Virus record (IMG/VR): IMGVR_UViG_3300009597_000023
Coordinates: 1 to 45,653 of that record
DNA: 45,653 nucleotides
From: a virus
Reading direction: 5' to 3' (one strand)
A program made the translations under genes and the position numbers. Below the pieces are notes generated by a model. It saw only the letters and a list, made by a program, of their open reading frames with translations. It was not told where the DNA came from and searched no databases. Below, one piece after another: positions 1 to 45,653 of this stretch (the first letter of the stretch is position 1; every line of letters starts with the position of its first letter).

Positions 1-290
1 AACGCCTTCACCTTCGCCACGACGTCGTCGGCCGCGAGATGGTCGTCGTCGGCGACGACGGCGACGTAGAGGCCGCGCAGCGCTGGCGCGTACCACTTGA
101 TCCGCCCGAACAGGCCCCACGCGATGCCGTGGCCGACGTGGTCCGGCACGATGACCTGCTCGACGTGCTCGCGCGCCGTCTGCCGCGCGACGCTCTCGAT
201 GTTCCTCACGAGCGCCTGCGGACGGCGGAACGTCGGCGTGTAGAGCGAGACGAACGGCGGCGCGGTCGGCAGCGGCACCGGCGGCCTCAC
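1..290 (-). CDS. Glycosyltransferase-like protein, 3' part beyond window
   Basis: The GTG start at 290 overlaps the stop of the upstream methyltransferase (GTGA). The visible 96 residues begin with a GT-A type first strand (VSLYTPTFRRP) followed by a helix, and end with an acidic stretch VVADDDHLAADDV that resembles the metal-binding DxD region of family 2 glycosyltransferases. The catalytic C-terminal half lies outside the window. It is probably a sugar transferase working with the GT-like genes at 4430-5943. The acceptor is unknown. Confidence 0.7.
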   Translation of the reverse strand, partial: MRPPVPLPTAPPFVSLYTPTFRRPQALVRNIESVARQTAREHVEQVIVPDHVGHGIAWGLFGRIKWYAPALRGLYVAVVADDDHLAADDVVAKVKA

Positions 291-859
291 GCGACCTGCT
301 CCGCGAAGCAGTAGCTGTGCACGTGGTCGTCCCACTGGAAGTCGACCGGATGGCTGTGCACGTAGCCCGCCTCGCGCAGGTCGGCCTCGAACTCCTCGCG
401 CACCGCCGTCCAGACCGCGACGTCGCCGGTCCCGTCGCCGATGATGATGTCGGCGATCAGCTCGTCCGCCTTTCGCGCGAACGCCGCCAGGTATGCCCTG
501 CGCTCGTCGCGGCCCATGTGCGTGAAAACCGAGATGCACAGCACGGTCTGGAACTGGCCTGGCGGAAGGTCGTGCGACCCGGTCATCAGCATGGCCGGGA
601 TCTTCTTCCGCTCGCAGTACTCGATCGCCGACGGCGCGATGTCGGTCCCGACGTAGCTCGTGCAGACCTGCGCCGCGCGCCCGGTCCCGCAGCCGACGTC
701 GAGCACATCCCGCAGCGGCAGCTCGATCACGAGCGCGGCCGCGATCTCCCGCAGGTCCGGCGCGTCGAGCAGGCGCCGTGCGCCGGTCATGTCCGGCACG
801 TTGCGCCAGCCGCGATCCCAGTAGGCGGCGTCCACGTGCAGCGTCTTCTGTTCGCTCAT
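287..859 (-). CDS. Class I SAM-dependent methyltransferase
   Basis: This 190-residue protein has a Rossmann methyltransferase core. Motif I DVLDVGCGTGR is near residues 51-61, an acidic strand end YVGTDIAPSAIEYC follows, and a motif-IV-like segment (VLCISVFTHM) comes later. The target is unknown; the flanking glycosyltransferase fragment suggests a sugar or small molecule rather than DNA. Its start overlaps the stop of the tail-completion gene (ATGA), so it belongs to the late operon although it is not a typical structural gene. Confidence 0.8.
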   Translation of the reverse strand: MSEQKTLHVDAAYWDRGWRNVPDMTGARRLLDAPDLREIAAALVIELPLRDVLDVGCGTGRAAQVCTSYVGTDIAPSAIEYCERKKIPAMLMTGSHDLPPGQFQTVLCISVFTHMGRDERRAYLAAFARKADELIADIIIGDGTGDVAVWTAVREEFEADLREAGYVHSHPVDFQWDDHVHSYCFAEQVA

Positions 860-1254
860 GCGGTTGACGACAGCTCCTTCTCGACCGCGAAGTTAACCAC
901 CCACTCGACGCGCCGGTTGTCGTCCTTGCCCCTCGGGAACGGCGCCGCGAGAGGCGTCACCGACAGGAACCGCACCGACGACTGCGAGAACGCGCCCCAG
1001 TTCATCGCCGCCTGGTAGATGCGCTCGGCCGTCAGCCGCGGCCCGTCCGAGTCGTCCGCGAGGCCCCGGACGACGACCTGCACGTTCGGGTTCTCGACGG
1101 TCTGCCCGTCGAACGTCTGCGACGGCCCGGAGCCGCCGGTCTCGGTGACGACGGTGACCTTGTCCGGCAGCGCCGGCACCGTGTTGCGGATCACCGTGTA
1201 GCCGGTCGTCAGGCCCTGCGCCGTCAGCCGCGCGCCGAACTCCGCGCTCAGCAC
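856..1254 (-). CDS. Tail terminator / tail completion protein (neck)
   Basis: This 132-residue protein follows the HK97-gp10-like gene directly, which is the usual place of the tail terminator in siphophage-type neck operons. It contains TVVTETGGSG, then VQVVVRGLADD and a long helix before a final strand VEWVVNFAVEKEL. Strand-helix-strand proteins of this size at this position form the ring that caps the tail tube. The assignment rests on position and fold impression, not on a diagnostic motif. Confidence 0.6.
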   Translation of the reverse strand: MLSAEFGARLTAQGLTTGYTVIRNTVPALPDKVTVVTETGGSGPSQTFDGQTVENPNVQVVVRGLADDSDGPRLTAERIYQAAMNWGAFSQSSVRFLSVTPLAAPFPRGKDDNRRVEWVVNFAVEKELSSTA

Positions 1255-1641
1255 CTAGAGCAGCCTCTCGAGCTGGATGCGCCGCGCGATGCGCGCCGCC
1301 ATGTAGGGCCGCGACTCCATGATCACGCTCTCGAGATATTTGCTCTGACCAACTCTATGGAACGCGTCCATATCCTCGTGCACCTTGACCGCGTAGGGCG
1401 CCGCCGGCCCGCCGAACCCGAGCGTCACCGAGATGTCGCCGCCGAACGACACGGTCGGGTCGTCGACGTGCCCGGTCGAGCGCAGCGCACCGGTCTTGAC
1501 CGGCGTGCGCCGCTTCGCCTCGGTCATCTCGATCTGCGCCTCCTCGTAGAGGGCGCGCGCGACCTCGTTCGGGAAGCGCGACGCGAGCCTGTCGAGGCTG
1601 GCGCGGACCTTCGCGGTGTCGACCTCGACGCCACTATCCAA
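1255..1641 (-). CDS. HK97 gp10-like head-tail connector
   Basis: This 128-residue protein has the hallmark RTPVKTGALRSTGHV segment (about residues 44-58), followed by YAVKVHEDMDAFHRVGQSKYLE. That is the TGxLxxS...YAxxVHE pattern of HK97-gp10-like and minor capsid proteins. It sits between the head-closure candidate and the tail-terminator candidate. It probably helps join the tail to the head. Confidence 0.8.
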   Translation of the reverse strand: MDSGVEVDTAKVRASLDRLASRFPNEVARALYEEAQIEMTEAKRRTPVKTGALRSTGHVDDPTVSFGGDISVTLGFGGPAAPYAVKVHEDMDAFHRVGQSKYLESVIMESRPYMAARIARRIQLERLL

Positions 1642-2026
1642 GCCACACCTCCGCGAAGTAGGAGCGCCCCGTCGTCGACTCCGCGTCGACGAGGCCCGTC
1701 ACGTCGAGGATCGGCCCGGTCGTCCCGTCCGGGAGCACGATCTTGTCGCGCGGGTCGATCGGCTCGCGGCGGCCGGACGCGCCGTTCGCCGTCGGCAGCG
1801 CCAGGAACATCACCCGCGCGCGCGCGACGATCTCGTCCCCGTTCGGTTTCCGGACCAGCCGCTGCTTCATCTCGACGATCGCCTTCCGGCTGACGCCGCT
1901 GCCGTAGGTCGGCGCCGCGGTGTCGTTCTGCCCGGTCCAGGCGTAGTGCGTTACCGTCGCCTGCAGGTCCTTCGTGATCGTGTCGGCCGTCGCGACCGCG
2001 TTCCGGACGATGTTTGCCAGACCCAT
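1634..2026 (-). CDS. Head-closure / head-tail stopper-like protein
   Basis: This 130-residue protein is mostly beta. It contains KAIVEMKQRLVR and VMFLALPTANGASGRREPIDPRDKIVLPDGTTGPI, a beta-barrel pattern with a 'DRIVLPDG'-type turn that is common in phage stopper proteins (SPP1 gp16-like). It overlaps the next gene by 8 nt. Its place between the first connector and the gp10-like protein supports the role. Confidence 0.65.
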   Translation of the reverse strand: MGLANIVRNAVATADTITKDLQATVTHYAWTGQNDTAAPTYGSGVSRKAIVEMKQRLVRKPNGDEIVARARVMFLALPTANGASGRREPIDPRDKIVLPDGTTGPILDVTGLVDAESTTGRSYFAEVWLG

Positions 2027-2028
2027 GG

Positions 2029-2547
2029 CTACCCCCTCTGGACGAGGACGCTGCCGCTACCCGAGCGCGACCGTATCGTGCCGTAGTGGCTCAGCATCGA
2101 CTGCACCGCGTCCGGGATCGGCTTCGACGTCACGCTCTCCTTGAACTCGATGTCGACCGAGCCGGCCTTGACGCTCTTGATGCCCTGCGTCTCGGTGTCG
2201 CTGTCGGCCTCGCGGTTGCCGGCGAGCAGCTCGCGCGCGAGTTCGATCGTCCCGTTCGCGATCGCGGCCGGGATCTCGTCGCTCGCCAGCAGGCGCCCGT
2301 CCGGGTCGTAGGCGTCGATGCGCGGCCAGCGCAGCGCCTGCGTGTCGCTCGCGACCGTGCCGACCCAGTCGAACCACGTGTCGAGCATCCGCGTCGCCGT
2401 CACGAGCGCGCGGCCCTTCTCGTCCTCGCTGGCGTCCTCCCAGGACGTCATGTAGAGATGCGCCTCGTGGTAGGTGTCGCCGAGCGCGACGTCGGCGTAG
2501 CTGTTCGCCGTCGCGCCGCCGGGCGTGTCGTCGACGACGAGCGCCAT
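2029..2547 (-). CDS. Head-tail adaptor, DnaT-like family
   Basis: This 172-residue protein has an N-terminal helical domain. SYADVALGDTYHEAH (residues 16-30), DEKGRALVTATRMLDTWFDW and ALRWPR match the layout of the 'DnaT-like ssDNA-binding' phage proteins that act as first head-tail adaptors under the portal. The C-terminal part is serine-rich (SRSGSGSVL). It is translationally coupled to the zinc protein upstream. Confidence 0.75.
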   Translation of the reverse strand: MALVVDDTPGGATANSYADVALGDTYHEAHLYMTSWEDASEDEKGRALVTATRMLDTWFDWVGTVASDTQALRWPRIDAYDPDGRLLASDEIPAAIANGTIELARELLAGNREADSDTETQGIKSVKAGSVDIEFKESVTSKPIPDAVQSMLSHYGTIRSRSGSGSVLVQRG

Positions 2548-3035
2548 TAGTTAAGCCACCCCTGCCCGCGGTCGGCGTTGACGCCGACGCTCTTGCCGCG
2601 CACGGCCGTCATCCGGCCCTGCGGCGGGATCGTCAGGATCTCGACGGTGTAGCTCCGGTCGAGCGCCTCCTCGCGGTCGACGCTGACGACCTGCACGAAG
2701 CAGTCGCCGCAGGCCGGGCAGATCATCGGATCGCCCGACTTCATCTCGCGCAGCGAGGCGACGTGCGCCTGCATCTGCTCGAGCGTCATCGACCGCACCA
2801 GCGCGAGGATGCCGGCGTCGACGTCCTCGCGGTTCGCCAGCGTCAACAGGTCCTGCACGCTGCACGGCTTGAAGGCGCGCGCCGCCTGCCCGGCCTTCTC
2901 GCCGAGCGAGACGGAGACGTCGAGCCGGAAGACCGGCTTCGAGCAGGCGTTGCAGAGCACGAGGCTCCCCTTCGGGTAGCGCTCGAACCCCCTCGCCGGC
3001 GTGTGGTCGATCGACTTCTTGAGGCTGTCGCGCAT
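2547..3035 (-). CDS. Zinc-ribbon protein in head operon
   Basis: This 162-residue protein has two CxxC pairs, LCNACSKP near residue 28 and ICPACGDC near residue 105, which could bind zinc. The C-terminus (VEILTIPPQGRMTAVRGK) is beta-like. I do not recognise the family. It lies between the sugar-modification genes and the connector genes and may be a minor structural or assembly protein. Confidence 0.7.
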   Translation of the reverse strand: MRDSLKKSIDHTPARGFERYPKGSLVLCNACSKPVFRLDVSVSLGEKAGQAARAFKPCSVQDLLTLANREDVDAGILALVRSMTLEQMQAHVASLREMKSGDPMICPACGDCFVQVVSVDREEALDRSYTVEILTIPPQGRMTAVRGKSVGVNADRGQGWLN

Positions 3036-3218
3036 TTAGAAGTCCCCGTTCGGCGCGGCGTGCTTCTCGCGGTCAGCTTCGGCGGCCTCTGCCTCGGCGA
3101 CCTTGTCCTTGATCGTGATGTCGAACTTCTCGCAGCCAGGGCACGACAGCTCGAGCAGCGTGACGCGCGCCTCGAGTTCCATGAACTTCCGCATGATCTC
3201 GTCCTGTGTCATCGTCAT
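3036..3218 (-). CDS. Small coiled-coil protein with CxxC
   Basis: This 60-residue protein has an N-terminal amphipathic helix (IMRKFMELEARVTLLEL) followed by SCPGCEKF and an acidic helical tail. It abuts the zinc protein downstream. Function unknown. Confidence 0.55.
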   Translation of the reverse strand: MTMTQDEIMRKFMELEARVTLLELSCPGCEKFDITIKDKVAEAEAAEADREKHAAPNGDF

Positions 3219-3222
3219 GGGT

Positions 3223-3408
3223 TCACCGGTAGTAGCGCGCGTCGCGCGGGTTCTTGCGCGCCGTCGGCCCGGCCTTCGCCGTGCGCGGGACCGGCTTGTC
3301 GTAGGTGCCCTTCCACGGGCTGCCCGCGTAGCAGCCGCCCTGCGATGCGGTGATCGCGTGCGCGCGCTGCGCGGCTTCCCTGCGACTCTCGAGTGAGGTC
3401 TTCGCCAT
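3223..3408 (-). CDS. Small basic protein
   Basis: This 61-residue lysine- and arginine-rich protein starts MAKTSLESRREAAQR and ends RKNPRDARYYR. The gene is fitted exactly between its neighbours. Function unknown; the charge suggests nucleic-acid or capsid contact. Confidence 0.5.
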   Translation of the reverse strand: MAKTSLESRREAAQRAHAITASQGGCYAGSPWKGTYDKPVPRTAKAGPTARKNPRDARYYR

Positions 3409-4110
3409 CTAACTGACCCTCCTTAACCATCCACCCGGATGCATCGTCAGCAAGTAGCGCTCGCCGAGCAGGTCGCACTCGAACTCCGGGTGCTCCGGCA
3501 GCCACTCGTCGACCGCCGGCCCCGGCCCCGGCCCGCCGTTCCAGTCCTGCTCGACCGGCCGCCCGTTCAGGTTCGTGTCCTCGACGACGAGGACCTGCCC
3601 AGGCGTCACGAGGTCCGCGTAGGCGTGCAGCTCGTCGAGCACGTTCTGCTTGCTGTGGTCCGAGTCGAGCACGACCATCACGCGCGGGTGCGACGACGCG
3701 CACTCCCGGACCGCGGCGACGATGTCCGGCTGCACCGAGAACCCGCGCACGAACTGGATCTTCGGGTGCTTCGGCAGCGCGTCGTGCGGGTCGCAGTCGA
3801 TCGAGATCACCGCGCCAGGCCCGCGCTTGTCGAGGCACCGCGCGTAGAACAGCGCCGAGCCGCCGAACGCCGTCCCGGTCTCGATGATCAGCGTCGGCCG
3901 CAGCTCCCAGATGATTTCCTGCATGACCCACATATCGATCGGGTTCTTCAGGACCGGCACGCCCTCGAACGACGTCATGCACCACGTCTGCAGGCTGTTG
4001 TAGAACGCCTTATGGAACGACGCGATCGCGTCGCCGTGCGCCTCGTAGTCGCCCCGGATGCCGTCGAGCACCTCGTCCTTCGTCCGCCGCGACGATGTCA
4101 GCTGCCTCAC
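3409..4110 (-). CDS. Cephalosporin hydroxylase/CmcI-like methyltransferase
   Basis: I take the GTG at 4110 as the start because it forms a GTGA overlap with the upstream stop, giving 233 residues. Residues 74-90 (LIIETGTAFGGSALFYA) form a methyltransferase motif I. VISIDCDPHD follows, then VVLDSDHSKQNVLDELH and VLVVEDTNLNG, as in CmcI-like and sugar O-methyltransferases. Together with the two GT-like genes just upstream this suggests methylation of a sugar. The acceptor is not evident. Confidence 0.8.
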   Translation of the reverse strand: MRQLTSSRRTKDEVLDGIRGDYEAHGDAIASFHKAFYNSLQTWCMTSFEGVPVLKNPIDMWVMQEIIWELRPTLIIETGTAFGGSALFYARCLDKRGPGAVISIDCDPHDALPKHPKIQFVRGFSVQPDIVAAVRECASSHPRVMVVLDSDHSKQNVLDELHAYADLVTPGQVLVVEDTNLNGRPVEQDWNGGPGPGPAVDEWLPEHPEFECDLLGERYLLTMHPGGWLRRVS

Positions 4111-4433
4111 GCGCGATACTCCTTCAGGTTCTCGTATTCGCGCGGATCCGAGTAGCGACCACTGCCGGTCTCGTAGCACTCGTCGCAAACGCACATATCG
4201 GGCTCGATGTCGCCGAACCCGCGCGTCGTGTGATGCCACGGCGTCGCGTTCTGAGACCAGTAGGCGTAGAGCGGCCACCATCTGCCGAAGCACGTGAGCG
4301 GCAACCTGACGCACAAGTAGCCGCCGAACATCCTGACGTTGACCGCGAAGTGCATCGCGTTGCGGCCATAGACCGTAACCGGCCCGAACGTGATATGGCC
4401 GCCGATCCAGCGGTCGAAACTGTCAAGCCTCAC
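4107..4433 (-). CDS. Hypothetical aromatic/cysteine-rich protein
   Basis: This 108-residue protein starts at a GTG that overlaps the upstream stop. It is rich in Trp, Tyr and Phe (GRWWPLYAYWSQNATPW) and has a CVCDECYE cysteine cluster near residue 82. The N-terminal half is beta-like. I do not recognise it. It is coupled to the GT-like gene upstream and the methyltransferase downstream. Confidence 0.6.
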   Translation of the reverse strand: MRLDSFDRWIGGHITFGPVTVYGRNAMHFAVNVRMFGGYLCVRLPLTCFGRWWPLYAYWSQNATPWHHTTRGFGDIEPDMCVCDECYETGSGRYSDPREYENLKEYRA

Positions 4434-5242
4434 GCCGCGTTCTCCCAGACGACCGGCACGCCGTCCGGCGTGTCCGTCCACGTGATCCGCCCGTGCTGCT
4501 GGAACTCGAACCACTGCTTCAGCGGGTAGCCCCTCTGCTCCGCGCGCGAGTAGTGGAAGCCGAACGCGGGCGCGCTCGTGTCGACGCCGGGCTGGTAGCG
4601 GAGCGCGGCCGCCCGCCGCAGGAACGCGACGTCCTCCGTGTGACTGTGGAACGCCGGTGTCCCGTCCGCCTTCAGCACCGGCGCGTCCTGCTGCGTCTCG
4701 AACCAGTTCGGGTTCCCGCGCGCGTCGGTCCCGAGGTCGGTCTCGTCGCGCAGGCGCCGGAACACGTCGGCCTGGATCAGCGTCATGCCCATGCCGTGCG
4801 CCCAGCAGTCGACGATCTCGCCAGGGAACCACTTCGTCTCGACGCCGTCCTCCATGAGCACGAGCGCCTGCGGCACCTGCGTCTTCGCGAAATAGAGCCC
4901 GCCGACGATCGGCCGCGCGTCCGAGAGCAGCTTCAGCAGCGACTCCGGGTGCAGGTAGACGTCGTCGTCGATGAAGAACACGTGCGAGCAGCGCTTCGTC
5001 GGGTCGCTCTTCTCGACGGCGAGCGCCTTCGCGACGATCTCGTTCCGCGCCAGGCCGACCTCCTGACCGAGAATGATGTACTGTCGGACGTCGCGGTTCA
5101 TCGGGTGCCGCAGCATGCCGAACGCCCGCGTCGCCCAGAAGATGTCGACCGTGCCGTAGGTCGGGATGCCGATCGCGATAAACTCCTTCGGCCCCGACGA
5201 CCGCCGGACGATCTCGATGCTGTCGCCTGCGCCGCGACTCAT
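4430..5242 (-). CDS. GT-A glycosyltransferase-like protein
   Basis: The ATG at 5242 overlaps the upstream stop (ATGA), giving 270 residues. The fold markers are FIAIGIPTYGTVD at the first strand, then QYIILGQEVGLARNEIVAKAL, then the DxD-like HVFFIDDDVYLHPESLLKLL, and VGGLYFAK. It looks like a paralog of the next gene (5239-5943), which has the same order of elements. It is likely a cytoplasmic sugar transferase; donor and acceptor are unknown. Confidence 0.75.
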   Translation of the reverse strand: MSRGAGDSIEIVRRSSGPKEFIAIGIPTYGTVDIFWATRAFGMLRHPMNRDVRQYIILGQEVGLARNEIVAKALAVEKSDPTKRCSHVFFIDDDVYLHPESLLKLLSDARPIVGGLYFAKTQVPQALVLMEDGVETKWFPGEIVDCWAHGMGMTLIQADVFRRLRDETDLGTDARGNPNWFETQQDAPVLKADGTPAFHSHTEDVAFLRRAAALRYQPGVDTSAPAFGFHYSRAEQRGYPLKQWFEFQQHGRITWTDTPDGVPVVWENAA

Positions 5243-5943
5243 GCCGGCACCGCCTGCTTGAACGCCTCGGCGTATGGCTCGTGGTATTTCGGGTCGACGA
5301 CGAACGATGCGATATGCCCGCACCAGAGGTCGGCGTCCAGGTATGGCTGAAACCCGGCCTCGCGCGCGGCCTCAAAGAACCACATGTCCTCGCTGCGCGA
5401 CCGCTTTCCGTCAGGCCCGTCCTGGTAGCGGAACCAGTCGTCGCCGATCAGGTCACGAATACGTAGCAGCGCGCGCCGGGACACCAGCAGGCAGCCTGCG
5501 CCGGCTGCGTCGATTGGCAGCAGGCCGGTCACGTCCGGCTCGACCTTCTCGATCGCCTGGTAGTCGGTCGGACCGTCTCCCGTCTTTCGCATAGCGACGG
5601 AGAAGAACGGCGGCTTACGCATCGTGTAGCGTCCCGTCACGACGTCCTTGCCGTGCGCCAGCAGGCGATGCAGCGTGTCTGGCGGGTGCGACATGTCGAC
5701 GTCAAGCAACAGCACCCATTCGCTGCGCGGGTCATCGTCGAGAATTAGCCGCAGCATCCGGTTCCGTGCGTGGTCGATCGGGAAGTCCTGCCCGTAGACG
5801 ACGTTGACCTCCGTCACCTGCGGTCCGCCTGGCGCGTTCAGCGCGCCAGTGAGCAGCCCCTGCAGCATGCGCGTCCAGCCCATAACGAACGGCGGATACA
5901 TCGCGAACCCGTTCGCCATGAGCAGGCCAATGGCGACGCGCAC
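5239..5943 (-). CDS. GT-A glycosyltransferase-like protein
   Basis: The GTG at 5943 shares a base with the upstream TAG, giving 234 residues. It has VAIGLLMANGF at the N-terminus, IDHARNRMLRLILDD, the metal-site candidate VLLLDVDMSHPPDTL (about residues 78-92) and VVTGRYTMRKPP, with a later AGCLLVSRRAL. It resembles the neighbouring GT-like gene in layout. It forms a small sugar-modification cassette inside the head operon. Confidence 0.75.
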   Translation of the reverse strand: MRVAIGLLMANGFAMYPPFVMGWTRMLQGLLTGALNAPGGPQVTEVNVVYGQDFPIDHARNRMLRLILDDDPRSEWVLLLDVDMSHPPDTLHRLLAHGKDVVTGRYTMRKPPFFSVAMRKTGDGPTDYQAIEKVEPDVTGLLPIDAAGAGCLLVSRRALLRIRDLIGDDWFRYQDGPDGKRSRSEDMWFFEAAREAGFQPYLDADLWCGHIASFVVDPKYHEPYAEAFKQAVPA

Positions 5944-6452
5944 TAGCTCGCCCTCTCGGCCTTCGCCGGCTTCGGCGCCGGGATGCCGCGCAGCTTCTCC
6001 GGCAGCACGAACCCAGGCTCGTACCGGCGCCGGAGGCCCTCGACGGCGTCCGACCCGTAGAGCGCGACGTCCTCCTCGAGCTGCTTCGCCGCCTGCGTGA
6101 CCAGTTCGGTCTGGCCCTCGGCGTAGCGCTTGTAGTTCCACGGCCCGCCGGTCTGGTGCTGGTCGAAGTCGTCGATCTTCGTGCCCGGCGGCAGCGTGCC
6201 CGCGCGCGCGGCCGTCCGCAGCGACTCCCGGTTCGCGAGCGTCACGTACTCGAACCCCTTCGAGCGCCAGCGGTTGTGCAGGCGGACCGGCAGCGGGCCG
6301 GTCAGGTCCCAGGTCGGCAGCCCGTTGACGTACTCACGCTGCGTCTCGCCGTAGGCGTCCTCGATGAAGCGCGGCCGCTTGTAGATGGCGTGGATGTCGA
6401 TCTTGTCGTGGTCGATCCAGACGTCGCTGAACGGGACGAGCTTCAGACTCAT
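5943..6452 (-). CDS. Hypothetical protein downstream of capsid gene
   Basis: This 169-residue protein starts at ATG 6452 behind a strong GGGAGG ribosome site. It contains LKLVPFSDVWIDHDKID and a C-terminal helical region with LVTQAAKQLEEDV. I do not recognise the family. Its place right after the major capsid gene would suit a head decoration or completion protein, but this is only positional. Confidence 0.65.
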   Translation of the reverse strand: MSLKLVPFSDVWIDHDKIDIHAIYKRPRFIEDAYGETQREYVNGLPTWDLTGPLPVRLHNRWRSKGFEYVTLANRESLRTAARAGTLPPGTKIDDFDQHQTGGPWNYKRYAEGQTELVTQAAKQLEEDVALYGSDAVEGLRRRYEPGFVLPEKLRGIPAPKPAKAERAS

Positions 6453-6589
6453 ACGCCTCCCTCGCGCTCGATCGGGACGGCCAGCCCGCCGGCCCACGGG
6501 TCCCCGCGTGATTGCGGGATGGTTAGCGCCTCGTGCGCGCCTGCTGAGCGGCTGCTCCAGCGTGCGCGCACGCCATGCCTCGCGAGACG

Positions 6590-6612
6590 AGCCGGGCGAA
6601 CCCGGCCCGGCT
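6590..6612 (-). terminator. GC-rich hairpin at end of capsid gene
   Basis: An 8-bp perfect stem (AGCCGGGC/GCCCGGCT) with a 7-nt loop directly follows and slightly overlaps the capsid stop codon. There is no T-run, so it may be a weak or factor-dependent terminator, or an mRNA-stabilising hairpin that favours capsid expression. Confidence 0.45.
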
Positions 6613-7592
6613 TAGTTCGTGGTGTTGCTGTAGAAGAAAACGCCCGCGCCGCCGCGCCCGTTCGTGGTCGCCTGACCGCGGTACTCGATCTCGCCCCAGA
6701 CGCCGGTCGCCACGAGCTGCGTCGCACGCAGGGACGCCTTCCGCTCCGCCTCGATCTGCGGCATCGAGCCCTTAACGCCGAGGCCGATCGCCGTCGGATG
6801 CATCACGCAGCCCGCGTAGACGGTCGAGGTCGAGACGGTCGCCGTCCGCACGTTGTTCGTCTCGAAGATGAGCACGCCGTAGATCGTGCCGACCGCGCCC
6901 GAGCTGATGATCTCCTGCCCCTGCGCGCCGAACACGTTCGCGTCATCGAACACCGGCAGGAGCGCCTGCCACTGCTTCGCGTGCAGCACCGCGACCCGCT
7001 GGTCGGTCGGGATGTTGTCGATGTTGAGCTGCGTCACCGCCGCGATGAACAGGGTCTGCGTGAGCGGCCCCGAGTTCGACCCGGTCGAGGAGTCGAACGC
7101 CGAGAACAGCGCGCAGATGTCCTGGTCCTGCAGGCGCTGGAGCGCCTCGCCCGCCGCACGGCCCGCGATCCCGCCCTCGCTGATCGCCTTCTGCGAGACC
7201 ATGTTCGACGGCGACATCACGTCCTCGACGGTCGCGCCGACCGAGAGGTCCGTGATCTCGAAGCGGATCGCGTGCTCGCTGACGGACGCGTCGGCCGAGC
7301 CGGTCGTGTCGAGCGCGGAGTTCGTCGTGAAGTCCGACGCCTCCGAGATCGCCGCCGCGCTCACCTTGTCGTAGATCGGGAACCGCGCGACGAGGGTGTC
7401 CTCGCCCGTGATGTCCTTCACCGTGACGAAGCCGCTCACGCCCGGCCGCTCCGCGAAGTAGAGCTGCGAGCTGTTCCACGACGCGTTGCGCAGCATCTCC
7501 GTGAGCGTCGTCGTCGTGGTCTCGCCCGCGAACCCGACGATCGCGCGCCGCGGACCCGCCTTCGGCGTCCACCGCGTCATCGTCCTTGCCAT
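6612..7592 (-). CDS. Major capsid protein
   Basis: This 326-residue protein sits right after a scaffold-like gene. It has FVTVKDITGEDTLVARFPIYDKV, then a long region with DLSVGATVEDVMSPSNMVSQKAISEGG, then GVLIFETNN and VMHPTAIGLGVKG near the C-terminus, the pattern of HK97-fold/P22-type coat proteins. The N-terminal 20 residues (TRWTP..G..R.A..GF) are nearly shared with the scaffold protein, which is unusual. A hairpin follows the stop codon. Confidence 0.85.
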   Translation of the reverse strand: MARTMTRWTPKAGPRRAIVGFAGETTTTTLTEMLRNASWNSSQLYFAERPGVSGFVTVKDITGEDTLVARFPIYDKVSAAAISEASDFTTNSALDTTGSADASVSEHAIRFEITDLSVGATVEDVMSPSNMVSQKAISEGGIAGRAAGEALQRLQDQDICALFSAFDSSTGSNSGPLTQTLFIAAVTQLNIDNIPTDQRVAVLHAKQWQALLPVFDDANVFGAQGQEIISSGAVGTIYGVLIFETNNVRTATVSTSTVYAGCVMHPTAIGLGVKGSMPQIEAERKASLRATQLVATGVWGEIEYRGQATTNGRGGAGVFFYSNTTN

Positions 7593-7628
7593 GTGCCTTA
7601 GTCCCTTCCGTGCCGTACCGCCGCGGGC

Positions 7629-8477
7629 CTACTTGCCGCGGTTGCGGAGCTTCGCGAATCCCGGCGCGATCTGGAGGCCGCCTGACGCCGCCTGCGACTT
7701 GCGCACAGCGTCGCGGACCTTCTCGTCGCCGAAGTCGCTCGCCCGCAGCTTGGTCACGTCGATGTCGCCTGACGTGCCGTGGGACCCGCCGAAGCTACCA
7801 GCTCCGACCTTGCCGCTCCCGCGCAGGATCGCGTCCTTTTGCGGGTGGTTGTCGATCAGCTCCTCCATCGCCTTCGCGAACGCCATCGGCGCGCCCTTGT
7901 TGTCGAGGATTGTCGTGCCGGCGTTGTTCCGCACGATCACGCGGCGGACCGTCTTGCCGTTCTGGTCCAGCTTCTCGACGACGACGTTGCGCCGGAAGTA
8001 CGTCTCGGCCACCTCGGGAAACCAGATCGTCTTGCCGGTCGGCCCGAACAGCGTCTGCGCCTGCGCGAACTCGCGGGCGATCATCTCGTTCTCGATGTCG
8101 CGCTCGAGCGCCTCGGCCTTGGCGAGCGCGTTCGCGGTCGCCTGCTTGTGGCCGTCGATCTCCTTCTCGTAGCGCGACGTCAGCTGGCCCTTCAGGGTCT
8201 CGAACTCGCCGGCCTTCATCGCGCGGTCCTGCTCGGCCTTCTCGGCCTGCGCCTCCAGCTCGGCCCAGCGCGCGCGCTGCTCGTCGCTCGGCTGCGCCTT
8301 CTTCGCTTCCTCGAGCGCCAGCTTCGCCTTCGCGGCCTCGGCCCTCGCCTGCTCGGCCTCGAACTTTAGCCGCTCGAGCGCCTCGTTCGCGTCCGGCTGT
8401 GGCGGCGGCGGGTCGTCGAACCCGATGACGGCCGCGCGATACCCGAGCCGTGGCGTCCATCGCGTGTGCGTCCTCAT
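7629..8477 (-). CDS. Scaffold-like coiled-coil protein
   Basis: This 282-residue protein has a long coiled coil at roughly residues 28-115 (heptads rich in A, E, K and R) and a globular part with TIWFPEVAETYFRRNVVVEKL. The C-terminus is Gly/Ser-rich and basic. It lies immediately before the major capsid gene, the standard scaffold position, and resembles DUF6651-type phage proteins. The N-terminus repeats the capsid N-terminal motif. Confidence 0.8.
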   Translation of the reverse strand: MRTHTRWTPRLGYRAAVIGFDDPPPPQPDANEALERLKFEAEQARAEAAKAKLALEEAKKAQPSDEQRARWAELEAQAEKAEQDRAMKAGEFETLKGQLTSRYEKEIDGHKQATANALAKAEALERDIENEMIAREFAQAQTLFGPTGKTIWFPEVAETYFRRNVVVEKLDQNGKTVRRVIVRNNAGTTILDNKGAPMAFAKAMEELIDNHPQKDAILRGSGKVGAGSFGGSHGTSGDIDVTKLRASDFGDEKVRDAVRKSQAASGGLQIAPGFAKLRNRGK

Positions 8478-8896
8478 GCCTTCTGCTCCCCGCCCGGCTC
8501 GATGGCCGGACTGACTGACGTCTCGACGAACAGGTCCCAGAGCGGACCTTCCAGGATCGACTTGCGGAACTCGTAGACCTTCCTCGAGATCTCGGCCTGG
8601 CGCGCGAGTTGCGCCCGCAGCTCGTCGTTCTCGGTGGCGAGCTTGATGCGCTCGACCTCCAGCTCGTTGACGCGCGCCTGCGAGGCGTCGAGCCGGCCCT
8701 TGTACTTCGTGAACCGCGCACGCGCCTCGTCGGCGGCGATGCGCAGGTCCTTCGCCTGCGTCTCGGCGATGTCGAGCCGGATGCCGGCCTCGATCGCCAT
8801 CTTTCGCCAGTCGCGCGGCTTCGGCAGGGTCGACGCCGCCGCGGCCGGCAGCACGACGCTCCCGACCGGTAGCTCGATGCGCGCGGTCTCGCTCAC
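8474..8896 (-). CDS. Coiled-coil protein between head morphogenesis and scaffold genes
   Basis: The GTG at 8896 forms a GTGA overlap, giving 140 residues. Residues 35-105 are predicted by eye as coiled coil (ETQAKDLRIAADEARARF, then VNELEVERIKLATENDEL). The N-terminus is beta-like (ARIELPVGSVVLP). Function unknown; it may assist scaffold assembly. Confidence 0.65.
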   Translation of the reverse strand: MSETARIELPVGSVVLPAAAASTLPKPRDWRKMAIEAGIRLDIAETQAKDLRIAADEARARFTKYKGRLDASQARVNELEVERIKLATENDELRAQLARQAEISRKVYEFRKSILEGPLWDLFVETSVSPAIEPGGEQKA

Positions 8897-9762
8897 GCGG
8901 CCCTCCGTCTCCGTTCCACCGGCACCGACTCGATGCCGATCGCGCACCGGCAGTTCGGGTGCAGCGGCGGCCCGCTCACCTTGCCGAACCGCCCGCCGAT
9001 GAAGTCGTTCCCGACCATTGCCGTCTTGCCGTCCATGCCCAGGCAGAACCGGCACAGCCGATCGTCGTCGGTCACGATCCAGACCTTGCGGCTGCGCGGC
9101 GACAGCAGCCCGCCCTTTACCGCCGCATCCCAGGACGCGAGCGTCCCGGCCGTCGAGGCCCGGACGACCTCGGTGCGCGCGATCATCAGCGCCCTCGAGC
9201 GGCGCAGGTGCTCGGCGTACTTCCGCGCGTCCGACAGCGCCTGCCGCCGCGACGCGCCGCTCGCAATCAGGTCGGCGCGGAGGCTCGCGACGGCCGTGGC
9301 CTGACGCTCGGTGAGACCGATCAGCGGGCGTATGAGCCGTGCCGCCTCCCGCGGGGGAATGCCCTCCGTGTAGGAGCGCGCCACGACTGCCCTGATCGAC
9401 TCCCGCGTCTCCCGAGTCACGGCCGTCACCAGCCTTGCCCCGTTCTCGCGCGCGGCCCGCACCGCGTAGGCGTTCACGGCGTCGAACCGCATGACGGCGC
9501 TGACGCGCTCCGAGATCGCGACCTGCCACCCGGCCTTCGCGCCGGCGGTGACTAGCGCGTCGAGCGCCATGACGGTAGCCGCGAGCCTGGCGGGCAGCGA
9601 GCCGGCGAGGTCGTGGATCGCGAACACGTCACGCGTCCGGATGATCTGCTCGAGCGTCGACTCCGGCACGGCCTCCTGCAGCGCCTTCAGCGCCCGCTCG
9701 ACCTGCGCCCTGACCTTCGGCTCCGCCGCGTCGACCAGCCGCCGCAGCTCGCGCTGCGTCAC
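8893..9762 (-). CDS. Phage head morphogenesis protein (Mu F / SPP1 gp7-like)
   Basis: This 289-residue protein ends with the diagnostic Mu-F-like region: ALMIARTEVVRASTAG (about residues 188-203), VWIVTDDDRLCRFCLGMDG and PLHPNCRCAIGI. The N-terminal two thirds are helical. Such proteins accompany the portal and enter the procapsid. The gene is coupled by ATGA to the portal gene. Confidence 0.85.
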   Translation of the reverse strand: MTQRELRRLVDAAEPKVRAQVERALKALQEAVPESTLEQIIRTRDVFAIHDLAGSLPARLAATVMALDALVTAGAKAGWQVAISERVSAVMRFDAVNAYAVRAARENGARLVTAVTRETRESIRAVVARSYTEGIPPREAARLIRPLIGLTERQATAVASLRADLIASGASRRQALSDARKYAEHLRRSRALMIARTEVVRASTAGTLASWDAAVKGGLLSPRSRKVWIVTDDDRLCRFCLGMDGKTAMVGNDFIGGRFGKVSGPPLHPNCRCAIGIESVPVERRRRAA

Positions 9763-11336
9763 TCCTCGTCCTCAGGCGCCGACAGCTTCTCGGTCCGCAT
9801 CAGGTCGGCCTCCGGGTCGCCGGTGTCGACGCCGCCGCGGTTCGCGATCTCCGCCTTGACCTCCTCCTGGCGCTCGAGGTCCTCGTCGATCATCCCGTCG
9901 ATCTCCTCGTCGATCTCGGCCAGCTCCTCGGCGGTCATGTCCGGGTCGACGCGGCGCGCGGCGCGCTTCTTGATGCGCTTCGTCATCGTCGGGCCGAGGT
10001 CCATCTCGATGGCCTTCGCCCACGCGTCGAGGTCGTTGATCAGCGAGTCGAGAAAGAACTCGTCCGGGTACGTCGCCGTCGGCTCGGCCGCCTCGAACGC
10101 CGCCTGCGCGGCCTCGGGCGTCGCCTCGGTCCACGCGAACCAGGCGCGCGCCATCGCGGTCTCGGCGTTCGAGAGCGCGCGCGAGAGGCCCTGCAGCATC
10201 TCGTTCAGCTCGGCGTACTGCAGCCGGATCGCCTCGCCGCTCTCGGCCGCGAGCGAATCGCGGCGGAACCGCACGTGCGCGGCCCTGAACATCTCCTGCA
10301 CGAGGTACGCGATGTTGTCCCGGATGGCGCCGGGGACGTTCATGTCCGGCGTCTTGTAGTCGATCTCGCCCTTGACGACGATCGCGCGCGCGGTGCCGAC
10401 GACGCCCTGCACGTGGCCCTTCGCCTGCTCGACGTCGCCGTCCTTGTCGACGCTCACGGTCAGCAGCGAGAACGCCTGGTTGCGGAGAACCTCGTCCTCC
10501 TCGGACGCGCGGTTGAACAGCGCGCAGACGACGTTCGCGTTGCTCACCAGCGGCCGCCCGAGCATCAGGCTCGTGTGGCTCGCCTTCGGCCGCAGGACGA
10601 CGAACGGCACCATGCCGAGGTTCGGCGTCCCGGCCGACAGCAGCTCGCCCTTCGCCGAGAACCGCGCCCAGCCCTCCTCGTCCCAGAGCAGCAGCTGGTC
10701 GGTCGGCTCCTCCGGGTCCGGCACCTCGTCGATCGGCAGCGGCGGCGACGCCTCGATCAGCTTCACGGCGGCGAGGCCCGTGCCGGCGAACCGCCAGTCG
10801 ATGACCGAGATCGCCGTGAACAGGCTCGCGATCGGCCGCGCCGTCTCCTCGGCCCGCGACGGCCCGACCGGCTCGTCCGTCGTCTTGTCGACCAGCATGC
10901 CGGCGTGCCCGCCGACGAGCGAGAGGGCCGTGAACCGCTTCAGGAACTCGTTGACGTGCGTCCCGGTGCCGTCGACGTCCTCGAGCCACTCGTTGTAGCC
11001 CGTCGACTTCGAGTCGCGCTTGACGCCCTGCGTGAAGATGAACCGCACGTAGAGGTCGACGAGCGTCTCTAGGTAGTTGTGGTACCGGGCCATCTTCTTC
11101 CGCTCGTCGAACCCGGTCGCGGACTCGCGCGGATACGGCCAGAGGTAGGTCCCGTCCAGGAACCCGCCGCGCCCCTCGAAGGCGTCGAGCAGGACCTCCC
11201 ATGACGGCTTGTTCGTCACGTAGTCCGGATGCTGCGCCGCGAGCGCGGTCGCACGGTCGTCGGCGTTCTTGCCGACGAGACGCGACGCGAACGCCGGGCG
11301 GCCGCGCGACGACGCCTCTTGGGCGGTGTCAGCCAC
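9759..11336 (-). CDS. Portal protein
   Basis: This 525-residue protein starts with GTG at 11336. SWEVLLDAFEGRGGFLDGTYLWP and KKMARYHNYLETLVDLYVRFIF at the N-terminus, and FRAAHVRFRRDSLAAESGEAIRLQYAELNEMLQGLS in two pieces near residues 350-390, fit the DUF4055-like phage portal family. The acidic C-terminal helix is typical. It is the first gene of the head operon and follows a promoter-like leader at 11337-11503. Confidence 0.8.
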   Translation of the reverse strand: MADTAQEASSRGRPAFASRLVGKNADDRATALAAQHPDYVTNKPSWEVLLDAFEGRGGFLDGTYLWPYPRESATGFDERKKMARYHNYLETLVDLYVRFIFTQGVKRDSKSTGYNEWLEDVDGTGTHVNEFLKRFTALSLVGGHAGMLVDKTTDEPVGPSRAEETARPIASLFTAISVIDWRFAGTGLAAVKLIEASPPLPIDEVPDPEEPTDQLLLWDEEGWARFSAKGELLSAGTPNLGMVPFVVLRPKASHTSLMLGRPLVSNANVVCALFNRASEEDEVLRNQAFSLLTVSVDKDGDVEQAKGHVQGVVGTARAIVVKGEIDYKTPDMNVPGAIRDNIAYLVQEMFRAAHVRFRRDSLAAESGEAIRLQYAELNEMLQGLSRALSNAETAMARAWFAWTEATPEAAQAAFEAAEPTATYPDEFFLDSLINDLDAWAKAIEMDLGPTMTKRIKKRAARRVDPDMTAEELAEIDEEIDGMIDEDLERQEEVKAEIANRGGVDTGDPEADLMRTEKLSAPEDEE

Positions 11337-11503
11337 GTGTTCTGTTGTCTTGGTTGTGTGCGGTCGCGGACGGACGAGCCGCCATCCGCGTACCCCTGCG
11401 TTCGATAGTAAACGCGAGGCGACGCGCGGATGATGAACTTGCGCTATAGCGCTATACCGCGTTACGCGGCGTTACTGCACGACTGCGGCACGCAGAGGCA
11501 TGG
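11337..11503 (-). promoter_or_regulatory. Leader region upstream of portal operon
   Basis: This gene-free stretch contains a 12-bp palindrome (GCGCTATAGCGC, 11441-11452) beside a second TATAGC. Either could act as a -10 element on the minus strand, but I see no good -35. A TTTACT box lies nearer the portal start. It is probably the late-operon promoter or leader. The portal GTG has only a weak ribosome site. Confidence 0.35.
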
Positions 11504-11517
11504 ATTAACCGGTTAAT
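11504..11517. promoter_or_regulatory. 14-bp palindrome copy 1 (ATTAACCGGTTAAT)
   Basis: A perfect palindrome directly abuts the CCA end of tRNA-Lys(TTT), between the tRNA array and the late operon. Identical copies lie at 18632 and 28061 and a near copy at 39586. Perfect symmetry without a loop suggests a protein-binding operator rather than an RNA hairpin. Confidence 0.6.
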
Positions 11518-11591
11518 GGTGGGCCGTGCAGGACTCGAACCCGCGTCTCTTCGCTTAAAAGGCGAGACTCTGCCCGTTGAGTTAACGGCCC
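11517..11591 (-). tRNA. tRNA-Lys(TTT)
   Basis: The acceptor stem is perfect (7 bp), the anticodon loop is CTTTTAA, the T-arm is standard and CCA is encoded. The 27:43 pair is mismatched. It is the last gene of the tRNA array. Confidence 0.9.
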
Positions 11592-11596
11592 GATGC

Positions 11597-11672
11597 TGGT
11601 GCGCCCGCCCGGAATCGAACCGGGATCTCGCTGCTTAAGAGGCAGGACTCTAGCCTATTGAGTTACGAGCGC
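11597..11672 (-). tRNA. tRNA-Lys(CTT)
   Basis: Acceptor GCGCTCG pairs with one wobble. The anticodon loop is CTCTTAA and CCA is encoded. Together with the preceding Lys gene, both lysine codons are covered. Confidence 0.9.
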
Positions 11673-11687
11673 GCGGTTAGTAAAAGC

Positions 11688-11762
11688 TGGCCCTGACGGC
11701 AGGATTCGAACCCGCCTCTCCGCGTCTTCAGCGCGGCGCTCGTCCCACTGAGCTACGTCAGG
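11688..11762 (-). tRNA. tRNA-Phe(GAA)
   Basis: The acceptor (CCTGACG) and the anticodon stem (CCGCG/CGCGG) are perfect. The loop is CTGAAGA, the discriminator is G and CCA is encoded. Confidence 0.9.
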
Positions 11763-11794
11763 CCGACGCGACGATTCTTTCAGCGGTTATCGTT

Positions 11795-11812
11795 GCCGCG
11801 CATGAACGCGGC
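11795..11812 (-). other. Hairpin between HNH gene and tRNA-Phe
   Basis: A 6-bp stem (GCCGCG/CGCGGC) with a 6-nt loop lies just downstream of the HNH stop. There is no T-run. It could separate the mRNA from the tRNA precursor. Confidence 0.35.
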
Positions 11813-11819
11813 GCGGCCT

Positions 11820-12341
11820 TCAGGCGTCAGCATTATCGTTGCCTCCGTATAGCCACCCGAGCCACGACTTCGGCGCCTTCTTGACGCCGACGACGACGCG
11901 CAGCGCCGCGCCTGGCGCGACCGGCTTGCGCCGCAGCGCCATGCCCGCCTCATCCGGCGTCCGCGCGCCCTTGCGGCGGTTGCAGTCGAAGCAGGCCGTG
12001 ACGATGTTCGTCCAGTCCTTGCGCCCGCCCTGCGACTCCGGCACGACGTGGTCGAACGTCAGGTCGCCCTCGCCGCCGCAGTACTGGCACTCGTGGTTGT
12101 CCCGCGCGTAGATGTTCGCGCGCGTGAACGGCATCCGCTCGATCCGGCGGCGCGTGCGGACGAACCGCAGGAGCCGGACGATCGACGGCAGCTTGAACGA
12201 GAACGAGACCGCGCGCACGGTGACGTCGTGCTCGTCGATGATCTCGACCTTGCCCTGCGCCCAGAGCGTCATCGCCCGCTGCCACGGCACGACCGTGACG
12301 GGCTCGAAGGTCGCGTTCAGGAGAAGGGTCTGCGCGGTCAT
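11820..12341 (-). CDS. HNH endonuclease
   Basis: This 173-residue protein has a canonical HNH core at residues 85-125: CQYCGG, then LTFDHVVPESQGG and NIVTACFDCNRRKG, with two CxxC zinc pairs. The N-terminal part (LLLNATFEPVTVVPW) matches the bacterial/phage HNH family with that conserved start. It may be a packaging-associated nicking enzyme or a selfish endonuclease. It lies between tRNA genes and ends with an Asp/Asn tail. Confidence 0.9.
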   Translation of the reverse strand: MTAQTLLLNATFEPVTVVPWQRAMTLWAQGKVEIIDEHDVTVRAVSFSFKLPSIVRLLRFVRTRRRIERMPFTRANIYARDNHECQYCGGEGDLTFDHVVPESQGGRKDWTNIVTACFDCNRRKGARTPDEAGMALRRKPVAPGAALRVVVGVKKAPKSWLGWLYGGNDNADA

Positions 12342-12460
12342 TTCTCGTCCTCTCTAGAGACTAGCGCGTAGAATGGCCCGACCTGATAGCGCCGCCAGTA
12401 TTCAAAACGCCTACCGAGTTCGACGCGCCACGGACAGTTCCACATGAATCCGAGTCGCAT
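12338..12460 (-). CDS. Small protein upstream of HNH gene
   Basis: This 40-residue ORF begins MRLGFMWNCPWRVELG. Its stop overlaps the HNH start (ATGA), and its ATG follows the upstream stop directly (TGAATG). It is aromatic- and Arg-rich. The tight packing on both sides is the main evidence; function unknown. Confidence 0.6.
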   Translation of the reverse strand: MRLGFMWNCPWRVELGRRFEYWRRYQVGPFYALVSREDEK

Positions 12461-12697
12461 TCAGCGCCACGCTACGGCGACGCAGTCGGTCCGGTGCGGC
12501 GTCGGCTCGTAGTCGGCGGCGACGGCGACGACATGGACGACTGGCGGCATCGGCGGCGCGTAGACGGTCGGCCCTGGCGGCCCAGGCAGGACCTCGTAGG
12601 CCGTGCGCGCCGGGACGGCGAGCATGCCGACCAGCGCGCCGACCAGCGCGCCGAGCGCGCAGGCGATCCAGCCGAACGTGTAGTCCTGCTGCCCCAT
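12461..12697 (-). CDS. Small membrane protein
   Basis: This 78-residue protein starts MGQQDYTFG and has one or two hydrophobic segments (WIACALGALVGALVGMLAV, residues 9-27), followed by a Pro-rich stretch (LPGPPGPTVYAPPMPP). The ATG shares a base with the upstream TGA. The single N-terminal TM would place the tail outside the membrane. Function unknown. Confidence 0.65.
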   Translation of the reverse strand: MGQQDYTFGWIACALGALVGALVGMLAVPARTAYEVLPGPPGPTVYAPPMPPVVHVVAVAADYEPTPHRTDCVAVAWR

Positions 12698-12912
12698 CAA
12701 AACACCTTCCTCGGCATCTTCGTGAGCCACGCGTCAGTGACCGTCGGCGGCACCGGCGCGGTCGTACCGACGAACTGCCAGCCGACGGCGTCGCGGTAGC
12801 GGCGCATGATGCGGCCCTTCGCCGAGTCGAAGGCGCGCGCGTTGACGGTCTCGACGAGCCCGGTCGCCTTCCAGAGCACGCGGAACTTGTATCCGAGCAG
12901 CTGCTGGTTCAT
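12697..12912 (-). CDS. Small hypothetical protein
   Basis: This 71-residue protein starts MNQQLLGYKFRVLW behind a good GGAGG site. Its leader is the structured RNA candidate at 12931-13054. The residue pattern (VNARAFDSAKGRIMRRYRDAVGWQF) suggests a small alpha/beta fold. Function unknown. Confidence 0.65.
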   Translation of the reverse strand: MNQQLLGYKFRVLWKATGLVETVNARAFDSAKGRIMRRYRDAVGWQFVGTTAPVPPTVTDAWLTKMPRKVF

Positions 12913-12930
12913 GCGGCCTCCGGCGAAAGT

Positions 12931-13054
12931 TGGCAGCGTGCCGGTTCTGACCCGGCTTCGGAATTATGCCGCACCCTGTGACCGAGCGCCTCAATGGCGA
13001 CGTGCGGGTCGCCGCTTCGTAACGTGCGTGTCAGGCATCCACGCCGACGCTGCC
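12931..13054 (-). ncRNA. Candidate structured RNA / 5' leader
   Basis: The ends form an 8-bp perfect helix (GGCAGCGT with ACGCTGCC). Inside are three local hairpins: GCGTG/CACGC, GGCGAC/GTCGCC (6 bp, 6-nt loop) and GCCGG/CCGGC (7-nt loop). A TATAAT box lies 6 nt upstream of the first helix base. The shape recalls a cloverleaf but the loops do not fit a tRNA. It may be a separate RNA or a leader of the small operon 12338-12912. Confidence 0.4.
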
Positions 13055-13060
13055 GCGTCA

Positions 13061-13066
13061 ATTATA
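13061..13066 (-). promoter_or_regulatory. -10 box TATAAT
   Basis: A perfect TATAAT lies between tRNA-Pro(TGG) and the structured RNA candidate. I see no matching -35, as that region lies inside the tRNA gene. Confidence 0.4.
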
Positions 13067-13072
13067 GCGAAA

Positions 13073-13147
13073 TGGTCGGGACGGACGGACTCGAACCGCC
13101 GATCTCCTGTTCCCAAAACAGGCGCCTATCCTCTCGGCCACGTCCCG
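13073..13147 (-). tRNA. tRNA-Pro(TGG)
   Basis: The acceptor CGGGACG is perfect, the stem is CCTGT/ACAGG, the loop is TTTGGGA and CCA is encoded. Confidence 0.9.
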
Positions 13148-13152
13148 GTAGA

Positions 13153-13233
13153 TGGTGGGGAAGGCGGGATTCGAACCCGCGAAGTGCCCTGCTTCCGACG
13201 CAGGTGGCCTAAACCAGACTAGCCCACTTCCCC
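13153..13233 (-). tRNA. tRNA-Pro(CGG)
   Basis: The acceptor GGGGAAG is perfect, the stem is CCTGC/GCAGG, the loop is GTCGGAA and CCA is encoded. The D-arm is enlarged (81 nt in total). Its 5' 25 bases are also the 3' end of the ORF at 13209-13439. Confidence 0.85.
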
Positions 13234-13439
13234 GAGTCGATGTAGCAGCGGACGCGCAGCGGCGTGACCATGCCGTCGGTCGTCAGCGCCTGCCGCCCGC
13301 GGTCGAACGCGCTCGCGCTCATGCCGGCGACGTCGTGCGCGGAGACGACGAACGCCCGGCCGTCCGGCGCGAAGAACTTCACGAACTCGACGCCGACGAG
13401 ATACTTCCACGTGCCGCCCGGTGTGGTCAGTGTCCGCAT
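13209..13439 (-). CDS. Small protein whose 3' end overlaps tRNA-Pro
   Basis: This 76-residue protein starts MRTLTTPGGTWKYL behind an AGGAGG site and contains VKFFAPDGRAFVVSAHDVAGM. The last nine codons and the stop are read from the 5' part of tRNA-Pro(CGG). Function unknown. The protein-like sequence and strong ribosome site argue that it is real. Confidence 0.7.
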   Translation of the reverse strand: MRTLTTPGGTWKYLVGVEFVKFFAPDGRAFVVSAHDVAGMSASAFDRGRQALTTDGMVTPLRVRCYIDSGKWASLV

Positions 13440-13454
13440 CTCGTCCTCCTGGCT

Positions 13455-13533
13455 TGGTGACGTCGACGGGACTCGAACCCGCGAGCATCCGGTTGAAAGC
13501 CGGAGCAGGGATGCCTGCACCCTGAACGACGTC
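13455..13533 (-). tRNA. tRNA-Glu(TTC)
   Basis: The acceptor GACGTCG is perfect, the stem is CCGG, the loop is CTTTCAA and CCA is encoded. Confidence 0.9.
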
Positions 13534-13537
13534 GCGA

Positions 13538-13611
13538 TGGTAGGGCCAGCGGGAGTCGAACCCGCATTTCCTGATAGAGAGTCAGGCTGCCTGCCGTTAG
13601 CGGATGGCCCC
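13538..13611 (-). tRNA. tRNA-Glu(CTC)
   Basis: Acceptor GGGGCCA has a G1-U72 wobble. The stem is CCTGA/TCAGG, the loop is CTCTCTA and CCA is encoded. Confidence 0.9.
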
Positions 13612-13616
13612 GCAGT

Positions 13617-13692
13617 TGGTGAACGCGGAGGGATTCGAACCCCCGTTTGGACTGGGTGTAAACCAGTTGCAATCCGATTTTGCTACGCGTCC
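13617..13692 (-). tRNA. tRNA-Val(TAC)
   Basis: Acceptor GGACGCG has one wobble. The stem is ACTGG/CCAGT, the loop is TTTACAC and CCA is encoded. Confidence 0.9.
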
Positions 13693-13693
13693 G

Positions 13694-13768
13694 TGGTCCA
13701 CGCGGAAGGAGTCGAACCTTCACCTCGCGGTTATCAGCCGCGTGCTCCGCCTCCTGAGCTACGCGTGG
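13694..13768 (-). tRNA. tRNA-Ile(GAT)
   Basis: The acceptor CCACGCG is perfect, the stem is CGCGG/CCGCG, the loop is CTGATAA and CCA is encoded. Confidence 0.9.
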
Positions 13769-13805
13769 TTACATCGTGAAGTCGATCGCGCGCCGGTAGT
13801 AAAGT

Positions 13806-13882
13806 TGGCTCACAGGGCGAGATTCGAACTCGCACCGTACCGGTTAACAGCCGGGCGTGCTACCTGTTGACACCACCTGTGA
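13806..13882 (-). tRNA. tRNA-Asn(GTT)
   Basis: The acceptor TCACAGG is perfect, the loop is CTGTTAA, the discriminator is G and CCA is encoded. Confidence 0.9.
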
Positions 13883-13885
13883 ACG

Positions 13886-13962
13886 TGGTCGACGCGGTCG
13901 GATTCGAACCGATCGTCTGCCTCTTATAAGGAGGCTGCTCTGCCTCGTTGAGCTACGCGTCG
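13886..13962 (-). tRNA. tRNA-Ile(TAT)
   Basis: The acceptor CGACGCG is perfect, the stem is GCCTC/GAGGC, the loop is CTTATAA and CCA is encoded. Most bacteria read AUA with a lysidine-modified CAT tRNA, so a direct UAU anticodon is notable. Confidence 0.9.
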
Positions 13963-13963
13963 A

Positions 13964-14043
13964 TGGCCTCCGCGGCGGGACTCGAACCCGCATACCGGAC
14001 CCGTTTAGGAGACGGGCGCGCTGTCCTTTGCGCTCACGCGGAG
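13964..14043 (-). tRNA. tRNA-Arg(CCT)
   Basis: The acceptor CTCCGCG is perfect, the stem is CCCGT/ACGGG, the loop is CTCCTAA, the discriminator is G and CCA is encoded. Confidence 0.9.
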
Positions 14044-14046
14044 AGT

Positions 14047-14120
14047 TGGCTGCGACGGCTGGACTCGAACCAGCGTCACTCGGGTCAGAACCGAGCGTCC
14101 TGCCGTTGAACGACGTCGCA
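14047..14120 (-). tRNA. tRNA-Gln(CTG)
   Basis: The acceptor TGCGACG is perfect, the stem is CTCGG/CCGAG, the loop is TTCTGAC, the discriminator is G and CCA is encoded. Confidence 0.9.
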
Positions 14121-14123
14121 ATA

Positions 14124-14201
14124 TGGTCACGCCGGCAGGAATCGAACCTGCGTCCTCTCGCTTAGAAGGCGAGCGCGTCGATCCGTCTGCGCTACGGCGT
14201 G
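14124..14201 (-). tRNA. tRNA-Arg(TCT)
   Basis: The acceptor CACGCCG is perfect, the stem is CTCGC/GCGAG, the loop is CTTCTAA and CCA is encoded. Confidence 0.9.
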
Positions 14202-14212
14202 ATGTGTCCGGC

Positions 14213-14235
14213 GCTCTGCCCTAAGCTACGCCCAC
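14213..14235 (-). pseudogene. 5'-half tRNA remnant
   Basis: The minus strand reads GTGGGCG, then TAGCTTAGGGCAGAGC, the acceptor and D-arm pattern of a tRNA. No anticodon or T-arm follows before tRNA-Arg(TCT). A 6-bp hairpin (CGCCCA/TGGGCG) overlaps its start. It is probably a deleted tRNA gene. Confidence 0.45.
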
Positions 14236-14276
14236 GTCTGGGCGGCGGACTTGGATGAACCGCGTCTCCGGACTCT

Positions 14277-14350
14277 TGGTGCTCGCGGCCGGACTCGAAC
14301 CGGCGACGGCCGGCTTCGGAGACCAGCGTCTGCAGTCCCGCAGCGCGAGC
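14277..14350 (-). tRNA. tRNA-Arg(CCG)
   Basis: The acceptor GCTCGCG is perfect. The anticodon stem has two G-U pairs, the loop is CTCCGAA and CCA is encoded. Confidence 0.85.
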
Positions 14351-14355
14351 GGAGT

Positions 14356-14430
14356 TGGTGGATCTGGACGGAGTCGAACCGACACCTCCTGCTTGCAAGG
14401 CAGGCGTGCTCCCGTTACCACTACAGACCC
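14356..14430 (-). tRNA. tRNA-Ala(TGC)
   Basis: Acceptor GGGTCTG has one wobble (G3-U70, the alanine identity pair). The stem is CCTGC/GCAGG, the loop is CTTGCAA and CCA is encoded. Confidence 0.9.
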
Positions 14431-14432
14431 GA

Positions 14433-14506
14433 TGGACGTGCGCCGCGGAGTCGAACCGCGCTACGAGGGTTTGCAATCCTCTACATAACCGCCCTGTCCG
14501 CGCACG
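14433..14506 (-). tRNA. tRNA-Cys(GCA)
   Basis: The acceptor CGTGCGC is perfect, the loop is TTGCAAA and CCA is encoded. The discriminator is T, the known cysteine identity base. The 31:39 pair is mismatched. Confidence 0.88.
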
Positions 14507-14507
14507 T

Positions 14508-14581
14508 TGGTGCGGCTGACCGGATTCGAACCGGCATCTCGACGTTGGCAACGTCGCGTCCTGCCCTTGGACGACAGCAGC
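14508..14581 (-). tRNA. tRNA-Gly(GCC)
   Basis: The stem is CGACG/CGTCG, the loop is TTGCCAA and CCA is encoded. Acceptor GCTGCTG has a T3-C70 mismatch, the same as in tRNA-Gly(TCC). Confidence 0.85.
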
Positions 14582-14585
14582 GAAT

Positions 14586-14658
14586 TGGTGCTCCCGGCAG
14601 GAGTCGAACCTGCCTGGCTGGCTTCGTAGACCTGCGTCCTCGGTCCGGAGGCGGGAGC
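14586..14658 (-). tRNA. tRNA-Arg(ACG)
   Basis: The acceptor GCTCCCG is perfect, the loop is CTACGAA and CCA is encoded. The anticodon stem has an A28-A42 mismatch and one wobble. Confidence 0.82.
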
Positions 14659-14669
14659 GGATGCGACGA

Positions 14670-14689
14670 CGCCGCGTTATGCCGCGGCG
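14670..14689 (-). other. Hairpin between tRNA genes
   Basis: A perfect 7-bp stem (CGCCGCG/CGCGGCG) with a 6-nt loop lies in the 66-nt spacer between tRNA-Arg(ACG) and tRNA-Gly(TCC). It may be a processing signal or a tRNA relic. Confidence 0.4.
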
Positions 14690-14724
14690 GCTCCTCGGTG
14701 ATCGTCCGACGTCGCGTGGAGACT

Positions 14725-14798
14725 TGGTGCGGGCGACGCGATTTGAACGCGCATCACGAGTTTGGAAGACTCGGGTCCTGCCGTTGGACGACGCCAGC
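14725..14798 (-). tRNA. tRNA-Gly(TCC)
   Basis: The stem is CGAGT/ACTCG, the loop is CTTCCAA and CCA is encoded. Acceptor GCTGGCG has a T3-C70 mismatch. Confidence 0.87.
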
Positions 14799-14822
14799 GA
14801 ATTTATTCCCCTTAGGACTACC

Positions 14823-14864
14823 AGTTGACGCGTGGCCGGATGTTACCCGCATGCGACGTCAACT
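14823..14864 (-). other. Long hairpin in 111-nt tRNA spacer
   Basis: An 8-bp perfect stem (AGTTGACG/CGTCAACT) encloses 26 nt, in the gap between tRNA-Gly(TCC) and tRNA-Trp. On the minus strand it is followed by TCCTAAGGGGAATAAATT. Its role is unknown. Confidence 0.35.
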
Positions 14865-14909
14865 CGATACCTCGCCTAACCCCGACCGGGACTCGTCGGC
14901 AGCGTTTCT

Positions 14910-14982
14910 TGGCAAGGGCGGCCGGAGTCGAACCGGCTGCGGTCGGTTTTGGAGACCGATGCGCGCCCGCGCGCTCGCCCTT
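14910..14982 (-). tRNA. tRNA-Trp(CCA)
   Basis: The acceptor AAGGGCG is perfect, the stem is TCGGT/ACCGA, the loop is CTCCAAA, the discriminator is G and CCA is encoded. Confidence 0.9.
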
Positions 14983-14988
14983 GCGTGT

Positions 14989-15063
14989 TGGGTTGACCGA
15001 CGGGAATCGAACCCGCGTGCCGCGATTCACAGTCGCGTGCCTAGCCATTCGGCCACGGCCAAC
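14989..15063 (-). tRNA. tRNA-His(GTG)
   Basis: The extra 5' G opposite discriminator C, the histidine hallmark, is encoded. The stem is CGCGA/TCGCG, the loop is CTGTGAA and CCA is encoded. Confidence 0.9.
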
Positions 15064-15094
15064 ATGCCTCTACGTGTGCAGTTGTCAAAGAGCG

Positions 15095-15166
15095 TGGAGC
15101 CGCGTGTCGGAATCGAACCGACCACGCCGCGCCTACAATGCGCAGCTGCGCGTCAGCGCTCGCGGC
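15095..15166 (-). tRNA. tRNA-Thr(TGT), shortened D-arm
   Basis: The loop is ATTGTAG, the T-arm is GTCGG/CCGAC, the discriminator is T and CCA is encoded. The D-loop is only about 5 nt and lacks the GG pair, and 7:66 is A-A. It could be a degenerate or unusual tRNA. Confidence 0.65.
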
Positions 15167-15171
15167 GAACG

Positions 15172-15247
15172 TGAAGGACCGGGCGGGAATCGAACCCGCG
15201 ACCTCTCGGATACCAGCCGAGTGCGCTACCGTCTGCGCCACCGACCC
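15172..15247 (-). tRNA. tRNA-Thr(GGT), TCA 3' end
   Basis: Acceptor GGGTCGG pairs with wobbles only. The stem is CTCGG/CCGAG, the loop is CTGGTAT and the discriminator is T. The expected CCA reads TCA, the only such case in the array. Confidence 0.85.
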
Positions 15248-15255
15248 GCGAACTT

Positions 15256-15331
15256 TGGAGGACCGGGCGGCACTCGAAGCCGCAACCTCTCGCTTACGAG
15301 GCGAGTGCTCTACCACTTGAGCTACCGACCC
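15256..15331 (-). tRNA. tRNA-Thr(CGT)
   Basis: The acceptor is the same as in tRNA-Thr(GGT). The stem is CTCGC/GCGAG, the loop is CTCGTAA, the discriminator is T and CCA is encoded. Confidence 0.9.
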
Positions 15332-15338
15332 TCGAGCA

Positions 15339-15415
15339 TGGCGGAACCGACGGGCCTCGAACCCGCGATCTCCTGCGTGACAGGCAGGCGAGGACTCCTG
15401 CTCCTCCACGGCTCC
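15339..15415 (-). tRNA. tRNA-Asp(GTC)
   Basis: Acceptor GGAGCCG has one wobble. The stem is CCTGC/GCAGG, the loop is CTGTCAC, the discriminator is G and CCA is encoded. Confidence 0.9.
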
Positions 15416-15425
15416 GCGTAAAGTT

Positions 15426-15501
15426 TGGTTGCGGGGAGGGGACTCGAACCCCCAGCCTCCGGGTTATGAGCCCGGCGCTCTACCAATTGCGCTACCCCGC
15501 G
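15426..15501 (-). tRNA. Initiator-like tRNA-Met(CAT)
   Basis: Acceptor CGCGGGG gives the unpaired C1-A72 that marks initiators. The anticodon stem has three G-C pairs (CGGG, loop CTCATAA, CCCG) and CCA is encoded. The 11:24 pair is C-G, as in elongators. It is the first gene of the main tRNA block after the promoter at 15706. Confidence 0.9.
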
Positions 15502-15736
15502 ACACCTACGATCTCGAGCCGCGCGACGGCTCGTCCTGCTTCTCTGGAGGTTCGAGGCGGCCTTGCCTCTATGTGGGGACGACGCGACCCGACCCTCCAG
15601 TGCTAGCGATTGACGCGATCGGCTTCTGGCCGGATCGCGGTCGCTGTGCACTGCCACGTGCCTCTCGGCATGGCGTGGAAGGTCGGTCTCGACATCGTGC
15701 TACCGATAATACGCGAAGTCGCGCGTGAAGTAAAAC
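15502..15736 (-). other. Leader of tRNA block 1 with structured elements
   Basis: This gene-free leader lies between the promoter and the first tRNA. It has a 7-bp hairpin (15515-15533, CGAGCCG/CGGCTCG). It also has a 57-nt element closed by CTGGAGG/CCTCCAG (15544-15600) that contains a GAGGC/GCCTC hairpin. I see no tRNA in it. Confidence 0.4.
15706..15734 (-). promoter_or_regulatory. Promoter of tRNA block 1
   Basis: On the minus strand TTTACT is followed after exactly 17 nt by TATTAT. It lies just downstream of the beta-helix gene and faces the tRNA block. The element at 28104-28132 has the same architecture. Confidence 0.6.
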
Positions 15737-17329
15737 CTACGGCGCCATAACGGTGCCGGTCAGGTCGTGCCCGAGCGCGCGCCAGCCGTCCCAGTCCTTC
15801 GCGCCCCAGTAGCCCGTGAACTCGCCGTTCGGGTCGGTCCACATCCACATCCACGCGCCCGCCGGCACGGTGTAGGCGTTGGCGCGGAACCAGTTGCCCT
15901 TCCCGTTCAGCACGTAGTCGGCGTAGAAGGTCGGGAACAGCCCGCCGGTGCAGGCGGCGGCGTAGGAGAACGTCGCCGCATGCCCGGCCATCTGGCGGAT
16001 GCGGTTGTCGTGCGCGTTGTTCCCCTTCAGATCCGGCGACCAGTGCCATCCCTGCGTCAGGATGCCGCAGTTGATGTAGTACTGGATCCCGAACTGCCCG
16101 TTGTCCGCGATGTCGTTGTCGTAGATGTCGAGGTCCCGCGACGACGAGACGAAGACGCCGCCTCCCGCGTTCCCGCGGCTGACGTTCCGGCGCATGACCG
16201 TCTCGACGCTGCCCTCAAGGTGGAAACCGGCACCGCCGTTGAACTCCGAGACGTTGTCCTCGAGAAGGCATCCCTTCCCGTTCCCGTCGTTCCACCAGCC
16301 GTGGCTGACGTTGTGGTGGAAGTGGTTGCCCCGTACGACGCACGGCGCGTTCGTGTCGAGCGCCTTCTGCAGCCCGTTCACGCCAACGCTCTGGTTCCTG
16401 GCGACCTCGTTGTGCTCGAACGTGAACGGCTTGTCGGGCATGAAGATGCTGTAGCCGCCCTCGCCGTTGTCGTTCAGCTTGTTCCAGCGGTAGACGACGC
16501 CGCTCGTCGTGACCGCGCCGACGCCGCGGTTCCCGGAGAAGTCGTTGTGCTCGAGCGTCCAGTCGTCCGGGCCGCCGGTGTTCGTCCAGACGCCGTTGAT
16601 CGAGGCGTAGTCCGGCCACGCGAACACGCCGTGCCACGCGGATTTCCTGACGATGCAGTTGCGGATGGTGACGTAGTCGGCCGCGTTCGGGCCGATGGCA
16701 ACAATGATCCCGGACTCGTGGACGTAGCCGGCCGGGTTCTCGAGGAACGCGCCGAACTCGCACGTCAGGAGTTGACCGGCGCGCGGCGTGATGTGTGTGA
16801 CGACATGCACGCCGGCGCCGAGGCACACGCTGAGCGAGCCGTTGAGCGCCTGCTGGACGCTCTCGCCCGGCGCGACCCTCGCGGCGTCGGCCGGGCAGGC
16901 AATGTCCGGTGTCGGGCCGTAGCCTGACGTCGGCGGAGGCGGCGGCGTAGGCGGCGGCGGCGGAGGCGGAGGCGGAGGCGCAGCGTCGACGTGCACGGAG
17001 ACCAGGACCGTGACGTGCACGCCGTTCGCCGAGACCGCGAACGACCCGGCGTAGTCGCCGGTCGGCAGCGGCGCGACCGAGACGGTCAGTGTGCCGCGGT
17101 TCGTGCCGGACATCGGCGTCACCGCGATCCATGAGGCCGACGGCGACCCGACGCTCCACTTGAGCGCGCCGCGCCCGACGCGCGCGACGTCGACGGTCTT
17201 CGGCTGGGCGGCCGTCCCGGCGACGGCGGCGAACGAGAGCGAGGTCGGCGACACGGACAGGGCGCTCTGCGCGCTGGCCGAGGCGGAGACGAGCAGGCAG
17301 AGGGTGAGCGCGAGAAGGCGGACAGGCAT
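15737..17329 (-). CDS. Secreted BACON-domain / parallel beta-helix protein
   Basis: This 530-residue protein starts behind TAGGAGG. Residues 1-20 form a Sec signal peptide ending ASASA. A BACON-like Ig domain follows (ALSVSPTSLSFAAVAG, then WIAVTPMSGTNRGTLTVSV), then a polyproline linker near residues 115-135. A right-handed beta-helix follows with repeated Asn turns (VIRNC-like, LEHNDFSGN, FEHNEVARN, VRGNHFHHN). Such proteins are usually polysaccharide lyases or binders. An exported copy in a phage, inside a tRNA island, is unusual; substrate unknown. Confidence 0.8.
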   Translation of the reverse strand: MPVRLLALTLCLLVSASASAQSALSVSPTSLSFAAVAGTAAQPKTVDVARVGRGALKWSVGSPSASWIAVTPMSGTNRGTLTVSVAPLPTGDYAGSFAVSANGVHVTVLVSVHVDAAPPPPPPPPPPTPPPPPTSGYGPTPDIACPADAARVAPGESVQQALNGSLSVCLGAGVHVVTHITPRAGQLLTCEFGAFLENPAGYVHESGIIVAIGPNAADYVTIRNCIVRKSAWHGVFAWPDYASINGVWTNTGGPDDWTLEHNDFSGNRGVGAVTTSGVVYRWNKLNDNGEGGYSIFMPDKPFTFEHNEVARNQSVGVNGLQKALDTNAPCVVRGNHFHHNVSHGWWNDGNGKGCLLEDNVSEFNGGAGFHLEGSVETVMRRNVSRGNAGGGVFVSSSRDLDIYDNDIADNGQFGIQYYINCGILTQGWHWSPDLKGNNAHDNRIRQMAGHAATFSYAAACTGGLFPTFYADYVLNGKGNWFRANAYTVPAGAWMWMWTDPNGEFTGYWGAKDWDGWRALGHDLTGTVMAP

Positions 17330-17391
17330 CGCGTTCCTCCTATGGTTCCGAGGGCGCGCGCGTCGCGTTGTCGCTCTGTGAGGGTGAGATT

Positions 17392-17397
17392 ATTTTA
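17392..17397 (-). promoter_or_regulatory. -10 box (TAAAAT) of BACON gene
   Basis: CTAGCGTAAAAT lies upstream of the secreted protein gene and matches CTAGCGTATAAT at 41146. No -35 is evident. Confidence 0.35.
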
Positions 17398-17406
17398 CGC
17401 TAGGTT

Positions 17407-17494
17407 TGGCGGAAGACCGGGGATTCGAACCCCGACGCGTGTTACCGCGGTCACTGCTTAGCGGGCAGGCACGATGCCGTTCTGTCAGTCTTCC
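17407..17494 (-). tRNA. tRNA-Ser(GCT), C33 variant
   Basis: The acceptor GGAAGAC is perfect, the variable arm is long, the discriminator is G and CCA is encoded. The anticodon loop reads CCGCTAA, so position 33 is C instead of the near-universal U. The 27:43 pair is mismatched. Confidence 0.85.
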
Positions 17495-17498
17495 GTCT

Positions 17499-17572
17499 TG
17501 GCTGCGCGCCGTGGACTCGAACCACGATCCGCCGATTCAAAGTCGGCTGTCCTGCCGTTGAACGAGCGCGCA
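17499..17572 (-). tRNA. tRNA-Gln(TTG)
   Basis: The acceptor TGCGCGC is perfect, the stem is GCCGA/TCGGC, the loop is CTTTGAA, the discriminator is G and CCA is encoded. Confidence 0.9.
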
Positions 17573-17578
17573 ATCTTG

Positions 17579-17929
17579 CTACTCGATGCGCTCCCAGCCG
17601 TGCGCGGTGCGCGCCTCGACGCGAATCTTCTCCGGCGTCATCTCCTCCTCGACGCGCTGCTCGAGCGTCTTGCCGGTCATTAGCTCGGACGTCACGCGAC
17701 GATGCCAGGCCTTAAACACCCGGCTCGCGACCATGCGCCGCCACGCGAGCCGCTTGTTCGTGTGCTGGCTGCGCTCGTCGCGCGCCTCGCCGACGGCGCC
17801 GGACGCGCGGTGCACGATGCGCACGCCGCTCGCCGTCTTGTTCTGGTGCTGCCCGCCAGGCCCGCCAGAGGCGAACGTCTGGACGTCGCAGTCGTCGATC
17901 GCCACGGAGAACAGGAGTCGCTTCGTCAT
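17579..17929 (-). CDS. GGQ-domain peptidyl-tRNA hydrolase (release-factor-like)
   Basis: This 116-residue protein consists of little more than the catalytic domain of class I release factors. [20 protein letters not shown] (residues 21-40) has the GGQ tripeptide that enters the peptidyl-transferase centre. The usual [13 protein letters not shown] segment follows, and then a basic C-terminus. Codon-recognition domains are absent, as in ArfB/ICT1 or RF-H-like rescue factors. It sits between tRNA-Gln and tRNA-Leu, so it may free stalled ribosomes or recycle tRNAs. The ribosome site is weak. Confidence 0.85.
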
Positions 17930-17932
17930 CGT

Positions 17933-18145
17933 TCACCACCCATTACAGTCGCCCTTATAGCCGCAGGCGAGGCAGCGGACGCAGCCCTTGACCTTCGCGA
18001 GCCGCTGCGTCTCGCCGCACCTGTCGCACATGTCGACGCGGCCGTCGTAGTCGACGAGCGCCTCGAGCGTCTTGCGGTGCTTCGCGAACATGCGCGCGCA
18101 CGCCGCGTCGAACTCCTCGCGCGTCGCGTATCTGGTGCCTTTCAT
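17933..18145 (-). CDS. Small zinc-ribbon protein in tRNA array
   Basis: This 70-residue protein has an N-terminal helix followed by MCDRCGETQR and CVRCLACGYKGDC, a four- to six-cysteine ribbon. The ATG lies 5 nt after the encoded CCA of tRNA-Leu(CAG), and there is no Shine-Dalgarno sequence. Translation may depend on tRNA processing or on coupling. Function unknown. Confidence 0.7.
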   Translation of the reverse strand: MKGTRYATREEFDAACARMFAKHRKTLEALVDYDGRVDMCDRCGETQRLAKVKGCVRCLACGYKGDCNGW

Positions 18146-18149
18146 AATT

Positions 18150-18236
18150 TGGTGCCGGTGAGAGGATTCGAACCTCTATGGCCTTTCGGCCGCTGGAGTC
18201 TGAGTCCAGTGCGTCTACCTGTTTCACCACGCCGGC
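18150..18236 (-). tRNA. tRNA-Leu(CAG)
   Basis: The stem is CTGGA/TCCAG, the loop is CTCAGAC, the variable arm is long and CCA is encoded. Acceptor GCCGGCG has a C6-A67 mismatch. Confidence 0.88.
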
Positions 18237-18240
18237 GAAC

Positions 18241-18325
18241 TGGTGGGAGCGGATGGACTCGAACCATCGCAGGCCGAAGCCGTCGCGTCTACAGCGCGAT
18301 GCAGTTGCCGCTGTGCCACGCTCCC
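18241..18325 (-). tRNA. tRNA-Tyr(GTA)
   Basis: The acceptor GGGAGCG is perfect, the stem is TCGCG/CGCGA, the loop is CTGTAGA, the variable arm is long and CCA is encoded. Confidence 0.9.
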
Positions 18326-18330
18326 GAACT

Positions 18331-18416
18331 TGGTGCCGTCGGCCGGACTCGAACCGGCACGGGTTGCCCCACCAGGCTCTCGACCTGGCGCGTCTACCTG
18401 TTTCCACCACGACGGC
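18331..18416 (-). tRNA. tRNA-Leu(GAG), C33 variant
   Basis: The acceptor GCCGTCG is perfect, the stem is CCAGG/CCTGG, the variable arm is long and CCA is encoded. The loop TCGAGAG places C at position 33. Confidence 0.86.
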
Positions 18417-18418
18417 CT

Positions 18419-18496
18419 TGGTAGCCCTGGCCGGATTCGAACCGGCACGGTCCCCGATTTTGAGCCGGGCGCATCTACCTGTTGTGCTACAGGGCC
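18419..18496 (-). tRNA. tRNA-Leu(CAA), short variable loop
   Basis: Acceptor GGCCCTG has one wobble. The stem is CCCGG/TCGGG, the loop is CTCAAAA and CCA is encoded. The variable region is only about 6 nt, whereas bacterial leucine tRNAs normally have a long arm. Confidence 0.83.
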
Positions 18497-18505
18497 ACGA
18501 GCTTT

Positions 18506-18594
18506 TGGCGGAGGCCAGGAGGGTCGAACTCCTCACCCGGTAAAGGGCCACGGTTTTCGGGACCGCTCGGCGTGCCAGCTGTGCCGAGACCTCC
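18506..18594 (-). tRNA. tRNA-Ser(CGA), C33 variant
   Basis: Acceptor GGAGGTC pairs with one wobble. The variable arm is long, the discriminator is G and CCA is encoded. The loop CCCGAAA again has C at position 33. Confidence 0.85.
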
Positions 18595-18730
18595 GCGCGT
18601 TGTGCGCGACGGTCGCGAGCCTGCCTGTGCGATTAACCGGTTAATGGGCGGGACTCGTCTCCGTCGCGCGGATCAATAGCTCCGCGCCGCTAGGCGCGAG
18701 CCTGATTGCGACGACGGCAAGGACGAGCGC
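18595..18730. other. Intergenic region upstream of tRNA block 2
   Basis: It holds palindrome copy 2 and a small hairpin (GCGCC/GGCGC with a 4-nt loop). It probably carries the leader of tRNA block 2 leftward and the ribosome site of the rightward ORF at 18731. I see no gene in it. Confidence 0.4.
18632..18645. promoter_or_regulatory. 14-bp palindrome copy 2 (ATTAACCGGTTAAT)
   Basis: A perfect copy lies between the TATAAT at 18748 and the first tRNA of block 2, a position suited to transcriptional control. Confidence 0.6.
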
Positions 18731-18925
18731 GTGAACATCGTAGGCCGATTATACGCGTGGACAAGGAACGGCGGGTTCAGGCCGTTCCATCGCATGCTTG
18801 AGACGTGGTCGACACGTCCGGGGTTACTCGATCGCGACGCGGTCGCGCTTTCGACCGAGATGCGCTACCGGGCGAAGCACGCGAAGCGTCTCGGGATTAC
18901 CGTCCCGCCGCGGAAGGGCGTGTAG
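18731..18925 (+). CDS. Small rightward hypothetical protein
   Basis: This is the only rightward gene I can support: 64 residues, GTG start, AAGGA ribosome site about 10 nt upstream. The sequence (FRPFHRMLETWSTRPGLLD, then MRYRAKHAKRLGIT) is protein-like with high third-position GC. It converges on the gene ending at 18957. A leftward TATAAT lies inside it. It resembles no family I know. Confidence 0.5.
   Translation: MNIVGRLYAWTRNGGFRPFHRMLETWSTRPGLLDRDAVALSTEMRYRAKHAKRLGITVPPRKGV
18748..18753 (-). promoter_or_regulatory. -10 box TATAAT for tRNA block 2
   Basis: CGCGTATAATCGG on the minus strand faces tRNA block 2 and resembles the CGCGTATTATCGG of the block 1 promoter. No -35 match is seen. 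Confidence 0.4.
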
Positions 18926-18956
18926 AGCCACGGCGGCTCGGCGCCCGCGAGCGAAC

Positions 18957-19205
18957 TCATCCGACCCACTCGATCACCGACGGCCCTGTACCGCTCGCGA
19001 TCGGGCCGGACAGGACGGTTCCGGGACCGAGCGTGATCACCGTGCCGATGCGGTAGGTGCTGCCGCCATGCAGGTAAACCCTCCCGCCCTTGTTGATCAG
19101 CGCCTGGAGCCAGGCCGTGTCGTCGGGCGCGGCGTAGGCCTCGAGCGGCGCCGACGCGACGCCGAGCGCGCCAGGCTTCAGATACAGGCAGACTTCTACG
19201 CTCAT
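18957..19205 (-). CDS. Hypothetical beta-rich protein
   Basis: This 82-residue protein contains NKGGRVYLHGGSTYRIGTVI and a Gly/Ser/Pro-rich C-terminus. The pattern resembles one or two turns of a beta-helix. Its ATG overlaps the stop of the HTH gene. Confidence 0.6.
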   Translation of the reverse strand: MSVEVCLYLKPGALGVASAPLEAYAAPDDTAWLQALINKGGRVYLHGGSTYRIGTVITLGPGTVLSGPIASGTGPSVIEWVG

Positions 19206-19405
19206 GACTTCGCCCCCGGCGTCTCCTCAAAGTGCCGCGCGGCCTCGGCTTCGGTGATCCGCACGCGCCCGAACGGCCCGACGCGAACGCAGCCGATCAG
19301 GCCCTTCCGGACCCACTGGCGGACCGTCACGCGGTGCACCCGGTACTTCGCCGCGACCTCGTTCACCGTGAGCAGGCGCCCGCTAGTCGGCAAGTCCGCG
19401 TGCAT
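19202..19405 (-). CDS. Excisionase / MerR-like HTH DNA-binding protein
   Basis: This 67-residue protein has a winged helix-turn-helix of the excisionase type: LLTVNEVAAKYRVHRVTVRQWVRKG (residues 11-35, in two parts LLTVNEVAAKYRVHR and VTVRQWVRKG), then IGCVRVGPFGRVRI as the wing. It may bind the recurring palindrome or act in excision, but no integrase is present here. Confidence 0.8.
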   Translation of the reverse strand: MHADLPTSGRLLTVNEVAAKYRVHRVTVRQWVRKGLIGCVRVGPFGRVRITEAEAARHFEETPGAKS

Positions 19406-19838
19406 AGGCCTCCCTCCAGAACTGCTTCGTCAGGGTCTCGACGACGTCCGCGTACTGCTCCTCGTTCTCGTTCGTCCACTCGAGGCCGGCGTCGTCCTTG
19501 CGCCGGTCGGAGTGAATGATGTGGACGCCCGAAGCGTCGGCCGTCCGGAACCCGGCGTGCACCAGTTCGTGCGCGACGATGCCGCTCCCCATGCGCTCGC
19601 GCGCGAAGAACAGGAAGCCGAGCAGCCCGGCGTAACGCGCGTTGTCCTCGGCCGAGACCGCGTAGCAGCACGCGAGCACGTCGGCGGCGTCGAGGCCGAG
19701 CGTCGCGCGCATCGTCTCGCGCATCTCGTCGAGCGTCCAGCTGATGTGGACGATGAAGTAGAACTCCGGGTCGTCCTCGAGCGGGTAGACCCGGAACGTC
19801 TCCGGCAGCGCCTCGTCGGCCGCAACCTTGAGGCCCAT
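19383..19838 (-). CDS. HExxH metallopeptidase-like protein
   Basis: This 151-residue protein has a zinc-protease signature GIVAHELVHAGF (about residues 86-97). A downstream acidic helix ENEEQYADVVETL could give the third ligand. This is the minimal gluzincin pattern, as in small phage peptidases of the SprT or ImmA type. It overlaps the HTH gene by 23 nt. If it pairs with a repressor it could be an ImmA-like switch, but this is inference. Confidence 0.7.
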   Translation of the reverse strand: MGLKVAADEALPETFRVYPLEDDPEFYFIVHISWTLDEMRETMRATLGLDAADVLACCYAVSAEDNARYAGLLGFLFFARERMGSGIVAHELVHAGFRTADASGVHIIHSDRRKDDAGLEWTNENEEQYADVVETLTKQFWREAYARGLAD

Positions 19839-20098
19839 CAGGTGATCAGTCCCTGCGCCACCATCTCGAACCAGCGGCGCATGTTCGGCGCGACCTTCTC
19901 GATCGTCAGCTGCGACTCCTTCGGCAGCACGCCGTGCGTCTCGCAGGCGGCCGCCCAGATCGCCTCCTCGATGCTGTAGGCGAGGACGTCCTTGTCGACC
20001 GAGGTCGGCGGGCCGTCCTCGCCCATCGACACGCGGAGCGTCACCGTGTAGGGCAGCGGCGCGTGCCGCTTCAGCTTGTCCCGGCCGCCGATGCTCAC
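19838..20098 (-). CDS. Small hypothetical protein
   Basis: This 86-residue protein starts at a GTG overlapping the upstream stop (GTGA). It has a beta strand (YTVTLRVSMG) and a helix (SIEEAIWAAACET). Function unknown. Confidence 0.65.
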   Translation of the reverse strand: MSIGGRDKLKRHAPLPYTVTLRVSMGEDGPPTSVDKDVLAYSIEEAIWAAACETHGVLPKESQLTIEKVAPNMRRWFEMVAQGLIT

Positions 20099-20346
20099 GG
20101 CTTCACCGTCTCGAGCGGCAGCGCGAGCTGCGCGCCGGGGACGACCTTCGGCAGGCCGCGCTGGCCGAGAATGTTCGACATCCCCTGCAGGTAGCAGCCG
20201 TGGCAGACCCGGAGATCGACCGGCCCGTCCGGCTTCGGCAGGCCGAGCGACTCGACCGTCTTCGGGTCCGCGTGGATCGTCGTCCAGCGGATGAAGCCGA
20301 CCTGCCCGCACATCGCGCACGCGCCCGGTACTTCGGTCACTGTCAC
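20095..20346 (-). CDS. Small zinc-binding protein
   Basis: This 83-residue protein has CAMCGQVGF near residue 10 and VCHGCYLQG near residue 47, together a zinc knuckle. The C-terminus is Pro/Leu-rich. Function unknown. Confidence 0.7.
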   Translation of the reverse strand: MTVTEVPGACAMCGQVGFIRWTTIHADPKTVESLGLPKPDGPVDLRVCHGCYLQGMSNILGQRGLPKVVPGAQLALPLETVKP

Positions 20347-20837
20347 TGGATGTCCTCCCTGTATTCGGCCGTGCAGACGTGGCGCCTGCCGTAGCTAATC
20401 GCGCCAGGTGTCGACCAGAACGCGTCGTCGTGTGGCCCGTAGCTCTCGCGCCTGACGTCCCGCAGCACGAACCGGCGAACGCGAACCGCCGGCAGCGTCG
20501 GGTCGTCGATAAACGTCGTCACGGAGACCTGCCCATGCAGCGCGAGCCTGATCTCGTGCGGTGGCGGATCGCTGACGACGATCTCGCGGCGGCACCCGCA
20601 CGCCGTCGTCAGGAGCGCACCCATCTTGCCGTCGCTGCCATGCGAGTAGTCGGAGACCTCGCCCTTCGGCCACGACTGGCGGCTGGCCGCGTAGTCCCAC
20701 GCGCGCGCGCGATTGTTGACCGCCTTGACCTCGACGAGCGCGCCCTTCCCGAACTGGTCGACCTCGGCGTCGCTCGCCTCGACGACCAGCCGTCCGAACT
20801 CGCCGGAGAGCACGATGCCGCGCGCGTGAATGCTCAT
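20343..20837 (-). CDS. Hypothetical protein
   Basis: This 164-residue protein starts MSIHARGIVLSGEFG, with an ATGA overlap. It contains a possible nuclease-like strand pair (GALVEVKAVNNRARAWD) and ACGCRREI. I do not recognise it. Confidence 0.65.
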   Translation of the reverse strand: MSIHARGIVLSGEFGRLVVEASDAEVDQFGKGALVEVKAVNNRARAWDYAASRQSWPKGEVSDYSHGSDGKMGALLTTACGCRREIVVSDPPPHEIRLALHGQVSVTTFIDDPTLPAVRVRRFVLRDVRRESYGPHDDAFWSTPGAISYGRRHVCTAEYREDIQ

Positions 20838-21301
20838 CCCTGGTCGAACCCCAGGATCGGCCCGCCCTCTGCGAACTGGAGCGTCAGCGTGTTGCCGGCG
20901 AGCAAGGTGCCGACGTTGAGCAGGAGCTTCGTGTGCACGCCGTCGCCCGGCCAGTCGAAGAGCGCGTAGGCCGGGATCGCGGTCGCCATCATCTCGCACC
21001 GGACGTAGCGGTCGACGCCATGTAGGCCGCTAGTGTTAATCCGCGCCCTGAACGCGCCATGCGCGACCATCGTGCCGTGCGGCGCGTGCGCGGCGCAGAT
21101 CATCACGCCGATCATCCGCTCGTGCTCAGGCCCCGAGTAGGTGATGCCGTGCGTCACCTTGCCGGCGGCCGGCGGCGGCGCGACGACGAACGTCGTCGGC
21201 TCGAACGCCGGCAGCCCGCCCAGCGCGATCGCGCGCGTCTGCGGCGGCCGCGCCTGCGCCTGCAGCGCGCGCCAGTGCTCGAGTAGCTCGCTCGTGCCCA
21301 T
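20834..21301 (-). CDS. Hypothetical protein with RAIAL motif
   Basis: This 155-residue protein starts behind GGGAGGGACGG. Residues 22-34 (TRAIALGGLPAFE) share a motif with three other genes of this region. The rest is beta-rich (VMICAAHAPHGTMVAHGAF, then LLLNVGTLLAGNTLTLQF) and resembles a small virion-type fold. Function unknown. Confidence 0.7.
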   Translation of the reverse strand: MGTSELLEHWRALQAQARPPQTRAIALGGLPAFEPTTFVVAPPPAAGKVTHGITYSGPEHERMIGVMICAAHAPHGTMVAHGAFRARINTSGLHGVDRYVRCEMMATAIPAYALFDWPGDGVHTKLLLNVGTLLAGNTLTLQFAEGGPILGFDQG

Positions 21302-21314
21302 TCCGTCCCTCCCG

Positions 21315-21554
21315 CTACGCCTTCACGACGATGTAGCCCTCGAGCGTCACCTCGACCGCCCGGTTGGAACGGCACGACATGGTCGCCGTCCGGACGCGCA
21401 GGACCTCGTTCCCGTCCTTGTCGTAGAGGCCGTCGCCGCCGATGATGCTCTTGAACGCGTCGACGGCCTCGGCGGTCGGCCGCGTCGTGTTGCCGCGTAC
21501 GGGCGTGAACGGCGTCACGAGGCCGTCGAGCGCCATCGCGCGGTCAGTCGACAT
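21315..21554 (-). CDS. Small protein with RAMAL motif
   Basis: This 79-residue protein begins MSTDRAMALDGLVTPF, a variant of the motif shared with 20834, 24478 and 25080. The C-terminal half is a beta hairpin (RAVEVTLEGYIVVKA). It overlaps the next gene by 11 nt. Confidence 0.65.
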   Translation of the reverse strand: MSTDRAMALDGLVTPFTPVRGNTTRPTAEAVDAFKSIIGGDGLYDKDGNEVLRVRTATMSCRSNRAVEVTLEGYIVVKA

Positions 21555-21747
21555 TGTCCAGCTCCGCCTGCTGCTTCTTCTTCCGCTTCCGGTGCTCGTT
21601 CGCGTCCCCGATGTAGGGGAAGGCGACCGACGAGAAGAACGACAGGCTCATGCGCGGCAGCTCCCTGACGCAGGCGTCGTAGAACCCGTCGCGCGGCGCC
21701 CGCGTCCACCAGTCCGCGTTAGTCGGTCCGTGCTTCGGCCAGGCCAT
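21544..21747 (-). CDS. Small hypothetical protein
   Basis: This 67-residue protein is Trp-rich at the N-terminus (MAWPKHGPTNADWW) and basic at the C-terminus (EHRKRKKKQQAEL). Function unknown. Confidence 0.6.
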   Translation of the reverse strand: MAWPKHGPTNADWWTRAPRDGFYDACVRELPRMSLSFFSSVAFPYIGDANEHRKRKKKQQAELDNVD

Positions 21748-21943
21748 CGGCGGTCTCCTGCTGCTGCTTCGCCCTCCGCTTCGACTCGGCCGACCGGAGG
21801 CCGCCCGTGCGCCCGGCCTCCTTCGCCGTGAACGTGTTCCACTCGTGCGCGCCGTGCTTGTGCGCGGCCTTCCCGCCGAGCGAGGCGATCGCGCTGCGCT
21901 TCGTGGCGTCCATCGACGCGAACCCCCTGCGCCCTGTCCCCAT
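21719..21943 (-). CDS. KGG-repeat stress-type protein
   Basis: This 74-residue protein has GFASMDATKRSAIASLGGKAAH and FTAKEAGRTGG (the first in two parts, GFASMDATKRS and AIASLGGKAAH), matching the KGG repeats of YciG-like stress proteins, which are common small intrinsically disordered proteins in phages and bacteria. Role here unknown. Confidence 0.75.
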   Translation of the reverse strand: MGTGRRGFASMDATKRSAIASLGGKAAHKHGAHEWNTFTAKEAGRTGGLRSAESKRRAKQQQETADGLAEARTD

Positions 21944-21959
21944 CTTGGCCGTCCCTCCC

Positions 21960-23438
21960 TTATCGCCTGAAGTACTGCGACCGCCAGTCCGTCTCGGAGA
22001 CCGGCGTGATTGACGCCATCGTCGGCCCGCGGTCGACGTAGGCCGTCAGCTCGTTGAACGCGAGCGCGACGCTGTCCGCCTGGTCGTCATGGGACCCGTA
22101 GGGCACCGTAATCAGCTCGTCGAGCCACGCGCGGTTCCAGGCGCCCTTCGCGAGCCACATGTTCCCGGCCTCGGCCTGCACCAGGAACGGCCGCCACTGC
22201 ATCGTCTTCTCGCCGCTCGCGCGGATGCCCTTGTAGTCGTAGCCGGCGAACATGCGCGTGTGCGCCGCGATCACCGACTTGCCAGCCGCTCCGGGGTCCT
22301 CCCACTCGCGGATCTGTACCGCGCGCCCGTCCGAGGCCGCCGTCTGCCGCATGACCTTGTCGACCGTGCCAGGCGTCTCGCGGACGCGGACCACGTGCTC
22401 GATGCCGTAGGTGCCGTCCAGGCACTCGCAGAGCAGCGTGCCGACCGTCCAGTCCGGCTCCTGCCCGGACGTCTCCTGCGTCGCCGCGAGGTCCCACGCG
22501 CGCACGCGGCGCCGGACCTGCGCGTGCGCCTCCCGGATCGGGAACCACTCGAGCTTCGCCATCGCGCCGCCGGGCGGCACCGGCTGCTGCTGGTAGAGCG
22601 CCGACCAGTCGTAGACGCCGGAGCCGAGGCGCTTCGCCTCGAGCCACTGCGCCGAGAAGCGCCCCGGCCAGAGCGGGTCGCCGACCTTTCGCGGGTCGCC
22701 CGGCGTCTCCGCGACGCAGAACGCCGGGAAGCAGACCACGTCCCACTGGTCGGCAGCCGCGTGCTCGGCCGCGACCTTCAGCAGCCGTCCGGCGAGATCG
22801 TCCGTGTGCCAGCGCGTCTGCACGAGCACGACGGACGTCGCGTCGCCCATCATGCGCGTCGAGAAGTCGTTGACGTACCAGCGCCAGACGGCGTTACGGT
22901 AGGTCTCGCTCTCGGCCTCGGCGCGGCTCTTAATCGGGTCGTCGATCACGCCGATGTTCATCGACTTGCCCGTGATACCGCGATTGACGCCGGCCGCCTC
23001 GTAGCCACCCTGGCGTCCGACGATCTTAAACTTCGCCGCCTGACGGACCTCGACGTCCTTGTCGCCCGACAGGCGCGTGCCTGGGAACAGCATCCGGTAT
23101 TCCGGCTGCTCCATGACGGCCTGCACGTCGCGCGACATGTCGATCGAGAGGTCCGAGTTGTAGGAGCAGCTGATAATCTTCCGGTCCGGGTTGCGCCCGA
23201 GCGCGAACGCCGGAAACCGCCGCGTAACCAGCTCCGACTTCCCGTTCTGCGGCGGCATGAACACCATCAGCCGCTTGCAGGCGCCGCGCTCGACCTCGTC
23301 GAGCTTCTCCGCGAGGCGCTGGTGATGCCAGTTCGCCTGGTACTGGCGGTTCGTCCAGGACGTGAAGTCGGCCATATAGCGGCGCGCCAGCTCGGCGCCG
23401 GAGGCCGCATACGCGAGCAGCGCCTCGTCGCGGGTCAC
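21960..23438 (-). CDS. terL: Large terminase subunit
   Basis: The GTG at 23438 gives 492 residues. The ATPase domain has Walker A PPQNGKSEL (62-70) and Walker B NIGVIDD (161-167). The RNase H-like nuclease has RAWDLAAT (313-320) and the acidic motif GSHDDQADSVAL near residue 460. This is the packaging motor. It lies three genes and several small ORFs downstream of the small subunit and far from the portal (9.8-11.3 kb), because the tRNA island lies between them. Confidence 0.93.
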   Translation of the reverse strand: MTRDEALLAYAASGAELARRYMADFTSWTNRQYQANWHHQRLAEKLDEVERGACKRLMVFMPPQNGKSELVTRRFPAFALGRNPDRKIISCSYNSDLSIDMSRDVQAVMEQPEYRMLFPGTRLSGDKDVEVRQAAKFKIVGRQGGYEAAGVNRGITGKSMNIGVIDDPIKSRAEAESETYRNAVWRWYVNDFSTRMMGDATSVVLVQTRWHTDDLAGRLLKVAAEHAAADQWDVVCFPAFCVAETPGDPRKVGDPLWPGRFSAQWLEAKRLGSGVYDWSALYQQQPVPPGGAMAKLEWFPIREAHAQVRRRVRAWDLAATQETSGQEPDWTVGTLLCECLDGTYGIEHVVRVRETPGTVDKVMRQTAASDGRAVQIREWEDPGAAGKSVIAAHTRMFAGYDYKGIRASGEKTMQWRPFLVQAEAGNMWLAKGAWNRAWLDELITVPYGSHDDQADSVALAFNELTAYVDRGPTMASITPVSETDWRSQYFRR

Positions 23439-23443
23439 GCGTG

Positions 23444-23659
23444 CTACTTCCCCTTCCTGCGTCCGGGGTTCTTCAGGACGACGCGGCGCACCCAGCGCGC
23501 GTCCTTCGGCCCGATGAACTTCTCGAGCCGCTCCCCGAGCTGCTGGCACGAGACGCAGCCGCCGAACGACGCCGTGTGGTTAGTCCAATACATCGCCAGC
23601 CACTCGTAGATGTGGACGGCGTCGACCTCGGAGAAGGAGATGCGCCTGTGCCTCCTCAC
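23444..23659 (-). CDS. Small hypothetical protein
   Basis: This 71-residue protein contains FGGCVSCQQLGERLEKFIG and a basic C-terminus (KNPGRRKGK). It lies just upstream of terL. Function unknown. Confidence 0.6.
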   Translation of the reverse strand: MRRHRRISFSEVDAVHIYEWLAMYWTNHTASFGGCVSCQQLGERLEKFIGPKDARWVRRVVLKNPGRRKGK

Positions 23660-23665
23660 GTGTGC

Positions 23666-23986
23666 CTACTTCACGAACCGCCGCACCAGCAGCAGGCCAA
23701 TTACGCAGCCGCCGAGCGAGGCCGCTAGTATCAGGATCCCCGGCCGCGTCGGCCTCTTCGATCCGCTTCTCGCCTGCGCGTATTGGAACGCCTCGGTCAG
23801 GCGGGCGATCTCGGCCTGCGCCAGTTTCAGATCGTCGTCAGCATGAACCGCCTCGCACATCGGACACGGGACGTCAGGCTGCAAGCTGTCGTAGCCGTGT
23901 GCTTCGCAGAACAGTCCCCGCAGGCGGGCGATCTCGGCTCTCGCCTCCCCGATTTCAGCGGTGATCGCTGTCTCTGGGTTGCTCAC
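23666..23986 (-). CDS. Tail-anchored coiled-coil membrane protein
   Basis: The GTG at 23986 overlaps the upstream stop (GTGA), giving 106 residues. Two helices (EIGEARAEIARLRGLF and KLAQAEIARLTEAFQYAQ) flank a VPCPMCEA pair. A C-terminal TM segment (ILILAASLGGCVIGLLLV) is followed by a basic tail. It might act in lysis (spanin or holin-like), but this is not shown. Confidence 0.65.
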   Translation of the reverse strand: MSNPETAITAEIGEARAEIARLRGLFCEAHGYDSLQPDVPCPMCEAVHADDDLKLAQAEIARLTEAFQYAQARSGSKRPTRPGILILAASLGGCVIGLLLVRRFVK

Positions 23987-24156
23987 TGGTCTGTCTCCTG
24001 GGGCGCCGCCGCCTGACATTGGTTCCACAGCCCACAGCCGTCTACAATACAGACCAAGCGACAGCCGTGACGGTTCGCGCCGTTGTTCGCGTACGTGCGG
24101 TGCTTGTCGAGTCGATGCCCGCAGCCAGTGCAATACGCTGCCTTCTGCTTCTTCAT
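23983..24156 (-). CDS. Small zinc-ribbon protein
   Basis: The ATG at 24156 (MKKQKAAYCTGCGH) forms an ATGA overlap with the small gene upstream, giving 57 residues. Cysteine pairs YCTGCGH and VCIVDGCG suggest a zinc ribbon. Confidence 0.65.
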   Translation of the reverse strand: MKKQKAAYCTGCGHRLDKHRTYANNGANRHGCRLVCIVDGCGLWNQCQAAAPQETDQ

Positions 24157-24266
24157 GTCTGCGCTAATCGCCCATACTCCTGCGCAATGGCCCACGCTTC
24201 TTCTTTCGTCATCGCCATGCGGAGATCATGGATTAGGGTTGCGACGTTCTCTAATGGCTCGCTCAT
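24153..24266 (-). CDS. Very small protein
   Basis: This 37-residue ORF (MSEPLENVATLIHDL, then TKEEAWAIAQEYGRL) has ATGA overlaps with both neighbours, which strongly supports it. It is likely a single helical hairpin. Function unknown. Confidence 0.65.
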   Translation of the reverse strand: MSEPLENVATLIHDLRMAMTKEEAWAIAQEYGRLAQT

Positions 24267-24475
24267 GCGCCTTTCTCTAGGCGATAACCGCATTGTTTGC
24301 AGTCTCCGCTTTTTAGGAACCAGCGATCACACATCCCGCAATACCACTTATTGGTCTTGGAGTTGGCCTGTGGGGCTTCAGCGCCACATGTACAACGCGT
24401 ATGTTCCGGCTGGTTCCTGACCACGACGTCATAGTCACAGTCCGGCCCGTGGGCCTGTGGGGCTTCGGCGTCCAT
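24263..24475 (-). CDS. Small zinc-ribbon protein
   Basis: The ATG at 24475 is preferred over a GTG at 24481 because GGAG is correctly spaced to it. The 70 residues contain RCTCGA, YCGMCDRWF and CKQCGYRL, possibly two zinc sites of the rubredoxin/ribbon type. Confidence 0.68.
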   Translation of the reverse strand: MDAEAPQAHGPDCDYDVVVRNQPEHTRCTCGAEAPQANSKTNKWYCGMCDRWFLKSGDCKQCGYRLEKGA

Positions 24476-24477
24476 CG

Positions 24478-25083
24478 TCACTTCTCCTTCTTGGTCGCCG
24501 CGTAGCAGGTCCAGCAGAGGCCGCCGCGCACCTGCTCGGTCTGGCGCTTCGGCGACAGGACTTGGCACTGCGTGCAGGGGACCCATTCTGTCGTCGGCTG
24601 CCAGGCATTGGCGCAGTCAAGTTTACGCATGACGCGCTCGGCGACGAGCGCGCCCGGCTTGCTGAACAGGTCGAGCGCGCGCTGCGCGAGCGACTTCCAG
24701 GCGGTCTTGGCCTTACCGGGCGCCTCGAGCGCCTCGAGGCCGGCATTGGCGCACGACTCGCAGCAGTAGTCGTCGGCGACGACCTCGTCCGAGAGCGGAA
24801 CTGGCGGCAGCTCGCCATCCTTGCGCGCGGCCTCGCACGACCAGTAGCTGCAGTTGTCGACTTCCGACGCGTAACTGTCGTAGTGGTCTGGGACGAAATG
24901 GTTGCTTGCGTCCTTGAGCGACGTGACGTCGATCCAGTTGCTCGTTATCGCCGTCGCGCACTGGTAGTAGCCGGTCTCGCTGGGCTGGGACGGCGGCCCT
25001 GACGCCTCTGCCGGCTTCGGTTCTGGCTTCGGCTCTGGCTCCATCGCCGGCAGGCCGTCGAGGGCGATCGCGCGGCGCGTCAT
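24478..25083 (-). CDS. Cys-rich protein with RAIAL motif
   Basis: This 201-residue protein begins MTRRAIALDGLPAMEPEPKP. An acidic/Pro linker follows. The rest contains many cysteines (CSYWSCEAA, YCCESCANAG, VPCTQCQVL, GGLCWTCYAA), so probably two or more zinc sites. It is not a family I know. The shared N-terminal motif links it to 20834, 21315 and 25080. Confidence 0.7.
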   Translation of the reverse strand: MTRRAIALDGLPAMEPEPKPEPKPAEASGPPSQPSETGYYQCATAITSNWIDVTSLKDASNHFVPDHYDSYASEVDNCSYWSCEAARKDGELPPVPLSDEVVADDYCCESCANAGLEALEAPGKAKTAWKSLAQRALDLFSKPGALVAERVMRKLDCANAWQPTTEWVPCTQCQVLSPKRQTEQVRGGLCWTCYAATKKEK

Positions 25084-25484
25084 GACTGCCGTTCATCCAT
25101 CTCTGGCAGGCCGACGCGCGCGACGTGGGGACCGAGATGGTCAGCCTTGAGCGTGCAGAAGACCGTCTGCCCGTCACACAGCGCGTACATGCCGCACTGC
25201 GCGAGGGCGGGCAGCGCCGGAGGCGGCTCCACCTGCGCCTCCGTCAGCGGCGGGCGCACGAACTCGAGCGTGATGTTCTCCGGCAGCGCGACGACCTTGC
25301 ACCGGAAGGCCTGCTCGAGGTACTGGACGAGCATCCGCATGTCCTCCCACGCCGTGCCGACCGGCACGTGCGCGACCAGGACGCTCCCCTCGGCGACGGC
25401 GACCTCGGTCACGCGCGCGACCTCGTCCGCCTCGACGCCGGGCGGTGTCTGCAGGAGGCCGCCGAGCGAGATCGCGCGGATCAT
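25080..25484 (-). CDS. Hypothetical protein with RAISL motif
   Basis: This 134-residue protein starts MIRAISLGGLLQTPP (ATGA overlap with the membrane gene). It contains VARVTEVAVAEGSVLVAHVP and a two-cysteine C-terminal region (CGMYALCDGQ). Function unknown. Confidence 0.7.
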   Translation of the reverse strand: MIRAISLGGLLQTPPGVEADEVARVTEVAVAEGSVLVAHVPVGTAWEDMRMLVQYLEQAFRCKVVALPENITLEFVRPPLTEAQVEPPPALPALAQCGMYALCDGQTVFCTLKADHLGPHVARVGLPEMDERQS

Positions 25485-25654
25485 ATCGAGAGCCACAGGT
25501 AGCGCGCCGCCGCGAGGAACGCGAGGCCGATCGAGACCGGGATCGCCAGGTAGGCGACGGCCGCGATGACGAACGCCAGCAGGGCCACCGCGGTCGCGCC
25601 GACGACCATTACGGACGCGACCAGCAGCTCGGCGACCCCCCGCAGCCATCTCAT
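25481..25654 (-). CDS. Small two-TM protein, holin candidate
   Basis: This 57-residue ORF has ATGA overlaps on both sides. It starts MRWLRGVAELLVASVM and is hydrophobic almost throughout, with two TM segments (about residues 9-28 and 30-48) and a short loop, as in class II holins. It lies between the small terminase gene and the next accessory gene. No endolysin is visible nearby, so the role is inferred from topology only. Confidence 0.65.
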   Translation of the reverse strand: MRWLRGVAELLVASVMVVGATAVALLAFVIAAVAYLAIPVSIGLAFLAAARYLWLSI

Positions 25655-26397
25655 TCCGTGCCTCCGTTCCGCTTCCGCAGCACCTCGGCGTAGCGCTCCT
25701 CCGGGGTCGGCTCGGCCGCCGGCAGCGCCGGCTGCTCCGCGACGACCTCGCCGTCGAGGACGCGCTTGCTGTTCACGAACAGCCGCCTGACCTCAACGTC
25801 GTCGAGCTTCGACAGGTCGGCGTAGGCATGCAGGTGCGCGTGCGCGACCGTCCCCGCGTGCTCGTGCTTCGTCTGCTCGCCGTACTTCTCGCGCCAGTTG
25901 CCCTTCATCATGAACATCGACAGCTGCGGGTAGAACTCGCGCTTCGTCCCGACCAGCCGCCCGCCCTGGAACACCGGGACCTCGACGCCCTCGAGGCCCT
26001 GCCGCCACAGCTCGCTCTCGGCCCGCATCAGCCCGAGCCGCTCGGCGACCTGCAGCTGCGCCTGCCAGGCCGGGTCCGGGTCGTGCCGCCAGTTGTAGGC
26101 GGTCTTCGCCGAGATGCCCGCCATCTTCGCCGCCTTCCCGTGCCGCGGCGTCACCGCGAGCGCCTGCAGGAACAGCCGCTTCTTGGGCTCGGAAATTTCG
26201 GTAAAGTCCGTAAACGGCTCAGGTTCGTCGCTGGCCTCGGAGAGCCGGCCGGCGCGCACGAACTCCGGCTGGTCCTTCTTGCCCTTAGCACCTGAGCCGT
26301 TAGAATCGCGTTTGCGGCCTTCCGGTCTCCCGGCAGGCTTACCCTTAGCCCGCGTGCCGATCGCCGCGCCTGCGGCAGCCTGGCGCCGTCTAGCCAT
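25651..26397 (-). CDS. Small terminase subunit-like protein
   Basis: The ATG at 26397 (MARRRQAAAG) gives 248 residues. A basic disordered N-terminus precedes a helix-turn-helix (GKAAKMAGISAKTAYNW, about residues 86-102) followed by the WRHDPDPAWQAQLQVAERLG segment (in two pieces WRHDPDPAW and QAQLQVAERLG) typical of phage TerS DNA-binding domains. An oligomerisation helix follows. It lies upstream of terL in the same operon. Confidence 0.8.
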   Translation of the reverse strand: MARRRQAAAGAAIGTRAKGKPAGRPEGRKRDSNGSGAKGKKDQPEFVRAGRLSEASDEPEPFTDFTEISEPKKRLFLQALAVTPRHGKAAKMAGISAKTAYNWRHDPDPAWQAQLQVAERLGLMRAESELWRQGLEGVEVPVFQGGRLVGTKREFYPQLSMFMMKGNWREKYGEQTKHEHAGTVAHAHLHAYADLSKLDDVEVRRLFVNSKRVLDGEVVAEQPALPAAEPTPEERYAEVLRKRNGGTE

Positions 26398-26411
26398 GCT
26401 TCTCGGCCTCC

Positions 26412-26585
26412 TCACGCGCGGCGCGGCGCAGGATCAGGGCGATCCGCTCGCCGGCCGGCAGCTTGCGCCACCTCGCCGGTCAGCTTCGGCGCGCTGTCCC
26501 AGTGGAAGTGGCCGGGGTGGTTCTTTAGGCAGGTCTTGCCCTGGCACTCGCAGCAGTGGCAGGACGTCCCGAACGTGATCGTCAT
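26412..26585 (-). CDS. Small Cys-rich protein
   Basis: This 57-residue ORF starts at ATG 26585, one base after the upstream stop. It has CHCCECQGKTC near residues 9-19, a likely zinc cluster, and a Pro/Arg-rich tail. Confidence 0.6.
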   Translation of the reverse strand: MTITFGTSCHCCECQGKTCLKNHPGHFHWDSAPKLTGEVAQAAGRRADRPDPAPRRA

Positions 26586-26586
26586 C

Positions 26587-26796
26587 TCAGTGCACCGCCT
26601 TCCCGCCCACGTGCGGCGCCTGCAGGTGCCGCTGGGCCGCCATCTCGAACCGCGCCTCGGCGATCGCGTGCAGCGCCTCGCGCAGGGCGTCCTTGAGCCG
26701 CGCGGCGTAGAGCCGCCAGCAGGCCCGGCAGCTGCCCGTCGGCTCGCGCTGGGCGCTGTAGCGCGGGTGCTCGCGGCAGCGGTTCCGGCGGCTCAT
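26587..26796 (-). CDS. Small basic protein with CxxC
   Basis: This 69-residue protein begins MSRRNRCREHPRYSAQR, with GSCRACWRLYAARL and a helical tail. It is coupled by ATGA. It is probably nucleic-acid binding, judging only by charge. Confidence 0.62.
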   Translation of the reverse strand: MSRRNRCREHPRYSAQREPTGSCRACWRLYAARLKDALREALHAIAEARFEMAAQRHLQAPHVGGKAVH

Positions 26797-27002
26797 TGCC
26801 GTCTCGCGACCGCGCGGCAGTTCGCGCAGAGGTCCCGCCCCTTGTAGCGGGCGAGGGCGATCGGCTTGCCCTCCCAGTGGCCCCGGCCGCACGCGCCGCA
26901 GCGCGGCAGGTCGGCGCGCTTGTCGGTCGTCACCGCGCCGCACTTGCAGGCGACCGCGCCGCGCGCGAAGGCGTGGGAGCCCGGCAGGCACTCCCGCGTC
27001 AC
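26793..27002 (-). CDS. Small zinc-ribbon protein
   Basis: A GTG start with GTGA overlap gives 69 residues. It contains CKCGAV, RCGACGRGHW and LCANCRAV, probably a four-cysteine ribbon. Confidence 0.66.
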   Translation of the reverse strand: MTRECLPGSHAFARGAVACKCGAVTTDKRADLPRCGACGRGHWEGKPIALARYKGRDLCANCRAVARRQ

Positions 27003-27178
27003 GGCAGCTCCCGCGACACCGCGTACTTCAGCATGCTGACGTGCCGCAGGAAGACCGTGTAGTCCTCGCCCAGCGGCGTCGTGAACGTGGCGCGCGTGTC
27101 GATCTCGCGCCACGTACCGAACTTGACCTCGTGCCAGCTGCCGTCGACGCGCACGCCGACGACCGACTTCACGTTCAT
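26999..27178 (-). CDS. Small hypothetical protein
   Basis: This 59-residue ORF starts MNVKSVVGVRVDGSW and ends SRELP. It is beta-rich (KFGTWREIDTRATF). It starts 9 nt after the stop of the signal-peptide gene, with a GGGGCG site, and overlaps the next gene. Confidence 0.68.
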   Translation of the reverse strand: MNVKSVVGVRVDGSWHEVKFGTWREIDTRATFTTPLGEDYTVFLRHVSMLKYAVSRELP

Positions 27179-27186
27179 AGGCGCCC

Positions 27187-27627
27187 CTACTTCGTCAACC
27201 CAAAAAACCTGGGATCCGTCGGCGCCGGGTTGTCAACGGCGACGGTTAACGATAAAGGGTTTGACAGGCCGCTCAGTTGCGGCTGCTGCGTGAACTGGTT
27301 CAAGTTGTAGACCCGGACCTGGTACTGGTAGACGCCCTGCGGCAGGCTGACCGTCTTCGGCCCCTCGTAGAGCGCGAAGCCGGAGGCGCCGGCGGCGACC
27401 TTCATCGTCATCGGCAGCAGGTCCACCGCCTGCGTGCCGTTGACCACCCGCACGAAGCCCTGGACGTTGTCGACCGGCTTCGCGCAGAACTGCTCGGCAT
27501 GGTTCGCGTTCGCCTGGATCGTCTGGGTCGTCGGCACGACCGCGTCGCACGGGTGCGTCTGCGCCTGCGCGGCGGTCGCGGCAAGCAGCAGCAGGAACGT
27601 GAGCGCTAGCGTGATCGCGTGTCTCAT
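27187..27627 (-). CDS. Secreted beta-sandwich protein
   Basis: This 146-residue protein starts behind AAGGAG. Residues 1-22 form a Sec signal peptide (LALTFLLLLAATAAQAQ). The mature part looks like one fibronectin/Ig-type domain (VYQYQVRVYNLN, then SGLSNPLSLTVAV), with a cysteine pair. Export of a phage protein is unusual; it might alter the host surface. Family unknown. Confidence 0.72.
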   Translation of the reverse strand: MRHAITLALTFLLLLAATAAQAQTHPCDAVVPTTQTIQANANHAEQFCAKPVDNVQGFVRVVNGTQAVDLLPMTMKVAAGASGFALYEGPKTVSLPQGVYQYQVRVYNLNQFTQQPQLSGLSNPLSLTVAVDNPAPTDPRFFGLTK

Positions 27628-27822
27628 CGGTCTCCTTCTTTCGTGGGGGATGTTTTCCGCCGGAGCGACTCGAACGCCTTCGCCGCGGAGACGAGCGCCT
27701 TGTGGCAGTCCGGGCAGGCCCACGCGCGCAGCGTCATCTTGCCCCGTCGCGTAGACGCTCAGCAGCGTCAGGCGCGACGCGTCGCAGGTCGCGTCGCAGA
27801 GCGGGCAGGCGGCGTCAGCCAC
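27624..27822 (-). pseudogene. Zinc-ribbon gene split by a +1 frame change
   Basis: From GTG 27822 one frame reads VADAACPLCDATCDASRLT, and another frame from ATG 27737 reads MTLRAWACPDCHKALVS. Removing one G from the run at 27742-27745 joins them into a 65-residue protein with a complete CPLC...CPDC zinc ribbon. It may be a real mutation, a sequencing error, programmed frameshifting, or two small genes. The second frame ends with an ATGA overlap at 27627. Confidence 0.55.
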
Positions 27823-28048
27823 GCCGCACCACGCCTCCCATCGCCTCGGCCGCGACGACGCCGCGCGGCGGCACCGGGATTGACAGGTGGATGGCGTGCA
27901 CGGCCGGCGGGCGCGCGATCGGCACCCGGCCACCCTTGCGATACCGGTCGTAGCAGATGGACTTGCAGAAGTCGCCGGTCTGGCGCGTGCTGCGCTTGCG
28001 CCAGCCGAACAGGTGGCGGCAGTACTTGCAGATGCGAGTCGTCGTCAT
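27815..28048 (-). CDS. Small zinc-finger protein
   Basis: This 77-residue protein starts MTTTRICKYCRHLFGW, followed by DFCKSICYDRYRKGG, the spacing of a treble-clef finger. It is the first gene after the promoter and palindrome at 28061-28132. Confidence 0.7.
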   Translation of the reverse strand: MTTTRICKYCRHLFGWRKRSTRQTGDFCKSICYDRYRKGGRVPIARPPAVHAIHLSIPVPPRGVVAAEAMGGVVRRG

Positions 28049-28060
28049 ACGCCAGCCTGT

Positions 28061-28074
28061 ATTAACCGGTTAAT
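28061..28074. promoter_or_regulatory. 14-bp palindrome copy 3 (ATTAACCGGTTAAT)
   Basis: A perfect copy lies between the promoter at 28104-28132 and the zinc-finger gene. It is 30 bp downstream of the -10 box, where a bound protein could block transcription. Confidence 0.62.
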
Positions 28075-28103
28075 CGGCCCGACGTGGTTAGTAAAACCGC
28101 TTA

Positions 28104-28132
28104 ACTATAGCCGAACCGTATCGGCCGGTAAA
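28104..28132 (-). promoter_or_regulatory. Promoter of small-gene/terminase operon
   Basis: On the minus strand TTTACC is followed after 17 nt by TATAGT. It sits in the 94-nt gap between the BppU-like gene and the zinc-finger gene. A second TTTTACTAAC box lies at 28088-28097. Confidence 0.6.
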
Positions 28133-28142
28133 CAGAAAACCG

Positions 28143-28520
28143 CTAGGCCTTGTGTACCGCCTTCGTCAGCGTGAAGGCGCCGTAGGACAGGATCGCCTCG
28201 TTGTCGGCGTTCGTGCGCTTCAACTCGTGAAAGTAGCTGCCCGACGCGAGCGTTTCCGTGTTCGTGTCCAGAATCGCCACGCGGACGACCTGCGTGTTGA
28301 TCGTCGGATCAGAGTTGAAGGTCCCGGCGACCGTGATGCCGGAGACGGTCGTCTTCGTGATCTTGGCGTCGGCGTCGAGGTGCGATTTCGACTTCTTCAG
28401 CATCCACGACAGCGCCCAGCTCGAGACGTCGACCGCCGCCGTCTCAGCGTCGTTCAGGACCGTGAACTCGATCGTCACGTCCGTCCCCTGGAAGATCTCG
28501 AGCGCGATCTCCTTCGCCAT
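28143..28520 (-). CDS. BppU-like baseplate/tail protein
   Basis: This 125-residue protein has FQGTDVTIEFTVLND at the N-terminus, WMLKKSKSHLDADAKI, and YFHELKRTNADNEAILSYG near the C-terminus. This is the layout of the N-terminal Ig-like domain of baseplate upper proteins. It is probably a virion connector for fibres. Confidence 0.72.
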   Translation of the reverse strand: MAKEIALEIFQGTDVTIEFTVLNDAETAAVDVSSWALSWMLKKSKSHLDADAKITKTTVSGITVAGTFNSDPTINTQVVRVAILDTNTETLASGSYFHELKRTNADNEAILSYGAFTLTKAVHKA

Positions 28521-28529
28521 GGCTCCCCC

Positions 28530-31370
28530 CTAGACCGTCGCCGTCGCCGTGACGGCCGACTCGTATGTCGCGGTTGCCGTCACCGTCGGCGAGTAGGTCG
28601 CCGTCGCCTGGATGACGTCAGGCACCATGTGCAGCGCGAGCGGCGCGTGCCCGGTGAGAACGAGCGGGTACGCCTCGATGATCAGTCCGCCGACGAACGG
28701 CAGGATCGCGTCGCCGCCGAGCGTGACCTCGCCGACCGGCACCGCCAGCAGGTAGCTCGTGCCGACCGCCGGCGCGAGGCCGGTGACCGTGACGGCGCCG
28801 AGACTGACGACGATCGCGCACGCGACGACAGGCGCCTGCCCGGTGCACGCGATGCTGCCGACAGGGACCGCGCAGGCGAACGCCAACGAGGGCGCGAGCC
28901 CGGTGCAGGCTAGCGAACCGACTGGCAGGTCCACGCCACGCGCGACGACGGCCGTGGTTCCGGTGAGCGTGACGGTGCCGGCGCCAGGCAGGACGCTGAC
29001 GTTCGGCGAGGACGACGGCGCGTAGCCCGTGACGGCGAGCGCGCCGGTCTGAATGGCGCAGGCGAGCGCGAGCGTCGTCGTCGAGCCAGCGAGCGTGACC
29101 GTGCCGGTCGGGATAGCCTGCGAACTCTCGGTGGACAGCGCCGGGACGCGCCCTGTCAGCGCGATCGCGCCAGCCGGCACCGGAAGGACGGACGACAGGA
29201 CGGTCGCCGTGCCTGTCGCGACGACTGAACCGGCCGGTACAGCGAGCGTCTGGCCGCCAGCCTGAACCGAGACCGTCGGCGCGTAGCCGGTGAACGTGAC
29301 GACACCAGGCGCGTCGCTCGTCGCCTCGAACGAGATTGCGACGTACTGCGGAACGAACGCGATCGCGGCTGCCGGGACGCCGATCTGATGCGACGGGCCG
29401 AAGACGACCGTCGGCGCCGTGCCGGTCAGCGTGACCGCGCCCGCCGGGATCGGCAGCGTCGGCGTCAGCGTGACGGTCGTGCCTGAGACGGCAATGGAAC
29501 CGGCCGGGATCGCCTTCGCGTACGCCAGTACGGGCGCGGTGCCAGTGAGCGTGACCACGCCAGCCGGCGGCGCGATCGTCGTGCCCGATTCCGCGATGAC
29601 CGTCGGCGCGTAGCCGATGAACGTGACCGCGCCCGCAGTCGGCGTGTGGAAGACGACCGCGACGAACTTCCCGTCGAGCGCGATGGCGCCGGCCGGGACC
29701 TCAAGGAGGCGCGAGACCGACACGACCGGCGCGGCACCGGTCAGCGTGACGGCGCCGGTCGGGACGGCCTGCGCGTACGCGAGCACCGGCGCCGTGCCGG
29801 TCAGCGTGACCGCGCCGGTCGGAATTTCGCCGGCCGTGAAGACGAACGGCGCGTGGCCGTTCAGCGTGAGGACGCCACGCTCTGGCCCCTCGAAGGCGGC
29901 ACCGACGCTCAGGCCGGTCAGCGTGGCGGTGCCGACCGGCACGGCGATTGACTGCAGGCCCGCGATCGACGGCGCGTGGCCGGTCAGCGCGACGCCGCCG
30001 ATCGGGACGTCTGCCCTGAAGGCGAGCGCCGGCGTGAGGCCTTGCGCGGACAGCGCGCCCGCAGGCACCGCAACCGACATCGTCGCGGCCGCGACCGGCG
30101 CCAGTTCGGTCAGCGCGATCGCGCCAGCCGGGACGCTGGCCGTGAACGCGAGCGACGAAACCGTGCCCGTTGCGGCGAGCGCGCCTGCCGGCGTGTCGAT
30201 GACCGTAGCGCCGCTAAGGGACGGCGCCAGGCCCGTAAACGTCACGTCGCCGACGGCGACGTCCGACACGAACGCGAGCGGCGTCGCCGTGCCAGTCGCC
30301 GTAACGGCGCCTGCGGGAACGGGCAGGTCATGCGCGAGCGAGGGCGCGAGGCCGGTGCACGTGCCGGCGCCTGCCGGAACCGCGATCTCGAGCACCGCTA
30401 GCGCGGTCGGCGCGTAACCGGTGAGCGCGATCGCGCCAGGTACCGGACCGTCGAAGCCGACGCCAGCGTCGGTTCCGGCCACCACGAACGCGCCGTCAGG
30501 CACCACGATCGTCGTGCCTGACGCCGCCGAGACGGTCGGCGCGTGGCCGGTAATGGCGACGGTGCCGTGGTTCGGGCCGCTGAACGCCGGGCCGATCGAC
30601 AGGCCCGTGACCGCGACCGCGCCGAGCGGCATCGCGAGCAGGACCGGCACGAGCACCGACGCGGCGAGGCCGGTCAGCGTAGCCGCGCCGATCGGCATGT
30701 CCGGCGCCGGGATCTCCTTGACCGCGAACGTGACGATCGCACGGTCGTCCGACGTGCCGGACGAGAAGCCGACCGAGCGGCTGCCCTGCCCGGCCGTGGT
30801 CTCGCGGACAGTCTGGAAGCAGGTCGCGCCGGGATCGGTCGTCGTCCGGCCGGTGCTGCTCGCGCCGGTGGTAGGCGGCGTCTGGTGGCCGAAGTGCGCG
30901 GCCGCGTAGCGCAGGCTGTTCCCGCCCGGCGTCGGCGAGCCGTCGTTGATGGCGATCTCGGCGACCGTTGAGTCGCCGGTCGTCAGGTCGATGCCGTGGA
31001 TGGCCGTGTTGAACCCGGTCGCGGCCGTGAACGTCGTCGAGACGGCCGTCATCGACGTCGCGTTATTCGTGCGGTTGACGACGACGTTGTTCGTGCCCTG
31101 CAGGAGCGTCGGGCCGGTCAGGAAGAACGTGGTGACGACGCCAGGCTCGCCGGTGCCGTCCACGGCCTCGCCGCCGGAGACGGCCGGGACCGTGACGCCG
31201 CCGTAGGTGACGGAGGTAACGATCGACGCGGCGGCGTTCGTCCAGACGGAGACGAGCAGGCCATTGACGCCCGAGGATGCGCCGACGTGGCTCCACGTGA
31301 ACGACGCCTCCGAGGCGGAGACGTTGTTCCCGCTGTGGGCCTTCGTGGTTACGTCATGGGCGACTGCCAC
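28530..31370 (-). CDS. Giant beta-repeat virion protein
   Basis: This 946-residue protein has a GTG start. Residues 1-215 form a beta domain similar to the N-terminus of the gene at 33586. From about residue 220 on there are roughly 33 imperfect repeats of about 20-22 residues with consensus VPAGAVTLTGxAP. The C-terminus ends in TATATY-type repeats. It is probably a long fibre or an extracellular adhesive protein. The nucleotide repeats are diverged, so it is not a recent array. Confidence 0.75.
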   Translation of the reverse strand: MAVAHDVTTKAHSGNNVSASEASFTWSHVGASSGVNGLLVSVWTNAAASIVTSVTYGGVTVPAVSGGEAVDGTGEPGVVTTFFLTGPTLLQGTNNVVVNRTNNATSMTAVSTTFTAATGFNTAIHGIDLTTGDSTVAEIAINDGSPTPGGNSLRYAAAHFGHQTPPTTGASSTGRTTTDPGATCFQTVRETTAGQGSRSVGFSSGTSDDRAIVTFAVKEIPAPDMPIGAATLTGLAASVLVPVLLAMPLGAVAVTGLSIGPAFSGPNHGTVAITGHAPTVSAASGTTIVVPDGAFVVAGTDAGVGFDGPVPGAIALTGYAPTALAVLEIAVPAGAGTCTGLAPSLAHDLPVPAGAVTATGTATPLAFVSDVAVGDVTFTGLAPSLSGATVIDTPAGALAATGTVSSLAFTASVPAGAIALTELAPVAAATMSVAVPAGALSAQGLTPALAFRADVPIGGVALTGHAPSIAGLQSIAVPVGTATLTGLSVGAAFEGPERGVLTLNGHAPFVFTAGEIPTGAVTLTGTAPVLAYAQAVPTGAVTLTGAAPVVSVSRLLEVPAGAIALDGKFVAVVFHTPTAGAVTFIGYAPTVIAESGTTIAPPAGVVTLTGTAPVLAYAKAIPAGSIAVSGTTVTLTPTLPIPAGAVTLTGTAPTVVFGPSHQIGVPAAAIAFVPQYVAISFEATSDAPGVVTFTGYAPTVSVQAGGQTLAVPAGSVVATGTATVLSSVLPVPAGAIALTGRVPALSTESSQAIPTGTVTLAGSTTTLALACAIQTGALAVTGYAPSSSPNVSVLPGAGTVTLTGTTAVVARGVDLPVGSLACTGLAPSLAFACAVPVGSIACTGQAPVVACAIVVSLGAVTVTGLAPAVGTSYLLAVPVGEVTLGGDAILPFVGGLIIEAYPLVLTGHAPLALHMVPDVIQATATYSPTVTATATYESAVTATATV

Positions 31371-31371
31371 T

Positions 31372-31968
31372 TTATGCCTTCTTGATCAGGACCAGCGGCG
31401 ACGTCGAGTAGAACGGGTCTGGAACGTACGGCATCAGGATCGGGGTGTCCGTAATGTTCGAGCCCCAGGCGTAGATCGCACCGGTGAGCGTGCCGTTTCC
31501 GGCGGCGCCGGACGTGGCCGAATAGGCCGGGTAGACGAACGGGCGCACGTGCGTGTCGTCTACGTTAATCACGAGGAACGAGATGCGGAACCATCCGTCG
31601 CCGACCGACTGTGTCGCCGAGGAGACAATGGAGCCAGCAGGCCCAGAGACCGTACCGTCAGTCACGTCGACCCAGATGCCGTTGAAGATGCCGGTCCCGC
31701 CCGTGCATTGCATGCCGATGAACGAGTAGTCGGTAACGCCCGCGTCCTTCAGGTACAGGCTCGTCGTGAACGGGCCGACCGATATCGGACGATACGTGCC
31801 GTAGAGGCTGGCCTCGGCGCCGCCGGTATCGGTCAGTAGGTCGGCGCGCGTCGCGTGCGGGCCTGCGAAGGCCGGAGGCGCGACGGCGTTTGGCGTGACC
31901 ACCATGCCGTCAAACGGAGACCACTCGCCGTGCGAGAGGTTCTCGGTGTTCGTGACTATGTTCGCCAC
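31372..31968 (-). CDS. Carbohydrate-binding-like virion protein
   Basis: This 198-residue protein is beta-rich, with TTSLYLKDAGVTDYSFIGMQ and GWFRISFLVIN, the pattern of jelly-roll/lectin-like domains common in tail fibres. It abuts the repeat protein and the tailspike. The start is GTG. Confidence 0.7.
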   Translation of the reverse strand: MANIVTNTENLSHGEWSPFDGMVVTPNAVAPPAFAGPHATRADLLTDTGGAEASLYGTYRPISVGPFTTSLYLKDAGVTDYSFIGMQCTGGTGIFNGIWVDVTDGTVSGPAGSIVSSATQSVGDGWFRISFLVINVDDTHVRPFVYPAYSATSGAAGNGTLTGAIYAWGSNITDTPILMPYVPDPFYSTSPLVLIKKA

Positions 31969-31974
31969 GGCTCG

Positions 31975-33459
31975 CTAGGTCCCCAACATCAGCACCCAGC
32001 CATCCGTTCCGTCACCGTATCGGTAGTAGACCGGACGCAGGTTCCCGTTCGTGCCGGTGTTGGCTCCGGACAGGATCGTCCCGGCCGTTACGCTGTCGTT
32101 CACGTTCGTGCAGAACATGAAGTAGACGGACGGACGGTCAGGGGCGCCGGTGAGCCACGTGCTGTCCGGGAACTCGGAGAACGGCCGCGCGTCGTGCATG
32201 AGACCGCGCGTGTAGAACTCGCGCGTGTTGATCCAGTTCGTGACGTGATTGGCGGTCGCGTCGAGGCCGGGGTTAAAGATCATCAGCCCCTGCCGCACGT
32301 TCTGCCGCTCGGTCGCGGTCGGACGCTCGCGGTACGGGATGCTCCCGCCGATCCAGCTCACCTCGCCAGTCGACAACGTGTTCGACCCTGAACCGTTGTT
32401 CAGGCCGTCGCCGCCGAACACCATGAGGTTCACGCACCGCATGTGGTCCTCTGCGCTCCCGCTCGCCGCCGTCACCTGGAACGCCGAGTGCGAAGGCCCG
32501 GCCGCGTATGCGTGCGTCCACCCGAAGACCCTGACCTTGTGCGACACCGAGCCGGTAGCCGTCCGCACGCCGCACCTGATAATGCCGTGCTTGTCGATCG
32601 CGTTCGTGCCAGAGGCGAACGTCTCAGACAGCGCAGATACACCGTTAATCTCTGTCGTGACGCCGAAAATGTCGATCTGGTATTCGCTGGCGCTGTCTTC
32701 GCCGTCTAGAAAAATCCAGCCGCCAGAGCCGCTGTCAGCAGTGTAGGTGCAGTGGCCGGTAATCGAGATGCGGTAGGTTCCCGGTCCGCAATAGATGCCG
32801 TACCCGCCGTTTGTGATGTTGTCCTGGCGGCAATCGTGCATCGTGAAGTTCGTCGCGCTGCCGAGAATCTGGACCGCGTCGCCGCTCGTGGCCTGGACGA
32901 TCACCCGGTCCAGTTCGGTGCCTGTATCGCACGACGCTTGTGATCCAGGCGTCGTGTTCCTGAACACAAGCCCGTTCAACGGGCGGTTCGGGGTTGACTG
33001 GTCGACCTTCGCACTGATTAGGATGTTCGACAGCTTGCTCGAGAAGATGCTCGCGATGGATGTCTCGACGGCCATGACCGGCCCGCCGTTGTTCGTCCCC
33101 ATCCACGTCAGCGTCGGCGGGCAGTGAACGCCGGCGCCGTTTCGCCCGCCGAGCCCGATGATCTCCATTCCAGGAGGCACGCTGAGCGTATCGGTAATGA
33201 TATACGTCCGGTTGCCTGGCACGAGCAACGTGCCGGCGCCAGCGGCGACGTCGTCTATGGCGTCCTGGAACGCAGACGTGTCGTTTGTGCCTGATCCAGT
33301 CGAATGGTTCCCGTCTCCGACGACGCCGTATTCGAGTACCGTAGGAGCGCGACTGTAGAGTTCGTCGAAATTCTGCTTCGACTTCCCGAAGGCGGCGAAC
33401 GTCGACTCGGCCGTCGGGTCGCCGACGGACCCGCCGCGGTTGATAACCTGCTTTGCCAT
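31975..33459 (-). CDS. Tailspike with right-handed beta-helix
   Basis: This 494-residue protein has no signal peptide. An N-terminal adaptor (FAAFGKSKQNFDELYSR) leads into LEYGVVGDGNHSTGSGTNDTSAFQDAI and GTLLVPGNRTYIITDTL, the classical start of a pectate-lyase-3-type beta-helix (first part in pieces LEYGVVGDG and NDTSAFQDAI). It is a likely polysaccharide depolymerase or receptor-binding protein. Confidence 0.82.
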   Translation of the reverse strand: MAKQVINRGGSVGDPTAESTFAAFGKSKQNFDELYSRAPTVLEYGVVGDGNHSTGSGTNDTSAFQDAIDDVAAGAGTLLVPGNRTYIITDTLSVPPGMEIIGLGGRNGAGVHCPPTLTWMGTNNGGPVMAVETSIASIFSSKLSNILISAKVDQSTPNRPLNGLVFRNTTPGSQASCDTGTELDRVIVQATSGDAVQILGSATNFTMHDCRQDNITNGGYGIYCGPGTYRISITGHCTYTADSGSGGWIFLDGEDSASEYQIDIFGVTTEINGVSALSETFASGTNAIDKHGIIRCGVRTATGSVSHKVRVFGWTHAYAAGPSHSAFQVTAASGSAEDHMRCVNLMVFGGDGLNNGSGSNTLSTGEVSWIGGSIPYRERPTATERQNVRQGLMIFNPGLDATANHVTNWINTREFYTRGLMHDARPFSEFPDSTWLTGAPDRPSVYFMFCTNVNDSVTAGTILSGANTGTNGNLRPVYYRYGDGTDGWVLMLGT

Positions 33460-33471
33460 GCTGCTGCTGTC

Positions 33472-33573
33472 CTATCCGGCGCTGGCCGGCATGACCGAGC
33501 TGGAGAGTTCGGCCGTGCTCGCCGCGCGCTGAATCGCCGCGTTGCGGTTCGTGATGACGACCTTGCCGGGCAT
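33472..33573 (-). CDS. Very small protein between virion genes
   Basis: This 33-residue ORF starts MPGKVVITNRNAAIQRA behind GGGAGGG. It fits exactly between the genes at 33459 and 33586. It may be a peptide tag or an assembly factor. Confidence 0.55.
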   Translation of the reverse strand: MPGKVVITNRNAAIQRAASTAELSSSVMPASAG

Positions 33574-33585
33574 GCCGCCCTCCCT

Positions 33586-34377
33586 TTACGCCTGCCTGAT
33601 GACGACGCGCGCGTCGTTCGCCATGGTGATGAGTAGTGCGGGCGACGCTCCGGCAAGGTCGGCCGCGCCGAGCGGCGCGCCGATGTCGCGAGCAATGACC
33701 TCGAGCGCGCCGGTCGTCGCGACGGCGCCGAGCGGCATGGCGATCTGCGTGCCGGACGACGCGGCGGTGAAGCTCGCGCCCGCGAGCGTGAACTGGGCGT
33801 TCGCGCTCGTCCAGGTGTGCGTGACCGACGACGCGCCGGCCGCGTAGTCCATGGCGAAGCCGGACTCGGTCGTCACGCGCGTCTGGTTCGAGGTCGGCGC
33901 GGTGCCGCCCTGGTCGTCCATCGCGCAGCTGACGGTCAGGTCGTTCGTCGCGCTCGTGACCACGACCGAGCAAGGCGTCGCGCCTGACGCCGTCGTGCCG
34001 TTCGCGACCGGCGTCGACTGGTTCACGCCGGTCGCGACGACGGCGGAGATCGCGACGTAGGCCGCGCTGGTCGACCACGACGCGGTCGCCTGCTTGTTCG
34101 TGCCCGACGCGGGCGCGACGCCGCTGAACAGCTTCGCGCCGCGCGCCTGGCCGCCGCCCGTGGCCCATAGCGCCGCGCCCGTGATCGCCGAGCACGTCGC
34201 GCCGCTGCACGTCACGGTGAAGCTGTCGCCGGTGATGTCCGTGTAGAACGCCAGGCCCACGATCACCGCCCTGTCCGAGCCGCTGCCGATCGTCCAGCCC
34301 GTCGCGGGCGACGAGACGGTCGTCACGGCGAAGTCGACGCCGCCAGCGGTCGGCGCCGAGTCGTAGGCGACAGCCAT
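33586..34377 (-). CDS. Beta-rich virion protein, short paralog of repeat protein
   Basis: This 263-residue protein begins MAVAYDSAPTAGGVDF and has the same type of N-terminal domain as the 946-residue protein. It carries only about two PxGA..TG repeats near the C-terminus (MPLGAVATTGAL, then APLGAADLAGASP). It probably shares origin and attachment mode with that protein. Confidence 0.7.
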   Translation of the reverse strand: MAVAYDSAPTAGGVDFAVTTVSSPATGWTIGSGSDRAVIVGLAFYTDITGDSFTVTCSGATCSAITGAALWATGGGQARGAKLFSGVAPASGTNKQATASWSTSAAYVAISAVVATGVNQSTPVANGTTASGATPCSVVVTSATNDLTVSCAMDDQGGTAPTSNQTRVTTESGFAMDYAAGASSVTHTWTSANAQFTLAGASFTAASSGTQIAMPLGAVATTGALEVIARDIGAPLGAADLAGASPALLITMANDARVVIRQA

Positions 34378-34790
34378 TACGTCACCTCCAACATGACGCG
34401 AATCGTCGTCGCCTTGCTCAGGGTGACCGACGCGCGCACGAGCCTGCTGGCGTTCCCCACGTCAGGCAAGACCCGTCTCGATCCTGAATACGTCATCGCC
34501 CTGGACTGATCCAACAGCCTCGCGCCCATCGCATCAAAGACCTGCGACGCCGCCGTCTCCTGATCGACCCGAACGACGCCGCCCTTGCCGCAGGCGCCAC
34601 CGAGCGACGACCACGTCGCGCCGTTGTCCAGCGAGATCTCGATCTCCCACCCGATCGTCGCCGTCTCGTCGGTCCACTGGCTGCGGTCGATCCACAGCGA
34701 CACGCTGGAGGCGTCAGCGGCCACGGCCTGCGCCGGCACGTTGAGCGTGCCGCTGCGCGAGGCGAGGGCGAAGGCTTCAATCGTCGCCAT
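34377..34790 (-). CDS. Virion-type beta protein
   Basis: This 137-residue protein starts MATIEAFALASRSGTL. WEIEISLDNGATWSSLG resembles a carbohydrate-binding or fibre domain strand pair. It lies in the tail-fibre operon. Function not certain. Confidence 0.65.
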   Translation of the reverse strand: MATIEAFALASRSGTLNVPAQAVAADASSVSLWIDRSQWTDETATIGWEIEISLDNGATWSSLGGACGKGGVVRVDQETAASQVFDAMGARLLDQSRAMTYSGSRRVLPDVGNASRLVRASVTLSKATTIRVMLEVT

Positions 34791-34792
34791 AT

Positions 34793-36814
34793 TTAGGAAC
34801 CCGGATAGCAGGTGGCGCGGTTGAAGACCTTGTAGCTGTTCCCGCCGTCGTTCGACAGGCTCTCGTAGCAGCGCCGCGCCGGGATCTTCACGACGTGCGA
34901 CCCCACGTTCGTCGGGCAGTCGCCGTCGGCGCATACCACGTCCGGGCCGATCGACGGCCATGCCGGCGTCACCGAACTCAGGACGTTCGTGTAGAAGCCG
35001 GGCCGCGCGGAGAGATACATCGAACTCGGCAGCGCCTGGCTCGCCGGGATGGCGTTCGCGTACTGCGAGATGCCGGTGGGCACCTCTCCAGACGTCCACT
35101 TCGTTCCGGTCTGGTCGTTCGATCCGTTGTCGCTGGTGGAGGTGACGACGTCCCAGTTCCCCCACCGCATCATCACGTCGTCCACCGTAGGGTCGCCGGG
35201 GCCGTCGACGTTGTTGCAGTTGCCGGCCCACCCGAGGCGGTAGATCGTCTCCTGCCCGTTCGGGTCCGCGCTGATGTCGTCGCAGTCCTGCGTGCCCGTC
35301 GTCGACGTGTTCACCTGGTAGGTGTCGTGATACCCGGAGTAGCCGAGTACGTTGCCGACGACGTTGAAGAACCGGTACTGCGCCGAAATGTTCACCGGGA
35401 CCGTCTGATCGGTCTTCGGGTCGAGGTTGTTCGGGTCCTTCCCGTCGATGCGGTTGCGGAACGCCGTCGTGAAGACGCCGGGTCCGTGGATGTTGTCTCC
35501 GGTCCATCCGGGGACGTCGTTGCTCTCCCACAGGATCCAGCTGCTGCCGCTCTCGTGGTGATACATCGCGGCCTGGAACCAGCCTGAGCACCCGCCGCTG
35601 CAGTAGTAGTCGTCGAGCGCGTAGTTGTATCCGGCGACCACGCCCGACGCGCCGGAGAGCACCATCGGCGACGTCTGGTGCTGGAAGATGTTGTTCTCCC
35701 AGAGATGGTTGCCGCCCATCCACGGCTCGAAGCCGTACGACTGCGACGCCGCGTCCTTCGCGCCGTAGAAGTAGGAGTCGCGGATCGTGACGCCGTGCGA
35801 GAGGTACGGGTTGATGTGCGCGTTGTCGGCGTTAAGGCTCCGCACGCCCTTCACCCAGCAGCCGTCGCACATCTGGATCTGGATGCCGTAGGTCGCGTTG
35901 CTGCTCGTGAAGTTCAGGCTCAGGTCCTCGATGCCCATGCCCACCGCCGGTGCGCCGCCGTTCCACCACGCCTCGGGGTCTTGCGCCCCTTGCGCCCAGT
36001 TCGGGTGCAGGACCGACGGCGTGATCGTGACGCACGTCGAGCCGCACCCGCCCTCGTTAATGGCCGTGACCTTGTGGATCTCGCTCTGCCCGCGCTTACT
36101 CGCGCCCGAGCCACGCCCGATGTCAGTGCCCTGCTCCGTGCAGGCCAGGCCGCTACAGATCCAGACCTCAGTGCCAGGATCGGACGAGTTGTCGATCCGG
36201 TCGAGAACGAGCAGCTCCCCGACGCCGAGCCCGGTGACCGACGCTAGCGTGATCTGCGTCGAGCCCTGCGAGAGCCCGCCCGTCCAGTTCGCCGATGTGC
36301 CTGGCGCGTCCTGCGACCATCCGCCGTCAGCGTCGATCATGCACACGGCCGACCCGAGCCCGTTGCAGCTGATCTCCGACGTGCTGGAGAAGTTGAGCAG
36401 CGTGGCGTTCGCGCCCTCGCCGCGCAGGGTCACGTTGTTTTTCCCGGCCCACGTGATGCCGCCCAGGCTGTTGTAGGTGCCGGTCTCGAGCTTCACCGTC
36501 TGCCCGGCCGTGCAGTTCGAGATCGCAGTGTTAATGCTCGCCGCCGTCACGCTCTGGACGAACGTCGAGGCCTGCCCGTCGGTGCCGAGCGTCTGGCAGA
36601 CCGTCTCGCGAGCCGGGATCGCGCCCGCGCCGGCAGCCGACCACGTCGGTTGCGGGAGACTCGTCGACCCGGCCGGCAGCCGCGCGGCGGCGATCGGGTT
36701 AGCGACCTCCTGCGACGGGTTGTCCGGATCATTGCTGTTCCGGATGACGATGCCCTGCCCATAGGCGAGGCACGACAGCGCGACGAGCGCGATGGTGAGC
36801 AGCAGGCGACGCAC
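34793..36814 (-). CDS. Secreted right-handed beta-helix protein
   Basis: This 673-residue protein has a GTG start at 36814. Residues 1-20 form a signal peptide (LLLTIALVALSCLAYGQ). INTAISNCTAGQTVKLETGTYN (in two parts, INTAISNCTAG and QTVKLETGTYN) and NNVTLRGEGANATLLNFSS mark a pectate-lyase-like helix. The last 150 residues form a separate domain with several cysteines. A signal peptide on a protein within a tail operon is unexpected. Confidence 0.78.
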   Translation of the reverse strand: MRRLLLTIALVALSCLAYGQGIVIRNSNDPDNPSQEVANPIAAARLPAGSTSLPQPTWSAAGAGAIPARETVCQTLGTDGQASTFVQSVTAASINTAISNCTAGQTVKLETGTYNSLGGITWAGKNNVTLRGEGANATLLNFSSTSEISCNGLGSAVCMIDADGGWSQDAPGTSANWTGGLSQGSTQITLASVTGLGVGELLVLDRIDNSSDPGTEVWICSGLACTEQGTDIGRGSGASKRGQSEIHKVTAINEGGCGSTCVTITPSVLHPNWAQGAQDPEAWWNGGAPAVGMGIEDLSLNFTSSNATYGIQIQMCDGCWVKGVRSLNADNAHINPYLSHGVTIRDSYFYGAKDAASQSYGFEPWMGGNHLWENNIFQHQTSPMVLSGASGVVAGYNYALDDYYCSGGCSGWFQAAMYHHESGSSWILWESNDVPGWTGDNIHGPGVFTTAFRNRIDGKDPNNLDPKTDQTVPVNISAQYRFFNVVGNVLGYSGYHDTYQVNTSTTGTQDCDDISADPNGQETIYRLGWAGNCNNVDGPGDPTVDDVMMRWGNWDVVTSTSDNGSNDQTGTKWTSGEVPTGISQYANAIPASQALPSSMYLSARPGFYTNVLSSVTPAWPSIGPDVVCADGDCPTNVGSHVVKIPARRCYESLSNDGGNSYKVFNRATCYPGS

Positions 36815-37191
36815 TAGCGGCCCGCCGCTCCGAGGTCCCCCAGGCGCACGTTGACGGACACCGGCGCGCGCGTCACGGTCGGCGGCAGCCCGCCGGACTG
36901 CGGGCCGACGCGGAAGATCGGCGTGTCGACCGTCAACACGGTCAGGATGTCGCCGACCTTCGCCGACACCGACTCGTTGATCGGCAGCCGGACGTCGACG
37001 TTCACGTCCGCCCAGTGCACGGAGACATAGCTCGCCGTGCCGGTGTGCTCGATTGGGACGTGGACGGTCTGCCCGGCCCAGAGCTGGCCGTCGCCGCGGG
37101 CGTAGCAGAGCGTCTCCTGCCAGCCGAGCATGCGGCCGTGATCTGGCGACAGCCGATCGCCCTCCATGACGCGGATGACGAGCTTGTTCAT
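36814..37191 (-). CDS. Hypothetical virion-region protein
   Basis: This 125-residue protein starts MNKLVIRVMEGDRLSPD and overlaps its neighbours at both ends. The beta pattern includes VSVHWADVNVDVRLPI and VGDILTVLTVDTPI. Function unknown. Confidence 0.65.
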   Translation of the reverse strand: MNKLVIRVMEGDRLSPDHGRMLGWQETLCYARGDGQLWAGQTVHVPIEHTGTASYVSVHWADVNVDVRLPINESVSAKVGDILTVLTVDTPIFRVGPQSGGLPPTVTRAPVSVNVRLGDLGAAGR

Positions 37192-37451
37192 ATCAGTCCA
37201 GCCACCTTGTCGCCCGGAGGCGGCACGTAGCGCTCCATTGTGAAGTCGTCGGCGACGGCGAGGCAGCGCTGGTTCTTGTAGTGCTTCGCCGTCAGGCGTA
37301 TCCGGAGATGGTCGAGCAGCAGGCGCACGCCGACCTCCGGGTAGTCGGACGTGACCGGGAGCTTGGTCTTCGCGATGCCGTTGCGGAAACCGCACCGCCG
37401 ACAGCCCCACCGGACGTGGAGCTGCGACGGTCCGGGTATCGTGACGCTCAC
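37188..37451 (-). CDS. Small protein with CxxC
   Basis: This 87-residue protein has a GTG start. WGCRRCGFRNGIAKTKL holds the only cysteine pair; LLLDHLRIRLTAKHYKN is helical. Function unknown. Confidence 0.62.
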   Translation of the reverse strand: MSVTIPGPSQLHVRWGCRRCGFRNGIAKTKLPVTSDYPEVGVRLLLDHLRIRLTAKHYKNQRCLAVADDFTMERYVPPPGDKVAGLI

Positions 37452-37452
37452 A

Positions 37453-37893
37453 TTACGCCATCGTGAAGATGCCCGACGAGTTCATCTGCAGCGTCAGGGT
37501 GTTGCCCGACGAGAGCGTGAACTGCGTCGAGGTGAGCGACGCGCGCACGAGCAGGAACGTGCCGGTCGACGAGTTCCAGATCACCGCGCCCTTGATGTTC
37601 GCAATGTTGCCGGTTGTCGCGGTCCAGAGCGGATCGTCGGCGTCGAACTTGTACTGGCCGGCCGACGCGCCGACGGTCCAGGCCTCGTTCGCGAGGGCCT
37701 TGCCCGACGACGAGTAGCCAGTCGCCTCAGCGACCTCGTTCGTCAGCTCGGAGTAGACGCTGAGCGTCGCGGTCGCGAAGTTCGAGGCTGACGTGTGAAG
37801 CGTGATGCGGAACGCGGTCGACGCGAGGTTCAGTGTCGTGTTGCCGATCTTCTTCTTCGCTTCGTTGTAGAGCTTCCAAGCCTGTGCGGCCAT
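37453..37893 (-). CDS. Conserved phage virion protein
   Basis: This 146-residue protein starts MAAQAWKLYNEAKKKIG behind GGGGAC. It follows a widespread phage pattern: NLASTAFRITLHTSASNF, then TNEVAEATGYSSSGKAL, AVIWNSSTGTFL and FTLSSGNTLTL. It is probably a head decoration or tail-associated structural protein. Confidence 0.75.
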   Translation of the reverse strand: MAAQAWKLYNEAKKKIGNTTLNLASTAFRITLHTSASNFATATLSVYSELTNEVAEATGYSSSGKALANEAWTVGASAGQYKFDADDPLWTATTGNIANIKGAVIWNSSTGTFLLVRASLTSTQFTLSSGNTLTLQMNSSGIFTMA

Positions 37894-37920
37894 TGCGTCC
37901 CCTTTGGCGTCACGGCAGCG

Positions 37921-37935
37921 CGCGCTAGCAGCGCG
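37921..37935 (-). other. Hairpin upstream of virion protein gene
   Basis: A 6-bp stem (CGCGCT/AGCGCG) with a 3-nt loop lies in the 97-nt gap between the DUF115 tail part and the virion gene. There is no T-run. It may separate the two transcription units. Confidence 0.35.
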
Positions 37936-37990
37936 GCGCACGTGCGCGAAGAAGGGTGGAGCGCGTCGCGTGGTTGTTTCCGCCGGAACG

Positions 37991-38893
37991 CTAGGCCGGA
38001 AGGCCCGGTTCCGACACCGCAGGCGCGTCGGTCGCGATGGCCGCGTCCTGCACGGACGCGCCAGTCTGGAGCAAGTAGGCGAGCATACCGTCCCCGTGAA
38101 CGTTGAGCAGGAACTCGTCGCCATGGATACGGATGATGTTCGCGAAGTCCTCGGCCTGCTTCAGCTGCCACGGCGAGCAGATGAAGCGCCGCGGCGGCAG
38201 ACCGCCGCCGTCGATCGTGACCTCCATGCGCTTGTCGCGCGCGTTCTCCGGCTGCGGGAACGCGTGGTGCTCGGCGCCCTTCCAGCAGCTGTCGACGCCG
38301 AACAGGTCGAAGCGCAGATAGCCGAGCAGCCTGAGCAGCATGATCGCCCGCGTCGCGACCGTCACCCCGCCGCCGATCGGGCACCAGCGGCCCTGGCCGT
38401 AGTAGGCGTCCAGCTCGCGCTAGACCGGCGTGTCGTCGCCTGTGCTCGCGTGAAAGATCCAGACGTTTTCGCGCCCAGCGACCGCGTTCCACGTGTCCGG
38501 CGCGCACTGCGACGCGACCATGTAGCGGCACTGCGGCGTCACCGGATCGACGAAGCGCGCGTTCGACGGCCGCGCGTCGAGCACGATCTGCGTCCGCGGC
38601 TGCAGGTTCCGCTCGAGGCACCAGTGGTAGGCGCCGTTCATCGTCACCAGCTTCGCGCCGGCGAACACCAGGTCGCGCAGCTCGTCGGCCGTGTCGTTCA
38701 GGGTCGGCCCGCTGCCGACCAGGCAGACGCGGTCGCCGCGCGGCGGCACCGGATGCACCTGCGGGTGCTGCCGCCCGATCGCCGCCTGCACGTTCGCGAG
38801 GACGCCGTCATCGTCGACGTTGACCAAGCCGTTCGTCATCGCGTCGCCGAGGCGCGGGTCTGTGTAGGCGAAGATCGGCGCCAGGTCGCTCAT
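37991..38893 (-). pseudogene. DUF115/MptE-like protein interrupted by in-frame TAG
   Basis: The start MSDLAPIF at 38893 (ATGA overlap) runs to a TAG at 38420-38422 (codon 158), and the same frame then continues to 37991 (300 codons in all). The first part has CLVGSGPTLNDTADEL and AGAKLVTMNGAYHW. The second continues RELDAYYGQGRWCPIGGG and LRLLGYLRFDLFGVDSCW. Both parts belong to one Rossmann-like MptE/MAF domain. Readthrough, recent mutation or sequencing error are all possible; I see no amber-suppressor tRNA. Confidence 0.7.
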
Positions 38894-39495
38894 CGCTGCC
38901 TCAGATAGAAGGTCGCGTAGCCGAGCAGGTCGCGCGCGTCGACGACGACGGCGACCTCGGAGAACATGTCCCGCCACCACGTGAAGTGCTTGACGGTCTT
39001 GTGCAGCGACTCGCCGATCCAGACGCCGTAGGTGTCAGAGCTGGTCGCGACGCTGACGAACGCGCCCTGCCGCGCGACGGCGACGAGCCGGTGCGCGACG
39101 AGCATCGTCAGCGCTTCCGGAATGTGCTCGAGGACGTCGCAGCAGTAGGTGTAGTCGTGGTAGCCGAGCGGCCTCAGGTCGTCCCAGAGCGTCCGGATCT
39201 GACGGAACGGCAGCGCGTGCGCCTTGGCCTCCTCGACGCGGCCGTCGACGAAGTCGCAGAGCGTCACGCGGAAGCCGGCCTTCGCCAGCGCGAGCGCGCC
39301 CTTCCCGGTGCCGCAGCCGCAGTCAAGGACGTCGAGCCCGAGGAACTTGCCCTCGCTCGGCGCGACTCCGATCGCGTCAAGAAACACGCGGACGTGCATC
39401 TCCCCAGGCGAATGGTCGCCGTAGACAGGAATCGATGCGAAGACGTCCTCATAGAGCGCACGCTCACGTGCGCCGACTGGTGTCAGTCCGCTCAA
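38890..39495 (-). CDS. Class I SAM methyltransferase
   Basis: This 201-residue protein has a TTG start at 39495. LDVLDCGCGTGKGALALAKAG is motif I (in parts LDVLDCGCG and TGKGALALAK), followed by VTLCDFVDGRVEEAKA and the motif-IV-like YCCDVLEHIPEAL. It resembles small UbiE/SAM sugar methyltransferases. It is coupled to the DUF115 gene, suggesting a joint role in glycan modification. Confidence 0.78.
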   Translation of the reverse strand: MSGLTPVGARERALYEDVFASIPVYGDHSPGEMHVRVFLDAIGVAPSEGKFLGLDVLDCGCGTGKGALALAKAGFRVTLCDFVDGRVEEAKAHALPFRQIRTLWDDLRPLGYHDYTYCCDVLEHIPEALTMLVAHRLVAVARQGAFVSVATSSDTYGVWIGESLHKTVKHFTWWRDMFSEVAVVVDARDLLGYATFYLRQR

Positions 39496-39585
39496 GTCGG
39501 TCCTGGGTTGAAGTTTAGACGCGCCGGCCGGGTTCCGCCTTTAGCGTAAACGAAACCCGACCCTAAGTTAAACCTGAGCCGTTAG

Positions 39586-39599
39586 ATTAACCGGTTAGT
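39586..39599. promoter_or_regulatory. Palindrome copy 4 (imperfect)
   Basis: ATTAACCGGTTAGT differs at one base from the perfect copies. It covers the stop codon of the cold-shock gene and precedes the methyltransferase operon. Confidence 0.5.
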
Positions 39600-39831
39600 C
39601 GTCGACCGTGACATCCTCGGCGCGCGGCCCCTTCGGGCCTTCCGTGGCCACGAACTCGACCTTGTCGCCCTCCATGCAGTCGTCGAACCGCTTCGTGCCT
39701 GACCGCAGACCGCTGACATGGAAGAAGAACTCGTCGCCGCCGTCCGCCTTGATGAACCCGAACCCCTTGCGCCGGCCGCTGTCCATGTCCGTGACCAGCC
39801 GCGTGATGTTGCCCGCCTGTCGATTCGCCAT
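39595..39831 (-). CDS. Cold-shock domain protein
   Basis: This 78-residue protein has RNP1-like KGFGFIKADGG and RNP2-like EFFFHVSGL, followed by GDKVEFVATEGPKGPRAEDV. This is a single OB-fold that binds single-stranded nucleic acid. It ends the replication operon. Confidence 0.9.
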   Translation of the reverse strand: MANRQAGNITRLVTDMDSGRRKGFGFIKADGGDEFFFHVSGLRSGTKRFDDCMEGDKVEFVATEGPKGPRAEDVTVDD

Positions 39832-39852
39832 GCGCCGTCTCCTGCGAGATCC

Positions 39853-40059
39853 TTACCGGTTGTTCATTGCGACCGTCCGCTGCTGCGCCCGCACGGCCGA
39901 CCCCTCCTGTGCGTCCATTGCCCGCTCGCGGATCACCGGCACGTCCTCGATGATCCGCCACGCCTCGAGCCTGCTGCAGGTGCGCCTGTGCGCCCGGTCG
40001 GCCCGCCACATCCGGAGCCGCTTGATCAAGCCGGCGCCGATCCAGCCCTGCCCGTCCAT
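39853..40059 (-). CDS. Small basic protein downstream of ssb
   Basis: This 68-residue Arg-rich protein (LIKRLRMWRADRAHRRTC) has its start sharing a base with the SSB stop. Function unknown. Confidence 0.6.
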   Translation of the reverse strand: MDGQGWIGAGLIKRLRMWRADRAHRRTCSRLEAWRIIEDVPVIRERAMDAQEGSAVRAQQRTVAMNNR

Positions 40060-40493
40060 CAGAACGGGATGTCGTCATCGGCGATGCCGCCCGTCGGGCC
40101 TGACGGCTCGTCCGCGGCAGGCTGGTAGTCGTCGTCGTGCTCCTGGCGCCGCGACCCGCCCTGTCCGCCGCCGAGCAGCACGACGCGGTCGGCCTTCACC
40201 TCGGTCGAGTAGCGCTCGACGCCTTCCTTGTCGGTCCACTTGTTCGTCTGCAGCTTGCCGACGACGCAGACCGACTTCCCCTTCGTCAGGTACTGACTGA
40301 TCGCCTCGGCCGTCTTGCCCCACACGACGCAGCGCGTCCACTCGGTCCGCTCCTGCTTCTGGCCCTGCTTGTCGTTCCATGTCTCGGTCGTCGCGACGCT
40401 GATCGTCGCGACCGCCGTCCCGCCCTGCGTATAGCGCAGCTCGGCATCGCGCCCTAGGTTCCCGATCAACGTCACCTGATTCAAGCTACCCAT
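40059..40493 (-). CDS. ssb: Single-stranded DNA-binding protein
   Basis: This 144-residue protein has NQVTLIGNLGRDAELRY, WTRCVVWGKTAEAISQYL and VCVVGKLQTNKWTDKEG, the OB-fold of bacterial SSB. The C-terminal tail is acidic and ends DDDIPF, the tip that recruits partner proteins. Confidence 0.95.
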   Translation of the reverse strand: MGSLNQVTLIGNLGRDAELRYTQGGTAVATISVATTETWNDKQGQKQERTEWTRCVVWGKTAEAISQYLTKGKSVCVVGKLQTNKWTDKEGVERYSTEVKADRVVLLGGGQGGSRRQEHDDDYQPAADEPSGPTGGIADDDIPF

Positions 40494-40538
40494 GTCGGTA
40501 TCGTCCCTTCCTTATTGAGCCGCCTAGTTAGTAAAACG

Positions 40539-41129
40539 CTACGACCGCGAGGTCGCCTTGCACGCGTAGCCGGCTGCGCGCAGCTCCTCGATCAGCGACG
40601 CCTGCTCGTCGGCGTCCCGGCACGTCACGACGACGTTCGTCGCCGTCGCCGCGTCGAACTCGACGTGGCGCTTCTCCCGCTTCAGCACCGCCGCGAGGTC
40701 CAGTTCCGAGTCCGGGAAGTCGAGCGCCGAGTCCGCCAACAGCTCGTCCAGTTTGTCGCCGTCGAGCGCGGCCATTGCCCCGATCGCGTCGAACGTCGCC
40801 AGCACCCGGCGCTCCTCGGCCGGCGTCAGGTCGACGTAGACGACCGGGACCGGCGTCTCCTCGCCGCGCGTCAGCGCCAGCTCGGTCCGCAGGTGCCCGT
40901 CGATCATCGTCTCGACGCCGCGCTTGTCGCCCCACTCGGGCGACGTCCGCTTGTTGACGATCGCGTGCTGGATGAAGCCGATCTCGCCGAGCACGGTCGT
41001 CAGCGCGTCCTGTTGCGCGCGAGGGTGGATGCGGAAGTTCGCCGGGTTCGCCAACAGCTGCCCGGCCGGGACGTCGGCCGTGCCGAGAATCCGCTTGCCG
41101 AACGGCGCCGCGCTGCGCTTACGTGCCAC
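40539..41129 (-). CDS. ParB-like nuclease-domain protein
   Basis: This 196-residue protein has a GTG start. LLANPANFRIHPRAQ, TVLGEIGFIQHAIVNKRT and TMIDGHLRTELAL correspond to ParB boxes of the ParB/Srx superfamily. Phage members often accompany DNA methyltransferases or act as CTP/ATP-dependent switches. The exact role is unknown. Confidence 0.8.
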   Translation of the reverse strand: MARKRSAAPFGKRILGTADVPAGQLLANPANFRIHPRAQQDALTTVLGEIGFIQHAIVNKRTSPEWGDKRGVETMIDGHLRTELALTRGEETPVPVVYVDLTPAEERRVLATFDAIGAMAALDGDKLDELLADSALDFPDSELDLAAVLKREKRHVEFDAATATNVVVTCRDADEQASLIEELRAAGYACKATSRS

Positions 41130-41310
41130 GTGTCTTAGTAGCGAAATTATACGCTAGTCCCGCGCCACGCTTCCGGTTCTTGCAGGCTTCGCACCGATAG
41201 TCCGGGTAGGCGAACCGTTGTCCGCAGGCGCCACATCTGAGCTGGGCGCGGTGATTGCGGTGCCACTCGCGGCTTGCTTGACGCTGGCGGTCACGATCCC
41301 GGTATGGCAT
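41119..41310 (-). CDS. Small zinc-finger protein
   Basis: This 63-residue protein starts MPYRDRDRQRQASREWH behind AGGAG. It has RCGACGQRFAYPDYRCEAC, the common phage 'MPYKDxxKQR' zinc-finger type. It overlaps the gene at 41154 in another frame over 157 nt. Confidence 0.62.
   Translation of the reverse strand: MPYRDRDRQRQASREWHRNHRAQLRCGACGQRFAYPDYRCEACKNRKRGAGLAYNFATKTRGT
41146..41151 (-). promoter_or_regulatory. -10 box TATAAT before ParB-like gene
   Basis: CTAGCGTATAAT lies just upstream of the ParB-like start. It shares CTAGCGTA with the box before the BACON gene. Confidence 0.45.
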
Positions 41311-41474
41311 GCGAGCAGCTCCTCTAGCTCCTTGAGCGCGTGCGGGCGCTGGTGCTTCAGGAACACCCAGCGGTTCACGAACTGCCGTGACCAGACCTCA
41401 ACGGTGTCGCCGACCTCAAGAATCTCCTCGATTGGCTCGTCGCTGGCGTCTGGTCCGAATAGCGATGACTGCAC
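41154..41474 (-). CDS. Hypothetical protein downstream of dnaB
   Basis: The GTG at 41474 gives 106 residues (LEVGDTVEVWSRQFVNRW, HALKELEELLACHTGIV). The second half overlaps the gene at 41119 in another frame and is low-complexity, so the true 3' end is uncertain. Confidence 0.55.
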   Translation of the reverse strand: MQSSLFGPDASDEPIEEILEVGDTVEVWSRQFVNRWVFLKHQRPHALKELEELLACHTGIVTASVKQAASGTAITAPSSDVAPADNGSPTRTIGAKPARTGSVARD

Positions 41475-41476
41475 GC

Positions 41477-42784
41477 CTAGTCCCGCGCCAGGTTCGCGAA
41501 CTGCGCCAGTTCGGACCGCCACGCGAGCTTCACGACACCGACCGGCCCGTTGCGGTGCTTGGCGATGATGCACTCGGCGACCCCGGCGTTATCCGCCGTC
41601 GCCTTGTGCATCTCCTCGCGGTGCAGGAGGATGCCGATGTCCGCGTCCTGCTCGAGCGCGCCGCTGCTCCGCAGGTCGGAGATGTGCGGCCGCTTGTCCT
41701 TCCGCGCCTCCGGCGACCGCGACAGCTGCGAGATCGCCAGCACGAAGATCCCGAGCGACTTCGCTAGCCGCTTCAGGGACCGGCTGATGCCGGCGACGTC
41801 GCGCGACTCGTTGTCCGTCGTCCGGTCTGGCGACAGCAGCTGCAGGTAGTCGATCACGCAGCCGGCCAGCCCGCCGGCGTCCTTCGCGCGGCGGCACCAG
41901 GCGCCGATCTCGACGACCGTCGTCGCCGACTCCTCGATGACGAGCGCGTCGGTCGCGTCAGACGACATGACGGCCGACACCCGCGCCCACTCGTCGGCGT
42001 CCGCCTCGCCGCGCTCGAGCCTGACCGTCTGTACGCGCGCGCGCAGGCCGAGCAGCTTCGCGGCGATGTTCTGCTGGCCGGTCTCGAGCGGGAAGAAGAC
42101 GACGCGCGACCCGTGCCGCGCCATGTGGTCGGCGGCGCCGAGCGCCCAGGACGTCTTGCCGACCGACGGCCGCGCCGCGACGATTGCGAGGTCGCCCGGC
42201 CGGAACCCGCCGCGCAGCATCGCGTCGACGTCGGCGTAGCCGGTCTCGACCGGCGACCCGAGCGACCCGCTGTCTATGGCGTTCGCGTAGTCCCGGATCG
42301 CCTGGTCGGCCGAGACGAGCCCGCCGCCGGTCGTCCCGACGCACCGCAGCAGCGCCGCCACCCCATCCTCGACGACCTGCGCCGCCGTATCCTCGGCGTC
42401 GTAGGCGGCCGTGACGATCGCGCTTCCGGCGGCGATCGCAGCCCGTCGGCGTGCGTGCTCGCGGATCAGGCCGGCGTAGAACGGCACGTTGGTCGACTTC
42501 GGCACGCCGTTCGCGAGGCCCATGACGTAGACCGGGCCACCGACCTCGTCGAGCTGGCCGAGCCGCGTCAGCTCCTCCTTCAGCAGCAGCCAGTCGATCG
42601 CCTGACCGCGCTCGTGCAGCGACAGCATCGCGGCGAAGACGGTCCGGTTCGCCTCGCGGTAGAAGTCGCCTGGAGACACGACCGACGCCGCGACCGGGAG
42701 GTTCTGCGGGTGCACGAGGATCGCGCCGAGCGTCGCGGCCTCGGCGTCGAGCGAGTGCGGGAGCGCGCGGTCCTGCTTCACCAC
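41477..42784 (-). CDS. dnaB: Replicative DNA helicase DnaB
   Basis: This 435-residue protein has an N-terminal domain with LPHSLDAEAATLGAILVHP. The RecA-like domain has Walker A ARPSVGKTS (204-212), GCVIDYLQLLS as Walker B (about 305-313) and AISQLSRSPEARKDKRP as motif H3/H4. GTG codons at 42784 and 42781 are both possible starts; the latter overlaps the upstream stop. It unwinds DNA at the phage fork. Confidence 0.93.
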   Translation of the reverse strand: MVKQDRALPHSLDAEAATLGAILVHPQNLPVAASVVSPGDFYREANRTVFAAMLSLHERGQAIDWLLLKEELTRLGQLDEVGGPVYVMGLANGVPKSTNVPFYAGLIREHARRRAAIAAGSAIVTAAYDAEDTAAQVVEDGVAALLRCVGTTGGGLVSADQAIRDYANAIDSGSLGSPVETGYADVDAMLRGGFRPGDLAIVAARPSVGKTSWALGAADHMARHGSRVVFFPLETGQQNIAAKLLGLRARVQTVRLERGEADADEWARVSAVMSSDATDALVIEESATTVVEIGAWCRRAKDAGGLAGCVIDYLQLLSPDRTTDNESRDVAGISRSLKRLAKSLGIFVLAISQLSRSPEARKDKRPHISDLRSSGALEQDADIGILLHREEMHKATADNAGVAECIIAKHRNGPVGVVKLAWRSELAQFANLARD

Positions 42785-43230
42785 GCGAGCATTCCGGTAT
42801 GCAGGCGACGGCAGTACTCGGCCAGAAGCAGCGCGTCAGACGTATAGTGCGTGACCTTCATGTCCGGGAACAGCTCCTGCGCCCGCGCCTTGCTCACGTT
42901 CTTGTCGCCTCCAGTCAGGCACCGCATCGCCTGCTGCCACTTGCGTGGCGTGACCTCGTCGAACGGGATGCCGCAGGCGACGAGCGCCATTTCGAGGTTC
43001 CCGTAGCCGCGCCCGAACGTGAACGCGGACGTCACGCCCATCTGCGGAGACGACCTAACGAACTCGAGCGTCGCGATCGCATCAGGACCACACACGGAAC
43101 CGCTAGCGAGTCGCAACCAGTCGCAGACGTCGCGCTTCGTTTCAGGCATCTTGATAGCCAGAGCCGCACCGCCGCCTGAGACGACTGCCAGTCCGCCGCC
43201 GACGCCAGGATCGATCCCGATGTAGTTCAT
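42778..43230 (-). CDS. RuvC-like Holliday-junction resolvase
   Basis: This 150-residue protein has IGIDPGVGGGLAVV (first Asp), TLEFVRSSPQMGVTSAFTFG (Glu and conserved FxxG), VTPRKWQQAM and SDALLLAEYC (late Asp). This is the RuvC fold of phage resolvases. It is coupled by ATGA. Confidence 0.87.
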   Translation of the reverse strand: MNYIGIDPGVGGGLAVVSGGGAALAIKMPETKRDVCDWLRLASGSVCGPDAIATLEFVRSSPQMGVTSAFTFGRGYGNLEMALVACGIPFDEVTPRKWQQAMRCLTGGDKNVSKARAQELFPDMKVTHYTSDALLLAEYCRRLHTGMLAW

Positions 43231-43430
43231 GCGCGCGCCTTCGCCTTCCTGTAGGCCGCCGACCGCGCCTTCACGGCCTCGCGGTGCTTCTCGTAGTAGC
43301 GTCGCCGGTAGACCTTGTTCTTCCAGACGTGGTAGGCGCACGGCTTGCCGCCGCCGCAGACGATGCATCTCCCGGCCGAGCGCTGCTTCTCGCGCCAGCG
43401 CCCGGACGTCTGCGCCCTAGTCAGCGGCAT
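43227..43430 (-). CDS. Small zinc-finger protein
   Basis: This 67-residue protein contains RCIVCGGGKPCAYHVW and a very basic helix (RRRYYEKHREAVKARS), a type often seen next to phage recombination genes. Confidence 0.65.
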   Translation of the reverse strand: MPLTRAQTSGRWREKQRSAGRCIVCGGGKPCAYHVWKNKVYRRRYYEKHREAVKARSAAYRKAKARA

Positions 43431-43833
43431 CGATCCGCCTCGCCACCCTGGCCGCGCCGCGCGACGGGTCCTCGTGCTCCCAGACGACCATCGTGCGCCA
43501 GCCGAGCGCGCGCAGCTGGCGGCGGACGCGGATGTCGCGGCGCCGGTTCGCGTCCATCTTCCTGCGCCATGCCTCGCCCGAGGGCGGCTTGTAGTGCCGC
43601 GAGCACAGGTGCCAGAAGCAGCCGTGCATGAACACGGCGAGCCGCGTGCCCGTCCACGCGTGGTGCACGACGAAGTCCGGCCGCCCAGGCAGGCGGTTCT
43701 TGCGCCGCGAGAACATCGCGTAGGCCGGCAGCGTGGCGCGCAGCGCGCGGGCGAGCGCCAGCTCTGGCTTCGTGTCCCGCGACTTGATTGCCCGCATGAT
43801 GCGCGAGCGCGTGGCCGCGTCTACGCGGTCCAT
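43417..43833 (-). CDS. vsr: Very short patch repair endonuclease (Vsr)
   Basis: This 138-residue protein has IKSRDTKPELALARAL, LPGRPDFVVHH and VFMHGCFWHLCSRHYKPP, the Vsr signature with catalytic Asp and His/Cys zinc ligands. The C-terminus has GWRTMVVWEHE. Vsr nicks T:G mismatches that arise at methylated cytosines. It may be a self-repair tool or a nicking enzyme. Confidence 0.88.
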   Translation of the reverse strand: MDRVDAATRSRIMRAIKSRDTKPELALARALRATLPAYAMFSRRKNRLPGRPDFVVHHAWTGTRLAVFMHGCFWHLCSRHYKPPSGEAWRRKMDANRRRDIRVRRQLRALGWRTMVVWEHEDPSRGAARVARRIDAAD

Positions 43834-44474
43834 TAGAACAGCGCCGCCTGGCCGTCCGTGTCGACGTCGAACGCGACGTCCCGTACGGCCACCGTGACGG
43901 CTTCATTAGCATCGGCCTGCGCGACCTTCTCGGCCGGAAACGGGACAGGCACGGGCTCGGTCTCGGCGACGGCCACGGCGTCCGGCGTCTCGGCGTCCCA
44001 GCTTATCGCCTCCTGCCCGGTCGTGACCGGCTTGAACTGGCTCCAGTCGAACTTCGTAAGGACGCCGAAGTACTTTATGCGCTCGGCGTCGAACGGCGAC
44101 ACTGAGGCCAGCTGGCCTACAGTCGCCCCGGCGTCGAGCAGCCCGGCCACGGCGAACGCCAGTCGGGCGTAGTTGACCTCGAACCCGATCTCGAGCGCCA
44201 GCATCAGCGCCGTCGCACTGTCGGCCGTTACAGGCCCGACGTTGAAGGCCGTCGCCGTGGTCGCGCCGCACTCGCGCATTGCCGCGGCGAGGCGCCTGCC
44301 GTCCAGAACCGCCATGCCTGCGTCTGGCAGGTAGCCAACCACGAGCGGCCGCAGCTGGCCGTAGCGGCGCAGGGACGCCTTAAGCTTCTCGAAGGTCGCT
44401 GGGTCGTCGCGCTTCCATCCGCCGTCGCAGTCGAGCGCGGTGAGGTTCACCTGGACCTGGCCTAGCTGCTCCAT
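43833..44474 (-). CDS. ParB-like N-domain protein
   Basis: This 213-residue protein has LKASLRRYGQLRPLVVGYL and AVLDGRRLAAAMRECGA, the ParB/Srx superfamily boxes. DAGATVGQLASVS follows as a possible helix-turn-helix. The acidic C-terminus is low-complexity. It lies next to the TGT-like gene and may be linked to DNA modification. Confidence 0.75.
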   Translation of the reverse strand: MEQLGQVQVNLTALDCDGGWKRDDPATFEKLKASLRRYGQLRPLVVGYLPDAGMAVLDGRRLAAAMRECGATTATAFNVGPVTADSATALMLALEIGFEVNYARLAFAVAGLLDAGATVGQLASVSPFDAERIKYFGVLTKFDWSQFKPVTTGQEAISWDAETPDAVAVAETEPVPVPFPAEKVAQADANEAVTVAVRDVAFDVDTDGQAALF

Positions 44475-45286
44475 TTCACACCTTTCGAGACCCACAGGTC
44501 TGTCGCATAGCGTTCGACTGACGCCTGAACGCGCAGGTTGTGCGCCCACCTGCCGGCGAACGAGTTCTCGGACACGCCGTCGGCGATCTCGCCGTTCCAG
44601 CTGACGGCGAGATCGTCGCGCCAGTTCAGCCAGGCCAGCGTGCCGTCGCCGCGGGACGCCTGCACTACCCCCATTCCGGCGCCGCGGACGGCCGACGACG
44701 TGTCGGCGCTGTACACCGGATAGCGCTCGAGCACCCACGGCTGCGCCGACCCGAACAGGTGCACGCGCACGGGCCAGTACCGCTCGAGAAGCGAGAAGCA
44801 CCCGTCAAGATACGGCCCCACGGTCTCGCGCGTCGCGCGCAGGCCGCGCGCGGACGACGTGGCCATGCCACCGAGCGCGATGTAGTCGAACTCGACGGCC
44901 ATCGACTCGAGGAATTTCCACGGGCTGCCGCGGTGGTAGGTCGGGATCGGCCTGAGGCCGCGCGCGACCATCGCGTCGGTGTTCGCGCGCGTCGCGTCCG
45001 GGTCGCCGATCACATCGAGCGCGGCGTAGGCTGTAATAAGCGCGGCGTTCTCGGTCACGAACTCGCAGTATCGGCCGAGGTCGATCGCAGTCCCCTTCGT
45101 GAACGCCGAGAACGCGCCTGAGTCCATTAGCACGCGCCCGGACGGGAACTCGCGCTTCCATTGCAGCACGCGCGCGACCTGCGGCCTGTCGGCGTAGGTC
45201 GTCAGCCGGTTCGCCATTAGCCCGGCCGACATCAGCGCGGCCTCCTCGCTATCAGACCCCGTGCTGCCGGCGCTGTAGATGATCAC
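44462..45286 (-). CDS. TGT/DpdA-like 7-deazaguanine transglycosylase
   Basis: This 274-residue protein has a GTG start. GRVLMDSGAFSAFTKGTAID, YAALDVIGDPDATRANTDAMV and DYIALGGMATSSARGL follow the TIM-barrel pattern of the phage DpdA/queuine transglycosylase group (Asp nucleophile in DSGAFS). Such enzymes exchange guanine for a 7-deazaguanine in DNA. No preQ0-synthesis genes are visible, so precursor supply would be external. Confidence 0.7.
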   Translation of the reverse strand: MIIYSAGSTGSDSEEAALMSAGLMANRLTTYADRPQVARVLQWKREFPSGRVLMDSGAFSAFTKGTAIDLGRYCEFVTENAALITAYAALDVIGDPDATRANTDAMVARGLRPIPTYHRGSPWKFLESMAVEFDYIALGGMATSSARGLRATRETVGPYLDGCFSLLERYWPVRVHLFGSAQPWVLERYPVYSADTSSAVRGAGMGVVQASRGDGTLAWLNWRDDLAVSWNGEIADGVSENSFAGRWAHNLRVQASVERYATDLWVSKGVKWSS

Positions 45287-45653
45287 CTAAAAGAGCCCTT
45301 GCTGGCCTTCGCGCCCGCACACATAGGCCACCTCCTGCGCGCACTGCGGCAGCAGCGCCGCGATCGTCACCAGCGCGAACTCGCGCGGCATTTCCGCGTA
45401 GATCCGCTCTGCCGTCTCGAGATCGACGCCGGACAGGCGCGCCCTGAACGCCTTCGCGCCGGTGCTCAGCCCGTGCCGGCTGCGCACGCGCCAGCCCGCC
45501 GCGCCGAGCCACTCAAGCAGCTCGGCCTCGGTCGGTTCGTAGACGTGCGCCGCGTAGTGCGCCGCGTAGCCGCTGCGACCCGGTTCGGTAATCGGACAGC
45601 TGAGGTAGAGCAGCGTCTCCGGCTTCGCTAGCAGCGCGCACTGCCGCAGGCTC
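45287..45653 (-). CDS. Methyltransferase-like protein, 5' part beyond window
   Basis: Only the last 121 residues are visible. LLAKPETLLYLSCPI, AAHVYEPTEAELLEWLGAAGW and a C-terminal helical region resemble the end of small SAM-dependent methyltransferases. Its TAG directly precedes the TGT-like start. Confidence 0.6.
   Translation of the reverse strand, partial: SLRQCALLAKPETLLYLSCPITEPGRSGYAAHYAAHVYEPTEAELLEWLGAAGWRVRSRHGLSTGAKAFRARLSGVDLETAERIYAEMPREFALVTIAALLPQCAQEVAYVCGREGQQGLF

Follow-up and report, generated by a model that had tools for sequence, protein, structure and literature searches.

Organisation of the locus

The window that we analysed is an entire IMG/VR record of 45,653 bases, with a G+C content of about 68%, whose terminase, portal and head genes point to a tailed phage. 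Nearly all of its called genes are on the minus strand, so that upstream is to the right in the window and, the window being the whole record, the 5′ side of the operon is cut off. At 43417-45653 (-), four genes follow one another head to tail (Table 1), as an earlier note on this DNA had described: a methyltransferase fragment (P0002), a dpdA-type gene (P0001), a ParB-like gene (P0003) and vsr (P0004). The dpdA-type and ParB-like genes overlap by 13 nt, and the ParB-like gene and vsr by 1 nt.

Table 1. Features of the dpdA locus, with positions in the window.
Feature	Position	Strand	Remarks
SAM methyltransferase (class I) gene P0002, 3′ part	45287..45652	-	cut by the contig end; homologue at L036:5081-5881
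QQGLF, C-terminus of P0002 (second clamp-binding-like tail)	45290..45304	-	from sequence
dpdA-type gene P0001	44462..45286	-	274 aa, GTG start, compact form, C-terminal end ...DLWVSKGVKWSS
D55 codon in DSGAF	45122..45124	-	invariant among 28 aligned sequences
H176 codon, equivalent to H196 of 9g DpdA	44759..44761	-	from the alignment with relatives
D195 codon in YSADTSS	44702..44704	-	invariant among 28 aligned sequences
ParB-like gene P0003	43833..44474	-	213 aa; ParB fold; homologous to the ParB-like protein beside Cellulophaga phiSM dpdA
Degenerate nucleotide motif DGRRL	44289..44303	-	in 40 other partners, G..R motif with the arginine last
Predicted disordered tail, residues 155-213 of P0003	43836..44012	-	pLDDT <50 at 155-180 and 187-213
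QAALF, clamp-binding-like C-terminal pentapeptide of P0003	43836..43850	-	from sequence and tail statistics
Vsr-type endonuclease gene P0004	43417..43833	-	TIGR00632 (NCBIfam): 101.6 bits, above the cut-off of 97.85

Elsewhere in the window, a second ParB-like protein (phrog_498/620) is encoded at 40539-41129 (-), among replication genes. Two more SAM methyltransferase-like genes lie at 38890-39495 and 287-859 (-), and a weak MptE-like match at 38420-38980. The gene at 15737-17329 (-) encodes a right-handed beta-helix protein that includes a viral BACON domain and probably belongs to the tail or a fibre.

P0001 belongs with the phage DpdA proteins

The TGT/DpdA-like protein of the earlier note is placed in phage DpdA by its fold, its motifs, its profile and a histidine that DpdA2 proteins lack, and we have little doubt about this assignment. 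Indeed, P0001 matches phrog_887 'queuine tRNA-ribosyltransferase' (E 9.5e-39), which is also the best match for the DpdAs of phages 9g and CAjan. The best PDB structure matches of its AlphaFold model (pLDDT 82, pTM 0.85) are TGTs, with a Z of 18.6 and an rmsd of 3.4-3.6 over about 250 residues. Residues D55, H118, H176 and D195 are invariant or nearly so across 28 relatives. We take D55, in DSGAF, to be part of the general-base motif of TGT/DpdA and D195, in YSADTSS, to lie in the nucleophile motif, both roles being carried over from TGT. H176 aligns with the HGFG of 9g at 196; DpdA2 proteins are described as lacking His196 of the 9g numbering (PMC6884629), which rules out P0001 as a DpdA2.

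Pfam has no match for P0001, as is also the case for the 9g and CAjan DpdAs, and the PADLOC DpdA profile matches 20 of the 28 relatives and not P0001. PDB sequences searched with phmmer and with profiles yielded weak matches only, including the DNA-guanine transglycosylase 7ui4 (E 0.42), and a search of viral contigs with P0001 alone returned no relatives.

The methyltransferase fragment and the precursor genes

Taken alone, P0002 matched no family profile and found no relatives in viral contigs or in phages. It aligns (E 4e-13) with the C-terminal part of a complete Methyltransf_11-type protein encoded directly 5′ of dpdA at another locus, L036, which has the same methyltransferase-dpdA-parB order, with folE-queE-queD just upstream. 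This homologue in the same place shows that the methyltransferase-like fragment is real. Such a gene is present in 5 of 217 loci, the window counted. A reading of P0002 as a C5 DNA methyltransferase is not supported by the L036 homologue, whose profile matches are of the Methyltransf_11 kind and include no C5 DNA methylase. Its C-terminal pentapeptide is the sole strict QxxLF tail among the 58 automatically called genes of the window, a set that does not contain the ParB-like gene.

The precursor genes were expected to lie outside the window or in the host, and a search of the 45.7-kb window at E 0.01 for homologues of FolE, QueD, QueE and QueC accordingly found none. In many relatives preQ0 genes lie near dpdA, and since the window ends where L036 has folE-queE-queD, the missing precursor genes may be found immediately beyond the end of the contig. 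It has also been proposed that the host may supply preQ0 (PMC6884629).

Phage DpdAs are of two kinds

We compared two sets of loci. Set 1 holds 101 loci gathered by DpdA similarity, namely the window, four named phages and 96 IMG/VR loci, although one of these phages, phiSM, entered through its ParB-like protein; the counts omit 10 duplicates and two truncated rows of the 101. Set 2 (80 loci) serves as a repeat, the tail patterns having been chosen on set 1. It was led by the phiSM DpdA as query and the phiSM group is thus enriched in it.

By tail and by neighbour, phage DpdAs fall into two kinds. In the first, to which 9g and CAjan belong, the protein often carries a clamp-binding-like C-terminal peptide and a sliding-clamp gene often lies alongside. 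This is the case for 9g (tail QDLFDE) and CAjan (VMELF), where the clamp gene is next to dpdA or next but one; deletion of the CAjan dpdA is reported to abolish modification (PMC6884629 Table 2). In the second kind, which includes P0001, the C-terminus is LWxxRGxxW-like and a ParB-like gene adjoins dpdA. No clamp gene was found in the window.

In set 1, a ParB-like gene adjoins 31 of 33 LW-tail dpdAs versus 2 of 55 others (Fisher p 5e-19, kinship ignored), and in the two LW exceptions it lies 0.5 and 0.8 kb downstream. The partner gene overlaps dpdA in 20 of 32 cases. The strict QxxLF tail shows the reverse distribution, being found in 19/55 non-LW DpdAs, 0/34 LW DpdAs and 5/1457 other ORFs, and it is associated with the clamp gene (17/32 clamp-adjacent loci vs 2/22 without a clamp, p 0.001). 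In set 2, the ParB-like neighbour was again found in 10 of 13 LW rows, to which one degenerate partner missed by the profile (L135) was added by eye; one further protein (L133) was called LW-tail by eye. QxxLF tails were seen there in 0/14 LW DpdAs, 7/58 other DpdAs and 4/489 other ORFs. The link between tail and clamp gene is absent from set 2 (0/11 vs 7/47), where divergent clamps may have escaped the three queries used to find clamps. When both sets were thinned at 50% identity, the ParB-like neighbour accompanied 22/24 LW DpdAs vs 2/56 others, and the strict tail 0/24 vs 8/56.

When mapped on a tree built from 92 core sequences, the ParB label requires 4 changes against a shuffled mean of 28, the two loci with the gene 0.5-0.8 kb away (L013 and L054) having been labelled ParB by hand. 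The label spans deep branches of this tree, and the clamp-linked rows are mostly in one part of it. A scan of GTDB genomes gave 26 loci, in one of which (L115) a ParB-like gene adjoins dpdA.

Some further observations concern these sets. GFxL-like DpdA tails, perhaps a docking peptide of another clamp type, occur in 13/55 DpdAs vs 6/1006 other ORFs (group L031, L037, L038, L041, L042, L050, L056, L074, L089 and L090). Several ORFs of 173-183 aa in the L132-L211 set, some with a TFVLV-like start, likewise end in LF. The same dpdA with its neighbours is present on two contigs of one Anaerolinea MAG (L112 and L113).

The ParB-like partner, its lost arginine and its tail

By itself, P0003 reaches only E 0.13 with Pfam ParB_N, and a first ParB alignment used as query found no relatives. 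However, P0003 matches the ParB-like phrog_723 (E 2e-7), its model has a ParB fold within residues 5-99 (Z 13.2 to ParB 7bnr over 93 residues), and ParB_N is matched by 26 of 27 aligned partners, P0003 being the lone miss. The ParB-like protein of the earlier note is thus borne out, and the conserved linkage makes it likely that it is a functional partner of DpdA.

Among 46 partners, the arginine of the G..R motif is kept in 40 and lost in 6. An LF-like tail is present in all six arginine-lost partners and in none of the 40 intact ones (Fisher p 1e-7, kinship ignored). These tails are QAALF in the window, SVNLF in phiSM, QISMFDED in L132, IDLFQ in L133, NFFFF in L134 and QTSLF in L135. Only three of them have the canonical spacing of the glutamine (QAALF, QISMF and QTSLF); SVNLF, IDLFQ and NFFFF are less convincing, and 45 of 1457 other ORFs also match the looser pattern used to include them. 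The bacterial clamp-binding consensus at C-termini is given as QL(S/D)LF (PMC9690074), which QAALF matches in part (3/5 places).

Five of the six arginine-lost partners (phiSM and L132-L135) form one clade. A single clade of the window and the phiSM group is rejected (AU p 0.001, on a tree that omits seven near-copies or fragments), so that the lost arginine and the tail arose at least twice, if the tree holds. Within the phiSM-group clade, the partner of L136 is intact and has no LF-like tail, and L137, a DpdA of the same group with no adjoining ParB-like gene, itself ends in QQLTLF. Mycobacteriophage Typha has a ParB-like gene two genes ahead of dpdA; the motif of its product, which was left out of the 46 partners, is not intact, and the product lacks an LF tail.

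Vsr as a neighbour

The earlier note had proposed a 7-deazaguanine module with Vsr. The DpdA, the methyltransferase fragment and the ParB-like gene stand, but not Vsr as a member: P0004 is a true member of the Vsr family, yet a homologue is absent from all 216 other fetched loci (217 in total). We thus ruled it out as part of the module, and P0004 is best read as a neighbour. Beyond what that note described, we observe the operonic DpdA-ParB pairing, the split of phage DpdAs into two kinds, and clamp-peptide-like tails on both the ParB-like protein and the methyltransferase fragment.

Discussion

We lean towards reading the window module as the part of a phage 7-deazaguanine DNA modification system that acts on the DNA itself, and in which the partner would dock DpdA on the clamp. 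The two halves of this proposal carry different weight. Judging from the sequences, DNA modification by this DpdA module is probable; clamp docking through the partner tail is put forward more tentatively, as something that may well prove otherwise.

As in other members of its family, the DpdA would swap guanine in the phage DNA for a preQ0-type base, and the ParB-like partner, whose linkage to it is conserved, may bring it to the DNA. Where the ParB nucleotide-binding motif is intact, as in most relatives, the partner could serve as a nucleotide-gated DNA clamp; ParB proteins are described as able to form CTP-dependent DNA-sliding clamps. In the window and the phiSM group, the loss of the motif together with a flexible, clamp-binding-like tail suggests that the ParB-derived partner may tether DpdA to the beta sliding clamp of replication, by which base modification would be coupled to replication. 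The methyltransferase, the fragment of which likewise has a QxxLF end, may further modify the base or work on the same platform, and the precursor would come from genes beyond the contig edge or from the host.

An alternative is a pair like the bacterial DpdA-DpdB, in which the partner would be driven by nucleotide, the tail incidental and the sliding clamp uninvolved. This is possible but, in our opinion, rather unlikely. It agrees with the description of base insertion by bacterial DpdB, a ParB-like ATPase (PMC12839542), and with the nucleotide-motif arginine being kept in most partners. A DpdB homologue beside phage dpdA was also proposed in the paper on phage CRB2 (PMC6392294), so that the pairing as such is not new. 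However, the window partner has lost this arginine (DGRRL), of 27 partners the PADLOC DpdB profile matches a single one (E 0.0065), which is not P0003, and such a pair leaves the strict co-occurrence of arginine loss and LF-like tail unexplained. It is improbable that this phage carries no modification at all, its dpdA having decayed or being starved of precursor as in mycobacteriophage Orion, the DNA of which is reported as unmodified (PMC6884629 Table 2). The lack of FolE, QueD, QueE and QueC homologues in the window would fit, but the contig breaks off at the very place of the L036 precursor genes, the catalytic motifs of DpdA are intact and preQ0 is possibly supplied by the host.

The remaining alternatives give the locus another function altogether. 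In one of them, which is very unlikely, cytosine methylation and mismatch repair would be the task of a module made up of the methyltransferase, the ParB-like protein and Vsr, with the TGT-like gene incidental. While Vsr is a genuine family member and ParB domains often accompany phage DNA methyltransferases (PADLOC MTase_II matches; PMC12783734), the L036 homologue of the methyltransferase fits the general Methyltransf_11 group and no C5 DNA methylase, none of the other loci carries a Vsr of this kind, and ParB accompanies dpdA across deep divergence. Hardly credible, finally, is a tRNA-guanine transglycosylase raising queuosine in host tRNA. TGTs are indeed the best solved-structure matches of P0001 and its family is annotated as queuine tRNA-ribosyltransferase, but the nearest profile is that of a phage family in which the DNA enzymes of 9g and CAjan are found as well, and the P0001 gene is paired with a DNA-binding type of protein. 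Moreover, the TGT zinc motif CxCxxC is found in 0/34 LW-tail DpdAs, P0001 included, and in 0/55 other phage DpdAs.

Clamp docking in the window might be one case of a wider rule, which we offer as a rather doubtful speculation. Phage DpdAs may generally need a DNA-sliding clamp, reached either through a beta-clamp peptide of their own or through a nucleotide-gated ParB partner, the two being exchangeable. The window and the phiSM group would then be the evolutionary bridge, with a ParB-derived adaptor that has lost its nucleotide switch and has acquired the clamp peptide, the base exchange following the replication fork. If modification is delivered by a clamp, this would help to explain the replacement of about 30% of guanines reported in phages such as CAjan and Rosebush (PMC6884629), and ParB-like genes beside phage DNA-modification enzymes would gain a testable role. 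Such genes have also been noted next to CmoX, with a role described as unknown (PMC12783734).

Comparison with known systems

The available text of PMC6884629 mentions neither ParB nor a clamp, and we found no link between DpdA and the sliding clamp within the limited literature searched. In the dpd islands of bacteria, too, the transglycosylase DpdA is described as acting together with a partner from the ParB superfamily (PMC12839542). However, bacterial DpdA is larger than P0001 (436 aa in 7ui4), and its DpdB is reported to be of the DndB type (PMC11888242), the DpdB profile being unmatched in the window. The alpha-glucosyltransferase of T4 likewise modifies the bases of phage DNA and binds the sliding clamp of replication, gp45, even though this binding was found not to decide the share of modification (PMC13216743). 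It differs from the window module in being an unrelated enzyme with another chemistry and in having no ParB-like adaptor.

Among phages, the DpdAs of 9g and CAjan have the family profile, the catalytic motifs and His196 in common with P0001. They are 306-317 aa long, with an LF-type tail and a clamp gene alongside, whereas P0001 ends in LWVSKGVKW and has a ParB-like partner. In Arthrobacter phage Mufasa8, dpdA also overlaps a ParB-like gene (gp90-gp91); precursor genes adjoin this pair, and its partner, unlike that of the window, has kept DGEHR and has no LF tail. The pair of Cellulophaga phage phiSM shares with the window a 13-nt overlap of dpdA and parB, a degenerate ParB nucleotide motif and an LF tail on the partner. 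The two DpdAs are nonetheless only about 27% identical and occupy separate places in the DpdA tree, and in phiSM, unlike in the window, preQ0 genes and a clamp gene surround the dpdA-parB pair.
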